64,000 nucleotides of DNA from assembly GCF_007066085.1 (NCBI RefSeq), contig NZ_CP041405.1, positions 5,797,501-5,861,500 on the forward strand. The letters are read 5' to 3'. This stretch comes from Paenibacillus thiaminolyticus. Its GTDB lineage: Bacteria; Bacillota; Bacilli; Paenibacillales; Paenibacillaceae. Positions 1 to 64,000 of this stretch are shown piece after piece. Each line of letters starts with the position of its first letter. The first letter of the stretch is position 1. The notes beneath the pieces were generated by a model. It was not told the DNA's origin, ran no database searches, and saw nothing but the letters and a program-made list of their open reading frames with translations. Made by a program: the position numbers and the translations under genes.

Positions 1-24
1 CAGACATATAAGGCAGGGACAAAC

Positions 25-315
25 ATGTTAACAGGAAAACAAAAGCGCTATTTGCGCTCGCTCGCACATCATGTGCAGCCTATTTTTCAAGTAGGCAAAG
101 GGGGAACCAATGATCAGCTTATCCGTCATATCGAGGAAGCGCTGGAGGTGCGCGAGCTGATCAAAGTATCGATCTTGAACAACTGCATGGACGATCGCTT
201 CGAGGTGGCGGACGAATTGGCAAGCCGCTCGGGCGCCGAGCTGGTCCAAGTCATCGGGAAGACGATCGTGCTCTACAAGGAATCGGCTGAACATAAGCAG
301 ATTGAACTGCCATAA
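25..315 (+). CDS. yhbY: YhbY-family RNA-binding protein (CRM domain)
   Basis: A 96-residue protein made of a single CRM (YhbY) domain, with the basic start LTGKQKRYLRSLAHH and the Q-V-G-K-G-G loop that are typical of the family. YhbY/YqeI proteins associate with pre-50S ribosomal particles. A GGCAGGGA ribosome site precedes the ATG. It is the first gene of a run with nadD, yqeK and rsfS, the same order as yqeI-nadD-yqeK-yqeL in B. subtilis. The family is certain; the exact ribosome-assembly role is taken from relatives. Confidence 0.93.
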   Translation: MLTGKQKRYLRSLAHHVQPIFQVGKGGTNDQLIRHIEEALEVRELIKVSILNNCMDDRFEVADELASRSGAELVQVIGKTIVLYKESAEHKQIELP

Positions 316-332
316 CCGGCGGAGGTGCAGAC

Positions 333-941
333 GTGAGACAAATCGGGATTATGGGCGGGACGTTCAATCCGATCCACCTGGGGCATCTGGTGGCCGCCGA
401 ATGCGCCCGCGAAGCCGCAAATCTTGATGAGGTGTGGTTCATGCCCGCTCACGTGCCGCCGCACAAGACGAATCATCCTCAGGCGGACGGCAAGCATCGC
501 CTGGAGATGACCCGGCTGGCTATCGCGGGCAACCCGTCGTTCCGGGCAAGTGATTGGGAGCTGGCCCGGGGCGGGGTGTCCTATACGTATGATACCGTCC
601 TCTCGCTGCGGGCCGTCTACCCGGATGTAAGCTGGCATTGGATTATCGGCGCCGATATGGTTGCTTACTTGCCGAAGTGGCACCGGATCGACGAATTGAT
701 GCGTCTGATCCGCTTCGTCGGACTGCACCGGCCGGGCATTCTCTGGAACGAGGAGAAGCTGCCGCAGGCATGGCAAGGCCGCATCCTGGCCGCTGACATG
801 CCCCAGATGGATATCTCTTCGACGGATATCCGGCAGAGAAGAGCGGCGGGACGCTCGATCCGCTATCTTGTTCCGGAAGCCGTCGAACATTATATGGCAA
901 GGTGGGGATTGTATGAAGCTGACGCGCCAGCAATTGATTGA
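333..941 (+). CDS. nadD: Nicotinate-nucleotide adenylyltransferase
   Basis: A 202-residue enzyme that transfers AMP from ATP to nicotinate mononucleotide, giving deamido-NAD in NAD synthesis. The nucleotidyltransferase signature GGTFNPIHLGHL is near the N-terminus and the second ATP-binding motif ISSTDIR is near the C-terminus; length is normal. The start is GTG at 333 with GGAGGTG about 6 bases upstream. It begins 17 bases after yhbY and its 3' end overlaps yqeK by 29 bases, so the genes are probably translationally coupled. Confidence 0.96.
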   Translation: MRQIGIMGGTFNPIHLGHLVAAECAREAANLDEVWFMPAHVPPHKTNHPQADGKHRLEMTRLAIAGNPSFRASDWELARGGVSYTYDTVLSLRAVYPDVSWHWIIGADMVAYLPKWHRIDELMRLIRFVGLHRPGILWNEEKLPQAWQGRILAADMPQMDISSTDIRQRRAAGRSIRYLVPEAVEHYMARWGLYEADAPAID

Positions 942-1488
942 ATCCGTCCAGGCGCAGATGCCGGCCGCGCGCTGGAAGCATACCCAGGGCGTCATGGATA
1001 CGGCCGTTATTTTGGCCCGCCGCTTCGGAGCGGATCCGGAGAAGGCGGATCTGGCGGCGATTCTTCATGATGTTGCCAAATACTGGCCAACCGACCGGAT
1101 GGAACGCGTCATTCGCGAAGAGAATTTGCCGCCTGTGCTGCTGGAATACGACAAGCAGCTGTGGCACGCGCCCGTCGGCGCGGTCGTTGCCGCACGGGAC
1201 TACGGCGTGCAGGACGAGGAGGTGCTGGATGCGATCCGGTACCATACATCGGGCCGGGCGCCGATGACATTGCTCGACAAAATTGTCTGTCTGGCGGATT
1301 ATATCGAACCCGGGCGCGATTTCCCGGGCGTGGAGCGAATCCGGGAACTGGCCGGTCAGGATGTCAATCTTGCGCTCATCGCCGGCTTCGATTCAACGAT
1401 CGGCTTTTTGCTCTCCCAGCGCCGGCGTATTTTTCCGCTAACGGTCACAGCGCGGAACCGGCTGATTGAAGAATTAGAGCAATATTAG
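913..1488 (+). CDS. yqeK: HD-domain protein YqeK (probable symmetrical Ap4A hydrolase)
   Basis: A 191-residue HD-superfamily phosphohydrolase. Metal-binding residues are visible as the H in KHTQGV, the HD pair in ILHDVAKYW and the H in WHAPVGA. YqeK proteins hydrolyse diadenosine tetraphosphate in Gram-positive bacteria; that activity is inferred from the family. The ATG at 913 is chosen because the family starts at MKLTRQQ; an in-frame start at 868 would lie deep inside nadD. The gene overlaps nadD out of frame, as in other Firmicutes. Confidence 0.9.
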   Translation: MKLTRQQLIESVQAQMPAARWKHTQGVMDTAVILARRFGADPEKADLAAILHDVAKYWPTDRMERVIREENLPPVLLEYDKQLWHAPVGAVVAARDYGVQDEEVLDAIRYHTSGRAPMTLLDKIVCLADYIEPGRDFPGVERIRELAGQDVNLALIAGFDSTIGFLLSQRRRIFPLTVTARNRLIEELEQY

Positions 1489-1575
1489 GGAAGCCTAAAC
1501 GGCATAAGGGAAACGGAGCTGCGTGCAATTCCGTTGCCGGAGTGCCAGTATATGAGGATTAATGGAGGTTACGGT

Positions 1576-1923
1576 ATGACCATTCAACCAAGAGAGCTGC
1601 TCGACATCGTCGTCGCGGCAGCGGAAGATAAAAAAGCGATGGATCTCGTCGTGCTCGATTTGCAGGGCATTTCTCTCGTCGCAGATTATTTCGTTATTTG
1701 CCACGGGAATTCCGATACCCAGGTACAGGCGATTACGAATGAGGTGCGCAAAAAGGTTCACGAGGCGGGCGTAGCGGTCCGGGGGATGGAAGGCTTGGAT
1801 TCCTCGCGCTGGGTCCTGCTCGATCTGGGCGATGTCGTTGTCCACATCTTCCATCGCGAGGAGCGCGAATACTATAATATCGAGAAGCTGTGGTCTGACG
1901 CGAAAGTTGTGGAGATGGCATGA
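1576..1923 (+). CDS. rsfS: Ribosomal silencing factor RsfS
   Basis: A 115-residue protein of the RsfS/YbeB/Iojap family, which binds L14 on the 50S subunit and blocks joining with 30S under nutrient limitation. The core is clear: LVVLDLQGISLVADYFVI, then RGMEGLDSSRWVLLDLGDVVVHIF. The start is the ATG at 1576 with AATGGAGG just upstream; an in-frame ATG at 1534 has no ribosome site and would add an atypical leader. Its last 4 bases overlap the next gene (ATGA), pointing to coupling. Confidence 0.95.
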   Translation: MTIQPRELLDIVVAAAEDKKAMDLVVLDLQGISLVADYFVICHGNSDTQVQAITNEVRKKVHEAGVAVRGMEGLDSSRWVLLDLGDVVVHIFHREEREYYNIEKLWSDAKVVEMA

Positions 1924-2876
1924 CGCTGACCGCGGGCACGATAACACGGCTGCAGGTGGCGCGGGAGGTGTCGCCTTACGGCTACTTCCTGACAGACGGG
2001 GAACAGGACGTCATTCTTCATTATTCCGAACTGACAGGTTCCGTGAAGCCAGGGGACGAGGTCGACGTCTTTCTATTCTATGATACGGAGGATCGGCTTG
2101 CATCGACGATGAAGCGGCCGTATCTCACTCTCGATCAGATTGCGCCGCTCCAGGTGGCGGACGTTCATCCGCGATATGGCTGCTTCCTGGAAATGGGCAT
2201 CGGGCGCCAGCTGTTGCTCCCGAAGGGCGAACTGCCCGATTACGAGCCGCTTCATCCCCAAGTCGGGGACACGGTCTATGTTAAGATGATCCACGACCGG
2301 GTAGGCCGGCTCGTGGCGCGGGCGGCGCTGGAACAGGACCTCGTTCCGCTGGCCTTCCATGCGCCGGATGCTTGGCGCAACACCTGGCACGAGGCCGTCG
2401 TCTACCGGGCGCTGAAGATGGGGACCTTCCTCGTGCTGGATGGCGGTCCGATCGGCTTCGGCGCCATCGGATTCCTGCACGAGTCGCTTCGGCCGCGGCC
2501 GCTCCGGCTCGGGGAGAAGGTGCGCGTGCGCGTCACTCATATTCGCGAGGACGGCCGCGTGAACGTGACGATGGCCGAACGCAAGGAGATTGGCATGGAT
2601 ATGGATGCGGATCGTCTGTTCTCGTTTCTGCGGGATCGTCCGAACGGGGCGATGCCGTATTCCGACGAGACGCCGGCTGATATTGTGAAGCAGCGGTTCG
2701 GCATGAGCAAGTCGGCATTCAAGCGTGCGGTCGGGCGGCTGATGAGAGCCGGGCTCGTCAAGCAGCAAGGAAGCTGGACGGAGCTGTCGGAGAAGGGCGC
2801 CACGATTGGCGCGGATGAGCTGCAGCAGATCCTCCAGACCGAGAAGCCGGCTCCGCCGCGGCCGAAGAAGCGCTGA
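1920..2876 (+). CDS. cvfB: S1-like RNA-binding protein (CvfB/YitL family)
   Basis: A 318-residue protein with several S1-type OB folds: residues about 1-65, 66-140 and 150-225, the last with GAIGFLHES and VTHIREDGRVNVTM. A C-terminal winged helix follows at about 235-290 (TPADIVKQRFGMSKSAFKRAVGRLM is its recognition region). This matches CvfB/YitL, a family affecting virulence-factor expression in Staphylococcus; the molecular role is not settled. It sits between rsfS and yqeM, where B. subtilis has nothing. The stop lies in a 25-26 bp repeat unit that recurs twice more downstream. Confidence 0.85.
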   Translation: MTLTAGTITRLQVAREVSPYGYFLTDGEQDVILHYSELTGSVKPGDEVDVFLFYDTEDRLASTMKRPYLTLDQIAPLQVADVHPRYGCFLEMGIGRQLLLPKGELPDYEPLHPQVGDTVYVKMIHDRVGRLVARAALEQDLVPLAFHAPDAWRNTWHEAVVYRALKMGTFLVLDGGPIGFGAIGFLHESLRPRPLRLGEKVRVRVTHIREDGRVNVTMAERKEIGMDMDADRLFSFLRDRPNGAMPYSDETPADIVKQRFGMSKSAFKRAVGRLMRAGLVKQQGSWTELSEKGATIGADELQQILQTEKPAPPRPKKR

Positions 2877-2925
2877 CACGCGGCAGGCGAAGAAGCGCTG
2901 GCAACGGCGCAGGTGAAGAAGCGCT
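2864..2925 (+). repeat. Three-copy direct repeat across the cvfB stop codon
   Basis: The 11-mer GAAGAAGCGCT occurs at 2864-2874, 2889-2899 and 2915-2925, spaced 25 and 26 bases. The first copy encodes the last residues of the cvfB protein; the other two fill the gap before the methyltransferase gene. It looks like local duplication of the gene's 3' end. Confidence 0.75.
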
Positions 2926-2962
2926 AACCATGCCGCAGCGCGAGGGAAGGACGGAGAGGCTG

Positions 2963-3724
2963 ATGGAATCTTATGGCCGCTTTGCCGCGGTCTATGACCG
3001 CTTGATGGAAGATATGCCTTATGACGCCTGGGTGGAATTCGCCGAGCAGGCATGGAGACGCTATATGCCGTCGAAGCCGGAGCGGATCGTCGACCTGGGC
3101 TGCGGAACGGGCAATATTACGCTTCCGCTCGCCGTCAGAGGATATGCGCTGACCGGCATCGACCTGTCAGAGACGATGCTGGCCGTCGCCGAGCAGAAGG
3201 CCGCCTCCGCGCCCGCGAAGTCGGGCAGCATCCGTTGGCTGTGCCAGGATATGCGGGAATGGAATGGCGGCGAGCCGGCTGACGCAGTCGTGTCGTTCTG
3301 CGATTGCCTGAATTACATTACCGAAGAGGCGGATGTGAAGCGGGTGTTCGCCGCCACGTTCCGGCAGCTGCGCGCCGGCGGCGTCTTCTTGTTCGATGTG
3401 CATCATAGGCGCCAGTTCGAGTCGTACGCAGACACGCAGCCTTTTGCGTATGACGACGACGACCTGGCATACATTTGGTTCTGCGATTATGATGAGGAGA
3501 GACGGGAGATCGAGCATCAGCTGACTTTTTTCATCCGGCAAGAGGCAGGAGCCCTGTTCGAACGGATCGACGAAGCCCATGTTCAGCGCGCCTATGAGAC
3601 GGAAGCGATGGCGTCCTGGCTGCGCGAGGCCGGATTTGCCCGAGTGGAGATGTACGCTGACTTCGGATGGTCTCCGCCGGACGGCCAGTCCGCGCGCATT
3701 TTCTATGCGGCATTGAAGGAATAG
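2963..3724 (+). CDS. yqeM: Class I SAM-dependent methyltransferase (YqeM-like)
   Basis: A 253-residue Rossmann-fold methyltransferase. It has the SAM-binding motif I (IVDLGCGTGNIT), the acidic end of strand 2 (TGIDLSETM) and motif IV (DAVVSFCDCLNYI). Position and length match B. subtilis YqeM, downstream of rsfS and upstream of the com genes; the substrate is unknown. The ATG at 2963 follows a GGAGAGG stretch and gives the usual family start (MESYGRFA.VYD). An in-frame ATG at 2930 is possible but poorly supported. Confidence 0.85.
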   Translation: MESYGRFAAVYDRLMEDMPYDAWVEFAEQAWRRYMPSKPERIVDLGCGTGNITLPLAVRGYALTGIDLSETMLAVAEQKAASAPAKSGSIRWLCQDMREWNGGEPADAVVSFCDCLNYITEEADVKRVFAATFRQLRAGGVFLFDVHHRRQFESYADTQPFAYDDDDLAYIWFCDYDEERREIEHQLTFFIRQEAGALFERIDEAHVQRAYETEAMASWLREAGFARVEMYADFGWSPPDGQSARIFYAALKE

Positions 3725-3756
3725 CCGGCCGTGAAGCAGCGGCTAGGCGACAATCG

Positions 3757-3785
3757 TTGACAATATCCTTACTTTTCATTATGAT
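3757..3785 (+). promoter_or_regulatory. Sigma-A promoter of the leuS T-box leader
   Basis: TTGACA (3757-3762) and TATGAT (3780-3785) are separated by exactly 17 bases. The promoter lies 31 bases after the methyltransferase gene and just before the T-box leader, so leuS forms its own transcription unit. Confidence 0.88.
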
Positions 3786-3829
3786 ATAACTACTTGCGTA
3801 AGCTGGGTAAGGTTATGCATAATTGAAGA

Positions 3830-4092
3830 AGTGCAATAAGACTGTGATGAGGATTAGTAGCTTGATGCGCGCATCGCACAGAGAGCCGGCGGTTGGTGGA
3901 AGCCGGTGATGGGCAGGAGCGAACTCGCCTCGGAGTCTCACAGCCGATCGGCAGGGAGGCTGTGACGATTCACCGGCGTTAACGGTGCAGAGGGAGTGGA
4001 AGGCAAAGCATGCCTTTCGCTAACTAGGGTGGTACCACGGGAATTGAACCTCTCGTCCCTAGCGTTTTTCGCTAAGGGCGAGAGGTTTTTTG
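3830..4092 (+). promoter_or_regulatory. T-box riboswitch, leucine specific
   Basis: This leader has a long stem I region (about 3838-3955). The conserved T-box sequence runs from 4026 to 4043 (AGGGTGGTACCACGGGAA), and its TGGT bulge at 4030-4033 pairs with the acceptor end of uncharged tRNA. An intrinsic terminator follows. The likely specifier codon is CTC at 3924-3926 (context GAACTCGCC), which agrees with leuS downstream. Uncharged tRNA-Leu should stabilise the antiterminator and allow leuS transcription. The specifier was located by eye. Confidence 0.93.
4049..4092 (+). terminator. Regulated terminator of the leuS T-box
   Basis: CCTCTCG..CCCTAGCG pairs with CGCTAAGGG..CGAGAGG around a TTTTT loop, followed by six T. 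The 5' part of the stem adjoins the T-box sequence, as expected for mutually exclusive terminator and antiterminator forms. Confidence 0.92.
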
Positions 4093-4351
4093 CTGTATCG
4101 GAATAGATAAGCGGCGGGCACGCGTGACGTTTCGGTTGCAGCACCATGAACCTGGCCCGGTACCGGGCCGTGTCCCGCGGATACGGAACGGAAGCGGGAG
4201 GTTCCCGCACGAATCGGGCGGACTGGTGCCTGATTCCTTGAGAGGGCAGGAAGGGCCCGTCTCTTGCGGGTTCAAGCAGGATGATATTCGCATAAGGTGC
4301 GGGGCGGGCTGCGCGCGCAGCCTTCACCGGGCACGGCAAGGAGGATAACGG

Positions 4352-6793
4352 ATGAGTCAAGAAGTCAATCAGCCGCATGGCTATCAACCGCAAATTTTGG
4401 AGAAAAAGTGGCAGCAGTACTGGGAGGAGCGCAAGACATTCGCTACGGAGGAGAACTCCAGCAAGCCGAAGTTCTACGCGCTCGACATGTTCCCGTATCC
4501 TTCAGGTGCAGGGCTGCACGTCGGCCACCCGGAAGGATATACAGCGACCGACATCATTTCCCGATTCAAGCGCATGAAGGGGTACAATGTGCTTCATCCG
4601 ATGGGTTGGGATGCGTTCGGCCTTCCGGCCGAGCAGCACGCGCTCGACACGGGCGAGCATCCGCGCGACATTACGGTGAAGAATATCAACAATTTCCGCC
4701 GCCAGATTAAGTCGCTCGGCTTCTCTTATGATTGGGACAGGGAGATCAGTACGACCGATCCCGACTATTACAAATGGACTCAGTGGATCTTCATCCAGCT
4801 CTACAAGCGCGGACTCGCGTATGAAGCGGAGATTCCGGTGAACTGGTGCCCGGCGCTCGGAACCGTGCTGGCCAACGAGGAAGTGATCGACGGCAAGTCG
4901 GAACGCGGCGGCCATCCGGTCATCCGCAAGCCGATGCGGCAATGGGTGCTGAAGATTACCGAGTATGCGGAGCGGCTGCTCGAAGATCTGGATGAGCTGG
5001 ATTGGCCGGAGAGCCTGAAGGATATGCAGCGCAATTGGATCGGACGCTCCGAAGGGGCAGAGGTCCGCTTCGCGATCGACGGACGTGAGGACTACATCAC
5101 CGTGTTCACGACGCGGCCGGACACGCTGTTCGGTGCGACATACTGCGTATTGGCGCCGGAGCATGAGCTGGTTGGCCGGATCACGACTTCCGGGCAGCAA
5201 GCGGCGGTTCAAGCTTACCAGGAGCAGGCTGCGCGCAAGAGCGACCTGGAGCGGACCGATCTCGCGAAGGATAAGACAGGAGTGTTCACCGGCGCGTATG
5301 CGATCAACCCGGTGAACGGAGCGAAGCTTCCGATCTGGATTGCCGACTATGTGCTGGCCGGTTATGGAACCGGGGCCATCATGGCCGTTCCGGGCCATGA
5401 CCAGCGGGACTGGGAATTCGCGAAGCAATTCGAGCTGCCGATCGTGGAAGTCGTCTCCGGAGGAGATGTGGCGAAGGAAGCGTTCAGCGGCGACGGGCCG
5501 CACGTGAACTCGGACTTCCTGAACGGGCTAGGGACTGCCCAGGCGATTGCCCGCATGAATGAGTGGCTGACTGCGGAAGGCGTCGGCCAGCCTAAGGTTA
5601 CGTACCGTCTGCGCGATTGGCTGTTCAGCCGCCAGCGGTATTGGGGAGAGCCGATTCCGATTCTTCATCTGGAAGACGGCACGATGAAGCCGGTTCCGGA
5701 GTCGGAGCTGCCGCTGATGCTGCCGGATGTCGATCACATTCAGCCTTCGGGTACCGGAGAATCGCCGCTCGCGAACGTCACGGAGTGGGTGAATACAGTT
5801 GATCCGGAGACCGGGATGCGTGCGCGCCGCGAGACGAACACGATGCCGCAGTGGGCCGGAAGCTGCTGGTACTATCTGCGCTTCATCGATCCGAAGAACG
5901 GAGACGCACTGTGCTCCAAGGAGAAGCAGGCGGAATGGCTGCCGGTCGATCTGTATATCGGCGGGGTTGAACATGCGGTCCTTCACTTGCTGTATGCCCG
6001 CTTCTGGCATAAGGTGCTCTACGATATCGGCGTCGTCGAGACGAAGGAGCCGTTCCAGAAGCTGGTCAACCAAGGGATGATTCTTGGCACGAACGGCGAG
6101 AAAATGTCCAAATCCCGCGGCAATGTCATCAATCCGGATGACATCGTGAACGAATTCGGTGCGGATACGCTGCGGATGTATGAAATGTTCATGGGGCCGC
6201 TCGAGATTACGAAGCCATGGAACGAGAAGGGCGTCGAAGGCATGTTCCGCTTCTTGAACCGGATCTGGCGCCTGTTCATTACGGAGGACGGCCAGCTGAA
6301 CAGCAAGATTACGGACGGGACTGGAGAAGACAGCTTCATCCGCACCTGGCACAAGACCGTGAAGAAAGTGACCGAGGATATGGAGGCGATGCGCTTCAAT
6401 ACGGCCATCAGCCAGTTGATGATCTTCATTAATGACGCGTACAAGGCCGAGACGCTGCCGCGCCAGGCGATGGAGAACTTCGTGCAGCTGCTGTCGCCGC
6501 TCGCTCCTCATATCGCCGAGGAATTGTGGCAGCGCTTGGGGCATAGCGGATCCATCACGTATGTATCGTGGCCATCGTATGACGAAGCATTGACGGTTGA
6601 CGCCGAAGTAGAGATCGTCATTCAAGTGAACGGCAAGATAGCGGATCGGATTCGAATTGCTGCCGATGCGGACGAAGCGGCCATGCAGGAAAAAGCGATG
6701 TCTCTGCCGAACGTTCAGGACGCCATTTCTGGCAAGACCGTCCGTAAAGTCATCGCTGTCAAAGGCCGGCTCGTCAATATTGTTGTCGGTTAG
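4352..6793 (+). CDS. leuS: Leucyl-tRNA synthetase
   Basis: An 813-residue class Ia synthetase that charges tRNA-Leu. The HIGH-type motif is in [13 protein letters not shown] near residue 50 and KMSKS is in [10 protein letters not shown] near residue 585. Between them is the CP1 editing domain ([12 protein letters not shown] and [15 protein letters not shown]), and the tRNA-binding C-terminal domain is complete. The start is ATG with AAGGAGG 9 bases upstream. Roughly 250 bases between the T-box terminator and the start carry no visible gene. Expression is expected to follow tRNA-Leu charging through the leader. Confidence 0.98.
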
Positions 6794-6797
6794 CCTC

Positions 6798-7619
6798 CTA
6801 CCCGGCGAACTGGGACTGAACCTTTTCCAGATCCTCTTCATATTTCGCGTGGGTAACCTGAATGAGCTGGTGGAACATATCTGCCAGCTCTTCATTCATT
6901 AGCCGAAGCGCCTCGGCGGTGATCCCGCCGGGGACAGCTACGCGCTGCTGCAGCTGTTCCGGAGTAAAGCCTCCTTCCGTCAGGAGCTTGCCGGTGCCCA
7001 GCAGCATCTCGCTGGCGAGGCGCGACGCTTCGTCCCGGCCGATTCCGGTCGCTTCCGCGGCGGCATCAATCCACCGCTGCAGGAAGAAGGCGATGAACGC
7101 CGGACCGCAGCTGGACAAGTCGGAAGAGATGCGGGTGTATTTCTCATCAATGCGCAGCGGTTGGCTGATTGACGACATCAGCCTCTCCAGGAGCTCCCGA
7201 TCCTCCCTCTGAATCCGGCTGCCGTACATACAGAGCGAAGCGCCGCTTCGGACGTAGCTCGTGATGCTCGGGATAATTTTCGCCACCTTGCAGGGCAGCT
7301 TCCGCTCCAGGTGCTCCAGCAGCACCGGGCTCGTAATCGACACCAGGATGAGATCCGGGTGCGCCGCATGCTGAATCTCCTCCAGGACCGTCTTGAATTC
7401 CAGCGGCTTGACACACAGAAAGACAATGTCGCTCAGCCGGACCGTCTCCGCATTGCTTGGCGAGACTTGAAGCCCGGGGTGTTGAGAAGCCAGGAACTGT
7501 ACTTTATCCCTCGTACGGTTGCTCGCGATGACCTGCTCCGGTGACACAGCGCCGGATTGAATCAATGCATCGATCAGCGTTGTCCCCATACTTCCCGTAC
7601 CGATAAATCCGACCTTCAC
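6798..7619 (-). CDS. comER: ComER, pyrroline-5-carboxylate reductase-like protein
   Basis: A 273-residue NAD(P)-binding protein of the P5C reductase family. It has the N-terminal dinucleotide motif VGFIGTGSMGTTL, SCGPAFIAFF, and the C-terminal P5CR signature (VAVPGGITAEAL). It lies divergent from comEA, exactly like comER in B. subtilis, whose role in competence or sporulation signalling is not resolved. The GTG at 7619 is chosen because AGGAGGG lies 7 bases upstream; an ATG at 7643 would put this site inside the gene. Its 3' end converges on leuS with a 4-base gap. Confidence 0.88.
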   Translation of the reverse strand: MKVGFIGTGSMGTTLIDALIQSGAVSPEQVIASNRTRDKVQFLASQHPGLQVSPSNAETVRLSDIVFLCVKPLEFKTVLEEIQHAAHPDLILVSITSPVLLEHLERKLPCKVAKIIPSITSYVRSGASLCMYGSRIQREDRELLERLMSSISQPLRIDEKYTRISSDLSSCGPAFIAFFLQRWIDAAAEATGIGRDEASRLASEMLLGTGKLLTEGGFTPEQLQQRVAVPGGITAEALRLMNEELADMFHQLIQVTHAKYEEDLEKVQSQFAG

Positions 7620-7757
7620 GGATGTTCCCTCCTCTGTTTGCACATTTGCATACCCTGACGCAGAACGCCCAATATATACGAATGGCTATACTATGTTTAT
7701 TACCTATATGTAAGACGGGTTGGCCAATATACGTGTTCTATCGAAAGGAGCATATGG

Positions 7758-8408
7758 ATGAAGAAGAGCCGTCATGTGTTATCCTTGCGCGCTTGGATTG
7801 GTTTGACGGGCATGGCCATTGCCGGGCTTGCCATCTTCATGGGCTTATGGCTGAAGCCGCAATGGGAGGAAGCCGCGGGCGGATGGACGCCGCTCAATGA
7901 CGCGATTGCCGGCCGGCTCGCGGCTGGAGAAGAGGGCCGGGACATGGGGGAACGAAGCGGAAGCCCGAATCCGGCGTCCGCTTCGACCTTCCCGGCCACG
8001 AAGTCCGGGAGAGAGGCAGGTCCCGATCTGGCCTCGAGTGCAGGTCAGAGTGTCAATCATGCCTCAGGAGACCCAAATCAGCTGCTAACGATGCAGCCGG
8101 ATAAGAAGCGGCCAGAGCCCGGTTCGGGCGAACAAGGGAGCGATGCTCCCGCCTCGGCTGAAGCTTCTGCCGCGGGGCCATCGGCGGGCGCGAAGGCAAA
8201 GGACGCCGCCAGCGGGCGCATCAATATTAATGAGGCGGATGCAGAAGCTCTAATGAAGCTTCCGGGCATCGGGCCGAGCAAATCGCAAGCCATCGTGACA
8301 TATCGGGAGAGTCACGGCCCGTTCCAGCGGCTGGAGGATCTGAAGAAGGTCAAAGGGATTGGCCCTGCCATCTTCGCCAAGCTACGCGATCAGGCCTCGA
8401 TTAAGTAG
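7758..8408 (+). CDS. comEA: Competence DNA-binding protein ComEA, variant lacking SLBB
   Basis: A 216-residue membrane-anchored DNA receptor for transformation. One transmembrane segment lies at about residues 10-32. A long Ala/Ser/Pro/Gly-rich linker (about 45-150) follows, then a C-terminal double helix-hairpin-helix domain (INEADAEALMKLPGIGPSKSQAIV and LKKVKGIGPAIFAKL). B. subtilis ComEA carries an SLBB domain between the membrane and the HhH part; here only low-complexity sequence is seen. AAAGGAG precedes the ATG. It is first in the comEA-comEB-comEC run. Confidence 0.9.
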   Translation: MKKSRHVLSLRAWIGLTGMAIAGLAIFMGLWLKPQWEEAAGGWTPLNDAIAGRLAAGEEGRDMGERSGSPNPASASTFPATKSGREAGPDLASSAGQSVNHASGDPNQLLTMQPDKKRPEPGSGEQGSDAPASAEASAAGPSAGAKAKDAASGRININEADAEALMKLPGIGPSKSQAIVTYRESHGPFQRLEDLKKVKGIGPAIFAKLRDQASIK

Positions 8409-8521
8409 CGGGACGAACATCCGGTGAGGGATCTGGTTGCGCAGCGAAGGTATCGTGCTTAGAATGAAGGTAGAACGATGGCAGCGGTCATCAGCCTACT
8501 ACAGACAGGAGAATGAATCGG

Positions 8522-9040
8522 ATGACAACAAGTGTACGCAAAGATTGGGACACCTACTTCATGGATATCGCCTATATGGTGTCTACACGTTCACGCTGTC
8601 CTAGGCGGCATGTCGGCGCTGTGCTGGTGCAGGGCAAGAAGCTTCTCGGAACGGCCTATAACGGAGCGCCGATGGGCGTGCCGGATTGCAGCGAAGCCGG
8701 ATGCATGATTGTGGAGCAGTATGAGAAGATCGTCGCTGACGGCGAGGAGCAGATGGTGAAGAAGGAACGGTGCATCCGTACCATTCATGCAGAGCAGAAT
8801 CTGCTGCTGTTCACGGATCGGATCGACAGAGAGGGCTCTACGGTGTACGTAACGGACGAGCCGTGCTGGACCTGCGCCAATATGCTGGCGAACAGCGGCG
8901 TGACGGAGATCGTCTACCACCGCCCTTATCCGAAGGATAGCGAGAAGGTAGCGGCGATGATGAAGCAGAAGGGAATTGCGTTCCGGACGCTGGCCTCCTA
9001 TCAGCCGCCGCAGGAAACGATAATGGATACGACAAATTAA
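8522..9040 (+). CDS. comEB: ComEB, dCMP deaminase family protein
   Basis: A 172-residue zinc deaminase that by homology converts dCMP to dUMP. The zinc and catalytic residues are in TIHAEQN (HAE) and DEPCWTCANML (PCxxC). The ATG at 8522 is preferred because AGGAG (8507-8511) is 10 bases upstream; the in-frame ATG at 8513 is too close to it. ComEB is encoded in the comE operon of Bacillus, where it was linked to polar localisation of the uptake machinery but is not itself needed for DNA uptake. Confidence 0.92.
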   Translation: MTTSVRKDWDTYFMDIAYMVSTRSRCPRRHVGAVLVQGKKLLGTAYNGAPMGVPDCSEAGCMIVEQYEKIVADGEEQMVKKERCIRTIHAEQNLLLFTDRIDREGSTVYVTDEPCWTCANMLANSGVTEIVYHRPYPKDSEKVAAMMKQKGIAFRTLASYQPPQETIMDTTN

Positions 9041-9053
9041 TGATGTGGGGAAG

Positions 9054-9122
9054 AACCTCCATGCCGGAATTCCGGGTACGCCATGAACAATGGGCCGCGG
9101 AACGATGGCGTGGAGGTTTTTT
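9054..9122 (+). terminator. Probable terminator between comEB and comEC
   Basis: AACCTCCATGCC (9054-9065) pairs with GGCGTGGAGGTT (9107-9118), ending in a run of T (9117-9122). The loop is about 41 bases and holds a smaller palindrome (CCGGAATTCCGG). It could be a weak terminator that lowers comEC relative to comEB. Confidence 0.55.
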
Positions 9123-9264
9123 GCGTTCGGCGAACCTTGACTGGGGGCTTCCTGAATAGCCTTACAAGCCGAGCCAACAACAATGAAATCCAAACACCAT
9201 GTCACACCAAACCATGCCAAGAACCATGTCACACCAAACAAAAACCCAGGAGGTGAGCGTAACA

Positions 9265-11877
9265 TTGCTGTCGCGCAGACCGATTGTTGCCGTGGCCGGC
9301 TGCTTCGTCATCGGGATTCACGCCGCGGCTTCATTATCCGCTGTTCACGCCGTACTGGCCGTGGCGGGACTGCTGCTGCTGCTTCCGCTAGGATGCGCGC
9401 TTCGCTGGTGCAGCGTGAGGCAGGCAGCACTATATGGAGCGGCGCTTCTATGTTCGGCATCGCTATACATTGTAACGGAACACCGCAACGCCAGCCGCTG
9501 GACGATGCCTGCCGATGCTAGCCCTAGCCAGCCGGCCGCAGAGGGAAGCTGGGACGGATATATCCTGTCTCCGGCGGAGCGTGACGGGGACCGGGTGCAG
9601 TTCCAATTCCGGGCCCTCTCATGGCAGCCGAACGAAGGAACTGAGCCGGAGCCCGTGGACGAGAAGCTGCTTGTCCAGATCCGCCTCTCGTCGCCATCGG
9701 AGCTGGATACGGTCGAACGGTGGAAGCGAGGTCAGGCCATACGCCTGCATGGCCAGCTGTCTGCGCCGGGAGAGGCGTCGAACTTCGGGGCGTTCAGCTA
9801 TCGGGAATATCTTCGGCCGCAGCGCATTCATTGGATTATCCAGGTTGCAGGAGCGGAGCAGGCCGTCATGATTGACCGGTTGAGCCGGAACGGATACCAG
9901 CGGGCGGAACAGGCCGTGCACCAGGCGCTTGCCCGGGTCGACCGGGTTCGCGGCGCGCTGCTGGAGCTGATGGAGCGGCTGTATAAGCAGCCGCATAGCG
10001 GATATATGCAAGGGCTGGTACTTGGAAGCCGGACGGAATTGGATCCGGAAACATACCGCCAGTTCTCGGAGCTAGGTCTGACGCATGTGCTGGCCATCTC
10101 GGGACTTCATGTCGGCGTCTTCGCGGGGGCGCTGCTCGGCCTGCTCCGGCTGCTCCGCTTATCGAAGGAAAAAGGGATGTCGATCGTTCAATGCTGCCTC
10201 CCGGTGTATATGCTGCTCACGGGAGCGGCTCCTTCGGTGATCCGGGCCGGATTGATGTCGATGCTTGCCTTGTACTGCTTGCGCAAGGGCTGGCTGAAGG
10301 ACGGACTCCACATCTTGGCCCTCGTCCTGGTGGCGATGCTGCTGTGGGACCCGTATTATGCGCTTCAGATCGGCTTTCAGCTATCGTTCGCCGTGACCGC
10401 CGGCTTGATTATCGGGGTGCCCCGTGTCATGCGGCTGCTGCCGGACTGGCCGCCGTGGCTGTCCTCTTCCGCCGGCGTGACCTTGGTCGCCCAGGCCGTA
10501 TCTTTTCCGTTGACCGTCTATTATTTCCATCAATTTTCGATCTTGTCGTTCGCGGCCAACTTCCTCCTCGTCCCGTTCATCAGTCTCGGCGTGCTCCCTG
10601 CAGGAACGCTCTCGCTCCTCGCAGGCCTTCTCTATGAGCCGGCGGCCCGGCCGCTAGCCTGGATCGTGGCGCAGATGAACGAGCTGACGTTCCGGATCGT
10701 CGAATGGCTGGCAGCCATCGAAGGCACGAGCTTCATTTGGCCGCAGCTCCCGCTATGGTGGATTGGGGCCTACTACGGGAGTCTCTGTCTCGTCTTCGCT
10801 TCATGGCGCCGGACGGCTGAAGGCGGAAGCTCCTCGCTGCGGAGCAGGGAGGCGACAGAGGATGGCGATACACAGCCGCTCGGATCATTCGTGGAGGTGC
10901 GCCCCTCTTCACCGGGGATCCGCCGCATCGGCTTCGTCTTGGCATCTGTTCCGCTCGTTGCGGTTCTTGTGTGGGGCTATGGGGATGGCCTCGGGAGGGA
11001 TGCGCTGGTCAGCTTCATTGATGTCGGCCAAGGCGACAGTATTTTGATTCGTACGGCTTCCGGCAAGCATGTGCTGGTTGACGGAGGAGGGACGGCAGCA
11101 TTCCGCAGGCCGGGGGATCAGTGGAGGGAACGCCGCGTGCCGTTCGAGATCGGCGGGAAGGTGATCGTCCCCTTGTTGAAGCAGCGGGGCGTACGGCAGC
11201 TGGACGCGGTCATGCTGACGCATGCGGATCAAGATCATGCCGGCGGACTCTTGGCGGTTCTGCGGCATCTGCCGGTAAGCCGCTTCATTACGAACGGCAC
11301 GTGGAAGTCCTCGGCGACGATGACTGCGCTCTACCGGACGGCTCTGGAGAAGCGGATCCCGATTAGCGGCGGGCAGGCAGGCAATTCGTGGATGGTCGAC
11401 GAATGGACCCGGATAGATGTCCTCTATCCGATCATGGATAGCGAAGCGGGTCTCCTCCCGGACGAGGAGAATCAAAATCGCGCCTCCCTCGTCTTGCTAC
11501 TGACGTTGACCCATCCGCGAAGCGAGGCGCGGGCGACGATGCTGCTGGCGGGGGATGTGGAAGCCGGCGGAGAACGGCGCATGCTGGCCGGCGCCGCAGG
11601 CCCAGATCGGCTGCCGCCCGTCGATGTATACAAGGTGGCGCATCACGGAAGCCGGACATCATCCACCCCGGAATGGGTAGAAGCGATTCGGCCGGCGGCA
11701 GGCGTTATCTCGCTCGGACGCAATAACCGTTACGGGCATCCGCATCCGAACGTGCTGGCCACGCTGGAGCGGGCGCGGGTGCATGTGCTGCGGACCGATT
11801 GGGACGGGGAGATCCAGTTCAGGCTGACGGCGCAGGGTTTGAAGGTGCGGACAAAGCGTGATAGGATAGTTCCATAG
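9265..11877 (+). CDS. comEC: DNA internalization channel protein ComEC/Rec2
   Basis: An about 870-residue polytopic membrane protein that carries single-stranded DNA across the membrane in transformation. It has an N-terminal OB-type DUF4131 region, then the competence domain with many transmembrane helices (residues about 240-530, including LTHVLAISGLHVG). A C-terminal metallo-beta-lactamase domain follows (FIDVGQGDSILI, MLTHADQDHAGG, KVAHHGS). The TTG at 9265 is inferred because AGGAGGTG ends 9-10 bases before it; upstream in-frame ATGs at 9199 and 9226 lie in a short direct repeat (ATGTCACACCAAAC) and lack ribosome sites. Confidence 0.93.
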   Translation: MLSRRPIVAVAGCFVIGIHAAASLSAVHAVLAVAGLLLLLPLGCALRWCSVRQAALYGAALLCSASLYIVTEHRNASRWTMPADASPSQPAAEGSWDGYILSPAERDGDRVQFQFRALSWQPNEGTEPEPVDEKLLVQIRLSSPSELDTVERWKRGQAIRLHGQLSAPGEASNFGAFSYREYLRPQRIHWIIQVAGAEQAVMIDRLSRNGYQRAEQAVHQALARVDRVRGALLELMERLYKQPHSGYMQGLVLGSRTELDPETYRQFSELGLTHVLAISGLHVGVFAGALLGLLRLLRLSKEKGMSIVQCCLPVYMLLTGAAPSVIRAGLMSMLALYCLRKGWLKDGLHILALVLVAMLLWDPYYALQIGFQLSFAVTAGLIIGVPRVMRLLPDWPPWLSSSAGVTLVAQAVSFPLTVYYFHQFSILSFAANFLLVPFISLGVLPAGTLSLLAGLLYEPAARPLAWIVAQMNELTFRIVEWLAAIEGTSFIWPQLPLWWIGAYYGSLCLVFASWRRTAEGGSSSLRSREATEDGDTQPLGSFVEVRPSSPGIRRIGFVLASVPLVAVLVWGYGDGLGRDALVSFIDVGQGDSILIRTASGKHVLVDGGGTAAFRRPGDQWRERRVPFEIGGKVIVPLLKQRGVRQLDAVMLTHADQDHAGGLLAVLRHLPVSRFITNGTWKSSATMTALYRTALEKRIPISGGQAGNSWMVDEWTRIDVLYPIMDSEAGLLPDEENQNRASLVLLLTLTHPRSEARATMLLAGDVEAGGERRMLAGAAGPDRLPPVDVYKVAHHGSRTSSTPEWVEAIRPAAGVISLGRNNRYGHPHPNVLATLERARVHVLRTDWDGEIQFRLTAQGLKVRTKRDRIVP

Positions 11878-11895
11878 AGTTAGAGAGCAGCTTCG

Positions 11896-11922
11896 AAGCA
11901 CGTCGGCTTGACGTGCTTTTTG
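11896..11922 (+). terminator. Intrinsic terminator after comEC
   Basis: AAGCACGTC (11896-11904) and GACGTGCTT (11910-11918) form a perfect 9-bp stem with a 5-base loop, followed by T residues. Confidence 0.9.
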
Positions 11923-12032
11923 CGGCTTGTCACCTTGTTGTATCATGCAATGCAAAACAAGGCATCTTTTGCTATGCTAAGTGATGAATTTATGCGAATG
12001 AGAGAATAAACTACAAATTGGAAGCTAACCAC

Positions 12033-12059
12033 TGCAACCATTTGCGGCTTAGGCACGTC
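12033..12059 (+). promoter_or_regulatory. Putative ECF-sigma promoter (autoregulation)
   Basis: TGCAACC (12033-12039), 16 bases, then CGTC (12056-12059) fits the AAC -35 core and CGTC -10 of Bacillus ECF-type promoters. It lies 32 bases before the GTG start of the sigma gene. It was found by eye only and no sigma-A promoter is obvious nearby. Confidence 0.5.
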
Positions 12060-12091
12060 AATGGATATGCAAGAGAGGGGGATAACAGGTA

Positions 12092-12637
12092 GTGGATTCG
12101 GGACTAATACGAGCCGCTCAATCCGGCGATCGCGACGCTTTAATCACTCTTTTGCGGGAAATAGAACAATATGTGTATCGGACAGCTTATTATATTCTCA
12201 ATAATGAGCAGGATGCACTGGACGCGTCCCAAGAAGCCTTAATTCGGATTTATTCCAAAATTGAATCTTATGAGGAAAAAGCTCAGTTCAAAACATGGGT
12301 GCAGCGGATTGTAACGAATATTTGCATTGACAAGTTCCGTCGCAATCGCCCGACTGTCTCGATTGATGAGCATGACCTCGTATTTGTCGGGGAAGAAAGT
12401 GTAGAGAAGGAAGTAATGTCCGCATACGTGGCTCAGGACATACGTGAGGCAATAGATCGGCTGCCTGAACATCATCGTGCGGTCGTCGTTCTGCGATATC
12501 TGCAAGATTTCTCATACAACGAGATTGCGGAGAGCTTGAATTTGCCGTTGAACACGGTTAAATCCTATCTATTTCGCGCCCGGCAACAACTGCAGACGAT
12601 GCTGCAAGATTATGAGAAAGGTGGTGTACGAGGATGA
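12092..12637 (+). CDS. ECF-type RNA polymerase sigma factor
   Basis: A 181-residue sigma-70 family protein with region 2 (QDALDASQEALIRIYSKI and WVQRIVTNICIDKFRR) and region 4 (IREAIDRLPEHHRAVVVLRYLQD, with helix-turn-helix YNEIAESLNLPLNTVKSYLFRARQ). It has no region 1 or 3, so it is an ECF sigma of the SigW/SigV/SigM kind; the subgroup cannot be fixed by eye. The start is GTG with AGAGGGGG upstream. It overlaps the anti-sigma gene by 4 bases, and a candidate ECF promoter precedes it. The inducing stress is unknown. Confidence 0.92.
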   Translation: MDSGLIRAAQSGDRDALITLLREIEQYVYRTAYYILNNEQDALDASQEALIRIYSKIESYEEKAQFKTWVQRIVTNICIDKFRRNRPTVSIDEHDLVFVGEESVEKEVMSAYVAQDIREAIDRLPEHHRAVVVLRYLQDFSYNEIAESLNLPLNTVKSYLFRARQQLQTMLQDYEKGGVRG

Positions 12638-13932
12638 ACTGTGCAGAGGTGATGGAACTGAAGCAACGCAGCTTGGACGGTGAGTTGAAGCAGTCGGAAG
12701 AGAGCCTGCTGACAGAGCATATCCGCCGATGCCCCGCCTGCGCCGAGATGGCAGAACGGTTAGAGAACATTCATCAAGAACTGGTTCAGCTGCCGAAGGT
12801 CGCTCCGCCTTACAGCTTAGTGGATGCGATACTGCCTTCATTGCAGCAGATAGATAAGCAGCAGGCCGCAGCCGCTGGCGCATCGCCTTCTCCGGCTTCG
12901 GGTTCCATGGAGCGGCAGGGAAGCGATGTGACGGAATCTCGCAAGCCGGAGCAGAAGCCGCAGGTTGTAACGGCGGTTCAGAAATGGTATAGCAAGCGGC
13001 AATGGCGTGCTGCAGGTGCAGTGGTGGCCGCAGGTCTCGTCTTCGGATTATTCATGGTGATGTTCAAGCCGCCGACCGCAACGGAACAGGCAGGCGACTT
13101 CGCGGAATTGATGCAGTCGGCGCAGGAGTCTGGCGCCCCACCGGGTTCGAGCCAATCTCTCCGGAGCAATCAACCGGACGGGAAGCCGGTGCCGCAGGAA
13201 GGCAGTGCCGGAATGGACAACGAAGGCAGTGTATCTTACAAGGATCAACAACAGGATGCCCAACCGTCAGGCGACGCTGAACAGAAGAGCGAGGATGCGC
13301 AGGATACGGCGCCGCCGAAGCCAGCGGCAGACGACCGTGCAGCAGACCGGCAGCAGAGCAAGGGGGAGAAACCGGATCAGGATCGGAAGCCGGTGGCATC
13401 GCCTGCTGAGAAGCAAGAGAAGACAGGCAATCAAGACAAGAAGGCCGAGGAGCCGGCGGCCGGCAAGGAGAATACCGGTACGGAGCAAGACGAACCGCAG
13501 GACAGCAAGGTGCCGCCATCCATTGCTGCCGTTCCGGGACATGAAACCCCTGAGAACGGTTCAAGCGCCGATGCCGGGAGCATGGGGTTGGCGGATAAGG
13601 AGCTCGAGCGTCATTCTCTGTTCGCGGCGTCGAAGGAAGCGACATCGCCGGACGGTAAATGGATGGTCGTATGGGAGAATGGCCAGCTCATGTTGTACGG
13701 TGTCACCGACACGGAACAGACGAAGCTGCAGACGCTGGCATTCGCCGACAGACCGGAGGAGCTGATCTGGTCATCGGACAGCAGCCGGCTGGAGGTGAAG
13801 GTGCGGACGGCGGACGGCCAGCGGCAGATCCAATACGATGTATCTTCGAACGGACTGACGGAAGCGGCTGCCGAGGAGGCCGCTAAGAAGGAGCCTATCG
13901 TGGTTCCTGGCACGACCAAGCCGGCCACGTAG
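12634..13932 (+). CDS. Membrane anti-sigma factor with zf-HC2 domain and long extracytoplasmic region
   Basis: A 432-residue protein. The N-terminal zinc anti-sigma domain has H30-x3-C34-x2-C37 (EHIRRCPACAE) after an N-terminal Cys. One transmembrane helix lies at about 127-147. A very polar Q/E/D/K/P-rich segment (about 150-310) leads to a C-terminal part with WMVVWENGQLMLYG, like a single beta-propeller-type repeat. It presumably holds the ECF sigma encoded just upstream; overlap of the two genes supports this. The long disordered spacer could span the cell wall. No symbol is assigned. Confidence 0.85.
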   Translation: MNCAEVMELKQRSLDGELKQSEESLLTEHIRRCPACAEMAERLENIHQELVQLPKVAPPYSLVDAILPSLQQIDKQQAAAAGASPSPASGSMERQGSDVTESRKPEQKPQVVTAVQKWYSKRQWRAAGAVVAAGLVFGLFMVMFKPPTATEQAGDFAELMQSAQESGAPPGSSQSLRSNQPDGKPVPQEGSAGMDNEGSVSYKDQQQDAQPSGDAEQKSEDAQDTAPPKPAADDRAADRQQSKGEKPDQDRKPVASPAEKQEKTGNQDKKAEEPAAGKENTGTEQDEPQDSKVPPSIAAVPGHETPENGSSADAGSMGLADKELERHSLFAASKEATSPDGKWMVVWENGQLMLYGVTDTEQTKLQTLAFADRPEELIWSSDSSRLEVKVRTADGQRQIQYDVSSNGLTEAAAEEAAKKEPIVVPGTTKPAT

Positions 13933-14232
13933 GCGCTGCGAAAGGAGCGGGCTTAACCAAAAATGGGCTGCGCCACCGCCCGGGAAGCGGCACACATTCG
14001 GTGCGGCTCGCGTATGATGAGGTATCAATGAAATGATGCAAGTGACGTTCCCGTACGTCGTATGACCGTTTGCACGGAGTTTCTAGAGCTTCGTTGCAGG
14101 CGTTTATCATAGATGGTATGGGACAGAGGGACTTGCGCCGCCCGTTCAGGGTTGCGCCGGTCCCTTTGTTTTTTGCGGCGGTCCGTAATTTTTGCTATCA
14201 TGAAGTGCAGAGACAAGGGGAGGCATAAGGCA
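13933..14232. other. Intergenic stretch between anti-sigma gene and holA
   Basis: 300 bases without a supported gene. An imperfect hairpin beginning AGGGAC near 14126 and ending GTCCCT then TTGTTTTTT near 14172 may end the sigma operon. Nothing else is recognised; no yqzM-like small gene was found here. Confidence 0.5.
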
Positions 14233-15279
14233 TTGGATATAAAAGCGGCGATTAAAGAAATCCAGCGCGGGCAGCCGCGCCCGATATATGTACTGTATGG
14301 TACGGAAAAATACAGAATGCAGGAGTTCGTTACCTTTTTACTGGAGCATGCCTTCGAGCCCGAGAACCGGGAATTGGCGGTAATGAAGATGGACACGTCC
14401 GAAGCTCCGATCGAGGCCGTAATTGAGGAAGCGGAGACGCTGCCGTTTCTTGTGCCCCGCAAGTGCATCCTGGTCAAGGATCAATCGATTTTTGCCTCCG
14501 GCAAAGACAAAATGGAGCATCGTACCGAGCGGCTGCTTGAATATATGGAACAGCCGATGGAGACAAGCATCATCGTCTTCCTGGTGCAGGCGGACAAGCT
14601 GGATGAGCGCAAGAAGACGGTCAAGACGGCCAAGGCGAAGGCTGCGGTGCTTGCCTTTCAGCCGTTAGGGGCCGAGGAGCTGGCACAGTGGGTGAAGCGG
14701 GAGACGGACAAGCATCGCTGCTCCATCGGGGAGGAAGCGGTAACGGCTCTGTTGAATGCAGTAGGAACGAATCTGCAAGCGCTGGCGGGCGAGATTGAGA
14801 AATGCTGCTTGTTCGCCGGGGAAGGCGGCGTCATTGATACGGCGACGATCGAAGGGCTCATCGCCAAAAACACGGAGCAGAACGTATTTCAATTGGTCGA
14901 GGATGTCGTCCGCCATCGCGCGGGCAAGGCATTGGCGACCCTGCACGAGCTGCTGAAGCAGAAGGAGGAGCCGATTAAGATTATGGCGCTCATCGTCAGG
15001 CAGCTTCGGATTATGCTTCAGGTTAAGGAGCTGACGAATCAGAGCTTCACGCAGCAACAGGCGGCCTCTCAGCTCGGAATCCATCCTTATGCGGCGAAGA
15101 TGGCGGCTGAACAGGCGCGCGCCTACGGAACCGATGTATTGGCCGGTTGGCTGGCCGAAGCGGCGGAGCTCGATTATGAGATGAAGTCGGGGCGGGTGGA
15201 CAAGACGCTCGGTCTGGAGATGTTCATCATGCGGATGGCAGCGGGCAGCAAGCGGAGCGGAACGGCCGCTTCCCGCTAG
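14233..15279 (+). CDS. holA: DNA polymerase III delta subunit
   Basis: A 348-residue clamp-loader delta subunit (YqeN type). Family landmarks are PIYVLYGTEKYRMQEFV at the N-terminus, FLVPRKCILVKD, the NTEQNVFQLVEDVVRHRAGKAL helix region and the C-terminal helical domain. The start is taken as TTG at 14233 with AGGGGAGG 9-10 bases upstream; in-frame ATGs further upstream lie in a possible terminator. Delta loads the beta clamp onto DNA. The gene order comEC-(sigma pair)-holA-rpsT matches Bacillus apart from the sigma insertion. Confidence 0.92.
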   Translation: MDIKAAIKEIQRGQPRPIYVLYGTEKYRMQEFVTFLLEHAFEPENRELAVMKMDTSEAPIEAVIEEAETLPFLVPRKCILVKDQSIFASGKDKMEHRTERLLEYMEQPMETSIIVFLVQADKLDERKKTVKTAKAKAAVLAFQPLGAEELAQWVKRETDKHRCSIGEEAVTALLNAVGTNLQALAGEIEKCCLFAGEGGVIDTATIEGLIAKNTEQNVFQLVEDVVRHRAGKALATLHELLKQKEEPIKIMALIVRQLRIMLQVKELTNQSFTQQQAASQLGIHPYAAKMAAEQARAYGTDVLAGWLAEAAELDYEMKSGRVDKTLGLEMFIMRMAAGSKRSGTAASR

Positions 15280-15288
15280 ACCGCTATC

Positions 15289-15342
15289 AAAAAAAGCCCG
15301 AAGACAGACGCGCAAGCGTTCATATCTTCGGGCTTTTTTGCT
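15289..15342. terminator. Bidirectional terminator between holA and rpsT
   Basis: AGCCCGAAGA (15295-15304) and TCTTCGGGCT (15325-15334) form a perfect 10-bp stem, flanked by A-run upstream and T-run downstream, so it can stop both convergent genes. Confidence 0.93.
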
Positions 15343-15367
15343 GCATTTAAGTATGAAAGGCTGCCGC

Positions 15368-15640
15368 TTACGCTTGCGCAAGCAGAGCGTTCAATTTTTG
15401 TGCCAAGCGGGACTTCTTGCGGGCAGCCGCATTTTTGTGGATCAAGCCTTTTGTAACGGCTTTGTCCAATTTTTTCGAAGCCAGAGCGACAGCTCCTTTG
15501 GCGTTGTCCGCTTCATTGTTAGCCAATGCAGCGTCAGCTGCTTTGACAGCCGTACGAAGTGCAGACTTCTGAGAAGCGTTCAACAGACGGCGCTTGTCGT
15601 TCGTTTTTACGCGTTTCACAGCGGATTTAATGTTAGGCAT
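15368..15640 (-). CDS. rpsT: 30S ribosomal protein S20
   Basis: A 90-residue basic protein of the small subunit. It starts at [14 protein letters not shown] and has the family region [14 protein letters not shown] and the C-terminal [17 protein letters not shown]. The ATG at 15640 has GGAGGTG 6-7 bases upstream on the minus strand. It is transcribed alone, opposite to its neighbours, as in B. subtilis. Confidence 0.97.
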
Positions 15641-15726
15641 TGCATTCACCTCCGTTGCATCGTAGTGCGACAAATCGAATCTATACCATTTCCATATCAG
15701 CATGAGATAGATTCACAACTTAAAAT

Positions 15727-15755
15727 ATTCTAGCATGACATACCCTAAAAAGCAA
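15727..15755 (-). promoter_or_regulatory. Promoter of rpsT
   Basis: On the minus strand TTGCTT (plus coordinates 15750-15755) and TAGAAT (15727-15732) are 17 bases apart. The leader before rpsT is about 80 bases. Confidence 0.7.
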
Positions 15756-15882
15756 TATGTTTGCCATGGTCTCCCGATAGCCAAGACAGGCATCGACAGC
15801 CAATATTTCCGATTCTGCCGCATAAAGTTGCCCTCCATCACACACAATATCTGCAAAATGGAACTTTTGGGAGGTAGAACTC

Positions 15883-16884
15883 ATGTCGGCGGATTTGCGC
15901 AATTATTCGGTTCGTACCGATTTAGCTTTGGAATCCAGGGAGATGGCATCCCCTGATCAGGCAGTGTCCATACCAGGTGTGGAGGAGCATGTCGAGGAGG
16001 ATCGCGGCGTCAAAATAACGCGGATTCACGTGCAGACAGAGGAAGGATCGCGTGCGATCGGCCGCATGCCGGGGCGCTACATTACGTTCGAGGTGCCGGG
16101 CTTGCGGCGCAAAGATTCCGACCTCCAGGATCGCGTCGCTACATCGTTCGCGCAGCTGTTCGCTTCTTTTCTCGAAGAAATCGGGATCGGGACTTCCGCC
16201 AAAGTGCTTATCGTCGGCCTGGGGAACTGGAATGTGACACCCGATGCGCTCGGGCCGCTCGTCGTCGAGAATGTGCTGGTCACCCGCCATTACTTCGAGA
16301 TTATGCCGGATCAGGTCAGCCCCGGCTATCGGGAGGTCAGCGCTGTTGCCCCAGGCGTGCTCGGCGTGACGGGGATCGAGTCAAGCGATATTGTGCAAGG
16401 CATCGTCGATCGAATCCGCCCCGATCTCATCATCGCGATCGACGCCCTCGCCTCCAAGGCGCTGGAGCGTGTCAATACGACGATCCAGATTGCCGATATC
16501 GGGATTCATCCCGGTTCCGGTATCGGCAACAAGCGGCGCGGGCTGACCCGGGAGATTCTCGGGGTGCCGTGCATCGCCATCGGCGTGCCGACCGTATGCT
16601 ATGCTTCGACCATCGTCAACAACACGTTCGAAATGATGCGGGAGCACTTCAAGCAGGAGACGAACCAGACCCGGCAGATTCTCGGCATTCTCGATGAGAT
16701 CGGCGAGCAGGACCGCCTGATGCTGGTAAAAGAAGTGCTGGAGCCGCTTGGCCATGATCTGATCGTAACGCCGAAGGAAGTCGACGAGTTCATGGAGGAT
16801 ATGGCCAACATTATTGCCAGCGGCCTGAACGCGGCGCTGCACGAAGCGGTCGACAGCAGCAACGTGTCCGCCTATACGCACTGA
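15883..16884 (+). CDS. gpr: Spore germination protease GPR
   Basis: A 333-residue aspartic-type endopeptidase (family A25) that degrades small acid-soluble proteins at germination. It starts with the characteristic NYSVRTDLALE, the propeptide region, and contains VGLGNWNVTPDALGP and IAIDALASKALERVNTTIQ. GGGAGG precedes the ATG at 15883. A weak sigma-G-like pair (GCATA at 15820-15824, 18 bases, CACAATA at 15843-15849) would fit forespore expression but is only suggestive. In B. subtilis spoIIP follows directly; here it is 4.9 kb away. Confidence 0.95.
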   Translation: MSADLRNYSVRTDLALESREMASPDQAVSIPGVEEHVEEDRGVKITRIHVQTEEGSRAIGRMPGRYITFEVPGLRRKDSDLQDRVATSFAQLFASFLEEIGIGTSAKVLIVGLGNWNVTPDALGPLVVENVLVTRHYFEIMPDQVSPGYREVSAVAPGVLGVTGIESSDIVQGIVDRIRPDLIIAIDALASKALERVNTTIQIADIGIHPGSGIGNKRRGLTREILGVPCIAIGVPTVCYASTIVNNTFEMMREHFKQETNQTRQILGILDEIGEQDRLMLVKEVLEPLGHDLIVTPKEVDEFMEDMANIIASGLNAALHEAVDSSNVSAYTH

Positions 16885-16957
16885 TGATGGACGAAGGCCG
16901 GAGACCGGATTACGGAGGTCGGGCCGGTAGCCTGGCTTCGCAAGGTAGTAGAAATGG

Positions 16958-16976
16958 GGGGAGCTTGAAGCTCCCC
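16958..16976 (+). terminator. Hairpin after gpr
   Basis: GGGGAGCTT and AAGCTCCCC form a perfect 9-bp stem with a one-base centre. There is no T run, so its efficiency as a terminator is uncertain. Confidence 0.5.
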
Positions 16977-17154
16977 GGGATTGACTTGCACGGAGTTGAG
17001 CGACCGGATTGCGATTGAATTTACGGAATGTCAGTTGATTGCGTCGCTTGAGGTTGATTTAGATTGACTTGACTTGATTGAGTCGACTCCGATGACTTAC
17101 TGATTGATTTAGTGAACTGATTGAACTGAGTAAATTGAGCGCGGCAAGTAAATT

Positions 17155-17408
17155 GAGCGTGCTAAGTAAATTGGATGGACTATGTAAATTAGAGCGTGCT
17201 AAGTAAATTGGGTGGACTATGTAAATTAGAGCGTGCTAAGTAAATTGGGTGACTACGTAAATAAAGCGTACTAAGTAAATTGGGTAGACTAAGTAAATAG
17301 AGCGTAGTAAGTAAACTGGGTGGAAAAAAGTAACTAGAGCGTACTAAGTAAAGTGGATGGACTAAGTAACTAGAGTTTACTAAGTAACTAGCGTGTGTTA
17401 AGTGAACC
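17155..17408. repeat. 37-bp imperfect tandem repeat array, about 7 copies
   Basis: Units start at 17155, 17192, 17229, 17264, 17300, 17337 and 17373 and are 35-37 bases long. A typical unit is GAGCGTGCTAAGTAAATT followed by a second half with GGGTGGACTATGTAAATTA. Each half carries a TAAGTAAATT-like core, so the basic module may be about 18 bases. The copies diverge towards the right end. Confidence 0.88.
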
Positions 17409-17469
17409 GAATTAAACAAGTTGGTTACAGTTGCTGAATCTGCCTAGCTGCCCAAACTGTCCCCCAAAA

Positions 17470-17660
17470 CTGCAAAAGTGCAGCATTTTTATGGACTTAG
17501 CTATGGCGCAATGGGATTCCTGCAAAAGTGCAGGAATTTCAGCCATCCCGTTCTAAAAATAGATATAACTTGTGGAAATGATGTACTTTTGCAGCAATTT
17601 CAACCCAGGACAGCCCAACTGTCGCAAATTACTGTAGCCATGCAGCAATTTTCACCCCGG
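17470..17660. repeat. Cluster of CTGCAAAAGTGCAG hairpin elements
   Basis: The 14-mer CTGCAAAAGTGCAG occurs at 17470-17483 and 17520-17533. In the second copy the stem extends to 9 bp (ATTCCTGCA with TGCAGGAAT, loop AAAG). Related pieces follow: ACTTTTGCAGCAATTT near 17585, and GCAGCAATTTT near 17642. These look like a small dispersed palindromic repeat family. Confidence 0.65.
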
Positions 17661-17765
17661 AGTTGGACAAACCGACCCAACCGCTCCAACCGGCCCAATA
17701 AATGGAGTCCATTTCGGCGCGCGCACCCCGGGGCATAGCAAATATAAATCCGCTTAGCCTCCCAG

Positions 17766-17796
17766 CAAAAAAACACCCTTAACGGGTGTTTTTTGA
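17766..17796. terminator. Bidirectional terminator downstream of the M23 lipoprotein gene
   Basis: AACACCC and GGGTGTT (17772-17790) form a 7-bp stem with a 5-base loop, with A-run before and T-run after. On the minus strand it terminates the M23 peptidase gene. Confidence 0.85.
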
Positions 17797-17871
17797 TCGG
17801 GCCTGGCCCGGACGTGGCTTACCGCGAACGTAACCTGCGCCCAATGCCCCGAACGAAGCATGCGTAGCTCG

Positions 17872-18942
17872 TTACCGCTTGTTTTGCCCCTGCACCTGGT
17901 CTCCCCGAACCGGCTCGCTTCCATCCTCGAACCGGATCCGAAGCGACGCCCCTTCCTCCAGGGAAGGGCTGTCGGACACCTGGAAGTGGATATGGGCATC
18001 CGATGATTTGCCGGAATTGCCGCACAGGCCAAGCCGATCGCCCTGCTTCACCGTATCGCCTTCCTTCACAACAATGGAGTCCTTTTTGAAATGGGCCAGC
18101 ACGCTGTATTCGCCGTTGCCGTGATCGATGACGACGTGATTGCCTGCTGCTTCCTCCGTTAGCGGCTTGTCGAACGGCACATTGTCCGGATGCCCGTCCA
18201 TTACCTTGACTACCTTGCCGCCAAGCGGTGCCACGACGGGCTGCCCGAACGCGAAGTAGCTGGCGTTGTCCTTCGGATCTCCTTCCAGGCTGGCCCCGCC
18301 GCGCACGATGAACAAATCATACGCATACCGCTGCGCTGGATATTCATAATGATAGTTCAGCATCGTGTTGATTCCTCCCCAGGCGACCGTCCACTCCCCT
18401 TCGAACGGCATTCGGTAGACATGGCGCGTATACTTCTCATCCGTAGCCCGGGGGTCGGACGGTAGCAGGAGCAGGCCGTGAATCCGGCCTTCGTGCAGGA
18501 TGGCGGTCAAGTACATCTTGCCGTCCTCGCTGCTCCATACGTATGTGTCCGTGCCGTTTGCCGCAAGCCGTGAGATTTGAACCGGAGTCTCTCCCTTTTT
18601 CCAGGCTCGGCGAAGCAGCTTATCGATATCCTCCGCGGTTACTTTCTCCTGGAACTCCGGCGAGAAATGCTCATACAGCTTGGAACCCTCATGAGCGGCG
18701 ATCCAGCCGCTGACATCATCGCCGTTCAACGCCTCTTGGACCTGCGTCTCTAGCCCCTCTGTTTTTTGCTGCGGCTGTTCGTGAGCTTTTCGGTTCTCAC
18801 CGGAATCCGGTTCCTTTTCCTTGACAATGCCGGCCTCCTCCGCCGGATTCTCCTTCTGACTGCCTGTATTCCCCGCGCAACCGCTCATGGCGGTTACGGA
18901 CAAGAAGGCTAACATGCATACGGCGAGAGATCGTTTCTTCAT
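17872..18942 (-). CDS. M23-family peptidase lipoprotein
   Basis: A 356-residue predicted lipoprotein: basic start, hydrophobic stretch and lipobox AMSGC (Cys22), then an E/K/Q-rich linker. A region at about 70-160 resembles DUF3887. The C-terminal part is an LytM/M23-like beta domain: RYAYDL with a possible zinc Asp, GKVVKVMDG, NHVVIDHGNGEYSVLAHF, GNSGKSSDAHIHFQV with the HxH pair. The usual HxxxD form of the first zinc site is not obvious, so peptidase activity is plausible but not assured. AAGGAAG precedes the ATG. It is divergent from a two-component system. Confidence 0.82.
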   Translation of the reverse strand: MKKRSLAVCMLAFLSVTAMSGCAGNTGSQKENPAEEAGIVKEKEPDSGENRKAHEQPQQKTEGLETQVQEALNGDDVSGWIAAHEGSKLYEHFSPEFQEKVTAEDIDKLLRRAWKKGETPVQISRLAANGTDTYVWSSEDGKMYLTAILHEGRIHGLLLLPSDPRATDEKYTRHVYRMPFEGEWTVAWGGINTMLNYHYEYPAQRYAYDLFIVRGGASLEGDPKDNASYFAFGQPVVAPLGGKVVKVMDGHPDNVPFDKPLTEEAAGNHVVIDHGNGEYSVLAHFKKDSIVVKEGDTVKQGDRLGLCGNSGKSSDAHIHFQVSDSPSLEEGASLRIRFEDGSEPVRGDQVQGQNKR

Positions 18943-19066
18943 CGGTCATCTTCCTTTCTTGGTCTGTCCCCTGCTTACATCATAGATCTCCGGATTGAAC
19001 TCCACCGTAACGCCAGTTCATTTTTAGCTTAACTATGATGTCCATCCTGCCGGAAAGCGGGAGTCC

Positions 19067-19121
19067 GTTAAGATTGCGTTAAGGTTGCGTTCGAACCGGA
19101 GACAGGCGGGCATGGTACAAT
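19067..19121 (+). promoter_or_regulatory. Promoter with 11-bp direct repeats upstream of the response-regulator gene
   Basis: GTTAAGATTGC (19067-19077) and GTTAAGGTTGC (19078-19088) are tandem 11-mers, with a weaker third unit GTTCGAACCGG. TACAAT (19116-19121) is a good -10, but no -35 fits 17 bases upstream. This is the usual layout of an OmpR/PhoB-type activator site covering a poor -35. Confidence 0.6.
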
Positions 19122-19180
19122 GAAATGAAAGCAAAACAGGGAGTCGCGGATACATAGCTGCTAAGGAGGAATACGGCAAG

Positions 19181-19945
19181 ATGAATATATATGAAGGCCG
19201 AATTTTGATCGTGGAAGACGACTCCGCCATTGGCAAAATGGTGAGAACGGTCCTTGGGAAGGAGGGGTTTACGGATGTGGTATGCGTAGCAAGTGGAGAA
19301 GAGGCTGTCCGGTATTGCGCCAGCCACCCCGTCCATTTGATCGTGCTGGATGTGATGCTTCCCGGAAAAAGCGGCTTCGAGCTGGCTCCGTTCCTGCGTG
19401 AGGCGACCGATGCCCCGATTATATTCGTGACGGCCCGGACGACGGATTTGGACAAGTTGACCGGCTTTGCGCTAGGCGGGGACGATTATATGACGAAGCC
19501 GTTCAACCCGTTGGAACTGGCGGCGCGGGTCAAGGCGCAGCTCAAGCGTTATCTGGCATCGGCGGGGAAGCCGGCTCCGGAACCGAAGGCGGCTCCGGCC
19601 GCCCGCTATGTCTATGGAAGATTCTCGGTCGACGAGGCGGCTGGCGAGCTCCGGGTCGACGGAATCCCGGTGGAATGTCCGGCGATGGTGTTCCAGCTGC
19701 TGCTGTTCTTCTGCCGGCATCCGAACCGGATGTTCACGAGGCAGGAGCTGTATGAACGGGTATGGGGCTGCGACGCGATGAGCGATGACAATACCGTCAT
19801 GGTCCATATCCACCGCATCCGCGAACGGATCGAAGAAGTGCCGGGGAGGCCCCGCCTCCTCGTCACGGTGCGCGGCATGGGCTACAAGCTGGTGCCGCCG
19901 GAGCAGGACGGCGGCGGACGGTCAAGCGGGAGGCCCGGCCTATGA
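19181..19945 (+). CDS. OmpR-family response regulator
   Basis: A 254-residue two-domain regulator. The receiver has the acidic pair in VEDDSA, the phospho-acceptor Asp in LIVLDVMLPGKSG and Lys in MTKPFNPLEL. After a short Ala/Pro linker comes a winged-helix DNA-binding domain (FTRQELYERVWGCD, TVMVHIHRIRERIE, VRGMGYKL). AAGGAGG precedes the ATG. It overlaps the kinase gene by 4 bases. The 11-bp repeats at its promoter suggest autoregulation, and the divergent M23 lipoprotein gene is a likely second target. Confidence 0.93.
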   Translation: MNIYEGRILIVEDDSAIGKMVRTVLGKEGFTDVVCVASGEEAVRYCASHPVHLIVLDVMLPGKSGFELAPFLREATDAPIIFVTARTTDLDKLTGFALGGDDYMTKPFNPLELAARVKAQLKRYLASAGKPAPEPKAAPAARYVYGRFSVDEAAGELRVDGIPVECPAMVFQLLLFFCRHPNRMFTRQELYERVWGCDAMSDDNTVMVHIHRIRERIEEVPGRPRLLVTVRGMGYKLVPPEQDGGGRSSGRPGL

Positions 19946-21705
19946 AATCGGGCAGACGGCTGGCTTGGCATTACGCATCGCAATGGCTCTTAATCGGCGC
20001 GATGCTGCTCGGCTGCATGTTTGCGGCTTTCCTATGGGTCGCCGATCGGATGAGCGCGTTAGATATGAGCCGCAATCTGCCAACCAGCCAACTGACCCGG
20101 ATTGTCGAATCGGTGGAGGTGACTCAGCAGGGGCGGGTTGTCTGGCCTGACGAGGTGCTCCAGCGGCTGACCTCGAGCGGGGGCTGGCTGCAGGTGCTGA
20201 ATGAGGACGGCAAGGTAATCGATTCCTTCAATGCGCCCAGCGACATGCCGGCCCAGTATGCGCCGGGAGAAGCTGTCGCCTACGTGCATAGGGAGCTGCC
20301 TAGCAAGTACGGCATCTTTATTTATATTCGTTCCGTCGGCGGCCGCAACATTACGCTATTATACGGGGCTTACCCGCCGCAATCGCAGCTGCTGGATGAA
20401 TGGCTGGCCTCACGGGAGGAAGGGGTTCCGTCCGTGGAATCCGTCCGCAAGCTCCTGGTGCCGCATGATGCATGGGTGACCCGCCTGAATGCCGCCGGCC
20501 GCACACTAGAATCCTGGAACAAGCCCGCAGACGTTGCCGAGCGGCTGACGCTGCAGGAGATTGCGCTGCGGTCGCTGCAGCCGGAGCATTATGCCCATTT
20601 GCTTGCGTACCGGTACAATCCGGCAACAGGCGACACGTGGGTGCTGCAAATGCCCCATCAGACGGAGGGAGCGCCGCTGACTGCAGCCGGCTTCCGTATC
20701 GCTTCCTATCAGGATATTTTTCTGCTTGCCATCGGGGGCGTTGTCGCGACGATGATCTTTGTGTTTCTGTTCATGGCCTGGTGGCAGAGCACCCGGCTTG
20801 CCCGGCCCCAGCTACATGTCATGCGTTGGACGGAGCGAATCGCGGACGGCATCTATGAAGAGCCGGCCGACCATCGCGGGCTTCCGCGTTCGGAGCGGCG
20901 CAGCGGCAAGTTGAAGCGGAATTACCGCATTTATGAAGACGTCATGCAGGCCCTCCGCCAGCTTGCTTCCCGGCTCCGCTCCGCCGAGGAGGAGCGCCGG
21001 CAGCATGACCGGCAGCGCGAGGAGTGGCTTGCGGGTCTGTCCCATGATCTGAAGACGCCGCTTGCCTCTATCGTAGGCTACGCACGCATGCTGGAGGCGA
21101 AGCAGTACGATTGGTCGCGGGAAGAGGTGGCCGAATTCGCCAGCGTCATGACCGAGAAGGCCGAATGGATGGATCAACTGCTGCAGGACTTGAATCTCAC
21201 CTACCGGCTGCAGAGCGGAAGTCTGCCGCTGCAGAGAGAGCGTCTATGTCTCGATGCATGGCTGGAGGAGACGCTGGACGACATTCTCGATCTGCGGCAG
21301 CATCCGAAGGCGCTCATACACTATCAGCGGCCGGATATTCCGGTATGGTTCTCGTTCGATCCGAGATATTTTCGCAGAATTATAGAAAATATTTGCATGA
21401 ATGCTTTTCTCCACAATCCGCCTGGTACAGCGTTGGCAATCTCTTTTCTTGCCCGCGATGGCGTGGAGGCGTTGGAATTCCGGGACGACGGCGCGGGCAT
21501 GGATGCGGAGACGCTTCGTCATTTGTTCACGCGCTATTACCGCGGCCTGTCTACCGATCGGGCGGCCGAAGGCAGCGGCTTGGGGATGGCGATCTCGAGA
21601 CAATTGGCCGAAGCGCATGGCTGCACTCTGGAGGCAAGCAGCGAGCCGGGCGGAGGAACGGTCATTCTATTATCTCTTCCTGGTGCGGAGCATCGAAAAA
21701 TATAG
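19942..21705 (+). CDS. Sensor histidine kinase
   Basis: A 587-residue membrane kinase. A first transmembrane helix lies at about 12-34, then a large extracytoplasmic sensor region, a second helix at about 254-278 and a HAMP-like segment. The dimerisation/phospho-acceptor helix has LSHDLKTPLASIVGY. The ATPase domain has N, G1 and G2 boxes (NICMNAFLHNP, DDGAGMD, GSGLGMAI). It pairs with the regulator just upstream. The neighbouring M23 lipoprotein hints at a cell-envelope signal; the actual stimulus is unknown. Confidence 0.93.
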   Translation: MKSGRRLAWHYASQWLLIGAMLLGCMFAAFLWVADRMSALDMSRNLPTSQLTRIVESVEVTQQGRVVWPDEVLQRLTSSGGWLQVLNEDGKVIDSFNAPSDMPAQYAPGEAVAYVHRELPSKYGIFIYIRSVGGRNITLLYGAYPPQSQLLDEWLASREEGVPSVESVRKLLVPHDAWVTRLNAAGRTLESWNKPADVAERLTLQEIALRSLQPEHYAHLLAYRYNPATGDTWVLQMPHQTEGAPLTAAGFRIASYQDIFLLAIGGVVATMIFVFLFMAWWQSTRLARPQLHVMRWTERIADGIYEEPADHRGLPRSERRSGKLKRNYRIYEDVMQALRQLASRLRSAEEERRQHDRQREEWLAGLSHDLKTPLASIVGYARMLEAKQYDWSREEVAEFASVMTEKAEWMDQLLQDLNLTYRLQSGSLPLQRERLCLDAWLEETLDDILDLRQHPKALIHYQRPDIPVWFSFDPRYFRRIIENICMNAFLHNPPGTALAISFLARDGVEALEFRDDGAGMDAETLRHLFTRYYRGLSTDRAAEGSGLGMAISRQLAEAHGCTLEASSEPGGGTVILLSLPGAEHRKI

Positions 21706-21798
21706 TTCTATCTCATAGAATGCCCTCATAGATTCTACTAAATGCACTCTCGCAATGGATTGAGAGAGTGAGACAGCAGGATAAAGGAGGGCATTTCT

Positions 21799-23106
21799 AT
21801 GTTCCGCACGGTCAATATTGCCAAATGGAAGCAGAAGTGGATGCAGACGCTGCTCATGGGACGCACATTTCTGCTATTATCGATTGCTTCTGCCATGTTT
21901 TTTATCGTGCTTGGGCTGGGAGGATTGCTGGAACAGAAGCTGGATTCATCGCCGCTTGCTTCGATGAAGGGAGTCGCGGCGCAGCTGTCCAGCCGCCTGT
22001 TTGTCGATATGCTTGCGATGGAAATGCCGAATCTGCCCTCTGGAGAGGGGGAATCTTCCCTTACCCGGACACAGATTGCCCAATTCCTCGTACAGATGGC
22101 AACCAATGTGAATCCGCTTGATCCGAAATCGCTGCTCGCCGGAGAGGTTCCGGGACTGAACCGCGAACAAGCGATTCCGCTCCGGTTAGGCGTCGGGAAC
22201 CAATCGGCCAAGGGTCCGGTTGATTATCCTTCGCTTCCGGCGGAATCAACCTTGCCGGAGCACGGGGGAGAGCCGACAGACGATTCGGGCGGAGGGGCTC
22301 CGCCGCAGACGGAGACCGTGCAGCCGCAGGCCCCGTCGAATACGGAACGAAGCGGGTCAAGCTCTAATTTGAAAGATTACGTTTTTATCTATCATTCCCA
22401 TAACCGGGAATCGTGGAACCCGGAATTGAAGAAGGAGAGCGCGAATCCGAACGACCCCAAAATCAACGTGACGCTGGTCGGGAAGCATTTGCAGAAGGAG
22501 CTCCAGAAGCGGGGGATCGGAGCCGTTCATTCCAACCAGGACTATTCGTCGACGATCAAAGGGTATAGCTGGAACTATTCCTACAAATACTCGAAGCAAA
22601 CGGTAAAGCAGGCGATGGCAGAGCATCAGGATCTCCAATTTTTCTTCGACATCCACCGGGACGCGCTGCGCCGTAAAGATTCGACGGTCGAGATTGACGG
22701 GACCTCTTATGCCCAAGTTTATTTTGTCATCGGCCGCGGCAATCCCGATTGGAGAGATAACGAGAAGTTCGCCAAGGAGATTCATGACCGGCTGGAGAAC
22801 AAGTATCCCGGCATTTCAAGGGGAATCTGGGGCAAGTCGACGGCGCAAGGGAACGGAGAATACAACCAATCGTTGTCGCCGAACAGCGTAATTATGGAGA
22901 TCGGGGGCATCGACAATACGCTGGAGGAAAATTACCGCACCGCAGAGGTGTTGGCGGAGCTGATTACCGAGATCGTGCGCGAGAAGACGAACGCGAAGCC
23001 GGTGATGAAGCCCGAGCAGAAGGAACAGCAGCGTCAGGCGCCGGGCCAAGCGCCCGAACGGAATACGGCAAGCCGGAAGAACGCTCAGCCGGGGGCCAAT
23101 GGGTAA
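21799..23106 (+). CDS. spoIIP: Stage II sporulation protein P
   Basis: A 435-residue membrane-anchored N-acetylmuramoyl-L-alanine amidase/endopeptidase of the DMP complex that thins septal peptidoglycan during engulfment. A transmembrane segment lies at about 27-47. The SpoIIP domain occupies about 190-405, with YVFIYHSHNRESW (zinc His), FFFDIHRDALRR and VIMEIGGIDNTLEE (Glu). A Q/A/R-rich tail follows. AAAGGAGG precedes the ATG. An inverted repeat (CACTCTC/GAGAGTG, 21745-21770) lies in the leader. Normally next to gpr, here separated from it by accessory genes. Confidence 0.95.
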   Translation: MFRTVNIAKWKQKWMQTLLMGRTFLLLSIASAMFFIVLGLGGLLEQKLDSSPLASMKGVAAQLSSRLFVDMLAMEMPNLPSGEGESSLTRTQIAQFLVQMATNVNPLDPKSLLAGEVPGLNREQAIPLRLGVGNQSAKGPVDYPSLPAESTLPEHGGEPTDDSGGGAPPQTETVQPQAPSNTERSGSSSNLKDYVFIYHSHNRESWNPELKKESANPNDPKINVTLVGKHLQKELQKRGIGAVHSNQDYSSTIKGYSWNYSYKYSKQTVKQAMAEHQDLQFFFDIHRDALRRKDSTVEIDGTSYAQVYFVIGRGNPDWRDNEKFAKEIHDRLENKYPGISRGIWGKSTAQGNGEYNQSLSPNSVIMEIGGIDNTLEENYRTAEVLAELITEIVREKTNAKPVMKPEQKEQQRQAPGQAPERNTASRKNAQPGANG

Positions 23107-23166
23107 GGAACTGGAACGGCTTGAACGGATGGGCCGATGGAACAATGAGATAAGGAGGCTACCGCT

Positions 23167-23577
23167 ATGTCCCGCTTCGCGAAGCAGGTTGTAGGCATGA
23201 TGGTTCTGTTGGTTGTCGGCGTCTTCATCGGAATGGAGGTGACCTCCGTCAGCATCGAGCGGATATACGGTCCGGTCGATACGAACCGGAGCTCCGTCCC
23301 TGCCGATTCGGCATGGTCTGAACGGCCTGCTCAAGAGCCGCTTGCGAGCCCGGACGAACCGGCCCCCGTGCAGGCTGTGCAGGAGCGGGAAGCAGCGGTT
23401 CCGGCCATTCCGCCCCGGGAATGGCCGGCAGAAGCCGAACTGCCGCCGGCGCAAGGGCTTCCCCCTGTCCAGGATGCGGCGGTCAACAAGCTGGCCGATC
23501 AGACCGCGGGTTTGCTGCAGACTTTATCGCAGGCGGGCATCCGCGCCGTCGTCGGCTTATTCGATGGATTATTTTGA
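23167..23577 (+). CDS. yqxA: YqxA-like membrane protein (DUF3679)
   Basis: A 136-residue protein with one N-terminal transmembrane helix (about 8-25, MMVLLVVGVFIGMEV), then a proline-rich extracytoplasmic part and a short amphipathic tail (AVNKLADQTAGLLQTL). It sits between spoIIP and lepA like B. subtilis yqxA and probably shares spoIIP's transcript (60-base gap, AAGGAGG site). Its function is unknown; the sporulation link is by position. Confidence 0.8.
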   Translation: MSRFAKQVVGMMVLLVVGVFIGMEVTSVSIERIYGPVDTNRSSVPADSAWSERPAQEPLASPDEPAPVQAVQEREAAVPAIPPREWPAEAELPPAQGLPPVQDAAVNKLADQTAGLLQTLSQAGIRAVVGLFDGLF

Positions 23578-23636
23578 CGAACCCGGGCCCGGAACCGGCT
23601 GTTTTTCGACGCTGCGGCCCTATAATCGCCTTTTTA

Positions 23637-23665
23637 TTGCTGTTGCCCCCTCAATCCGTTATAAT
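23637..23665 (+). promoter_or_regulatory. Sigma-A promoter of lepA
   Basis: TTGCTG (23637-23642) and TATAAT (23660-23665) are 17 bases apart, 44 bases upstream of the lepA start. Confidence 0.8.
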
Positions 23666-23709
23666 GAATGAATTGAAACTTGGCTTAGTGGTGGGGGTAT
23701 GGAATACGA

Positions 23710-25530
23710 ATGACGGAATTGCTGTCACGACAAAAGAAGATTCGGAATTTTTGTATCATTGCGCATATTGACCACGGCAAGTCAACCCTTGCTGACCGGA
23801 TTCTTGAATATACGGGAGCGCTGGCCGCCCGGGAAATGCAGTCACAGGTCCTTGACAAAATGGATCTGGAGCGGGAGCGGGGAATTACGATCAAGCTCCA
23901 GGCAGTCCGCCTGACCTACAAGGCAGATGACGGAGAAGAGTATATTCTGAACCTGATCGATACTCCGGGCCACGTGGACTTCACGTATGAAGTGTCACGG
24001 AGCTTGGCAGCCTGCGAAGGCGCCCTGCTGGTCGTCGATGCGGCGCAAGGCATTGAAGCGCAGACACTGGCGAATGTCTATCTCGCGCTGGACAACAACC
24101 TGGAGATTCTCCCGGTCATCAACAAGATTGACCTGCCAAGCGCCGAACCGGACCGCGTCAAGCAGGAGATCGAGGACGTAATCGGGCTCGATTGCTCGAA
24201 TGCGGTGCTGGCGTCCGCCAAGTCGGGCATCGGCATCCGCGAGATCCTCGAGCAGATTGTAAGGGAAGTGCCGGCGCCGACCGGGGATCCGGAGGAGCCG
24301 CTGAAGGCGCTTATCTTCGATTCCCATTATGATCCGTACAAAGGCGTCATCGTCTATGTCCGGGTCGTCAACGGCTCCATCCGCGCGGGCAGCAAGATTA
24401 AGATGATGGCAACGAACAAGACGTTCGAAGTTATTGAGGTGGGTGCGTTCAAGCCCCGCATGACCATCATCGACGAGCTGAACGTGGGCGATGTCGGCTT
24501 CGTCGTCGCCGGGATCAAAAACGTAGGCGATACGCGCGTCGGGGATACGGTCACCGATGCGAAGCGTCCGACCGCCGAACCGCTCCCGGGGTACCGCCGC
24601 ATCAACCCGATGGTATTCTGCGGGCTGTATCCGATTGATACGTCGGACTACAATGATTTGCGTGAAGCATTGGAGAAGCTGCAGCTGAATGACGCTTCGC
24701 TCTCCTTCGAGCCGGAGACCTCATCGGCGCTCGGCTTCGGCTTCCGCTGCGGCTTCCTCGGCTTGCTCCACATGGAGATTATTCAGGAGCGCATCGAGCG
24801 CGAATTCAATATTCCGCTCATTACGACGGCGCCAAGCGTTATCTACCATGTGACGCTGACGAGCGGGGAGCAGCTGACGATCGATAACCCGTCGAACTAC
24901 CCGGATCAGAGCAAGCTCGACTATGTCGAGGAGCCATACGTCAAGGCGTCCATCATCGTCCCGAACGATTTCGTCGGCGCGATTATGGAGCTATGCCAGG
25001 GCAAGCGCGGCGAATTCGTGGATATGCAATATCTCGACACGACCCGGGTTACGATTACGTACCAGATTCCGTTGTCCGAGATCGTATACGATTTCTTCGA
25101 TCAGCTGAAGTCCAGCACACGCGGCTATGCTTCGTTCGACTACGAGCTATCAGGCTACCGCAAATCGAACCTTGTTAAGATGGACATTTTGCTCAACAAC
25201 GAGCAGGTCGATGCCTTGTCGGTCATCGTGCATAAGGATCGGGCGTACCATCGGGGCAAGCTGCTGTGCGAGAAGCTGCGCGAGCTGATACCGCGCCAGA
25301 TGTTCGAAGTGCCGGTCCAAGCGGCCATCGGAACGAAGATCGTCGCCCGCGAGACGGTCAAGGCGATGCGCAAGAATGTCTTGGCCAAATGTTACGGGGG
25401 GGACATCTCCCGGAAGCGGAAGCTGCTGGAGAAGCAGAAGGAAGGTAAGAAGCGCATGAAGCAGGTCGGCAGCGTGGAAGTGCCTCAGGAAGCGTTCATG
25501 GCCGTGCTTAAAATTGATGATAGTAAGTAG
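23710..25530 (+). CDS. lepA: Elongation factor 4 (LepA)
   Basis: A 606-residue translational GTPase. The G motifs are clear: [10 protein letters not shown] (G1), DTPGHVDF (G3), NKIDLPSA (G4), with EF-G-like domains II, III and V and the LepA-specific C-terminal domain ([37 protein letters not shown]). LepA binds ribosomes and affects initiation and translocation under stress. It has its own promoter. The order yqxA-lepA-hemW-hrcA is conserved in Bacillus. Confidence 0.97.
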
Positions 25531-25531
25531 C

Positions 25532-25561
25532 GGGAGGGGGCGGATGCTCCCTCTTTTTTCA
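25532..25561 (+). terminator. Terminator after lepA
   Basis: GGGAG and CTCCC (25532-25550) form a short stem followed by TCTTTTTT. It lies between lepA and hemW and may act as a partial stop. Confidence 0.65.
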
Positions 25562-25605
25562 GAGAAGATACTTAAGATAGAAGCAGGAAATGGGAGGGAC
25601 TATGC

Positions 25606-26817
25606 ATGACACGGAACGAACGAAGCGAAGGGGCTCATCCTTCATCTGAAGGCCGCGCTCCGCGCGCGGTCTATATCCACATCCCGTTCTGCACGAATAA
25701 ATGCCACTATTGCGATTTTAATTCCTATGTGCTTAAGGGGCAGCCGGTGATGGACTACCTGAGAGCGCTGGAGCACGAAATGGAGCATACCGTTCAACAA
25801 CATCCCCCCGGGGTGATTGATTCGATATTCGTCGGCGGAGGGACGCCGACCGTATTGACGCCGGAGCAGATGGATTATTTTTTGACGTCGGTGCGGCGCG
25901 CCTTTCCGCAGTGGAGCCCGGATATCGAGTTCACGATGGAAGCCAATCCCGGCACAACCGATGCGGACAAGCTGCAGGTCATGCGGGAGGGCGGCGTGAA
26001 CCGGATCAGCTTCGGAGTCCAATCCTTCAACAATGATCTATTGACCGGCATCGGCCGCATCCATAATACGGACGACGTCTACCGGAGCATCGACAACGCG
26101 AAGCGCGCCGGATTCGCCAATATGTCCATCGACCTGATGTTCGGCCTGCCCAACCAGACGGTCGAGATGGTAGGGCATAGCGTCGAGAAAGCGTTGGAGC
26201 TCGATCTCCCTCATCTGTCCATTTACAGCCTGAAGGTGGAAGAGAACACGCTGTTCCATGCGATGTACCACCGCAATGAGCTGCCGCTTCCGAGCGAAGA
26301 GGACGAGCTGGATATGTATATGCTCATCATGGATCGGATGAAGGCGGCCGGCTATGAGCAGTACGAGATCAGCAACTTCGCGCGGCCGGGCTACGCGAGC
26401 CGGCATAATGCGACCTATTGGCGCAATGAGGACTATTACGGCCTCGGCGCTGGCGCGCATGGATATGTCGGCCGGCAGCGGCATCTGAACATCAAGGGCG
26501 TCACTCCGTATAATGACGCCTGCAAGCAAGGCTTGCCGCGGCTGGATTCATTTCGGGTCGAGGAAGCGGAAGCGATGGAAGATTTCATGATGGTCGGCCT
26601 GCGGATGCTGGAAGGGATCTGCATTGAGCGCTTCTCGGAGCAATTCAATGGCGCACTGCTCGACAAAGTGTTCGCTCAGCCGATCAAGCGGCTGCTGAAG
26701 AAGGGGCTGCTGGAGCCGACGGAAGCGGGCTATCGGCTGACAGAGCAGGGGCTGTTGTTCGGCAATGATGTGTTCGCCGCCTTCGTCGGCGCGCTGGCTC
26801 AAGGAACGAAGCAATAA
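25606..26817 (+). CDS. hemW: Radical SAM heme chaperone HemW
   Basis: A 403-residue protein of the HemN/HemW group. The radical SAM cysteines are C-x3-C-x2-C in FCTNKCHYCDF. The HNATYW motif near residue 267 is the HNxxYW heme-binding motif that marks HemW rather than coproporphyrinogen dehydrogenase HemN. HemW inserts heme into respiratory proteins in the species studied. GGGAGG precedes the ATG. It keeps the lepA-hemW order of Bacillus. Confidence 0.93.
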   Translation: MTRNERSEGAHPSSEGRAPRAVYIHIPFCTNKCHYCDFNSYVLKGQPVMDYLRALEHEMEHTVQQHPPGVIDSIFVGGGTPTVLTPEQMDYFLTSVRRAFPQWSPDIEFTMEANPGTTDADKLQVMREGGVNRISFGVQSFNNDLLTGIGRIHNTDDVYRSIDNAKRAGFANMSIDLMFGLPNQTVEMVGHSVEKALELDLPHLSIYSLKVEENTLFHAMYHRNELPLPSEEDELDMYMLIMDRMKAAGYEQYEISNFARPGYASRHNATYWRNEDYYGLGAGAHGYVGRQRHLNIKGVTPYNDACKQGLPRLDSFRVEEAEAMEDFMMVGLRMLEGICIERFSEQFNGALLDKVFAQPIKRLLKKGLLEPTEAGYRLTEQGLLFGNDVFAAFVGALAQGTKQ

Positions 26818-26872
26818 GGTAACCAAGCAATAAGATGACGATAAAAGAACGGCAGGCATACGGCCGCAGGCG

Positions 26873-26912
26873 ACCGCCGCAACTTGAGCGAATCAGGTTG
26901 CGGCGGTTGTGT
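26873..26912. terminator. Strong hairpin downstream of hemW
   Basis: ACCGCCGCAAC (26873-26883) pairs perfectly with GTTGCGGCGGT (26897-26907), and the loop-side TGA/TCA adds more pairs; TGTGTT follows. It separates hemW from the convergent small gene. Confidence 0.75.
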
Positions 26913-26936
26913 TATATGTACGGCTCGCAGCGGGGG

Positions 26937-27119
26937 CTAGCGCTTCAGCAGTAAACGCATGAAGAGGGAGACGGCGAATCCCATGAACAGCGAGCCGACA
27001 AGCACACCTGCGAATGTGAACACGATGTCGCCCATCGAAGGCTCGATCATTTGCGGAATCACGAACATGGAGCCAATGACCGCAAAGAACGCGGTAATGA
27101 ACAACACTCTTTTTGTCAT
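26937..27119 (-). CDS. Small two-helix membrane protein, unknown
   Basis: A putative 60-residue protein with two hydrophobic helices (about 4-22 and 30-52) separated by EPSMGD and ending in a basic tail. The ATG at 27119 has AGGTGAG about 11 bases upstream on the minus strand. No family was recognised. Support is the hydrophobic pattern, the ribosome site and the terminator between it and hemW. A longer in-frame start at 27251 is possible but lacks support. Confidence 0.5.
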   Translation of the reverse strand: MTKRVLFITAFFAVIGSMFVIPQMIEPSMGDIVFTFAGVLVGSLFMGFAVSLFMRLLLKR

Positions 27120-27303
27120 ATCGATCTTACTCACCTGCCTTCTGATGACACGATGCGTTATTGCTAGTATGTCCCGGGCAAGCGGAGTCATGTACCGTAT
27201 GCATAGGTTTCGCCTTGTGGCGTCCGTCTCAAGGCCGGCAGTAGGAATCAATGAGGGCGCAGGCGCTAGAGTGTGGCGGCTTGGAGGGAAGGGAAAATTC
27301 CCC

Positions 27304-27332
27304 TTGAAAAACTATGCATCATATTGTATATT
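27304..27332 (+). promoter_or_regulatory. Sigma-A promoter of the GNAT gene
   Basis: TTGAAA (27304-27309) and TATATT (27327-27332) are 17 bases apart. An AT-rich stretch surrounds them. Confidence 0.7.
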
Positions 27333-27380
27333 CATACGTAAATCACAATGTGAGGCAGGTCACACTCGGAGGGACTCAAC

Positions 27381-27842
27381 ATGATACCCATCGTAAGAAA
27401 AGCTGTACCGGAAGACATTGACGCTTTAACTGAACTTATCCGTTTTTATGCAGAGCAAGGGATCATGCTTCCCCGTTCGCGCAAATTGCTGGAGGCGCAA
27501 TTGGAGCACTTCGTTGTGGCGGAACTCGATGAGCAGCTGGTCGGCTGCGGTTCGCTGTGCCAGCTCGGGAGCGATCTGGTCGAGATCCGCTCGCTGGGCA
27601 TCGTTCCCGAATGCAAGGGCCGGGGCATTGGTTCGCTCCTGGTTGACAAGCTCCTGGAAGAGGCGGAGGCCCGATCGATACCGAAGGTGATGGCCTTGAC
27701 GTATGAAGCGCGTTTTTTTCAGAAGAATGGCTTCGAGATCGTGGAGAAGGAGATTTTCCCGGAAAAGGTATGGACCGACTGTGTCCATTGCAAAAAGCGG
27801 CACTGCTGCGATGAAATAGCTGTCCTGAAAGTACTGAACTGA
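27381..27842 (+). CDS. GNAT N-acetyltransferase (ArgA-like short form)
   Basis: A 153-residue GCN5-fold acetyltransferase. The acetyl-CoA site is in RSLGIVPECKGRGIGSLLV (Q/R-x-x-G-x-G/A type), then LTYEARFFQKNGF. The C-terminal FPEKVWTDCVHCKKRHCCDE resembles short N-acetylglutamate synthase-like proteins, so a role in arginine synthesis is possible but unproven. Four cysteines cluster in that C-terminal segment. CGGAGGG precedes the ATG. It has its own promoter and is followed by the hrcA promoter. Confidence 0.82.
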   Translation: MIPIVRKAVPEDIDALTELIRFYAEQGIMLPRSRKLLEAQLEHFVVAELDEQLVGCGSLCQLGSDLVEIRSLGIVPECKGRGIGSLLVDKLLEEAEARSIPKVMALTYEARFFQKNGFEIVEKEIFPEKVWTDCVHCKKRHCCDEIAVLKVLN

Positions 27843-27843
27843 C

Positions 27844-27873
27844 TTGACAATCGTCTTGTCCGTTTGGTATTTT
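27844..27873 (+). promoter_or_regulatory. Sigma-A promoter of the hrcA operon
   Basis: TTGACA (27844-27849) and TATTTT (27868-27873) are 18 bases apart. The CIRCE operator starts 11 bases downstream. Confidence 0.8.
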
Positions 27874-27884
27874 TGTAGTGACGG

Positions 27885-27911
27885 TTAGCACTCGACGATG
27901 ATGAGTGCTAA
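27885..27911 (+). promoter_or_regulatory. CIRCE operator (HrcA binding site)
   Basis: TTAGCACTC-N9-GAGTGCTAA is a perfect match to the consensus. It lies between the promoter and hrcA, so HrcA should repress the whole operon (hrcA, chaperonin, grpE, dnaK, dnaJ). Confidence 0.98.
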
Positions 27912-27944
27912 CGGATATCCTACTACATCTAAGGAGGGATGCGC

Positions 27945-28973
27945 ATGTTGACGGAACGCCAGCGTATGATTTTGAATGCTATCATAGATGATTATATCCG
28001 TTCTGCGGAACCGGTCGGATCTCGCAGCATTTCGAAGCGGGGCGATGTGAATTTCAGCCCGGCTACGATTCGCAACGAGATGTCCGATCTGGAAGAGCTC
28101 GGTTATCTGGAGCAGCCGCACACGTCAGCAGGGCGCATTCCATCTCATAAAGGGTACCGTTATTATGTCGATCATCTCGTTCGTCTTGATCGTCTGTCCA
28201 GCGAAGACGTCTTGCGGTTGAAGTCGGTCTTCGCGGAGAAGATAACAGCGATGGAAGAGATTGTGCAGCATACGGCATCGATTTTGTCTCAATTGACCAA
28301 TTATACGTCAATCGCGCTGGGGCCGGAAGTTTTCGACGCCTCGCTTCGTCATTTTCAGCTGCTTCCGCTGAATGAGAATACGGCGGTCGCGATTGTCGTG
28401 ACGAGCACGGGCCATGTCGAGAACAAGACCGTCACGCTGCCGGAGGGCGTCTCCGCTTCCGAGTTGGAGACCGTGGTTAACCTGCTGAACGCCAAGCTTG
28501 TCGGCGTTCCTCTATATAAGCTGCGTGCGCAGCTGTATAACGAGATTGGACAGGAAATGAGCCAATATGTGTCGCATGTCCAGGAGCTGATGGCGCTCGT
28601 GGAAAGTGTTTTGGCCGACAATAACGACCATCGGCAAGTCTATTTGAGCGGGGCCACGAACATGCTGACCCAGCCTGAATTCCAGGATGTCGACAAGATT
28701 AAGACGATCTGGGAGCTGCTCGAAGAGACGCCGGCCTTGATCAAGGTCGTGGGCTCTGCCCCTTCCGGTATCCAGGTCCGCATCGGCCAAGAGAATGTGC
28801 ATGCCGCGATTACGAATTGCAGCATGATTACTGCAACCTATTCGGTTGACGGACAGACGCTGGGTACGCTCGGCATTCTGGGACCGACCCGGATGGAGTA
28901 TGCGAAGGTCATCAATCTGATGAACCATCTGTCCGGCCAAATGGCGGTATTCATGCATCAATGGTATAAATAA
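27945..28973 (+). CDS. hrcA: Heat-inducible transcription repressor HrcA
   Basis: A 342-residue repressor of class I heat-shock genes. The N-terminal winged helix (MLTERQRMILNAIIDDYI, ATIRNEMSDLEELGYLEQPHTSAGR) is followed by the GAF-like core and C-terminal IGQENVHAAITNCSMI region. The ATG at 27945 is preferred because AAGGAGG is 8-9 bases upstream; an ATG at 27939 is too close. It autoregulates through the perfect CIRCE. The next gene is the chaperonin rather than grpE. Confidence 0.96.
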   Translation: MLTERQRMILNAIIDDYIRSAEPVGSRSISKRGDVNFSPATIRNEMSDLEELGYLEQPHTSAGRIPSHKGYRYYVDHLVRLDRLSSEDVLRLKSVFAEKITAMEEIVQHTASILSQLTNYTSIALGPEVFDASLRHFQLLPLNENTAVAIVVTSTGHVENKTVTLPEGVSASELETVVNLLNAKLVGVPLYKLRAQLYNEIGQEMSQYVSHVQELMALVESVLADNNDHRQVYLSGATNMLTQPEFQDVDKIKTIWELLEETPALIKVVGSAPSGIQVRIGQENVHAAITNCSMITATYSVDGQTLGTLGILGPTRMEYAKVINLMNHLSGQMAVFMHQWYK

Positions 28974-28990
28974 GCGGGAGGGGGCGGCTT

Positions 28991-30574
28991 GTGACTCAAG
29001 GACAAGGACAAGTACAGGAGACCGATGAGCGCTATGCGACGCTCCTGAATAATGCGAATGCCGTCCGGGCCCTCAGCTCGGCTGTCGAAGGCACGCTTGG
29101 CCCGAAGGGGCTGGATGTTATGCTGGTCGGCGCCAATGGCGACGTCGTCATTACCAATGACGGCGTCACCATTTTGGAGAAGATGGATGTGACCCATCCG
29201 GCCGCCCGGCTGCTCATCCAGGTGGCGCGCGCCCAGCAGAGCGAGGTCGGCGACGGCACGACGACGGCGACGGTACTGGCCGGTGCGCTTGTGCAGGAAG
29301 GCGTCGCCCAAGTGACGAGAGGCGTGCCCGCGGCGAAGGTCGTGAACGGGATGCTTGAGGGCATTCGTGTCGCGGCCGCCCGGCTGGCGGAACGCGCGCT
29401 GCGGCTCGAAGGCTGGAACGACCCGAAGCTGCACCGCGCGGTACATATCGCGGGCCGGGAGCAGGCCGACATCGTCCGGCTCGTGCTGGAGGCGGGACAG
29501 GCGGTAGGCTGGGAGCAGCTTCAGGATCCGGCCTACCGGCTCGCCGAACAGATTGTCGCGCACGAGAAGGCGAGCAATGAATGGTTCCACGGCGTGCTCC
29601 TGAAGCAGAAGCCGCTGCAGCGGGATTGGCTGCCGGAACGGACCGGATGCCGCGTCCTTATCCTGCAGGATGCGCTCGAACCGGACACGCTCGACGAGCA
29701 GCTGCTGACGACCGAAGCCGGCTTCCAGCAGTATATGGCTCACCGCTCCGCCTTCATGGAGCGGCTGCAGCGTCTTCACGAGCTGGGGGTCGGCTTCCTC
29801 GTGCTGGAGCGAGGCCTTCATCCGGAAGCGGAGCAATTTTGTCTCGACCATGATATGATGGTCGTGCAGCGGGTCAGCCGCGAAGATATTATGCGCGTCT
29901 GCCGCCTTACGGGCGGCAAGCCGTTGAAGCGGGCCGCCCTGGCCAAGGATGCGGCGGTGCTGGAGCCGCTGCTCGGCGGCACCGCCTGCGTGCGCTACGA
30001 TGAGCGCCTGGAGCGCGTGCGGCTGTACGCCCCGCAGACGGCGCTCAGCTCAGACGGCCCGGGCGGCACGCCGGAGCCGGCGGGCATGCGCCGCGCGCAG
30101 GTGACGCTCATCGTGGGCGCGAGCACGCGCGAGGTCGTGGGCGAGCGGGCGCGCATCGCCCAGGATGCCGCCGCGGCGCTTCAAGCCGCGATCCAGAGCG
30201 GCGTTCTGCCGGGCGGCGGCACGACGGAGCTGGCGCTCTCCTACATGCTAGAGCGCTACAGGGAGACCGTCCGCGGCATGGAAGCCTTCGGCGTGGCCGC
30301 GGTAGCGCAGGCGCTGCGCAAGCCGATGGCCCAGATTGTGCTGAACGCCGGCTTCAACCCGCTGGAGAAGCTGGAGGAAGCGCGGGCGGCGCAGACCGCA
30401 TCGGGATCCGATGCCATCGGCATTGACTGTGACAGCGGAGCGCTGCTTGATTATGGCGACGCAGGCATCGTCGACCCGGCTGCCGTGAAGCTCCATGCGC
30501 TGCGGGCGGCCGGCGAAGTGGCCGCCGCCGTGCTGCGGATTCACACGGTCATTAAGATGAAGCCGGAAGCGTAA
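28991..30574 (+). CDS. Archaeal-type (group II/III) TCP-1/Cpn60 chaperonin
   Basis: A 527-residue chaperonin whose motifs are thermosome-like rather than GroEL-like: EGTLGPKGLDVMLV, DVVITNDGVTILEKMDVTHPA, SEVGDGTTTATVLAG (GDGTT at 87-91). The candidate catalytic Asp392 is in ERARIAQDAA, GGG is at 408-410, and the C-terminus has GIVDPAAVKLHALRAAGEVAAAVLRIHTVI. The apical region (about 200-330) is long enough to hold a built-in helical lid, and there is no GGM tail. Similar proteins (group III chaperonins, described in a few Firmicutes) are encoded in dnaK operons. GTG start, GGGAGGGGG upstream. The last third is very GC-rich. Confidence 0.93.
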   Translation: MTQGQGQVQETDERYATLLNNANAVRALSSAVEGTLGPKGLDVMLVGANGDVVITNDGVTILEKMDVTHPAARLLIQVARAQQSEVGDGTTTATVLAGALVQEGVAQVTRGVPAAKVVNGMLEGIRVAAARLAERALRLEGWNDPKLHRAVHIAGREQADIVRLVLEAGQAVGWEQLQDPAYRLAEQIVAHEKASNEWFHGVLLKQKPLQRDWLPERTGCRVLILQDALEPDTLDEQLLTTEAGFQQYMAHRSAFMERLQRLHELGVGFLVLERGLHPEAEQFCLDHDMMVVQRVSREDIMRVCRLTGGKPLKRAALAKDAAVLEPLLGGTACVRYDERLERVRLYAPQTALSSDGPGGTPEPAGMRRAQVTLIVGASTREVVGERARIAQDAAAALQAAIQSGVLPGGGTTELALSYMLERYRETVRGMEAFGVAAVAQALRKPMAQIVLNAGFNPLEKLEEARAAQTASGSDAIGIDCDSGALLDYGDAGIVDPAAVKLHALRAAGEVAAAVLRIHTVIKMKPEA

Positions 30575-30632
30575 GGCTCCGGCTTCCCGGAGCAGGAAGA
30601 TAGAAGTTTGACTACATAAGGAGGTGCAAGGA

Positions 30633-31226
30633 TTGAACCCGGAACAAGAAGAGAAGATCGAGAGAAACGATCAGGTGGACTCGGAGGCTGTGGATACAGC
30701 CGACGTTGAACATAACCAAGAGGCCGCGGAGACATCCGAAGCAGAAGGCAAGACAGCGGAGGAAGCACAGGCAGAGACGGCAGAGCTGAAGATGGCCCGC
30801 GCGCAAGCAGAGGAGCTTCAGCAGCGCCTGCTGCGTGCCCAAGCGGACTTCGATAATTTCCGCCGCCGCACGGTGAAGGAGAAGGAAGAACTGGCACAGT
30901 ACGCATCGTCCAAGCTGGTGACCGAGCTGCTTCCGGTGCTCGATAACTTCGAGCGCGCCTTGGCCGCAGCCCAGACAGGCAGCGAGGAGCAATCGTTCGT
31001 CAAAGGCGTGGACATGATCTTCCGCCAATTCACGCAGGTGCTGGAGCAGGAAGGCGTGAAGGCGATGAACGCTGTAGGCGAGCCGTTCAACCCGGAATTC
31101 CACCAGGCGATTATGCAGGTGGAGTCGGAAGAGCATGAGGAAGGCATCGTTGTGGAAGAAGTCCAAAAAGGCTATATGCTCAAGGATCGGGTGCTTCGCC
31201 CGGCCATGGTCAAGGTAAGCGGCTGA
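30633..31226 (+). CDS. grpE: Nucleotide exchange factor GrpE
   Basis: A 197-residue DnaK co-chaperone that speeds ADP release. An acidic N-terminal tail leads to a long coiled-coil helix (ELKMARAQAEELQQRLLRAQADFDNFRRR), then the beta domain with VGEPFNPEFHQAIMQVES and KGYMLKDRVLRPAMVKVS. The start is TTG at 30633 because AAGGAGG (30618-30624) lies 8 bases upstream; a GTG at 30624 overlaps that site. Part of the CIRCE-controlled operon. Confidence 0.95.
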   Translation: MNPEQEEKIERNDQVDSEAVDTADVEHNQEAAETSEAEGKTAEEAQAETAELKMARAQAEELQQRLLRAQADFDNFRRRTVKEKEELAQYASSKLVTELLPVLDNFERALAAAQTGSEEQSFVKGVDMIFRQFTQVLEQEGVKAMNAVGEPFNPEFHQAIMQVESEEHEEGIVVEEVQKGYMLKDRVLRPAMVKVSG

Positions 31227-31274
31227 GAGATGGCGTTCACATGCTATCCGCTTGGTTAATATGAAATAGATTGA

Positions 31275-33137
<1,863 letters not shown>

Positions 33138-33155
33138 GCGCGGATAGACAGGGTC

Positions 33156-33185
33156 AAAGCCGGGTTTTACCCGGCTTTGGCTTTG
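33156..33185 (+). terminator. Hairpin between dnaK and dnaJ
   Basis: AAAGCCGGG (33156-33164) and CCCGGCTTT (33170-33178) form a perfect 9-bp stem; the T run is interrupted (TTTGGCTTT). It could reduce dnaJ transcription relative to dnaK or stabilise the dnaK message. Confidence 0.65.
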
Positions 33186-33322
33186 CCTGTTTACGATGAA
33201 GAATGTGGGACAGCATGGCGTTCGCGCCGTGGTGCATCAACCCGGCAAGCGATCCGCTCTGACGGCACGCAGTAGAGCGGATGCATGGAACCGGGCTTTC
33301 AAGTTGCAATGGGGGTGGAAGA

Positions 33323-34447
33323 GTGGCGGAAAAGCGAGATTATTATGAAGTGCTCGGCGTAAGCAAAGGAGCAGGCGAGGATGAGATCAAGAAGGCCTAC
33401 CGCAAGCTTGCGCGTCAATATCACCCTGACGTGAACAAGGCAGCGGACGCAGAAGAGAAGTTCAAGGAAGTCAAGGAAGCGTACGATGTGCTTGGAGACG
33501 ATCAGAAGCGGGCGATGTATGACCAATACGGGCATGTAGATCCGAATCAAGGCATGGGCGGAGGCGGGTTCTCCGGCGATTTCAGCGGATTCGGCGACAT
33601 ATTCGATATGTTCTTCGGCGGAGGAGGACGCACCCGCGATCCGAATGCGCCGCAGCGAGGCAGCGATCTGCAGTATACGATGCAGATTGAATTCAAGGAA
33701 GCCGTCTTCGGCAAAGAGACGGATATTACGATTCCACGGACAGAGCAGTGCGACACCTGCTTCGGGACCGGGGCCAAGCCTGGCACGAAGCCGGATACGT
33801 GCTCGGCCTGCCATGGATCGGGACAGCAGGAAGTCGTTCAAAATACGGCGTTCGGCCGCATGGTCAACCGGCGTACTTGTACGGTATGTCAAGGCAAAGG
33901 CAAAATTATTCGCGAGAAATGCGGCACCTGCCATGGCAACGGGTCCGTGAAGAAGCAGCGTGTCATTCATGTGCGCATTCCGGCAGGCGTGGACGATGGA
34001 GCCCAGCTGCGCATGAGCGGAGAAGGCGAGAGCGGATTGCGCGGCGGTCCGAACGGCGACTTGTACATTGTCATCCGCGTGAAGTCGCATGAATTTTTCG
34101 AACGCGACGGCGACGACATCTACTGCGAGGTGCCGCTCACATTCGCTCAGGCGGCGCTCGGCGACGAGATTGAGATCCCGACGTTGACGGAGAAGGTCAA
34201 GCTCAAAATTCCGGCCGGCACGCAGACAGGGACCTTCTTCCGGCTGCGCGGCAAAGGCGTTCCGCGTCTGCGGGGTCATGGGCAAGGCGATCAGCATGTC
34301 AAGGTTGTCATCGTGACGCCGACGAAGCTGAATGACGAACAGAAAGAGCTGCTTCGACAGTTCGCAGCCAGCGGCGGCGAGCATACGAACGGCGGGCACG
34401 AGGAATCGTTCTTCGATCGGATGAAGCGGGCGTTCCGGGGGGACTAG
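33323..34447 (+). CDS. dnaJ: Chaperone protein DnaJ (Hsp40)
   Basis: A 374-residue class A J-protein. The J domain has the HPD motif in [11 protein letters not shown]-rich region (about 76-105) follows, then four CxxCxGxG zinc motifs ([32 protein letters not shown]) and the C-terminal substrate domains. The GTG at 33323 is chosen because GGGGGTGG precedes it and the family starts at [11 protein letters not shown]. It stimulates DnaK ATPase. A strong terminator follows, closing the heat-shock operon. Confidence 0.96.
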
Positions 34448-34528
34448 ACCTCGGGTTCACTTGCTCACATGGTCCATATCATTTATCATACTCGTATAAG
34501 TTCAACGCATGGGTCGGAGATACGGATC

Positions 34529-34585
34529 AGGACCACAACTGTGCATAGAGGACACTCTAGTGCGATGGTTGTGGTCCTTTTTTAT
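34529..34585 (+). terminator. Terminator closing the dnaK operon
   Basis: AGGACCACAAC (34529-34539) pairs with GTTGTGGTCCT (34568-34578), followed by a T run. The 28-base loop is longer than usual. Confidence 0.85.
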
Positions 34586-34612
34586 TTCATGGATACAGCC
34601 ACCGCTGCTAAG

Positions 34613-34644
34613 TTTACATTCCGTTTACATTCGTTGTATATGAT
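34613..34644 (+). promoter_or_regulatory. Promoter with 11-bp direct repeats upstream of the BmrA-like gene
   Basis: TTTACATTCCG (34613-34623) and TTTACATTCGT (34624-34634) are tandem 11-mers placed just before TATGAT (34639-34644). No good -35 exists, so an OmpR-family activator is expected; the operon encodes one two genes downstream. Confidence 0.6.
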
Positions 34645-34690
34645 AGATTCCATAAAATAGATGGGTGCAGATAGGGAAGGAGTGGATGTT

Positions 34691-36460
34691 ATGGACAATG
34701 AAATCGAACAGACGAAAGGCGCGATAGGCAATTGGCGTCAATTTCTGAGGCTGATTAATGAGACCAAGCCATCCAAGCTCATGTTAGGCGTCGCTCTGCT
34801 GATGAGCATCGGCGGGGCGGCCGTCTCGCTCGTCATTCCGATGTTCACCAAGGGGATGGTCGACAATTTCTCCATGTCGCAGCTCGATACACTGCAGATA
34901 GGAGCATTGGCAATCGCGTTTATCGTTCAGGCGGTGGCCGCCGGCTTGTCCATCTATTTGCTCAATCTTGTCGGACAACGCGTCGTGGCCGGCTTGCGCG
35001 ACCGGCTATGGAAAAAGATGCTCGTCCTGCCGGTGTCATACTATGACCGGAACAAGACGGGCGAGACAGTCAGCCGCATCACGAATGATACGGGAATTGT
35101 GAAAGGGTTCATTTCGGAGCATCTGTCAAGCTTCTTCACTGGCATCATCTCCGTCATTGGCTCGTTCATTGTATTGTTGTATCTCGATTGGCAAATGACG
35201 GCCATTATGCTCCTCGTTATACCGCTCGCCGCATTGGTGCTGTTCCCGCTTGGCAAGCAAATGTTCAACATATCCAAAGGATTGCAGGATGAGACGGCTT
35301 CCTTCACGGCCATATTAAGTCAGGTGTTGGCGGAAATACGATTGGTGAAGGCATCCAATGCCGAAGCGAGGGAATATGAGAACGGGCGCAAGGCCATTAG
35401 CAATCTGCTTCGGTTCGGCATTAAGGAAGGCGCTGTACAAGCGATGATCTCCCCAATTATGTCGTTCGTACTGATGGTGCTGCTTGTCGTCATTATTGGC
35501 TACGGCGGCATGCGCGTCTCGTCAGGAGCGCTGACTGCGGGCGAACTGGTCGCCTTCATTCTGTACTTGATCCAGATTGTGATGCCGATGAGCCAGTTAT
35601 CCATGTTCTTCACGCAGCTTCAGAAGGCGATTGGAGCAACCGACCATATGCTCGCGATGTTACAAGCGCCGGAAGAAGATCATGTACAAGGGAAAGAGGC
35701 CGGTCAGGCGAATCTGCCGATTCATGCAGAGCATGTGCACTTTGCATATGCCGAAGGAGAGCCTATACTTGAAGATATCAGCTTCACTATCAGTCCGGGC
35801 AAGGTAACGGCGATTGTCGGGCCCAGCGGGGGCGGCAAGACGACGCTGTTCTCCCTTTTCGAGCGATTCTACTCGCCGACTTCCGGTGCCATCAAGGTGG
35901 GAGATGAAGATATTAACGAATTCTCGCTGCCTTCCTGGCGCGCTCTGATTGGATATGTGTCGCAGGAGAGTCCGCTGATTGACGGGACGATTCGGGATAA
36001 TATTTGTTATGGAATGAATCGGGATGTGACGGAAGAGGAGCTGAAGCGGGCTGCGGCAATGGCTTATGCGGACGGCTTTATTGAAGAACTGGCCGACGGC
36101 TACGCTACGGAAGTGGGCGAGCGCGGCATGAAGCTGTCAGGCGGCCAGCGCCAACGGATTGCTATCGCGCGGGCGCTGCTTCGGAATCCGCGCATCCTGA
36201 TGCTGGATGAGGCGACGTCGAGCTTGGACAGCAAGTCCGAGATTGTCGTTCAGAAGGCGCTGAACAATCTGATGAAGGGACGGACGACGCTGGTCATTGC
36301 CCATCGGCTGTCAACAGTAGTAGATGCCGATCAGATTCTGTTCATCGAGAAAGGGAAGTTGACGGGATGCGGAACGCATGAACAACTGCTGGAGAGCCAT
36401 TCCATGTATCGGGAGTTCGCAGCCCAGCAACTCAAAATTCAGGAGCAGTACGGAGCTTGA
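34691..36460 (+). CDS. bmrA: BmrA-like multidrug ABC exporter (half transporter)
   Basis: A 589-residue half-size ABC exporter. Six transmembrane helices lie in residues about 20-300 (with [19 protein letters not shown]), then a nucleotide-binding domain with Walker A (GPSGGGKTT), Q-loop (GYVSQESPL), signature (LSGGQRQR), Walker B ([10 protein letters not shown]) and switch His (IAHRLST). Length and many segments match B. subtilis BmrA (YvcC), which pumps out drugs such as cervimycin. The ATG at 34691 fits the BmrA length; an ATG at 34661 is also in frame. It is followed by its own two-component system. Confidence 0.88.
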
Positions 36461-36519
36461 AGGCTTAAAGGCTTAAAGCGGTAACGCGTCCAACAACGAG
36501 AAAGGCGGTATCATGCGAG

Positions 36520-37194
36520 ATGGCAACCATTCTTGTCGTAGATGACGATCCTTATATTCGGGAATTTGTCACTGTATTATTGCAGAAGGAAGGCTTCCGG
36601 ACAACGGAAGCCTCTGATGGCGTAGAGGCGCTCCGTCTTATGGAGACGGACAGAGCCGATCTTGTCGTACTTGATATTATGATGCCGAATATGGATGGAT
36701 GGGAACTATGCCGCGAGCTTAAAGCGCTGCATGATATTCCGCTGTTGATGCTGACTGCCAAGGGAGACACGTCGCAGAAGGTGAAAGGCTTCAATCTGGG
36801 AACCGATGATTACTTAGTGAAGCCGTTCGAGCCTATGGAATTGGTCGTGCGGGTCAGGGCGTTGCTGAGAAGATATCAGATTGCCACATCCCAGATAGTT
36901 CAGATCGGCCGTGTGGTGGTGAACCGCCAGACATTCGAGGTGACTTCGGGGAGCGGGAAGATTGCCTTGCCGCTGAAGGAATTCGAGCTGCTTTTCAAGC
37001 TGGGTGGAGTTCCTGGCAGGACATGCTCCAGGGAGCAATTAATCGAGGATATATGGGGCTATGATTATGAGGGGAACGAACGGACGCTGGACGTACACAT
37101 TAACCGCTTGCGCGAGCGATTCTCCGCAAGCGAGCACGGATTCCGGATCAAGACCATTCGCGGGCTCGGTTATCGGCTAGAGGTGCTCGTATGA
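36520..37194 (+). CDS. OmpR-family response regulator
   Basis: A 224-residue regulator. The receiver has VDDDPYIREF, the phospho-acceptor Asp in LVVLDIMMPNMDGWE and the Lys in YLVKPFEPMEL. The winged-helix domain has SREQLIEDIWGYDYEGNERTLDVHINRL and the wing IRGLGYRL. It lies 59 bases after the ABC exporter and overlaps the kinase gene by 4 bases, so exporter, regulator and kinase form one operon. It probably activates that operon through the TTTACATTCNN repeats. Confidence 0.93.
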   Translation: MATILVVDDDPYIREFVTVLLQKEGFRTTEASDGVEALRLMETDRADLVVLDIMMPNMDGWELCRELKALHDIPLLMLTAKGDTSQKVKGFNLGTDDYLVKPFEPMELVVRVRALLRRYQIATSQIVQIGRVVVNRQTFEVTSGSGKIALPLKEFELLFKLGGVPGRTCSREQLIEDIWGYDYEGNERTLDVHINRLRERFSASEHGFRIKTIRGLGYRLEVLV

Positions 37195-38333
37195 AGCTGC
37201 TCGAACGAGTCAACAAGTTCAAGACAACGAAGATATGGAGAACGATCAAGTTCATAGGCAGCATTGGCGTAATTCTATTGTTCATGTACGCGTCATGGTC
37301 GATTGCCTATCTCATCAATCCGACACTGCTAAGGTGGTTCGGATGGGAATTGACGGACTACTGGGCGTTTGTTATGACAGGGACGGTAGGTTTCTTGCTT
37401 CTGTGTGCCGTAATCGGTATCTTTATGCCTTTTGCGCGCAATAAGCATCTTCTCTTCTATCATTCGATCGTCGACGCCGTCAATCGGATATCCAAGGGAG
37501 ATTTCGATGTGACGATCACGATGAATGAAGATTTTGAACATGAATACGGCATGCTGATCGAGAGCATCAACAAGCTGGCCGGCGAGCTGGGGGTGATGGA
37601 GAAGATGCGGCAGGAATTTATTTCGAATGTGTCCCATGAGATTCAATCGCCGCTTACGTCGATCCGCGGATTTGCCCATGCTTTGCAAAGTAAAGAATTG
37701 AGCGAGGAGGAGCGGCAGCATTACTTGCAAATTATAGAGATGGAAACGGCAAGATTGTCCAAATTAAGCGACAATTTGCTGAAGCTGACGTCCTTGGAAT
37801 CAGAACATCATCCGATCAAGCCTCAATCTTATCGCCTGGATCAGCAATTGCGCACACTTGTATTGGCAAGTGAACCGCAGTGGGCTGCCAAAGGCTTGGA
37901 TATCGAGTTGAAACTGGATAAGGTTCACATTACGGCAGATGAGGATATGCTGGGCCAAGTATGGGTCAATCTGATTCATAATGCCATCAAGTTCACGCCG
38001 GAGAGCGGCTTCATTCACATTGGGCTGACGGCGCATGAGCCTTATGTGGAAGTGAGAATTGAAGACAGCGGCATTGGAATTGATGAGGACCATATCCCGC
38101 ATCTGTTCGAGCGATTTTTCAAGGCCGATGCGTCCCGCAACCGGATGCAAGGAGGCAGCGGATTGGGGCTATCCATCGTGCAGAAGATTGTTCAGCTTCA
38201 TCAGGGGACGATTGCCGTGAGCAGTGATAGAGGAAGCGGGACTGTGTTTTGCGTGAAGCTGCCGCTGCACATATTGGACCACGATCATCATGTTGAAAAA
38301 GAAGCGCCCATTACTCCATCAAGTAAGGAATAG
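37191..38333 (+). CDS. Sensor histidine kinase
   Basis: A 380-residue kinase. Two transmembrane helices (about 18-43 and 60-84) are joined by only a short loop, so it is an intramembrane-sensing type without a large external domain. A HAMP-like stretch follows, then the phospho-acceptor helix NVSHEIQSPLTSIRGF and the ATPase domain (HNAIKFTP, EDSGIGID, GGSGLGLSIV). Its short loop and link to an exporter resemble kinases that sense envelope-active antibiotics in Firmicutes; the ligand is inferred only at that level. Confidence 0.92.
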   Translation: MKLLERVNKFKTTKIWRTIKFIGSIGVILLFMYASWSIAYLINPTLLRWFGWELTDYWAFVMTGTVGFLLLCAVIGIFMPFARNKHLLFYHSIVDAVNRISKGDFDVTITMNEDFEHEYGMLIESINKLAGELGVMEKMRQEFISNVSHEIQSPLTSIRGFAHALQSKELSEEERQHYLQIIEMETARLSKLSDNLLKLTSLESEHHPIKPQSYRLDQQLRTLVLASEPQWAAKGLDIELKLDKVHITADEDMLGQVWVNLIHNAIKFTPESGFIHIGLTAHEPYVEVRIEDSGIGIDEDHIPHLFERFFKADASRNRMQGGSGLGLSIVQKIVQLHQGTIAVSSDRGSGTVFCVKLPLHILDHDHHVEKEAPITPSSKE

Positions 38334-38372
38334 CTTGGCATCGTATTCATATTGCGGGCGCCTGCCAAGACG

Positions 38373-38828
38373 CTAACCGTTGCGGCAACGGCGCATAACC
38401 GTACCGATGGTGAGGCGGTATAATGCATCGGCAGCGGCAATGCCGCATGCCAACCCGACAGCACCATAGCCGACATGAAGAAACACAACCCCAGAGGCAG
38501 TATATTGTCCTAAAACAAGGCTGCGGAACGCTTCGTAAAACGTAATGCCCGGAACGACAGGCACCAATCCTGGCACAAAATATACGGTAACCGGCATTTT
38601 GTATGTGCTGGCCGCAAGCTGACCTGCGAACGACAGCAGCAAAGAACAGGCCAGACTTGACATGAAGACGCCATAGCCGTGAGCAGTCAGCTCTATGTAG
38701 GCTATCCAGCCGATTATGCCGATGATCCCTCCCGCAACAATCGAACGCTTCGGTACGTTGCAGAGTGCTCCGAATGATACGGAGGAAATGAAGCTGAACA
38801 GCATATGACCTGCCAATTCTCTCATCAT
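38373..38828 (-). CDS. Threonine/serine exporter family, small subunit (DUF3815, YjjB-like)
   Basis: A 151-residue hydrophobic protein with about four to five helices and the family segment VYFVPGLVPVVPGITFYEAF. It matches the C-terminal half of ThrE-type exporters, which in many bacteria is a separate gene. It acts with the DUF1212 subunit encoded 38 bases upstream. E. coli YjjPB exports succinate and Corynebacterium ThrE exports threonine; the substrate here is unknown. GAGAGAGAGG precedes the ATG. Confidence 0.85.
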   Translation of the reverse strand: MMRELAGHMLFSFISSVSFGALCNVPKRSIVAGGIIGIIGWIAYIELTAHGYGVFMSSLACSLLLSFAGQLAASTYKMPVTVYFVPGLVPVVPGITFYEAFRSLVLGQYTASGVVFLHVGYGAVGLACGIAAADALYRLTIGTVMRRCRNG

Positions 38829-38866
38829 TGTATACCTCTCTCTCTCCTAGTTCGGGTTGCGGTCTC

Positions 38867-39640
38867 TTAGAGGATGAACATGCAGTAGACACCGGCAATG
38901 CCGCCCCCTAAGGCGCCAGCAATCAATAAAGCTTCGATTGCGCCGATCATGCCGGAAATATAATGCCGGGCCATCATGTCACGAATGGCATTGGTAATGG
39001 CAATTCCAGGCACAAGCGGAACCACGGCCCCCATCATGATGAGTTCGAGGTGGCGGCCTAGAACCGAAGCCGTACAGAGGCCCGCCCATCCGCCCAGGAA
39101 GGCCGCGCCGCACTCTGCCAGAAAAGGTATCGCTAATGCTTGGGTCAGCCATAAAAAACTGAGATAAGCAACGACTCCGGCAATCATGGCGGCGGGCAAA
39201 TCCTCGAATGCCCCTCCAAAAATAAGCATAATGCTTCCGCTTAAGCTTGCGGTGCAGATCAGCCTGCGCCACAGCTTCTGACTCGTGTTCTCTTTATCGA
39301 TGGCCTGCAAGGCAATAAGCATATCTTCTAGTCCGATCCGTCCTGCGGTCAAATCCCGGGACAGTTGGTTCACTTTTGTGATTTTGTTCAAGTCATATTG
39401 CCTTCTATCAATGCGGTGGAACTGCGTTCCCATCGAATCCAGCTTTGCAACTATGCCGTTGATGGTAACATAAGTGTACGCGCTGGCTGGGTTGCAATCA
39501 CCCAAGGCATGCCGGATGATGCGTTCCATCGTATCCTCGACGCGGCTTGTCTCCGCGCCGTTTTCCAGCATCACTTTTCCGGCGAGAAGCGCCGTCTCCA
39601 TAATAGAATGGGCAGTTCGTGATGACGGATTGTTCTGCAT
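38867..39640 (-). CDS. Threonine/serine exporter family, large subunit (DUF1212, YjjP-like)
   Basis: A 257-residue protein. An N-terminal soluble portion (LENGAETSRVEDTMERI, then YVTINGIVAKLD) belongs to the hydrolase-like DUF1212 region, followed by about five helices with VPLVPGIAITNAIRDM. It forms a two-gene exporter with the DUF3815 protein. AAAGGGAGG precedes the ATG. It is divergent from the M24 hydrolase gene across a 150-base region that contains the shared palindrome. Confidence 0.87.
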   Translation of the reverse strand: MQNNPSSRTAHSIMETALLAGKVMLENGAETSRVEDTMERIIRHALGDCNPASAYTYVTINGIVAKLDSMGTQFHRIDRRQYDLNKITKVNQLSRDLTAGRIGLEDMLIALQAIDKENTSQKLWRRLICTASLSGSIMLIFGGAFEDLPAAMIAGVVAYLSFLWLTQALAIPFLAECGAAFLGGWAGLCTASVLGRHLELIMMGAVVPLVPGIAITNAIRDMMARHYISGMIGAIEALLIAGALGGGIAGVYCMFIL

Positions 39641-39692
39641 TGCGCTGCCTCCCTTTGCTTATTCCGGTTGCAACGACATGTTTATCAGGTCG

Positions 39693-39732
39693 TTGCAATT
39701 CTATTTATGGACAATTATAATCTATTATAGAT
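39693..39732 (+). promoter_or_regulatory. Promoter of the M24 gene with overlapping palindromic operator
   Basis: TTGCAA (39693-39698) and TATAAT (39716-39721) are 17 bases apart. The palindrome ATCTATTATAGAT (39720-39732) starts inside the -10. It is the exact reverse complement of ATCTATAATAGAT at the rrf2 promoter, so the Rrf2-type regulator encoded nearby is the likely ligand. Confidence 0.7.
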
Positions 39733-39791
39733 AAAAAAAGTAGACAAATATATTATTTTTTTATCTTACATTGCGGAAAGGCGGTATGAAC

Positions 39792-40910
39792 ATGCTAGAA
39801 CGAGAATTGAAAGCACGGATGAACAAGCTGCAAGCAGAGATGAGAGCAAGAGGATTTGATTCCTATGTCGTATCCTCGCAGGAGGATATTTGGTATTTCA
39901 CGAATATCACCTACAGTCCCGAAGAAAGACCTTTCTTTATTGTAATTTCGCTGGGTGACAAGCCTGTGCTGGTGGTTCCGAAATTGGAAGAAGCGCATGT
40001 CAAAAAAGGAGTTTTAGAGACGAACGATATCGCTTATTGGGATTATCCTGCTCCGGCGGGCGATAATTGGTTCGAGGTGCTGAATAACGTACTGGAGAAG
40101 TTCAGCCGTACCGGCGTGGAAGGGAACATACCTGCCGAGCATTTTGTCCGCATACAAGGAGCCGGCATCGAGCTGTCTGAGCTGGTGGCTAACCAACGTC
40201 AGATCAAGAGCGCCTATGAAATTGAAAAAATCCGGTTCTGCGCCAAAAAAGCGGACGAGACGATGCGTGATATTTTCAAGAAAGCGTCGAGGGAGACCAG
40301 GGTGTTGGAAATGTCGGGTCTAGCCCAGAAGCCGTATATGGAGTTAATCAGCTCGATGCAGCTTGACCCGGTCAACAGCAATTTGTTAGCTGTCGTGTGG
40401 CCCGCTCCAGAAAGCGCGATGCCGCATGGCGTACCGGATATTTATAAAACGTATGGAGATGGGCCGAACGTGGCCATGACCTACTATCGAATCAACGGAT
40501 ATGCGTCGGAATGTGAACGCACCTTCTTTATTGGCGAACCATCCCCGTCCGAGAGGGACATGTTCGGTCATATGATGAATGCCCGCAATGCGGCGTTAGC
40601 CGTTCTCAAGGCGGGAGTCAAGGCAAGTGAGGTTGATATGGCGGCACGCAATTATTTGGAGGGACACGGACTGCTTGGCAAGCTGCTGCACCGCACGGGT
40701 CATGGCATCGGCTTGAGCAATCATGAGGCGCCGTTCGTGGCCGTGGGCAGCGATGACGTGCTATTGGAAAATATGGTCATCTCCATCGAGCCCGGGATAT
40801 ATGTGGATGGTGTCGGGGGCTTCCGGCATTCGGATACCGTCCTGATTACGAAGGATGGATACGAGCTGTTGACGCAGGCTCCGATCGAGTTAGAGGAACT
40901 TATTTTGTGA
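39792..40910 (+). CDS. M24-fold hydrolase, creatinase/DoeA-like, metal site degenerate
   Basis: A 372-residue two-domain pita-bread protein: creatinase-N domain (about 1-140) and M24 domain (about 145-365). Only some of the five classical metal ligands remain. The first Asp aligns with Met229, the second is Glu240 (in NGYASECERTF), His304 (GHGIGLS) and Glu333 (SIEPGIY) are kept, and the last Glu is Ser347 (GFRHSD). This resembles metal-free M24 relatives such as creatinase or ectoine hydrolase, so Xaa-Pro peptidase would be a doubtful label. The ATG at 39792 has AAAGGCGG 7 bases upstream. Confidence 0.85.
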   Translation: MLERELKARMNKLQAEMRARGFDSYVVSSQEDIWYFTNITYSPEERPFFIVISLGDKPVLVVPKLEEAHVKKGVLETNDIAYWDYPAPAGDNWFEVLNNVLEKFSRTGVEGNIPAEHFVRIQGAGIELSELVANQRQIKSAYEIEKIRFCAKKADETMRDIFKKASRETRVLEMSGLAQKPYMELISSMQLDPVNSNLLAVVWPAPESAMPHGVPDIYKTYGDGPNVAMTYYRINGYASECERTFFIGEPSPSERDMFGHMMNARNAALAVLKAGVKASEVDMAARNYLEGHGLLGKLLHRTGHGIGLSNHEAPFVAVGSDDVLLENMVISIEPGIYVDGVGGFRHSDTVLITKDGYELLTQAPIELEELIL

Positions 40911-40941
40911 GTTGCTAATGAAGAAGGTGATACGCGAAGAG

Positions 40942-40973
40942 GCATGGGTACGGAACCGTATCCATGCTTTTTG
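40942..40973 (+). terminator. Terminator after the M24 gene
   Basis: GCATGGGTACGG (40942-40953) and CCGTATCCATGC (40956-40967) form a 12-bp stem with one G-T pair, followed by five T. Confidence 0.92.
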
Positions 40974-40974
40974 T

Positions 40975-41007
40975 TTGTCTCCGGCTGGAAATTATCTATA
41001 ATAGATA
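40975..41007 (+). promoter_or_regulatory. Promoter of rrf2-type gene with palindromic operator
   Basis: TTGTCT (40975-40980) and TATAAT (40997-41002) are 16 bases apart. TATCTAT-A-ATAGATA (40993-41007) is a perfect 7-bp inverted repeat covering the -10, placed for autorepression. Its 13-bp core also occurs in the M24/exporter intergenic region. Confidence 0.75.
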
Positions 41008-41032
41008 TAGACAGTGGTAAAGGGAGAGTAGG

Positions 41033-41506
41033 ATGCAGATTAAAAGTGGAGTTGAGCAGGCCATATGTATTTTGGTGATGCTGGCGACGCAGCATCATGG
41101 AGATGCGGTAACTAGCGATACGATTAGTGAGCGCCTGGATGTATCTCCTTCATTTTTGAAAAAAATTATGAGAATGCTGGTCGTAAAAAATATCATTACA
41201 TCGACTTCCGGGAAAAATGGCGGATTTCAACTTGCCAAAGACGTGGACGATATCGACCTTCTCGAGGTGTTTGAAGCGATTGAGGGCGTCAACCCGTTTT
41301 TGAAAACGACGAATCTGGTACAGCACATCTTTTCGGATCAAGGGACTGCTGCAGTAGGCGAGACAATTATGAAGCAAGCGTTCGCTAATGCCGAGCGGAG
41401 CTATCGTGCGGAGTTAGCCAACTATTCTCTGGGCGTCCTGTTAAGGGAGACGTTTCGAGTGGACAACTTGCAGCAATTCGATTGGAATGGAGCCAGACGC
41501 ACATAA
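41033..41506 (+). CDS. Rrf2-family transcriptional regulator
   Basis: A 157-residue winged-helix regulator starting MQIKSGVEQAICILVMLA, with the recognition region SERLDVSPSFLKKIMRML and wing SGKNGGFQLAK, then the dimerisation helix. The three-cysteine Fe-S cluster of IscR/NsrR/RsrR is absent; the only cysteine is Cys12. It is therefore more like cluster-free members such as CymR. AAGGGAG precedes the ATG. The palindrome at its own promoter recurs at the M24/ThrE divergon, which marks that divergon as its probable regulon. Confidence 0.9.
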   Translation: MQIKSGVEQAICILVMLATQHHGDAVTSDTISERLDVSPSFLKKIMRMLVVKNIITSTSGKNGGFQLAKDVDDIDLLEVFEAIEGVNPFLKTTNLVQHIFSDQGTAAVGETIMKQAFANAERSYRAELANYSLGVLLRETFRVDNLQQFDWNGARRT

Positions 41507-41529
41507 CCTGGCTGTGGTACGACACGCAG

Positions 41530-41572
41530 CATGACCATGCCCGATCGGCAGCCCGTATCGGGCATGGTCATG
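41530..41572. terminator. Long perfect hairpin between convergent rrf2-type and GDPD genes
   Basis: CATGACCATGCCCGAT (41530-41545) and its exact complement (41557-41572) form a 16-bp stem with an 11-base loop. There is no T run on either strand. Position between convergent genes suggests termination or 3'-end protection. Confidence 0.6.
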
Positions 41573-41589
41573 AGGACAGGTGCCGGCTG

Positions 41590-42300
41590 TTACCCCAGCT
41601 GATCCGGCACGTTGGAGAAGATGCCGTCGATGCCGGCTTGCCCCAGCATGGCTGCCCACTCCGGCCGGTCGACGGTGTAGGCGTATACTTTGCAGCCTGC
41701 CCCATGGCATTCCGCGATGAAGCCCGCGTCTGCGAACGAAAAATGAGGATGGACGCTATAGACCGGGAAGGGCAGCGACTGGATATATTGCCCCGGACGG
41801 TAGAGACGATCGGCCATCAGCACGCCGAGCTTCACCCCGGGTTCCAGCCGGGCTATCGTATCCAGCGCCTGATGGTCGAAGGAGGAGACGATAATCCGAT
41901 CCAACAGGCCGCGCTTCTTGACCGCGTCGATAAGCTTTTGTTCGATTCCGTCGTAGAAGAATGGGATGTTCTTAATCTCGATGTTGGTGATAAGATCTTG
42001 GTCCTGCACCAGATCGAGATAATCATCCAGCAGCGGAATCCGTTCCGCCGTGAAGTCGGTGTGGAACCAGCTTCCCGCGTCAAGCGCGCCCAGCTCCTCC
42101 CAAGTCAGGTCCGCGATATAGCCTTGGCCCGACGTCGTACGGGCGACATTTTCGTCATGGATGATGACGAGCCGGCCGTCTTTCGTCTGTTGAATATCGA
42201 GTTCAATGCCGGCATAGCCGCGATCGAGCGCCGCCCGAAAGGCGGCCATCGTATTTTCCGGCGCATATCCCGATGCGCCCCGGTGGGCAAAAATGAACAT
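41590..42300 (-). CDS. ugpQ: Glycerophosphodiester phosphodiesterase
   Basis: A 236-residue GDPD TIM-barrel enzyme that hydrolyses glycerophosphodiesters to glycerol-3-phosphate and an alcohol. Catalytic motifs are FAHRGASGYAPENT (HRG) and GIELDIQQTKDG (E-x-D), with VIIHDE. It has no signal peptide, so it is cytoplasmic like UgpQ. It is the last gene of the ugp-like operon and would process the diester that the transporter imports. The start is ATG at 42300; a TTG at 42309 is also possible after the GGGGG site. Confidence 0.92.
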   Translation of the reverse strand: MFIFAHRGASGYAPENTMAAFRAALDRGYAGIELDIQQTKDGRLVIIHDENVARTTSGQGYIADLTWEELGALDAGSWFHTDFTAERIPLLDDYLDLVQDQDLITNIEIKNIPFFYDGIEQKLIDAVKKRGLLDRIIVSSFDHQALDTIARLEPGVKLGVLMADRLYRPGQYIQSLPFPVYSVHPHFSFADAGFIAECHGAGCKVYAYTVDRPEWAAMLGQAGIDGIFSNVPDQLG

Positions 42301-42383
42301 GCTCGTCAACCCCCAGTCTCATGATAGCGGCGGACAGGGAAGCGGTTGTCATTTCCCCGCATGCCTGCCCGCCGCGTTCCTGC

Positions 42384-43721
42384 TTATTTCGGCGCGTTCA
42401 CCTTGTTGTCCTCTTCGATGAGCTTATCGATTTTCGCAGTCAAGTCATCTACGGCCTTCTGCGGAGCGTCTCCCTGGTAGAGCTTCTCGATCGCCGTCGC
42501 GACTTCATTGCGTGTCTCCGGGAAGACGGAAATCAACGCACCGCGGGTAGCCGAACCGATCATCGTATTCTGGAGCTGCTTCACGGTTGTAAGGAACTGC
42601 GGAGCCAGCTCATATTTCTCCTTCAGGACCGGTTCCTCATGCGCGGCCTTCGTGATCGGGAAGTAGCCGGTGCCCGCTGCCCATTCGGCCTGAACGGCAG
42701 GGATGGTCACATATTTCATGAAGTCCCAGGCTGCTTCCTTCTCTTCTTCAGCGACGCTGTTCATCAGCCAGAGCGATGCGCCGCCCACGATGACGCCGTT
42801 CGCTTCCTTGCCGTCCGGCGTCGGCAGGAACCCCGTGCCGACTTCGAAGGGCGATGCCTGCATTACGCCGGCAATGCCCGCGGTCGAATCCATGTACATG
42901 GCGACCTTGCCGGCGCTGAAGGCTGCACGGATATCATCCCATTGCCGCCCGTAGTTGCCGAGCGTGCCGTCCTTGTTCATATCGTCGAGCCACTGGAAGA
43001 TACCGAGGCTTTCCGGGGAATTGAGCAGCGACTTGGTGGCGAGACTGTCGCGTCCATTGCCGTTATCCACGAAATCGGCTCCTTGGTTGGCCAGCAATTG
43101 CTCGATGAACCATCCGTAGATGAGCAGCGCGAATCCTTTCTCATTTTTCGAATTGTCGGTCAGTTTCTTGGCCATTTCCCGGATTTCCCCGAACGTTTTC
43201 GGCGGCGACTCCGGATCGAGTCCGGCCGCTTTGAATTTGTCCTTGTTGTAGATTAAGATGGCGTTCGATGTGTTGAACGGCAGCGAGTAGAGCTTGCCGT
43301 CGATTTGGTAATAGCTGAGGATATTCTCCTCCCATTGGGACAGGTCGAATTTGTCTTGGTCAATCAGGTCCTGAACCGGCTGAATATAACCGCTGTTGAC
43401 CATATACTTCGTTCCGATCTCCTGCACCTGCATTAGCGTCGGCGCCTCGGATGTGCCGCCCACCGCCTTGAGCTTCGTCAACGATTCCTCGTACGATCCT
43501 TGGAAAATCGCATCAACGAAGTATTTGTCCTGCGATGCATTGTAGTCGTTCGCCATCTTGGCGATCAGTTCCCCGGCACTGCCGCTCATGGCATGCCAGA
43601 AGGTCACCTTGATACGTCCGTCATCCGATTGTCTCGCCTCCGAGCCTGACGAATTCGTGCAGCCGATAGCGGACAGCGACAGCACCGCCAGCAGCAGTAT
43701 AATCACGCCTGCTTTCTTCAC
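42384..43721 (-). CDS. ugpB: sn-Glycerol-3-phosphate/glycerophosphodiester-binding lipoprotein (UgpB-like)
   Basis: A 445-residue solute-binding protein of the CUT1 type. A signal peptide ends at lipobox SAIGC. The mature part closely follows UgpB landmarks: FWHAMSGSAGEL, QGSYEESLTKLKA, PTLMQVQEIGT, SLPFNTSNAILIYNKD, GGASLWLMN and GYFPITKAA. The GTG at 43721 is preferred since AAGGGGG is 8 bases upstream; an ATG at 43727 is only 2 bases from it. It is the third gene of the operon after the two permeases. Confidence 0.88.
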   Translation of the reverse strand: MKKAGVIILLLAVLSLSAIGCTNSSGSEARQSDDGRIKVTFWHAMSGSAGELIAKMANDYNASQDKYFVDAIFQGSYEESLTKLKAVGGTSEAPTLMQVQEIGTKYMVNSGYIQPVQDLIDQDKFDLSQWEENILSYYQIDGKLYSLPFNTSNAILIYNKDKFKAAGLDPESPPKTFGEIREMAKKLTDNSKNEKGFALLIYGWFIEQLLANQGADFVDNGNGRDSLATKSLLNSPESLGIFQWLDDMNKDGTLGNYGRQWDDIRAAFSAGKVAMYMDSTAGIAGVMQASPFEVGTGFLPTPDGKEANGVIVGGASLWLMNSVAEEEKEAAWDFMKYVTIPAVQAEWAAGTGYFPITKAAHEEPVLKEKYELAPQFLTTVKQLQNTMIGSATRGALISVFPETRNEVATAIEKLYQGDAPQKAVDDLTAKIDKLIEEDNKVNAPK

Positions 43722-43775
43722 TTGCATATCCCCCTTGTAAAATTTTATCGTTTGCGACAAGCCATGCTGATGAAT

Positions 43776-44597
43776 CTATCCTTTTAATGCCCCGGACATC
43801 AAGCCGCGCTTGAGCTGCTTGAGGCTGAGGAACAAGAAAAGCAAGGTTGGCAAGAGCACGATGACGACGCCGGCCATGACGACGGGCCAATTCGTGTTCG
43901 TCTCCTGGGCCTGCATCATCTTCAACCCGATCTGCACGGTGCGGACGGAATTGTTGGTCGTCGTCAGCAGCGGCCATAAATACATGTTCCAGGTCGTCAA
44001 AAACCCGTAGACGCCGAGCGCGCTCAGCATCGGCAGGGAGAGCGGAACGACGAAGGACACCAGGTAGCGCAGCCGGCCGCAGCCTTCCAATTGGGCGGAT
44101 TCATGCAGCTCCTGCGGCAGTGTCAGAAAATGCTGGCGGAGCAGAAACACGCCGAAAGCGAGCGCGAAGAATGGCATGGACAATCCTTGATATGTATTGA
44201 CCCAGTTCAGGCCGACGATGGTCAAATAGTTCGGAATCATCGTCGCTTCCCACGGAATCATCATCGTCGAAATCAACAGGAAGAACACGAAGTTGCGTCC
44301 TTTGAATGGAATAAACACGATGGCGTAGGCCGCCAGACTGCATACGATGATCTGGCCGATCATGACGGTGAGCGAGACGATCAGGCTGTTCATCATGAAC
44401 TTGAGCAGCGGCACGCTCTTGAGCGCCATCGTGAAGTTGTCGAATACGAAGCTTGCCGGGAACAGCTTGCCGGTCATAATCTCCTCGGTCGTCATCAGAC
44501 TGGCGAGGAGCGCATAGACGATCGGGAAGAACATAAGACCTGCGGCCAACAGCAGCAGAATGTAGAACACCCATTTCTGGTAGAGCGCCATTCTCAT
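43776..44597 (-). CDS. ugpE: ABC transporter permease (UgpE-like)
   Basis: A 273-residue inner permease subunit with six predicted helices. It has the CUT1 EAA-type loop (ESAQLEGCGRLRYLVSFVVPLSLPML) and the segment TMMIPWEATMIPNYLTI. The ATG at 44597 overlaps the upstream permease's stop (ATGA) and has AAGGTG before it. An in-frame extension to 44882 runs through ugpA and is not a gene. It works with UgpA and UgpB; no ATPase gene is nearby. Confidence 0.92.
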   Translation of the reverse strand: MRMALYQKWVFYILLLLAAGLMFFPIVYALLASLMTTEEIMTGKLFPASFVFDNFTMALKSVPLLKFMMNSLIVSLTVMIGQIIVCSLAAYAIVFIPFKGRNFVFFLLISTMMIPWEATMIPNYLTIVGLNWVNTYQGLSMPFFALAFGVFLLRQHFLTLPQELHESAQLEGCGRLRYLVSFVVPLSLPMLSALGVYGFLTTWNMYLWPLLTTTNNSVRTVQIGLKMMQAQETNTNWPVVMAGVVIVLLPTLLFLFLSLKQLKRGLMSGALKG

Positions 44598-45511
44598 TGA
44601 TAATGCACCTTCTTTTCGCCGACTTTGAACTGAATCAGCGTCGCCAGCAGCACGATCAGGAACAGAATAATTGCTTGTGCGCTCGCAATGCCGAATTTGT
44701 AGTGAATAAAGGCGTTCTGATAAATGGAATACACAATGAGATTGGTTGATTCCGCAGGTCCGCCCTTGGTCAGGATGTCGATCTGGCCGAACGATTGAAA
44801 CGAATGGATGACGGTCACGATGATGACAAAAAACAGGGTCGGCGAGACCATCGGCAGCGTAATGCGGAACAGGCGGGACCAATAGCCTGCGCCGTCAATG
44901 CGGGCGCTCTCGTAAATGTCCTCGGGTATGCTCTGCAGCCCGCCGAGCAGGATGATGTAATTGAAGCCGACGCCCATCCAGATGCTGGTCGCCGCGATAG
45001 AGATCAGCGCCCACTTCGGATCGGTTAGCCAATGGATCGGCGGCAGTCCTATCCAATCAAGCACATGGTTCAGGAACCCGATGCTGGGATGGAACAGGAA
45101 CAGAAAGATCATCGAGCCTGCGGCTACCGACACGCCGACCGTAGAAGAGAAAATAACGCGGAAAAATTCGATTCCCCGCAGCTTCTCGCTTGAGATGACG
45201 GCCAGAAAGAAGGCGAAGGCGACGCCCAGCGGTACCGTATAAAGCACGAACAGGAACGTGCCGGTCATACTCTTCAAGAAGCTGTCTGACTGGAACAGGC
45301 CGGCGTAATTATCGAAGCCGACGAACATCACCGGAACGCCGCGCGCGTTCGTGGAGAAGAAGCTATAATAAAGCGTTTTCAACATAGGGTAAAACGTAAA
45401 GGCCGATAAAATGATGAGCATCGGACTTAAATAGAGCAGGCCCGCTGCCAGGAGGCGCAGCGGCGAATCTTTCGAATTTTTCTTGCGGAGGGTTGTGGCA
45501 GTTGGATCCAT
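44594..45511 (-). CDS. ugpA: ABC transporter permease (UgpA-like)
   Basis: A 305-residue permease with about six helices and the EAA loop (ESARIDGAGYWSRLFRITLPMVSPTL). It is the first gene of the ugp-like operon, with AAAGGGGAA before the ATG. The leader of roughly 130 bases contains an intrinsic terminator, so expression depends on antitermination. It forms a heterodimer with UgpE. Confidence 0.92.
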   Translation of the reverse strand: MDPTATTLRKKNSKDSPLRLLAAGLLYLSPMLIILSAFTFYPMLKTLYYSFFSTNARGVPVMFVGFDNYAGLFQSDSFLKSMTGTFLFVLYTVPLGVAFAFFLAVISSEKLRGIEFFRVIFSSTVGVSVAAGSMIFLFLFHPSIGFLNHVLDWIGLPPIHWLTDPKWALISIAATSIWMGVGFNYIILLGGLQSIPEDIYESARIDGAGYWSRLFRITLPMVSPTLFFVIIVTVIHSFQSFGQIDILTKGGPAESTNLIVYSIYQNAFIHYKFGIASAQAIILFLIVLLATLIQFKVGEKKVHYQ

Positions 45512-45547
45512 TTGACGATTCCCCTTTCTTAACCAGCGCGACGGTCA

Positions 45548-45610
45548 GAAAAAAAGAAGACCACAGAACGACCAAATGGCAGCAGCCAGTTGGAACAAGC
45601 GTGGTCTTCT
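45548..45610 (-). terminator. Leader terminator of the ugp operon (probable GlpP target)
   Basis: On the minus strand AGAAGACCAC (read from 45610) pairs with GTGGTCTTCT (ending 45555) and is followed by seven T. It lies between the promoter and ugpA. In B. subtilis GlpP antiterminates at a leader hairpin upstream of glpD; here glpP is the next gene in the opposite direction. Confidence 0.75.
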
Positions 45611-45645
45611 CCGTTTCCCAAAACCGGAATATTAACTTGCATCCC

Positions 45646-45674
45646 AGTATAATTCACACAATATTAAAAATCAA
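45646..45674 (-). promoter_or_regulatory. Promoter of the ugp operon
   Basis: On the minus strand TTGATT (plus coordinates 45669-45674) and TATACT (45646-45651) are 17 bases apart; the leader hairpin begins about 30 bases downstream. Confidence 0.72.
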
Positions 45675-45825
45675 TACAAATTATGGCTATTTGCTGTGAT
45701 ATTTACGCTTGACGCGACAGCCGGGATGTTGACGGGCGGCGAGCTGGGCATTACGATAGCGGTAGAAGCAGCAAGATTACCGCATCAGAGAAAAAAAGAG
45801 CCAGAGACCGAAGGGAGAGCGAGCT

Positions 45826-46398
45826 ATGCACTTCGCCAACCAGTCCATCTTGCCGGCCGTAAGGCAGATGAAGGATATGGAAAAGCTGCTGGTCAGTCCG
45901 TTCGAATACATTGTGCTGCTGGATGTCCATATCGCGCAGCTGAAGCCTATATTTCAGATGGTTCGTCCGCATAACAAGAAGCTGCTGCTGCATGTGGATC
46001 TGATTCAGGGGCTGCAGAACGACAGCTACGCGGCTGAATATCTGTGTCAAGAATTTACTCCGTACGGGCTTCTGTCGACGAAGGCGAGCGTCATCATCCG
46101 CGCGAAGCAGAAGGGCGTCGTCGCTATTCAGCGCATTTTCCTGATCGACAACAGCTCCTTTGAGAAGAGCGGCGCCTTGCTGGAAAAGACGAATCCCGAC
46201 TATATCGAGGTGCTGCCGAGCCCGATGCTGCCTTATTTGAAGCAGTTGAAGAACGGACGCGACATTCCGCTTCTGGCCGGCGGCTTCATCCGGACCGAAG
46301 ACGATGTGAACAGGGCGCTCCAGGCCGGTGCCGTGGCCGTCACCACCTCCAGTCAGACGCTCTGGAAGCAGTACGCCGCGGCGGGAGCGCATCGGTAA
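45826..46398 (+). CDS. glpP: Glycerol-3-phosphate responsive antiterminator GlpP
   Basis: A 190-residue protein of the GlpP family, a TIM-barrel-like RNA antiterminator activated by glycerol-3-phosphate. Landmarks are LPAVRQMKDMEKLL, IVLLDVHIAQL, KKLLLHVDLIQGL, CQEFTPYGLLSTKASVI and PLLAGGFIRTEDDVNRAL. GGGAGAG precedes the ATG. Its promoter faces the ugp operon, whose leader holds a terminator. Here it is not next to glpF, glpK or glpD. Confidence 0.93.
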   Translation: MHFANQSILPAVRQMKDMEKLLVSPFEYIVLLDVHIAQLKPIFQMVRPHNKKLLLHVDLIQGLQNDSYAAEYLCQEFTPYGLLSTKASVIIRAKQKGVVAIQRIFLIDNSSFEKSGALLEKTNPDYIEVLPSPMLPYLKQLKNGRDIPLLAGGFIRTEDDVNRALQAGAVAVTTSSQTLWKQYAAAGAHR

Positions 46399-46499
46399 TC
46401 ATCGGCGAGGGCGGTCCGAGGCCATCGTATAAAGTCACCGCTTCCTACTCATGTTATAGATGACCGTCTATGACATGATGAGATAAAGGAGGAAGGGCC

Positions 46500-46697
46500 A
46501 TGACCAACTATCGTGACAGCCGCCGGAAGAACCATCTCAACGCCTTCGAGGAACAGCCAGATCTCGTCGTCGGCAAGACCAATGCATCTGCCGGCAAGAA
46601 CGAAGACGTGGAATTCTCGATCGAGCAGGCAGACGCCGACGATCTGGAGGCGCTGGAGCGCGCCAGACGAGCGGATGAACGGGCGGAACGTCCATGA
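46500..46697 (+). CDS. Small hydrophilic protein, unknown
   Basis: A 65-residue highly charged protein: basic N-terminal NYRDSRRKNHLN, an acidic middle (EDVEFSIEQADADDLEALE) and an alternating A/R/E tail likely to form a helix. AAAGGAGG lies 7 bases before the ATG. Its last 4 bases overlap the next small gene (ATGA), so the two are probably co-translated. No family was recognised; it is not obviously an SASP. Confidence 0.72.
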   Translation: MTNYRDSRRKNHLNAFEEQPDLVVGKTNASAGKNEDVEFSIEQADADDLEALERARRADERAERP

Positions 46698-46888
46698 GAC
46701 ATATCGAAGCGAAATTCCAGGACGAATCGAAGGCTGAATCTTGCGGGCGCAAGCTTAACGCGCTGCGGGCGCATGCCATTCAAGTCGTTCCCCGGGAAGA
46801 CGGTTATATCGTGTCGGCCGATGTGAACCATGCCGTGCTCGATCAGGCGTATGCCGTCATGCGCGACTACGAGGGCACACTATTGTAA
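46694..46888 (+). CDS. Small protein, unknown, coupled to the preceding gene
   Basis: A 64-residue protein with mixed alpha/beta appearance (HIEAKFQDESKAESCGRKLNAL, IQVVPREDGYIVSADVNHAVL). The pattern resembles a small ferredoxin-like fold, but no family is assigned. It overlaps the upstream small gene by 4 bases and is followed by a terminator, so the pair forms a complete transcription unit. Confidence 0.7.
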   Translation: MRHIEAKFQDESKAESCGRKLNALRAHAIQVVPREDGYIVSADVNHAVLDQAYAVMRDYEGTLL

Positions 46889-46896
46889 GGGAACAG

Positions 46897-46947
46897 AACT
46901 CCTGCGGCGAGCGGGTAAGACCGCTCGTTGTGTGGAGTTTTATTTTT
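46897..46947 (+). terminator. Terminator after the small gene pair
   Basis: An outer stem AACTCC/GGAGTT (46897-46902 with 46934-46939) encloses GAGCGG/CCGCTC, followed by TTTATTTTT. Confidence 0.85.
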
Positions 46948-47044
46948 GTGTACAATAAATAAAATGTGCGGACGGTTATCAGTCGTACGGGGGAACACCG
47001 TTCTACTTGTCGGCACCGATATTATTCATAGGGGGAGTACCATC

Positions 47045-48040
47045 GTGCGCTGGCATGAATTAACGATACATACAAGAGAAGAAGCAGTCGAGATGATCTC
47101 GAACTTCCTGCATGAGGCGGGAGCGGGAGGCGTCTCGATCGAGGAATCCGGAACACTGAACAAGGAGCGGGACACGACCTATGGCGAGCTGTATATCGCC
47201 CCGCTGAACGATATTCCCGAAGGCGAAGCGAAGATTCAAGGCTACTTCGCGGAAGGGACCGATCTGGCGGCGATCGAGGGCGAGGTGGCCGGCCGCATTC
47301 GCGAGCTGCGCACGTACGGAATCGATCCGGGCGAGGCCGCCATGTCCTGGCGCTCCGTTCATGAAGATGATTGGGCAGATGCCTGGAAGCAATATTTCAA
47401 GCCCGTGCGGATTACAAGCAAGCTGACGATCAAGCCGTCATGGGAGCCTTATACGCCGACGGCGGAGGAGCAGGTGATCGAGCTTGATCCCGGCATGGCC
47501 TTCGGCACCGGAACCCATCCGACGACATCGCTCTGTCTCCAGGCTCTGGAGAGCGTCATTCAGGGCGGGGAAGATATCATCGATGTTGGAACCGGCTCCG
47601 GCATCCTGGCGATCGGGGCATGCAAGCTCGGGGCCCGGCATGTGCTCGCCATCGACCTGGATCCGGTAGCGGTCAAGAGCGCCAGGGAAAATGTCGCGAT
47701 GAACGGGCTCCATGACGACATTACGGTGCGGGAAGGGGATCTCCTGTACATGCTGAAGGCGAGCGGGACGGACGAAGCGCCGGCGCTTGGCGTCACGCTT
47801 CCTGTCCAGATTGTGGTCGCCAACATTTTGGCCGAGGTGATTCTGCTGTTCGTGGAGGATGTGTTCGCGGCGCTGCAGCCGGGCGGAATATACATTGCCT
47901 CGGGCATTTACAAGAACAAGGAAGAAGCGGTAGAGCGGGAGCTGATCCGCCATGGCTTCCTTATTGATGCGAAGCATCGCGAGGAGGACTGGGTTGCTTT
48001 CGTCGCCACAAAACCAAGTCCGCTTTTGATCACGAAGTGA
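47045..48040 (+). CDS. prmA: Ribosomal protein L11 methyltransferase
   Basis: A 331-residue enzyme that trimethylates L11. The N-terminal L11-binding domain (about 1-100, from RWHELTIHTREEAVEM) is followed by the SAM domain with LDPGMAFGTGTHPTT, DVGTGSGILAIGACKLG, AIDLDPVAVKSA and VVANILAEV. The GTG at 47045 is chosen because GGGGGAG is 7 bases upstream and the family starts there; the open frame extends to 46928 without support. In B. subtilis prmA (yqeT) directly follows dnaJ. Confidence 0.93.
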   Translation: MRWHELTIHTREEAVEMISNFLHEAGAGGVSIEESGTLNKERDTTYGELYIAPLNDIPEGEAKIQGYFAEGTDLAAIEGEVAGRIRELRTYGIDPGEAAMSWRSVHEDDWADAWKQYFKPVRITSKLTIKPSWEPYTPTAEEQVIELDPGMAFGTGTHPTTSLCLQALESVIQGGEDIIDVGTGSGILAIGACKLGARHVLAIDLDPVAVKSARENVAMNGLHDDITVREGDLLYMLKASGTDEAPALGVTLPVQIVVANILAEVILLFVEDVFAALQPGGIYIASGIYKNKEEAVERELIRHGFLIDAKHREEDWVAFVATKPSPLLITK

Positions 48041-48083
48041 AGCAGGAAGTAGCTCGGCATCGAATCTTGCATTCACTCTCGAA

Positions 48084-48215
48084 AAGCATATGCTTCCGAA
48101 GTATGTTTCCTGCGGAAACATTGTAGCTGCTCATGTAGTCTTGCCTACACTCCGCTGCTCCTTACAAGTTTTGCGCAGCAAAACTCGCATCGGAAGCATA
48201 CGCTTCGAGTTCTTG
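48084..48215. repeat. Cluster of short perfect palindromes between prmA and the M50 gene
   Basis: Within about 130 bases there are AAGCATATGCTT (48084-48095), GTTTCC-TGC-GGAAAC (48105-48119), AGTTTTGC-GCA-GCAAAACT (48167-48185), and AACTCG/CGAGTT around GGAAGCATACGCTTC (about 48182-48212). The stretch has no gene and looks like a compact structured intergenic element. Confidence 0.6.
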
Positions 48216-48312
48216 CAACCTTCTCGGTGCTGAAAACCAGACTTTTTGAACATGTATCATTAAGCTGAGAACCAGCCAGTTGAACATGTATGAGAAGAAA
48301 GCGAGGGAAGAT

Positions 48313-48996
48313 ATGGATTTTTTCAGTAACTTTTTCGCCGTCAAGCTGGAGATGCTGCCGTTTCTCGTATCGGTGCTGCTCATTGCCTTTACGATCCATG
48401 AATTCGCGCATGCCTATTTTGCTTGGAAATTCGGGGATCCGACAGCGAAGATGCTTGGCCGCGTCAGCTTGAATCCGGCGAAGCATGTCGACTTCCTCGG
48501 CATGCTGTTCTTCGTCATCGCCGGCTTCGGCTGGGCGAGGCCGGTGCCAGTGAACCGGGATAACTTCAAGTATCCGCGGCTGATGGGAATCGTCGTATCG
48601 GCTGCCGGACCGATCAGCAACCTGCTGCTGGCCTTTATCGGGACGATCGTGATTCATCTCGGCCTCAAGTTTGGCTTTGTGCAGTTGGGTTCCACGGATC
48701 GCGTCCAACTGGCCATCTATTACTTTTTGAATTATTTCATTACTTATAACGTGCTGCTTTTCCTGTTCAACCTCATTCCGCTGCCGCCGCTGGACGGGTA
48801 CCGCATCGTCGAGGACCTGGCGCCGCGCGGCCTGCGTCTGCGCCTGCAGCAGTTCGAGCAGTGGTCGATTTTTATTTTCTTGATGCTCGTATTCATTCCG
48901 CCGCTGCGGGATAAGACGATAACGCCGCTGTTCAAGCTAATCGAGCCGATCGTATTTAACTTTTCGCGCACCGCCGCTTATCTGGTCGGCATGTAA
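48313..48996 (+). CDS. Site-2 protease family (M50) membrane metalloprotease
   Basis: A 227-residue polytopic protein with the zinc motif HExxH in FTIHEFAHAYFAW, the substrate-pocket GRVSLNPAKHVDFLG, and the third ligand region NLIPLPPLDGYRI. It belongs to the short YwhC-like group without PDZ domain. Its role is unknown. The ATG at 48313 follows AGGGAAG; an ATG at 48280 is less likely since it overlaps a repeated TGAACATGTAT (about 48247 and 48281). Confidence 0.88.
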   Translation: MDFFSNFFAVKLEMLPFLVSVLLIAFTIHEFAHAYFAWKFGDPTAKMLGRVSLNPAKHVDFLGMLFFVIAGFGWARPVPVNRDNFKYPRLMGIVVSAAGPISNLLLAFIGTIVIHLGLKFGFVQLGSTDRVQLAIYYFLNYFITYNVLLFLFNLIPLPPLDGYRIVEDLAPRGLRLRLQQFEQWSIFIFLMLVFIPPLRDKTITPLFKLIEPIVFNFSRTAAYLVGM

Positions 48997-49102
48997 CAAT
49001 CCCGTCCCGGATGGCGGATGGGCAGCGTGGACTTTCTGGAAATATCACTGCAAATCTAGCGCATTGCGCGCAAAACGTGTATGATGAGGAATGTTGATTA
49101 CG

Positions 49103-49867
49103 ATGCAAAAATACTTTGTCAGCCCCGAAGCGTTCGGGGATCAGCACATACGGATTACCGGCGCGGATGCGCATCATATCGTCAATGTGATGCGGGCCAA
49201 GCCGGGCTTTACTTTTCTGGTGAGCGACGGCTCCGGCCGCGAGGCCGTGGCCGTGTTCGAGAGCGGCGACGGTGAGACGGCCATCGCCCGGCTGGAGGAA
49301 CTGGTCGCTGCCGATCGGGAAGCCGCAGTCGAGGTGACCATCGCCCAGAGCCTGCCGAAGGGCGACAAGATGGAACTGATTATACAGAAATGCACGGAGC
49401 TGGGGGCGGCGGAATTCCTTCCGTTCCTGTCGGAACGCACAGTCGTGCAGTATGACGCGAAGAAGGAAGCGAAGCGGCTGGAGCGCTGGGCCAAGATTGC
49501 GAAGGAAGCGGCCGAGCAGTCGCACCGCAACCGCGTTCCCGATATTGCGGCATCGGCCGCGTGGGCGAAGCTGATCGGGCAGTTCGCGGCCTATGATCTC
49601 GTGCTGATCTGCTATGAGGACGAGCAGGGCACGCGGCTCCGCGACGTGCTGGAGCCTTTCTGCGAAGCGCAGCGCGGCCAGGAGGCAGCCCGCATTCTGG
49701 TCGTCATCGGACCGGAGGGCGGGTTTTCGCTGCGTGAGGTGGAAGCGGCCACGGCGGCGGGCGCGGTCTGTGTCAGTCTCGGACGCCGCATTTTGCGGAC
49801 AGAGACGGCGGGCTTGGCGGCCTGCGCTTGTATCATGTATCAATTCGGAGAAATGGGAGGAAGTTGA
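49103..49867 (+). CDS. rsmE: 16S rRNA (uracil-1498-N3)-methyltransferase
   Basis: A 254-residue SPOUT-class enzyme. The N-terminal PUA-like domain (MQKYFVSPEAF, ADAHHIVNVMRAKPG) is followed by the SPOUT knot with LPKGDKMELIIQKCTELGA, AEQSHRNRVP, IGPEGGFSLREV and LGRRILRTETAG. The start is uncertain: MQKYFV at 49103 matches relatives, but the GAGGA site sits closer to TTG/ATG at 49091-49094, which would add 3-4 residues. It is followed 3 bases later by mtaB, as in Bacillus (yqeU-yqeV). Confidence 0.94.
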   Translation: MQKYFVSPEAFGDQHIRITGADAHHIVNVMRAKPGFTFLVSDGSGREAVAVFESGDGETAIARLEELVAADREAAVEVTIAQSLPKGDKMELIIQKCTELGAAEFLPFLSERTVVQYDAKKEAKRLERWAKIAKEAAEQSHRNRVPDIAASAAWAKLIGQFAAYDLVLICYEDEQGTRLRDVLEPFCEAQRGQEAARILVVIGPEGGFSLREVEAATAAGAVCVSLGRRILRTETAGLAACACIMYQFGEMGGS

Positions 49868-49870
49868 ACA

Positions 49871-51220
49871 ATGCCATCAGTAGCGTTTTATACGTTGGGC
49901 TGCAAGGTGAACTTCTACGATACGGAAGCCATTTGGCAGCTGTTCAAGCAAGAAGGTTATGAGCAAGTCGACTTTGAAGCGACGGCTGACGTCTATTTGA
50001 TTAATACATGCACCGTTACGAATACCGGCGACAAGAAGAGCCGCCAGATTATCCGGCGGGCTGTCCGCCGCAATCCGGACGCCATCATTGCGGTGACCGG
50101 CTGCTATGCGCAGACCTCCCCGGCGGAGATTCTGGATATCCCGGGCGTCGATCTCGTCATCGGCACGCAGGATCGGGACAAGCTGATGGATTACATCGCC
50201 CAGCTTCAAGCCGAGCGCCAGCCGATTAACGCTGTGCGCAATATTATGAAGACGCGCGCATTCGAGGAACTGGACGTGCCGGATTTCGCGGAGCGGACAC
50301 GCGCCTTTTTGAAGATTCAGGAAGGCTGCAACAATTTCTGCACCTTCTGCATTATTCCATGGTCCCGCGGGCTGTCCCGCAGCCGCGAGTCGCAAAGCGT
50401 GCTCAATCAGGCCCGCCAGCTCGTGGCGGCAGGCTATAAGGAGATTGTGTTGACCGGAATCCATACCGGAGGCTATGGCGATGATCTCGAGAACTATGAT
50501 CTGACCGATCTGCTCTGGGATCTGGACCGGATTGATGGATTGGAACGGGTGCGCATCAGCTCGATCGAAGCGAGCCAGATCGACGATCGCATGATCGACG
50601 TGCTGAACCGCTCGTCGAAGATGTGCCGTCATCTTCATATTCCGCTGCAGGCCGGCAACAATGAAGTGCTGAAGCGTATGCGGCGCAAATATACGGTCGA
50701 AGAGTTCGGCGACAAGATCGCCCGCATCCGCGAAGCAATGCCGAATGTGGCGATTACGACGGATGTGATCGTCGGCTTCCCGGGCGAGACGGATGAGCAG
50801 TTCCGGGAAGGTTACGAATTCATGAAGCGGGTCGGATTCTCCGAGATGCACGTCTTCCCATACTCCAAGCGTACCGGAACGCCAGCGGCGCGCATGGAGG
50901 ATCAGGTGGACGAGGAAGTGAAGCATGCCCGCGTTCATGATCTGATCGATCTGTCGGAGCAGATGCAGCTCGCCTACGCCGAGACGTTCGTCGGGCAAGT
51001 GCTTGACGTCATTCCGGAACGCGATTATAAAGGGGCTCCGGGAAGCGGCCAAGTGATGGGCTATTCCGACAACTACCTGCAGATCGTGTTCGACGGCGAC
51101 GAGTCGCTGATCGGCCAGCTGTGCCGGGTGAAAGTGACGAAGGCCGGCGTGAACGAATGCTTCGGCGTGCTGACCCGGGTGCTTGGGGAAGAAGCGGGTC
51201 CGCAGGCAGCTAATATGTAA
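49871..51220 (+). CDS. mtaB: tRNA t6A37 methylthiotransferase MtaB
   Basis: A 449-residue radical SAM enzyme that converts t6A to ms2t6A at tRNA position 37. The N-terminal cluster domain has GCKVNFYD, NTCTVTNTGDKKSR and VTGCYAQ with the three Cys. The radical SAM C-x3-C-x2-C is in GCNNFCTFCIIPWSRG, and a TRAM-like domain ends the protein. GGGAGG precedes the ATG, and it is coupled to rsmE. It corresponds to B. subtilis yqeV. Confidence 0.95.
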   Translation: MPSVAFYTLGCKVNFYDTEAIWQLFKQEGYEQVDFEATADVYLINTCTVTNTGDKKSRQIIRRAVRRNPDAIIAVTGCYAQTSPAEILDIPGVDLVIGTQDRDKLMDYIAQLQAERQPINAVRNIMKTRAFEELDVPDFAERTRAFLKIQEGCNNFCTFCIIPWSRGLSRSRESQSVLNQARQLVAAGYKEIVLTGIHTGGYGDDLENYDLTDLLWDLDRIDGLERVRISSIEASQIDDRMIDVLNRSSKMCRHLHIPLQAGNNEVLKRMRRKYTVEEFGDKIARIREAMPNVAITTDVIVGFPGETDEQFREGYEFMKRVGFSEMHVFPYSKRTGTPAARMEDQVDEEVKHARVHDLIDLSEQMQLAYAETFVGQVLDVIPERDYKGAPGSGQVMGYSDNYLQIVFDGDESLIGQLCRVKVTKAGVNECFGVLTRVLGEEAGPQAANM

Positions 51221-51234
51221 ATGGGGTAGAACAC

Positions 51235-51291
51235 AGAGGATTCCACTGTTGCTTCTTGTGCAAGGAGCAGGTGAAATCCTCTTTCCTTTCG
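51235..51291 (+). terminator. Terminator after mtaB
   Basis: AGAGGATT (51235-51242) pairs with AATCCTCT (51275-51282), extended by CAC/GTG inside, followed by TTCCTTTC. Confidence 0.75.
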
Positions 51292-51381
51292 GTTACGATA
51301 TACATATTCATCAGTTGCAAGAAGGCGGGCTGACAGAGCTGTGGCACGCCCCACACTTTATACGTTGGAGGATATCGCGCT

Positions 51382-51807
51382 ATGAAAGAAATATCAGCGG
51401 GGGGCGTCGTGTATCGACGCCGCGGAGAGCAAATTGAGTTCCAGTTGATCCAGGATCGTTACGGCAAGACTTCCTTGGCCAAGGGAAAAATGGAGCCCGG
51501 GGAGACCATCGAGCAGACGGCTCTGCGCGAAATCCGGGAGGAGACCGGGATGGAAGGGAGCATCGTCGGCAAGCTGGATACGATCCGCTATCAATATACG
51601 TCGCCGGAAGCTGGCACGGTGGACAAAGAGGTTCATTATTTTCTGGTTGAGGCAACAGCCGGGCAGCTTACGCCTCAGGTAGAGGAGATACGCAGCGTCG
51701 AATGGTACGGGCCGCAAGCGGCATGGGCGAAGCAGACGGAATCCGGGTATGATAACAATAACGGCATTCTGAGCAAGGCTTTTGCGCAATTGGGGATTAC
51801 ATTGTAA
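51382..51807 (+). CDS. Nudix hydrolase
   Basis: A 141-residue Nudix-fold protein. The Nudix box is complete: G-x5-E-x7-REUxEExGU in GKMEPGETIEQTALREIREETGMEG (residues about 36-60). It probably removes nucleoside diphosphate-linked or oxidised nucleotides; the substrate cannot be read from sequence. Weak ribosome site (GTTGGAGGATAT) before the ATG. It stands alone between mtaB and deoC. Confidence 0.9.
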   Translation: MKEISAGGVVYRRRGEQIEFQLIQDRYGKTSLAKGKMEPGETIEQTALREIREETGMEGSIVGKLDTIRYQYTSPEAGTVDKEVHYFLVEATAGQLTPQVEEIRSVEWYGPQAAWAKQTESGYDNNNGILSKAFAQLGITL

Positions 51808-51931
51808 TCGGCCGTATTAGCGTTCCCGGGTCCGAGCGCAATAACCTTGGCTGCAGACGCCGGCAACAGGTACACGCAGGTGCAGTGATTGTACGCTTCA
51901 AGTCTAATCTGATTGCGAAGGGTGATTACAG

Positions 51932-52645
51932 ATGAACGAACACATCCGATTGGCCAGCCTGATTGACCACACCTTCCTCAAGCCGGAAGCGGTGCGGAGC
52001 GATATTGAGAAATTGTGCGATGAGGCGCGGCAGCATGGCTTTTACAGCGTCTGTGTCAATGGAACCTGGGTTCCGCTCTGCCGCGAGCGGCTTGCCGGCT
52101 CCGACGTGCGTATCGCGGCCGTTTGCGGGTTCCCGCTCGGGGCCGGCGCCTCCTCCGCCAAAGCGTTCGAAGCCGCCAGAGCCGTGGAAGACGGAGCGTC
52201 GGAGATCGATATGGTGCTCCAGATCGGCCGCCTCCTTGACGGTGACGTGAAGGCGGTAGAAGCCGATATCGCCCAAGTGGTCCGCATGGTGGAAGGGAAG
52301 GCTATCGTCAAAGTCATTCTGGAGACGGGAATGCTGACGACCAGTCAAAAGATCGGGGCATGCAGAGCCTCGGAAGCTGCAGGAGCGCATTTCGTCAAGA
52401 CGTCGACCGGATTCGGCCGCGGCGGGGCTACCGTCGAGGATATCCGGCTTATGCGGGCGAACGTGTCGCCGCATATTGGCGTGAAGGCTTCAGGCGGCGT
52501 ACGGGACACGGCGACGGCGTTCGCTATGATCGAAGCCGGAGCGACCCGAATCGGAACGAGCTCGGGGATTGCGATCGTTACCGGAGCCGGTCCCACACCT
52601 TCAGATAACACAGCGGGAGCGCCAGGACAGAGCTCGCAATATTGA
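51932..52645 (+). CDS. deoC: Deoxyribose-phosphate aldolase
   Basis: A 237-residue class I aldolase that splits deoxyribose-5-phosphate into glyceraldehyde-3-phosphate and acetaldehyde. Key segments are LIDHTFLKPEA, VCGFPLGA, EIDMVLQIG, KVILETGMLT, the Schiff-base Lys in FVKTSTGF and GVKASGGVRD with the second Lys. It has a short extra C-terminal tail (about 18 residues, GPTPSDNTAGAPGQS) that overlaps the 3' end of the convergent transporter gene by 68 bases. Confidence 0.95.
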   Translation: MNEHIRLASLIDHTFLKPEAVRSDIEKLCDEARQHGFYSVCVNGTWVPLCRERLAGSDVRIAAVCGFPLGAGASSAKAFEAARAVEDGASEIDMVLQIGRLLDGDVKAVEADIAQVVRMVEGKAIVKVILETGMLTTSQKIGACRASEAAGAHFVKTSTGFGRGGATVEDIRLMRANVSPHIGVKASGGVRDTATAFAMIEAGATRIGTSSGIAIVTGAGPTPSDNTAGAPGQSSQY

Positions 52646-53543
52646 ATACCGTCTGGGCCCGGGCGATCTGGGCGCCCGGATCGGCGGTGAACCAGGCGGA
52701 CAGCGCATGGAGCTGGCCGATTAGCGGATAGAACAGGATCGCTCCGCCCACATTGAGCACGATATGGCTCCAAGCGACGAATTGGCCGTGGCGGCTTCCG
52801 CCGAGCGATGCGATGAGCGCCGTGAAGCAGGTGCCGACATTGGAGCCGATGACGATGGCGATGCCAATCTCGGCCGGCAGGGCGCCGGTAGCGGACAAGC
52901 CCATCGCCATGACGATGATAGCTGCGCTGCTGTGGACGACAGCCGTAATGATCATTCCGGCGGCGAGCGCCCAGAGCAGACTGTCGTTGGACCGCTCCAG
53001 GAACCAGGTGAACATGCCGCGATGCTGCAGCGGCCCCCCGATCTGCTTCATCCATTCGATGCCGAGCAGAATGAGGGCGAATCCGGCAGCGGCCAGCGAT
53101 CCGAACTGCAGCGGATGCAGCAGGGAGGCGAGCCGCTTCGGCAGGGGCAGGCGGTATTCGCCGCCCAGAATCGCCGCGCTCCAGCAGGCGAGCGAGCCAA
53201 TGAGGAGCGGCAGCGCGTAGCGGCTGATGTTGAGGCCGATCAGCTCTGTCGTCAGGCAGGTGCCGACATTGGTGCCAAGGATGATGCCGAGCGAGCGCGA
53301 GAAGCTCATCAGCCCGGCGTTCACCAGCCCGATGGTGATGACCGTGATGGCGGTGCTGCTCTGCAGCAGCGCCGTCATGCCGGAGCTGAACAGCATGCCG
53401 TGCAGCGGCGTCCGCGTGGAACGGTGCAGGAAGCGGTTCAAATAAGGTCCTGCCCATGCGTGAAGGGCGAGCTCCATCGTTTTCATGCCAAAAAGAAACA
53501 CAGCCATTCCGCCTAGCAGCGGATACCAGATTTCTGCAAACAT
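52578..53543 (-). CDS. yqeW: Na/Pi cotransporter family protein (YqeW-like)
   Basis: A 321-residue membrane protein with the two inverted Na/Pi repeats, each with the QSS-type motif: GMTALLQSSTAITVITIGLV and AVVHSSAAIIVMAMGL, and LGTNVGTC/IGSNVGTCFTA. GGMAVFLFGMKTME is the family start. The ATG at 53543 has GAAGGAG 8 bases upstream. In B. subtilis yqeW follows yqeV (mtaB) on the same strand; here it is inverted and its 3' end overlaps deoC. Confidence 0.9.
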   Translation of the reverse strand: MFAEIWYPLLGGMAVFLFGMKTMELALHAWAGPYLNRFLHRSTRTPLHGMLFSSGMTALLQSSTAITVITIGLVNAGLMSFSRSLGIILGTNVGTCLTTELIGLNISRYALPLLIGSLACWSAAILGGEYRLPLPKRLASLLHPLQFGSLAAAGFALILLGIEWMKQIGGPLQHRGMFTWFLERSNDSLLWALAAGMIITAVVHSSAAIIVMAMGLSATGALPAEIGIAIVIGSNVGTCFTALIASLGGSRHGQFVAWSHIVLNVGGAILFYPLIGQLHALSAWFTADPGAQIARAQTVFNIASSVLALPLCYLKVWDRLR

Positions 53544-53701
53544 ATGCCGGACTCCTTCGTCATTCCACACAAAATGCGGGTTCTATCATTCGAGCTGGAA
53601 CAGCTGGAGAGAGAATAAGTGAACAGCCTATACTGTCACTGTATGCTTGCGGATGGACAACAATGACAAGCCCGGCTGAAGCCGAGAGGGGACATGCACA
53701 A

Positions 53702-55084
53702 TTGAAGCAATCGACAACAGCAACAGTAATCTTGAGCCGGAATCGCAAAAAACGGACGGAGCACGGGCACCCATGGGTGTTCCAATCCGAAGTCGAGCGC
53801 GTGGAGGGCAATCCGCAGCCGGGGGCGCTGGTCGACGTCATGAATGCCCAAGGCCAATATGTGGCGACCGGATACTATAACCCCGCTTCCAAAATCATTG
53901 TGCGCGTCATTGGCTATCAGCCTGCCGACGCGATGGATGCCGGCTTTTTCAAGGAGCGGCTGCGTCAGTGCCTGGAGCATCGCAACCGGTTCCTGCCGGG
54001 AGCGACGGCATACCGGCTTGTCTATGGCGAGGCTGATTTTCTGCCGGGGCTGATCGTGGATCGGTTCGGCGATGTGCTCGTCGTGCAACTATTAACGCTC
54101 GGAATGGACCTGGCGCGCGATGCGATTGTGCAGGCCTTGGCCGAGGTGATGAAGCCGCGCGGCATTTACGAACGAAGCGATGTGCCGATTCGGGAAAAGG
54201 AAGGCCTCGAACAGAGAACGGGCGCCCTGTACGGGGAATGCCCGCGCCATGTGCTCATTACCGAGAACGGACTGCAGCTTGAAATCGATATTGTCGAAGG
54301 GCAGAAGACGGGCTATTTCTTCGACCAGCGTGAGAACCGGGCGGCCATAGCACCGCTGATGACCGGATGGGGAGCGCGCAGCGGGATTGCGCTGACCGAT
54401 ATGGAGACAGAGGCAGGCGTACGCACCATCCCGGTCAACGCGAACGGCAAGGAAGTAACCTTTCCATGGTGGGACGGAGCTACCGTGCTGGAATGCTTCT
54501 CTCACACGGGCAGCTTCACTTTGCATGCTTGCAAATATGGGGCCAAGAAGGTGACTTGTCTCGATATTTCTGAGCATGCGATCGAGAGCGCGCAGCGCAA
54601 CGTGGAACTGAATGGATTTGCGGATCGGGTGGAATTCGTGGTGGCGGACGCGTTTGCGTATCTGCGGGAGCAAGTGCAGGGGAAAGAGGAACGCAAGGAG
54701 CGCGGAACGAGCCAGTCGAAGAAGGACACGTCGAAGCCGATGACCGCAGGCGGCGGCCGTACCTGGGATGTCGTCATTCTCGATCCGCCCGCGTTCGCCA
54801 AGACGAGACAGGCGGCGGAAGGAGCGTATCGCGGCTATAAGGACATCAACCTTCATGGGATGAAGCTCGTCAATGAGGGGGGGTATTTAGTGACGGCGAG
54901 CTGCTCCTATCATATGAAGCCCGAGCGCTTCCTGCAGGCGATCCATGACGCCGCCCATGACGCGGGCAAGGTGCTGCGCCTCATCGATTGGCGCACGGCG
55001 GGGAAGGATCACCCGCAGGTAGCCGGCGTCGAAGAAGGGCATTACTTGAAATTCGGTATTTTTGAAGTCCGCTCCAGACGATAG
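53702..55084 (+). CDS. RlmI-like class I rRNA methyltransferase with PUA domain
   Basis: About 460 residues. An N-terminal PUA domain (HGHPWVFQSEVE, GYYNPASKIIVRVI) and a linker (YGEADFLPGLIVDRFGDVLVVQ) precede the SAM domain (GYFFDQRENR, VLECFSHTGSFTLHA, LDISEHAIESA, DVVILDPPAFAKTR). It fits the RlmI/YwbD group (cytosine-C5 methylation of 23S rRNA by homology). Two inserts are unusual: about 35 residues after the QREN motif, and a K/E/S-rich stretch before the LDPPAF motif. The TTG at 53702 has GAGAGGGG 9 bases upstream; ATG 53663 is an alternative. Confidence 0.85.
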   Translation: MKQSTTATVILSRNRKKRTEHGHPWVFQSEVERVEGNPQPGALVDVMNAQGQYVATGYYNPASKIIVRVIGYQPADAMDAGFFKERLRQCLEHRNRFLPGATAYRLVYGEADFLPGLIVDRFGDVLVVQLLTLGMDLARDAIVQALAEVMKPRGIYERSDVPIREKEGLEQRTGALYGECPRHVLITENGLQLEIDIVEGQKTGYFFDQRENRAAIAPLMTGWGARSGIALTDMETEAGVRTIPVNANGKEVTFPWWDGATVLECFSHTGSFTLHACKYGAKKVTCLDISEHAIESAQRNVELNGFADRVEFVVADAFAYLREQVQGKEERKERGTSQSKKDTSKPMTAGGGRTWDVVILDPPAFAKTRQAAEGAYRGYKDINLHGMKLVNEGGYLVTASCSYHMKPERFLQAIHDAAHDAGKVLRLIDWRTAGKDHPQVAGVEEGHYLKFGIFEVRSRR

Positions 55085-55091
55085 CATGATG

Positions 55092-55131
55092 AAGAAGCAC
55101 CTCATGGCGAATGTGCCGGGAGGTGCTTCTT
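55092..55131. terminator. 12-bp perfect hairpin between convergent genes
   Basis: AAGAAGCACCTC (55092-55103) and GAGGTGCTTCTT (55120-55131) are exact complements with a 16-base loop. There is no long T run; it lies between the methyltransferase and DUF1835 genes. Confidence 0.7.
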
Positions 55132-55168
55132 GCGGTTGCGGTATGATGTAGAAGGGACAAGCGGCGGT

Positions 55169-56134
55169 CTATGGAGCCGGATTGGTAACGAAGGCGCCGC
55201 CAAGCCAGCGCGCATATCCCCGTTCGCGGGCCCAATTGCTCTCCCCGCTGCGCACTCTCCGGCCCGCCTCGGTGAGCAGAACCCGTCCGGTGGACGGCCC
55301 GATCGGCCGCAGCGGCTCGGGCATCGGGTCGGATGCCGCGGACAGGGATAATAGCGGCGCTTCCCCGGAAGTCAACCGGCGCAAATATCCCCAGTACTGC
55401 ATGTCGCCGAGTCCGTACTCCGGCACATGCGGCCGGATATGCTGATACAGCTCCAGGAAGGAGCTGGCACCATCGGCGACGGCATCCAGCGTAAGCCGCT
55501 CCACGACGCCTAACCCGTCTACGCGCGAAGGGAAGCGGCGGAGATGGAACCGCATCGCTTCCACGATCGCATCATAAGGAGCTTCGACGCTACCGGACTC
55601 CTCGAGCCAACGCACCAATTTGCGCGGATTCGGGCTTGTATAGGCAAGCCAGGTATGGTGCATCCATGTGATCGCTTCCACGTTCAGCCGAATGCCGTGC
55701 TCGCGGCAGCGCGCCAATTGCTCCGCATCGAGGGCGCCGAAGCCGTCATAGCGGTCATGCCCGGGCACGGCCGAAATGTCGATCCAATAGACGGCCGCTT
55801 CTGGATGCTCGCGGGACAGACGCTCAGTCAACCGCAGCAGCATCGTGATATCGAACAGATCATGCTCGAACCAGAGGGCGATTTCCCGGTGCTGCAGCAC
55901 ATCCGCTTTCCAGGACCGCTCCTGCTCGTTGCTCATTTGCAGGTAGAGGGATGCGGGCAGGCCGCACATTTTTTCCAATTGAAGCGCGCGATACGCCAAA
56001 TAACGTTCAAAGATGGGATAGACGGGTCCTTCAGTCAGCAGCTCGCGATAGACCCATACTTCTTCGTTCCAGTGCTCCCGGGCGACCGGCCGAAGCCGTT
56101 CTGCCACAATATCTCCATTTACGATATGAATCAC
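55169..56134 (-). CDS. DUF1835 domain protein, unknown function
   Basis: A 321-residue soluble protein. The N-terminal DUF1835 segment is recognisable (MIHIVNGDIVAERLRP, WFEHDLFDITMLLRL), followed by a DUF3658-like C-terminal half. The family occurs widely in Bacilli without known function. The GTG at 56134 has AAAGGAGG upstream. It is divergent from addB across a 320-base region. Confidence 0.82.
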   Translation of the reverse strand: MIHIVNGDIVAERLRPVAREHWNEEVWVYRELLTEGPVYPIFERYLAYRALQLEKMCGLPASLYLQMSNEQERSWKADVLQHREIALWFEHDLFDITMLLRLTERLSREHPEAAVYWIDISAVPGHDRYDGFGALDAEQLARCREHGIRLNVEAITWMHHTWLAYTSPNPRKLVRWLEESGSVEAPYDAIVEAMRFHLRRFPSRVDGLGVVERLTLDAVADGASSFLELYQHIRPHVPEYGLGDMQYWGYLRRLTSGEAPLLSLSAASDPMPEPLRPIGPSTGRVLLTEAGRRVRSGESNWARERGYARWLGGAFVTNPAP

Positions 56135-56456
56135 GCGGTGTGCCTCCTTTTCTCTCCGGCGGTATCGTCAGCCAGGGGCTAGAATTCCTTCCTGCACATT
56201 CCAAACGTGTGTTCCAGTCTGCTCGCGATAATATGCTATAATAAAGCAAGGTTTCCGTAAAAGAGACGATTTGCGCAGTCTCTGTCTAATGAGGAAATAC
56301 CGGGAATCCGGTCTTTTTGGACTTATTCTTATTTTTAATCCTTTCTTGCGATTTGTAAATACACTTTTATACATGGCATTTGTGGAAACAGCCAGCATAT
56401 GGCATGGCAGCGTACATATCCATTGGTCAGTTGTACGGGAAAGCGGGGGATACACA
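56135..56456. other. Intergenic region between DUF1835 gene and addB
   Basis: About 320 bases. It holds the addB promoter (extended -10) and the ribosome sites of both divergent genes. The plus-strand frame stays open here as an upstream extension of addB, but it is AT-rich, has no ribosome site and lacks similarity to AddB. Confidence 0.6.
56234..56242 (+). promoter_or_regulatory. Extended -10 promoter of addBA
   Basis: TGCTATAAT gives a TGn extended -10 (TATAAT at 56237-56242). The -35 region (TTCCAG, 56212-56217) is weak, which is usual for extended -10 promoters. The leader would be about 210 bases. Confidence 0.55.
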
Positions 56457-59400
56457 TTGGCTTTGCATTTCGTAATCGGCCGCTCGGGGAGCGGCAAGTC
56501 GGCCCATCTGCTGAATGAGATTCGGCGGAGGCTGGAGACTCAGCCCGAAGGTCCGCCGATGATTCTGCTCGTGCCCGAGCAGGGGACGTTCCAGGCGGAG
56601 CACGCGCTCGTCACCTCGGAGCGGCTGTCGGGGATGCTGCGGACGCAAGTCCTGAGCTTCCGGCGCCTCGCGTACCGCGTTATGCAGGAGACCGGCGGCA
56701 CGGCGCTCACGCCGATTGGAGAGGAAGGCAAGAAGATGCTGCTGTACAAAATTTTGCAGCGGCGCAAGTCCGACCTGCCCCTGTTCGCCGGTGCGGCGGA
56801 GCAATTCGGCTTCATCGAAAAATTGAATGATCTGTTCGACGAGATGAAGCGGTACCGGATCCAGGCATCCGAGGTGGATGAGAATGCCGCGTTCGTCCAG
56901 GAGCATGTGGACGGCCAGCCGCTCCTGTCGGCCAAGCTGCATGATTTGTCCGCCGTGCTGCATGAGTTCGAGACAGAGCTGGAGCAGCATTATTTGGACG
57001 GCGAGGATGTGCTTGTCCGGTTGGCGGAAGGCATTCCGCACTCGGACTATGTCCGGCAGGCAGAGTTATGGATTGACGGGTTCAACGGCTTCACCCCCCA
57101 GGAGTATGCCGTGCTGGCATCGCTGCTGCTGCATGCCCGCCATGTCACCGTAGCGCTCTGCCTGGATCGGCCCTACGCCTTGGGGGAGGAGCCGCATGAG
57201 CTGAACCTGTTCCATCCTACGGCGACGACTTTTCTCAAGCTGAGCAGCATCGCCGATACGCTCGGCGTCGATATGGGAGAAGTCATACAGCTGGGCGGGC
57301 AGGGCAGATTGCCAAGATTCGCTTCCTCGCCGATGCTCTCGCATCTGGAGCGCCATTTCGACCGGCGTTCGGCTTACCGCCCCGCCTCCCCCGCCGGGGA
57401 GCGGGCGGAGATTCGCGTTCAAGCCGCGGTCAACCGCCGCGCGGAAGTGGAAGGGGCGGCGCGCGACATTTTGCGCCGGGCGCAGAGCGAGGGCGTCCGC
57501 TGGCGGGAGATGGCCGTCATGGTCAGGAACTTGCCGGATTACGCGGAATTGATCGATACGGTCTTCGGCGACGCGGGCATTCCCTATTTCACGGATCAGA
57601 AGCAGGCGGTTCTCCATCATCCGTTCGTCGAGATGACGCGCGCCGCGCTGGACATCCTTATCGGCTACTGGCGCTATGATGCGGTATTCCGCTATGTGAA
57701 GACGGACTTCATCCTGCCGGAAGACGGGAGCGTGACGAGGGAATCCTTCGATCGGCTGGAGAACTATGTGCTGGCTTGCGGCATCGAGGGCTCGAAATGG
57801 ACGAATGGACGCCCGTGGCCCGCCGAACCGCGGCAGTCGCTGGATCCTGACGATCCGAACGCCGCCGAGACGGCCGAGAGCGCGCCGGAGCAGGCCCCGG
57901 AATGGGCGGAGCAGTGCCGCCGCCGGATTGTCGAGCCGCTCTTCGCGCTGCAGCGATCGCTTGCGCGGAGCCGGAATGTGCAGGAGATGTGCGAGGCGCT
58001 GTATACGTTCTGGATCCGTCTCGGGGTGCCGGACAAGCTGGAGCGGATGAGCCAGGAGGCGCTGCTGGACGGCGACGTGCAGCGTTCCCGGGAGCATCGC
58101 CAGATCTGGGGCGAGATGCTCGATATTTTGGACCAGATGGTTGAGATGCTGGGCGGCGAGAAGATGCCGCTCGAGCTGTTCGCCGGGATGCTGGAGACCG
58201 GCTTCGAGAGCGTGAAGCTGGCGCTCGTGCCTCCCGCGCTCGATCAGGTGCTGATCGCGTCTATGGATCGGACCCGTTCGAGCCAGATCAAGCATCTGTA
58301 CGTGCTCGGGGTCAACGACGGGGTGATGCCTGCCCGACCGATAGAGGATGGGCTGCTGACCGAATATGAGCGGGATCTGCTGCTCACGATCGGGATGGAG
58401 CTGGCGCCCGGCATTCGGCGCAAGCTGCTGGACGAACGCTTCGTCATCTATCATGCCTTCACTTCTCCGAGCGAGAGCTTGTGGCTCAGCTATGCGCTGG
58501 CCGACGAGGAAGGCCGCTCGCTGCTCCCTTCGGAGACGGTGCGGCAGATCCGGGGGCTGTTCCCGGGCATGCAGGAGGAGCTCCTGTTGGCGGAGCCGAA
58601 TGAATTTGTCCCCGAAGCGGATCAGGCCGATTTCATCGCCTATCCGGAAGCGGCGCTTAGACAATTAGTCGCCCAACTGAGGGAGTGGCGGCAAGGCCGT
58701 CCGATCGCGGATCTGTGGTGGGATGTGTACCGGTGGTTCGCAGGGCAGCCGGCTTGGCGGGATCGGCTGAAGACGGTGCTCGGATCGCTCGCCTACCGCA
58801 ACCAGGCGCAGGCGCTGACGGCCGACACGAGCCGGAAGCTGTACGGACAGCAATTGCGGACGAGCGTGTCCCGCATGGAACGGTTCGTCGCCTGCCCGTT
58901 CTCGCATTTCGCCTCCCATGGCTTGAAGCTGAAGGAACGAAGGCTGTATCGGCTGGAAGCGCCGGACATCGGCCAGCTGTTCCATGCGGCGCTAAGCAGC
59001 TTCGCCGGCGAGCTGCAGGCCCAGCACCGCTCCTGGGCGGAGCTAACGCCCCAGGAATGCGAGGCGGAAGCGGATCGCATCGTCGACCTGCTGGCGCCCC
59101 GGCTTCAAGGGGAGATTCTGCTCAGCTCCGAGCGGTTCGGCCATATATCGGGCAAGCTGAAGCGCATCGTCGGACGGGCCGCGGCTGTGATGGGCGAGCA
59201 TGCCAAGCGGGGGCATTTCGAGCCGGCGGCGCTGGAGATGGATTTCGGTCCCGATAAGCCGCTGCCGCCCCTCCGCTTCACGCTGGACAACGGCTGCACG
59301 ATGGAGATTATCGGCCGTATCGACCGCGTCGACAAGGCGGAGAGCGAACGGGGCGTTCTGCTGCGGGTGATCGATTACAAGTCGAGCCAGACGGATCTGG

Positions 59401-59999
59401 CTCTCCATGAAGTGTATTATGGGCTGTCGCTGCAGATGCTTACCTATTTGGACGTGCTCCTTACCTATGCGGAGGAGTGGCTCGGCACGGAGGCGATTCC
59501 CGCCGGAACGCTTTATTTCCACGTGCACAATCCGCTCCTCCAGGCGGCCAACGGCTTGAATGAGGAGCAGGCTTACGAGCAGCTGCTCAAGCGATTCAAA
59601 ATGAAAGGGCTCATCCTGGCCGACCGCGAGACCGTCCGCCTCATGGACGGCTCGGTGGAGCAAGGGCATTCCCAGGTACTTCCGCTGGCGGTGAAGGCGG
59701 ACGGATCGTTCTACAGCAATTCCTCCGTCGCTACGGAAGAGCAGTGGGAGCTGCTCCGGGGGACCGTCCGTTCGGTCATCCGGGATATCGGGACGCGCAT
59801 CACGAACGGCGATGTGTTGATTGAACCGTACCGGAGCGGCACGGCGACGGCATGCGATTTTTGTTCCTACAAGCCGGTCTGCCAATTCGACGAATTGGTT
59901 GACGGCAATCAATATCATCTGTTGCCGCGGCTGGGCAAAGACGAAGTATGGGCGAAGCTGAAGGGAGGCGAAGCGGACGATGGACAAGAACCGCGATGA
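56457..59999 (+). CDS. addB: ATP-dependent helicase/deoxyribonuclease subunit B
   Basis: About 1180 residues; subunit of the AddAB helicase-nuclease that resects double-strand breaks and recognises Chi. The Walker A motif GRSGSGKS is at about 8-15. The C-terminal nuclease domain has VIDYKSSQ. Four cysteines, Cys813, Cys1133, Cys1136 and Cys1142, have the spacing of the iron-sulfur cluster ligands in B. subtilis AddB. The TTG at 56457 follows GCGGGGGA; the longer frame to 56271 is unlikely to be translated. It overlaps addA by 20 bases. Confidence 0.94.
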   Translation: MALHFVIGRSGSGKSAHLLNEIRRRLETQPEGPPMILLVPEQGTFQAEHALVTSERLSGMLRTQVLSFRRLAYRVMQETGGTALTPIGEEGKKMLLYKILQRRKSDLPLFAGAAEQFGFIEKLNDLFDEMKRYRIQASEVDENAAFVQEHVDGQPLLSAKLHDLSAVLHEFETELEQHYLDGEDVLVRLAEGIPHSDYVRQAELWIDGFNGFTPQEYAVLASLLLHARHVTVALCLDRPYALGEEPHELNLFHPTATTFLKLSSIADTLGVDMGEVIQLGGQGRLPRFASSPMLSHLERHFDRRSAYRPASPAGERAEIRVQAAVNRRAEVEGAARDILRRAQSEGVRWREMAVMVRNLPDYAELIDTVFGDAGIPYFTDQKQAVLHHPFVEMTRAALDILIGYWRYDAVFRYVKTDFILPEDGSVTRESFDRLENYVLACGIEGSKWTNGRPWPAEPRQSLDPDDPNAAETAESAPEQAPEWAEQCRRRIVEPLFALQRSLARSRNVQEMCEALYTFWIRLGVPDKLERMSQEALLDGDVQRSREHRQIWGEMLDILDQMVEMLGGEKMPLELFAGMLETGFESVKLALVPPALDQVLIASMDRTRSSQIKHLYVLGVNDGVMPARPIEDGLLTEYERDLLLTIGMELAPGIRRKLLDERFVIYHAFTSPSESLWLSYALADEEGRSLLPSETVRQIRGLFPGMQEELLLAEPNEFVPEADQADFIAYPEAALRQLVAQLREWRQGRPIADLWWDVYRWFAGQPAWRDRLKTVLGSLAYRNQAQALTADTSRKLYGQQLRTSVSRMERFVACPFSHFASHGLKLKERRLYRLEAPDIGQLFHAALSSFAGELQAQHRSWAELTPQECEAEADRIVDLLAPRLQGEILLSSERFGHISGKLKRIVGRAAAVMGEHAKRGHFEPAALEMDFGPDKPLPPLRFTLDNGCTMEIIGRIDRVDKAESERGVLLRVIDYKSSQTDLALHEVYYGLSLQMLTYLDVLLTYAEEWLGTEAIPAGTLYFHVHNPLLQAANGLNEEQAYEQLLKRFKMKGLILADRETVRLMDGSVEQGHSQVLPLAVKADGSFYSNSSVATEEQWELLRGTVRSVIRDIGTRITNGDVLIEPYRSGTATACDFCSYKPVCQFDELVDGNQYHLLPRLGKDEVWAKLKGGEADDGQEPR

Positions 60000-62900
60000 A
60001 CGGAATAACCGCGAATACGAGAGCGGCAGCGAGGCTGGCGGGAGTTCCCGCTTGCCGTCAGACGCTGCCGCTGGCGGAACTGCGAGCTTGCCGGCAGCCG
60101 CCGCCCGGGAGGATGGCGAAGCGCGCGTCCTGACAGCCGAAGCGACGTCCGGGGGCGAAGCGCGCGTCCTGACAGCCGAAGCGACGTCCGGGGGCGAAGG
60201 GCGCGTCCTGACTGCCGAAGCGGCGTCCGGGGGCGAAGCGCCTGTGGAGCTGCCGCCGAGACCGGCTGAGAGTACGTGGACCGAGGAGCAGTGGCAGGCG
60301 ATCGTCGACGGCGGCGAGAACATTTTGGTTGCGGCCGCAGCCGGCTCCGGGAAGACCGCGGTATTGGTCGAGCGCATCATCCGCCGCATCAGTGACGAGT
60401 CGGCGATGCTGCATGTCGATCAGCTGCTCGTCGCTACCTTCACGAAGGCGGCCGCAGCCGAGATGCGCGAGCGGATCCGCCTGGCGCTGGAGCGCAAGCT
60501 TGAGGCGAACCCGGATTCGGAGCATTTGCGCCGCCAGCTCGCGCTGCTGAACCGCGCCTCGATTACGACGCTGCACTCCTTCTGTCTGGAGGTTATCCAG
60601 CGTCATTTCCAGGCGGTCCAGTTGGATCCGGCCTTCCGGGTCGCGAACGAGACCGAGATCGAGCTGCTGCGCCAGGACGTGCTAGAGGAGCTTTTTGAAG
60701 AGCGTTATGCCAGCAAGGAGCCGGCCTTTGCGCGGATGGTCGATTGGTTCAGCGGAGAGCGCAATGACGAAGCCGCCTTTCGGCTCGTCCACCGGCTGTA
60801 TGATTTCTCCCGCAGCCATCCGTGGCCGGAGGAATGGCTGGACAGCATGACGGCTTCGTTCAGCCCGGCGGACGTCGAAGAACTGGGCCGCTCCCCATGG
60901 GCGGACAGCATTATGGCCGCGGCGCGGCTGACGCTGAACGGCATCGTCGAGCTGCTGCGCCAGGCAATCGCGCTGACGACGGCTCCGGGGGGTCCGGAGC
61001 CGTACCGCGCCGCGCTGGAGCAGGAGCTGGCCGGAGCGGCCGCGTTGGCGGATGCGGCCTCGTCCGTCCCGTGGGAGCGGATGCATGAGTCGTTCGGGCT
61101 GCTGAGCTTCGGACGGCTGGCGGCCTGCCGCGGGGATCAATACGACAAAGAGCTGCAGGAGCAAGTGAAGCGTCTGCGCGATCAGGCGAAGAAGCGCCTG
61201 CAGCAGGTGCGCGACGAGCTGTTCCGCCGGACGCCGGAGCAGTTCCTGCAGGAGCTGCATGCGATCCGGCCGGTGCTCGAAGCGCTGACTTCGGTCGTCA
61301 GCGAATTCGGTGCCCGGTTCGAGGCGGCCAAGCGGGCGAAGGGATGGCTTGATTTTGCCGATTTGGAGCATTACTGCCTGCGCATTTTGCGCGATCCTTC
61401 CTCCACGCCGGAACGGCCGGTGCCGTCCGCAGCGGGGCTGCTGTATCAGGAGCAATTTGCCGAGATATTGCTCGATGAGTATCAAGATACGAATATGGTT
61501 CAGGAAGCGATCGTGGACTTGATTACCCGGCCCGGACAGGGCAACCGGTTCATGGTAGGGGACGTGAAGCAGAGCATCTACCGCTTCCGCCTGGCGGAGC
61601 CGGGATTGTTCCAGAGCAAGTATACCTCCTACGGGAAGAAAGGCCAGGGAAATGGCACCCGCATCGATCTGGCCCGCAATTTCCGCAGCCGCCAAGGTAT
61701 CGTCGATACGGTCAACATGGTGTTCCGTCAGATTATGAACGCGGACGTGGCGGAGCTGACCTATGATTCCGCGGCAGAGCTCGTATGCGGGGCGTCCTAC
61801 CCGTCCGCCGATGAGATCGCGGCAGAGAGCCGCCGCGATCGGGACGAGTTCGGTCTGCCGTATTTCGCAACCGAGCTGCTGCTGATTGACAAGGGCGTGC
61901 CCGCCCCGGCAGACGAGGCGGCGGAGGATGAGGACAGCGAGACGGAACGGGCGGCGGTGGATGCCGCAGAGCTGGAGACCGCGCGCCTGGAAGCGAGGGC
62001 GATCGCTTCGCGTATCCGACGCATGACGGGAGACGAAGGGGAGCCCCCTTATCTCGTGTACGACAAGGATCAGAAGCGGATGCGCCCGGTCACGTACCGG
62101 GATATGGTTATTCTGCTGCGGGCGACCCAAGCCTGGGCGCCGCTGATGATGGAGGAGCTGAGACGGGAAGGGATTCCGGCTTATGCCGAGTTCAGCACCG
62201 GTTATTTTACGGCTACGGAAGTGGAGATCGTCTTGTCTCTGCTGCGCGTCATCGACAATCCGCAGCAGGATATTCCGCTCGCCGCGGTCCTGCGTTCGCC
62301 TATCGTCGGCTTGCAGGAGGAAGAGCTGGCCCGGATTCGGCTGTACGGGAAGGGCAAGCCGTTCTATTACGCGGTTATGGAAGCGGCGCGGACGGAAGAG
62401 CACGACTGCTCTCCGGAGGCGATGCAGCTGGAGCTTCCTCTGTCAGCGGATGAGGGCGCGGCCTCTGCCTCGGCCTCTCAGCAAGGCTGGGAAGGCTGGC
62501 AAGCGAAGCTGAGGCGCTTCCTCGACCGGCTGGAGCAGTGGCGGAATGCCGCACGGCAAGGGCGGCTGTCCGAATTGATCTGGCAAGTGTACCGGGAGAC
62601 CGGGTACTACGAGTGGGTCGGAGGGCTGGCTGGCGGCCTGCAGCGCCAGGCGAACCTGCGCGCCCTGTATGATCGCGCCCGGCAATATGAATCGTCTTCA
62701 ATCCGGGGACTGTTCCGTTTCCTGCGGTTCATCGACCGGATGCGGGATAGCGGCGGGGACCTTGGGACGGCCCGCGCGCTCGGGGAGCGGGAGGACGTCG
62801 TCCGCATTATGACGATTCACAAGAGCAAAGGGCTCGAATTCCCGGTCGTCATCGTCGCGGGGCTGTCGAAGCGGTTCAATCAGCAGGATCTGAACGCGTC

Positions 62901-64000
62901 CTTCCTGATGCACAAGCATCTCGGCTTCGGCCCGAAATACGTCGATGAGGAGAAGCGGGTCGCTTACCCGACGCTGCCGAATCTGGCCATTCGCCGTCAG
63001 ATGAGGCTGGAGCTGCTGGCCGAGGAGCAGCGCGTGCTCTACGTGGCGCTCACGCGGCCGAAGGAGAAGCTGATTCTGATCGGCACGGTGCAGGACGCGG
63101 AGAAGTCGATTCGCAAATGGGGAGAAGCGCTTGATGTCGAGCGGCTGTTGCTGCCGGATTATGTGGTGGCGGAAGCCCGATCGTATCTCGACTGGATCGG
63201 GCCGGCGATCATCCGGCACCCGGCCGCGGCCGAGTGGCGCCGGTATGCCGGCCTGCCGAACCGGAACGGGGAATCCCTGCTGGATGATCCGTCCCGGTGG
63301 CAGCTCGCGATGGTGCCGGCATCCGTCATTGCGGCGGACGAGCGTCTGGCGGAGATGCCGGTAGATGAAGAGCGGATGCGCCGATTGAAGGCGCTGCGCC
63401 GGCTGGAGACGGAGGAGGTGTTCCCCCGCTCCGTATGGGCGGAGCAGATCGGGGAGCGGCTGTCCTGGCGCGATCCGTACCGCATCGTGACGCTGCTGCC
63501 GTCGAAGACATCGGTGACGGAGATGAAGCGGCTGGCGGCTTCCGATGATTGGCCGCCGGAGGACTGGGTTGGCGCTCCGGCCGGACCGGAAGAAGAGGTT
63601 GAGACGGCGTCGGAGCCCGGTGGCCTGGAGGCCGCGGAGGCGGCAATAGGCGGCAATGAACCGGCCGCTGCGGCGGGAGCGGCTGCAGGCGGCGATCAGG
63701 CGGCGTCCGGACCTTATTCCGATCCGTCCCGCACCTTGTATCTGCGGCGTCCGAAGTTCATGGAACGGCGCGGCATCACGCCTGTCGAACGGGGGACGGC
63801 CTACCATTTGCTTATGCAGCATCTTCCGCTGAATCGCCCGCTGACGGCGGCCGAGGTGAAGCATACCCTTGACGATTTGGTGGCCAGGCTTATTATGACG
63901 CGGATGCAGGCGGATGCGCTGGATGCGGGGAGCGTCGCCGCTTTCTTCGACAGCGAGGTCGGCCGGCAGCTGGCCGAAGCATCGTGGGTGAAACGGGAGC
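59980..64000 (+). CDS. addA: ATP-dependent helicase/nuclease subunit A (partial, runs past window end)
   Basis: Open for 1340 codons to the window edge without a stop. The UvrD-type helicase has Walker A AAAAGSGKT (about 118-126), TFTKAAAAEMRERI, Walker B LLDEYQDTN (about 497-505), GDVKQSIYRFR, and the C-terminal helicase motif VMTIHKSKGLEFPVV (written here as RIMTIHKSKGLEF). The first nuclease-domain residues are present at the end. The start ATG at 59980 has AAGGGAGG 11 bases upstream. It carries an unusual N-terminal extension of about 97 residues before STWTEEQW, including a 13-residue repeat. Confidence 0.95.
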   Translation, partial: MDKNRDERNNREYESGSEAGGSSRLPSDAAAGGTASLPAAAAREDGEARVLTAEATSGGEARVLTAEATSGGEGRVLTAEAASGGEAPVELPPRPAESTWTEEQWQAIVDGGENILVAAAAGSGKTAVLVERIIRRISDESAMLHVDQLLVATFTKAAAAEMRERIRLALERKLEANPDSEHLRRQLALLNRASITTLHSFCLEVIQRHFQAVQLDPAFRVANETEIELLRQDVLEELFEERYASKEPAFARMVDWFSGERNDEAAFRLVHRLYDFSRSHPWPEEWLDSMTASFSPADVEELGRSPWADSIMAAARLTLNGIVELLRQAIALTTAPGGPEPYRAALEQELAGAAALADAASSVPWERMHESFGLLSFGRLAACRGDQYDKELQEQVKRLRDQAKKRLQQVRDELFRRTPEQFLQELHAIRPVLEALTSVVSEFGARFEAAKRAKGWLDFADLEHYCLRILRDPSSTPERPVPSAAGLLYQEQFAEILLDEYQDTNMVQEAIVDLITRPGQGNRFMVGDVKQSIYRFRLAEPGLFQSKYTSYGKKGQGNGTRIDLARNFRSRQGIVDTVNMVFRQIMNADVAELTYDSAAELVCGASYPSADEIAAESRRDRDEFGLPYFATELLLIDKGVPAPADEAAEDEDSETERAAVDAAELETARLEARAIASRIRRMTGDEGEPPYLVYDKDQKRMRPVTYRDMVILLRATQAWAPLMMEELRREGIPAYAEFSTGYFTATEVEIVLSLLRVIDNPQQDIPLAAVLRSPIVGLQEEELARIRLYGKGKPFYYAVMEAARTEEHDCSPEAMQLELPLSADEGAASASASQQGWEGWQAKLRRFLDRLEQWRNAARQGRLSELIWQVYRETGYYEWVGGLAGGLQRQANLRALYDRARQYESSSIRGLFRFLRFIDRMRDSGGDLGTARALGEREDVVRIMTIHKSKGLEFPVVIVAGLSKRFNQQDLNASFLMHKHLGFGPKYVDEEKRVAYPTLPNLAIRRQMRLELLAEEQRVLYVALTRPKEKLILIGTVQDAEKSIRKWGEALDVERLLLPDYVVAEARSYLDWIGPAIIRHPAAAEWRRYAGLPNRNGESLLDDPSRWQLAMVPASVIAADERLAEMPVDEERMRRLKALRRLETEEVFPRSVWAEQIGERLSWRDPYRIVTLLPSKTSVTEMKRLAASDDWPPEDWVGAPAGPEEEVETASEPGGLEAAEAAIGGNEPAAAAGAAAGGDQAASGPYSDPSRTLYLRRPKFMERRGITPVERGTAYHLLMQHLPLNRPLTAAEVKHTLDDLVARLIMTRMQADALDAGSVAAFFDSEVGRQLAEASWVKRE
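60115..60240 (+). repeat. In-frame 39-bp tandem repeat in addA
   Basis: Three copies (60115-60153, 60154-60192, 60193-60231) plus the start of a fourth. Each encodes 13 residues, GEARVLTAEATSG; the first two copies are identical in DNA, and the third has four changes. It lies in the N-terminal extension ahead of the helicase core. Confidence 0.9.

Follow-up and report, generated by a model that had tools for sequence, protein, structure and literature searches.

A Group III chaperonin gene in the hrcA–dnaK operon of Paenibacillus thiaminolyticus

What kind of chaperonin is encoded between hrcA and grpE in Paenibacillus thiaminolyticus, and what could it do in a cell that possesses GroESL? The gene, called here cpnIII, lies in a window of 64 kb (the whole stretch of DNA that was analysed), where it occupies positions 28991..30574 of the forward strand as an uninterrupted open reading frame that begins with GTG and encodes a full-length chaperonin of 527 residues. 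Its assignment to Group III comes from the reading frame itself, Pfam, a PDB search, alignments, a structure model and phylogenetic trees. In our opinion the best explanation, with a probability of about 85%, is a CIRCE-controlled, self-lidded and ATP-driven Group III folding chamber that would work beside GroESL and would have been inherited in one slot.

Operon, operator and family assignment

The start of cpnIII, which is preceded by a purine-rich ribosome site, is located 17 nt past the hrcA stop codon, and its end lies 49 nt ahead of the listed grpE start. Pfam matches give the gene order hrcA (heat-shock repressor, 27939..28973; PF01628 and PF03444), cpnIII, grpE (30624..31226), dnaK (HSP70, 31302..33137) and dnaJ (33281..34447), all of them on the forward strand. 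The protein is therefore encoded in a dnaK operon, which is one of the criteria of Group III, and the matches to HrcA, GrpE, HSP70 and DnaJ confirm the proximity to dnaK operon genes claimed by the first-pass annotation, made from the sequence alone. The listed GTG start of grpE (30624) overlaps its own ribosome site (window 30620-30635); a TTG at 30633 is the likelier start, judging by its better fit to that site.

The GC content of the three thirds of cpnIII is, from 5′ to 3′, 66.7, 65.7 and 70.3%, compared with 53.1% in hrcA and 57.4% in the 64-kb window. The 3′ third had been singled out as GC-rich; it is indeed the richest, but all three thirds are high and the trait extends over the whole gene. 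In the 20 relatives measured cpnIII always had a higher GC content than hrcA, indicating a trait of cpnIII in these relatives and not a local oddity.

A consensus scan 5′ of hrcA found a SigA-like promoter on the forward strand (27844..27873), TTGACA-18-TATTTT with a TG ahead of the second hexamer, whose agreement with the consensus at 10 of 12 positions is by itself no evidence of function. A pattern scan located a CIRCE operator, the predicted HrcA binding site, also 5′ of hrcA on that strand (27885..27911). Its sequence, TTAGCACTC-N9-GAGTGCTAA, has no mismatches, and 100 shuffles of the window gave no match. When the whole genome (6.6 Mb, single contig) was scanned with up to 3 mismatches allowed, four sites were obtained, the reversed pattern used as a control giving 2. 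These sites are those of the hrcA operon (0 mismatches), 5′ of htpG (0), 5′ of groES (1) and one with 3 mismatches. These shared sites predict a joint induction of cpnIII with Hsp70, GroE and Hsp90. The co-regulation with Hsp70 proposed earlier is thus supported by a perfect CIRCE ahead of the operon, as a prediction from the operator.

The other perfect CIRCE is placed directly 5′ of the Hsp90 gene (C1:4871309; L035:1501-1560), so that HtpG seems to be part of the HrcA regulon in this bacterium. In B. subtilis, htpG is not known to be under HrcA control.

With respect to the family, the Pfam model Cpn60_TCP1 matches cpnIII over all of its positions (1-490 of 490, E 3.4e-98). Among the NCBIfam models, none of the 19 families listed in the scan reached its curated cut-off. 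The best one was an archaeal thermosome subfamily (241 bits, with the cut-off set at 671.1); thermosome alpha (237.9 against 450) and beta (232 against 400) models also fell short, and GroEL models scored up to 159 bits, far below their cut-offs (for instance, TIGR02348 gave 135.8 against 582.1). The nearest PDB chain by sequence is the resurrected Group III ancestor ACIII (9rwq, 551 bits), a reconstructed protein described by Severino et al. (2025, PMC12696368). It is followed by the Group III chaperonin of Carboxydothermus (5x9u, 403 bits) and the resurrected group II ancestor (226 bits), and the other chains shown did not exceed 182 bits. The sequence record of 9rwq labels the chain ACII (group II ancestor), at odds with the structure title and with the paper, both of which have ACIII (group III ancestor). 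The nearest named protein, from Paenibacillus popilliae (94% identity), is evidently the product of the same gene and bears only the database name "TCP-1/cpn60 chaperonin family protein".

These scores leave two other identities to be weighed. The best NCBIfam model would favour an archaeal thermosome (group II) that an archaeon had recently passed on by horizontal transfer, and the GroEL models, which belong to the same superfamily, would favour a divergent GroEL paralogue (Group I) that uses the genomic GroES. The main tree was inferred with a mixture model from 32 rows: 16 Group III (the window protein included), 10 archaeal and 6 GroEL. Each of these sets formed one clade, with supports of 100/100, 99/95 and 100/100, respectively. 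Trees in which cpnIII was placed away from the other Group III rows were rejected, both with GroEL (p-AU 3.4e-6) and with the archaeal thermosomes (p-AU 1.3e-6). The point where GroEL joins the tree brings long branches together; the placement of cpnIII beside its genus and family is independent of it. A quick tree of 82 rows (one in two of the class loci, one in three of the archaeal loci, 10 relatives' loci and L069-L121, leaving out L072, L081, L086, L087, L096, L114, L118 and L119) concurs, with a Group III clade of 72 rows and one clade containing the 41 Bacilli rows (SH-aLRT 99 in both cases). In the phylogeny that the first-pass annotation had suggested as a check, cpnIII is therefore not inside GroEL and falls in the Group III clade, and the term "archaeal-type" proves to be loose, since Group III branches apart from the archaeal thermosomes.

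The cpnIII of a MAG titled Aneurinibacillus (L110) was not part of the Bacilli clade and stood next to Peptococcaceae rows. The other operon genes of this MAG show weaker matches to the window than those of the named Aneurinibacillus locus L083, so that its title may be wrong.

Group III residues, lid and predicted structure

According to An et al. (2017, PMC5635000), Group III chaperonins have no nucleotide-sensing loop and use Arg155, and Asp373 together with Asp56. In the prototype described there, Ch-CPN of Carboxydothermus hydrogenoformans (PDB 5x9u/5x9v), Arg155 contacts the γ-phosphate, and Asp56 sits near this phosphate with Asp373, the catalytic residue. Ch-CPN and cpnIII are identical at 216 of 503 aligned residues, and the gene of Ch-CPN is likewise in a dnaK operon. 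The residues of cpnIII were compared with those of 91 group III rows (>430 aa) and 27 archaeal rows; the group III rows share ancestry and some hardly differ from each other, so that the counts are not independent.

The sensing region has 19 residues in cpnIII and in all 91 group III rows, and 25-27 in the 27 archaeal rows. Thus, the nucleotide-sensing loop, whose absence makes this region of Group III 6 residues shorter than that of Group II, is missing, as in Ch-CPN. At the position of this loop cpnIII carries Arg156 (29456..29458, forward strand), the counterpart of Arg155, for which the alignments and PMC5635000 suggest a γ-phosphate contact; Arg is present in 91/91 group III rows and the position is mixed in archaeal rows. 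Asp392 (30164..30166, forward strand), previously proposed as a candidate catalytic residue, is aligned with Asp373, the catalytic residue in the Carboxydothermus structure, and all 91 group III rows have Asp there. Asp57 (29159..29161, forward strand) corresponds by alignment to Asp56, from which its putative role is taken (PMC5635000); the equivalent residue is Asp in 88 of the 91 group III rows and Ala in 3. One of the latter, from an Armatimonadetes MAG (L107), reads TNAGFTIL, with Ala at the Asp57 equivalent as in two further group III rows.

The rings of Ch-CPN are joined by a ball-and-socket in which Leu439 is the ball and Lys109, Val111, Met411 and Tyr414 form the socket (PMC5635000). 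The ball is kept in cpnIII as Leu458 (Leu in 91/91 group III rows). In the socket, Val112 and Met430 are identical to the prototype, whereas Arg110 (for Lys109) and Phe433 (for Tyr414) are conservative replacements, with Arg in 61 and Phe in 55 of the 91 group III rows. Leaving the contact itself aside, the residues predict that the joint is in place.

The lid tip of Ch-CPN bears Leu237, Phe243, Tyr246 and Phe253 (PMC5635000), and these four hydrophobic residues are matched in cpnIII by Leu239, Phe245, Tyr248 and Phe255. They are found in a built-in lid of two helices delimited by alignments and an AlphaFold model (residues 225-265; 29663..29785, forward strand). In the model, the helices comprise residues 236-240 (mean pLDDT of the 10-residue block, 79) and 242-264 (block means 87-94). 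The lid stretch has 50 residues in cpnIII and in 91/91 group III rows, equal in length to that of Ch-CPN, and 54 in 27/27 archaeal rows. The four lid residues vary more among the 91 group III rows (Leu239 in 84, Phe245 in 87, Tyr248 in 75 and Phe255 in 77). A lid built into the apical domain had been deduced from the length of the latter, and the helical lid of the model, a structure prediction proposed beforehand, bears this out. The AlphaFold model represents a single subunit, and its quality is low at the two termini and in residues 31-90 (block means 48-66).

A Gly/Pro-rich insert between two strands (residues 351-366; 30041..30088, forward strand), recognized in the alignments and with pLDDT below 50, extends the intermediate-domain loop of cpnIII to 37 residues. 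This loop has 20 residues in 79 of the 91 group III rows, and clearly longer forms (27 or more) are present in only a few of them. The insert is highly variable in sequence. Among the Paenibacillus proteins aligned, its long form is restricted to the nearest relatives of the window, the insert being short or absent in the others.

Thus, cpnIII differs from Ch-CPN in two socket residues, in the 37-residue loop, which ACIII also lacks, and in its Paenibacillus host, which is no thermophile of the prototype's kind. Archaeal group II chaperonins (thermosome, Mm-cpn) share with cpnIII the fold, the built-in lid and the catalytic Asp, but they possess a nucleotide-sensing loop, exceed cpnIII by 4 residues in the lid stretch, constitute a separate clade, and have prefoldin as a partner (PMC5635000). 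Residues, tree and model support the Group III identity. The thermosome-like motifs reported earlier (such as LGPKGLDVMLV) are present in the protein, which, as had also been stated, has no GGM tail and ends in KMKPEA. The lid, the missing GGM tail and the presence of a groEL in the genome, together with the low model scores and the AU test, make the GroEL paralogue scarcely credible.

Distribution, inheritance and selection

Group III is an already known kind of chaperonin and the Paenibacillus protein is a further member. An et al. (2017, PMC5635000) give 195 members, mostly from extreme environments, and Paenibacillus may be among them. The literature searched yielded no study of a Paenibacillus member, nor activity, oligomer or expression data. 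In a relatives search of 60 genomes, in which the own genome, a frame-split copy and an incomplete copy were counted, cpnIII was present in 27: 19/19 of the genus, 3/18 in the rest of the family and 5/23 in the order. Wider searches (E ≤ 1e-70, own genome included) gave 58 of 394 family genomes, spread over 5 of 19 genera, and, for the class, 61 of 398 genomes in 38 of 146 genera. The best 80 matches of a scan of named genomes comprised 27 archaeal loci and 53 Group III loci (L069-L121), the titles of the latter being Paenibacillus and other Bacilli, Pelotomaculum-/Syntrophomonas-type Clostridia, Sporomusa and one Armatimonadetes MAG. The family therefore appears to be much less rare than supposed, and its description as a "small set of bacteria" is outdated.

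The frame-split copy belongs to a Paenibacillus draft titled low-coverage (G010; L119/L029), and the incomplete one to a genome of the order (G041; L030); either could reflect decay or an assembly error. The frequent absence of the gene in relatives and the split copy indicate that cpnIII is dispensable in many lineages. With regard to groESL, for which a search had been advised, the own genome contains a single groEL and a single groES. Of the 30 genomes with cpnIII that were searched, 29 also have groEL, no GroEL match at 1e-150 being obtained in the other (G135). Hence, cpnIII is an addition and not a replacement for GroEL.

The position of the gene was examined in 109 loci: 53 from the best 80 named matches, 29 from the class and 27 from relatives, some genomes being included twice. 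The order hrcA-cpnIII-grpE was found in 101 of them, including all 29 class loci fetched and all 27 relatives' loci. The distance from the hrcA stop to the cpnIII start varies from -4 to 186 nt, with a median of 36 (105 loci). Among the named loci from the best 80 matches, hrcA is upstream on the same strand in 51 of 53, the other two being L078, with only 596 nt 5′ of cpnIII, and L079, without operon genes. The complete order lepA-hemW-hrcA-cpnIII-grpE-dnaK-dnaJ is present in 34 of the 53, the rest showing contig ends or a missing match. No match to the operon neighbours was found at the 27 archaeal loci. Of the 33 relatives without the gene, 30 were examined; in all 30 grpE comes after hrcA and no chaperonin match lies between them, the hrcA stop being 0-548 nt from the grpE match, and CIRCE is present in 28.

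Two departures from this arrangement were observed. The Group III chaperonin of L079, a MAG titled "uncultured bacterium", has no hrcA or dnaK operon match within 6 kb. In three Bacillota MAGs (L071, L072 and L095, two of them titled Fermentithermobacillaceae) the order is hrcA-cpnIII-dnaJ, without an intervening grpE or dnaK match.

The constant vicinity of hrcA could point to a different main function, in which cpnIII would fold or stabilize HrcA, like GroE in B. subtilis and Campylobacter, and act as a second stress sensor. GroE stimulates HrcA (PMC8533110). The hrcA gene upstream in 51 of 53 named loci, the short gap and the three named loci that keep hrcA-cpnIII ahead of dnaJ are consistent with this possibility. 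However, neighbouring genes of an operon need not have interacting products, the 30 relatives devoid of cpnIII all keep hrcA, and nearly all of them CIRCE, and groEL is present for the job; we regard this function as rather unlikely.

Trees of cpnIII and of hrcA+grpE were compared for 65 loci (those with short cpnIII, HrcA or GrpE sequences, L113, L118 and L119 were excluded). Of 35 well-supported cpnIII splits, 29 are also well supported in hrcA+grpE and 1 conflicts, whereas shuffled tips gave means of 0.1 shared and 34.9 conflicting. When support was ignored, 41 of 62 splits were shared and 21 conflicted. The comparison with the unlinked groEL covered 29 of 30 genomes (G135 was left out, and one of the two groEL genes of G082 was used): 8 of 13 supported splits were shared and none conflicted, the groEL tree itself having only 9 supported splits; ignoring support, 10 of 26 were shared and 16 conflicted. 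This agreement indicates that cpnIII moved with the operon and, as far as groEL tells, with the genome. It also argues against the recent arrival of an archaeal thermosome, which, given the AU test, the score far below the cut-off and the missing sensing loop and 4 lid residues, we consider very improbable. The AU test and the absent loop bear on a recent transfer and not on an ancient one at the base of Group III, for whose origin a relic and an ancient transfer have both been argued (PMC5635000, PMC12696368).

The presence of cpnIII, mapped on the HrcA tree, requires at least 7 changes; we infer an early presence and repeated loss within Paenibacillales. Within Bacilli, operon and gene appear to have been passed down together, with cpnIII in one slot.

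Purifying selection acts on cpnIII, which is intact: its dN/dS was 0.10-0.16 across the 9 nearest pairs of the genus, in which hrcA had 0.06-0.14, grpE 0.11-0.23 and the N-terminal part of dnaK 0.01-0.10; several more distant pairs were saturated at silent sites. The patchy presence, the split and incomplete copies and an evolution faster than that of the DnaK N-terminal part could be expected of a holdase that binds clients but does not complete a folding cycle, and that mesophiles are gradually losing. The ATPase residues are nevertheless kept, dN/dS is low and cpnIII is present in every sampled genome of the genus, one copy being split; such a holdase is thus improbable.

Proposed mechanism and meaning

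On the reading that we prefer, that of a folding chamber, cpnIII would be expressed from the hrcA-cpnIII-grpE-dnaK-dnaJ operon behind CIRCE, beside an ordinary GroESL. The open ring would bind misfolded clients at the hydrophobic lid tips, clients that would perhaps be passed on by DnaK. Upon ATP binding, Arg156 would act on the γ-phosphate, with Asp57 and Asp392 serving hydrolysis, and ATP would tilt the subunits about the Leu458 ball-and-socket joint, shutting the lid without GroES. Ch-CPN is described as a 16-mer that shows little cooperativity and is active in refolding (PMC5635000). By analogy, two rings of eight subunits, ATPase and refolding would be expected of cpnIII; the prototype is the source of the ring symmetry, activity and co-chaperone independence assumed for it.

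A Prefoldin_2 search of the own genome gave no match, while four archaeal controls were matched. Because no prefoldin was found, a hand-over by DnaK, already proposed as a delivering partner (PMC5220055), is suggested here as the likeliest step, albeit a speculative one. A broader scenario, in which an early Bacillota ancestor already had cpnIII in its hrcA operon, and the gene was transmitted vertically, often lost, and kept in mesophiles for its service to that operon's circuit, accepting clients from DnaK and modulating HrcA, is one to which we would give only a small chance. If it were true, two chaperonin inputs would act on one repressor, HrcA, in these cells.

Extreme environments are the source of most Group III chaperonins described, and whether the group is a relic or the product of a transfer has been debated (PMC5635000, PMC12696368). 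The fixed slot and the agreement among trees bear on old inheritance versus repeated transfer within Bacillota. A Paenibacillus genus whose 19 sampled genomes all have the gene (one copy being split), in the sampled species alongside a normal groESL and in P. thiaminolyticus under CIRCE, offers a more tractable system in which to address the purpose of a second chaperonin, its feeding by DnaK and its crosstalk with HrcA.
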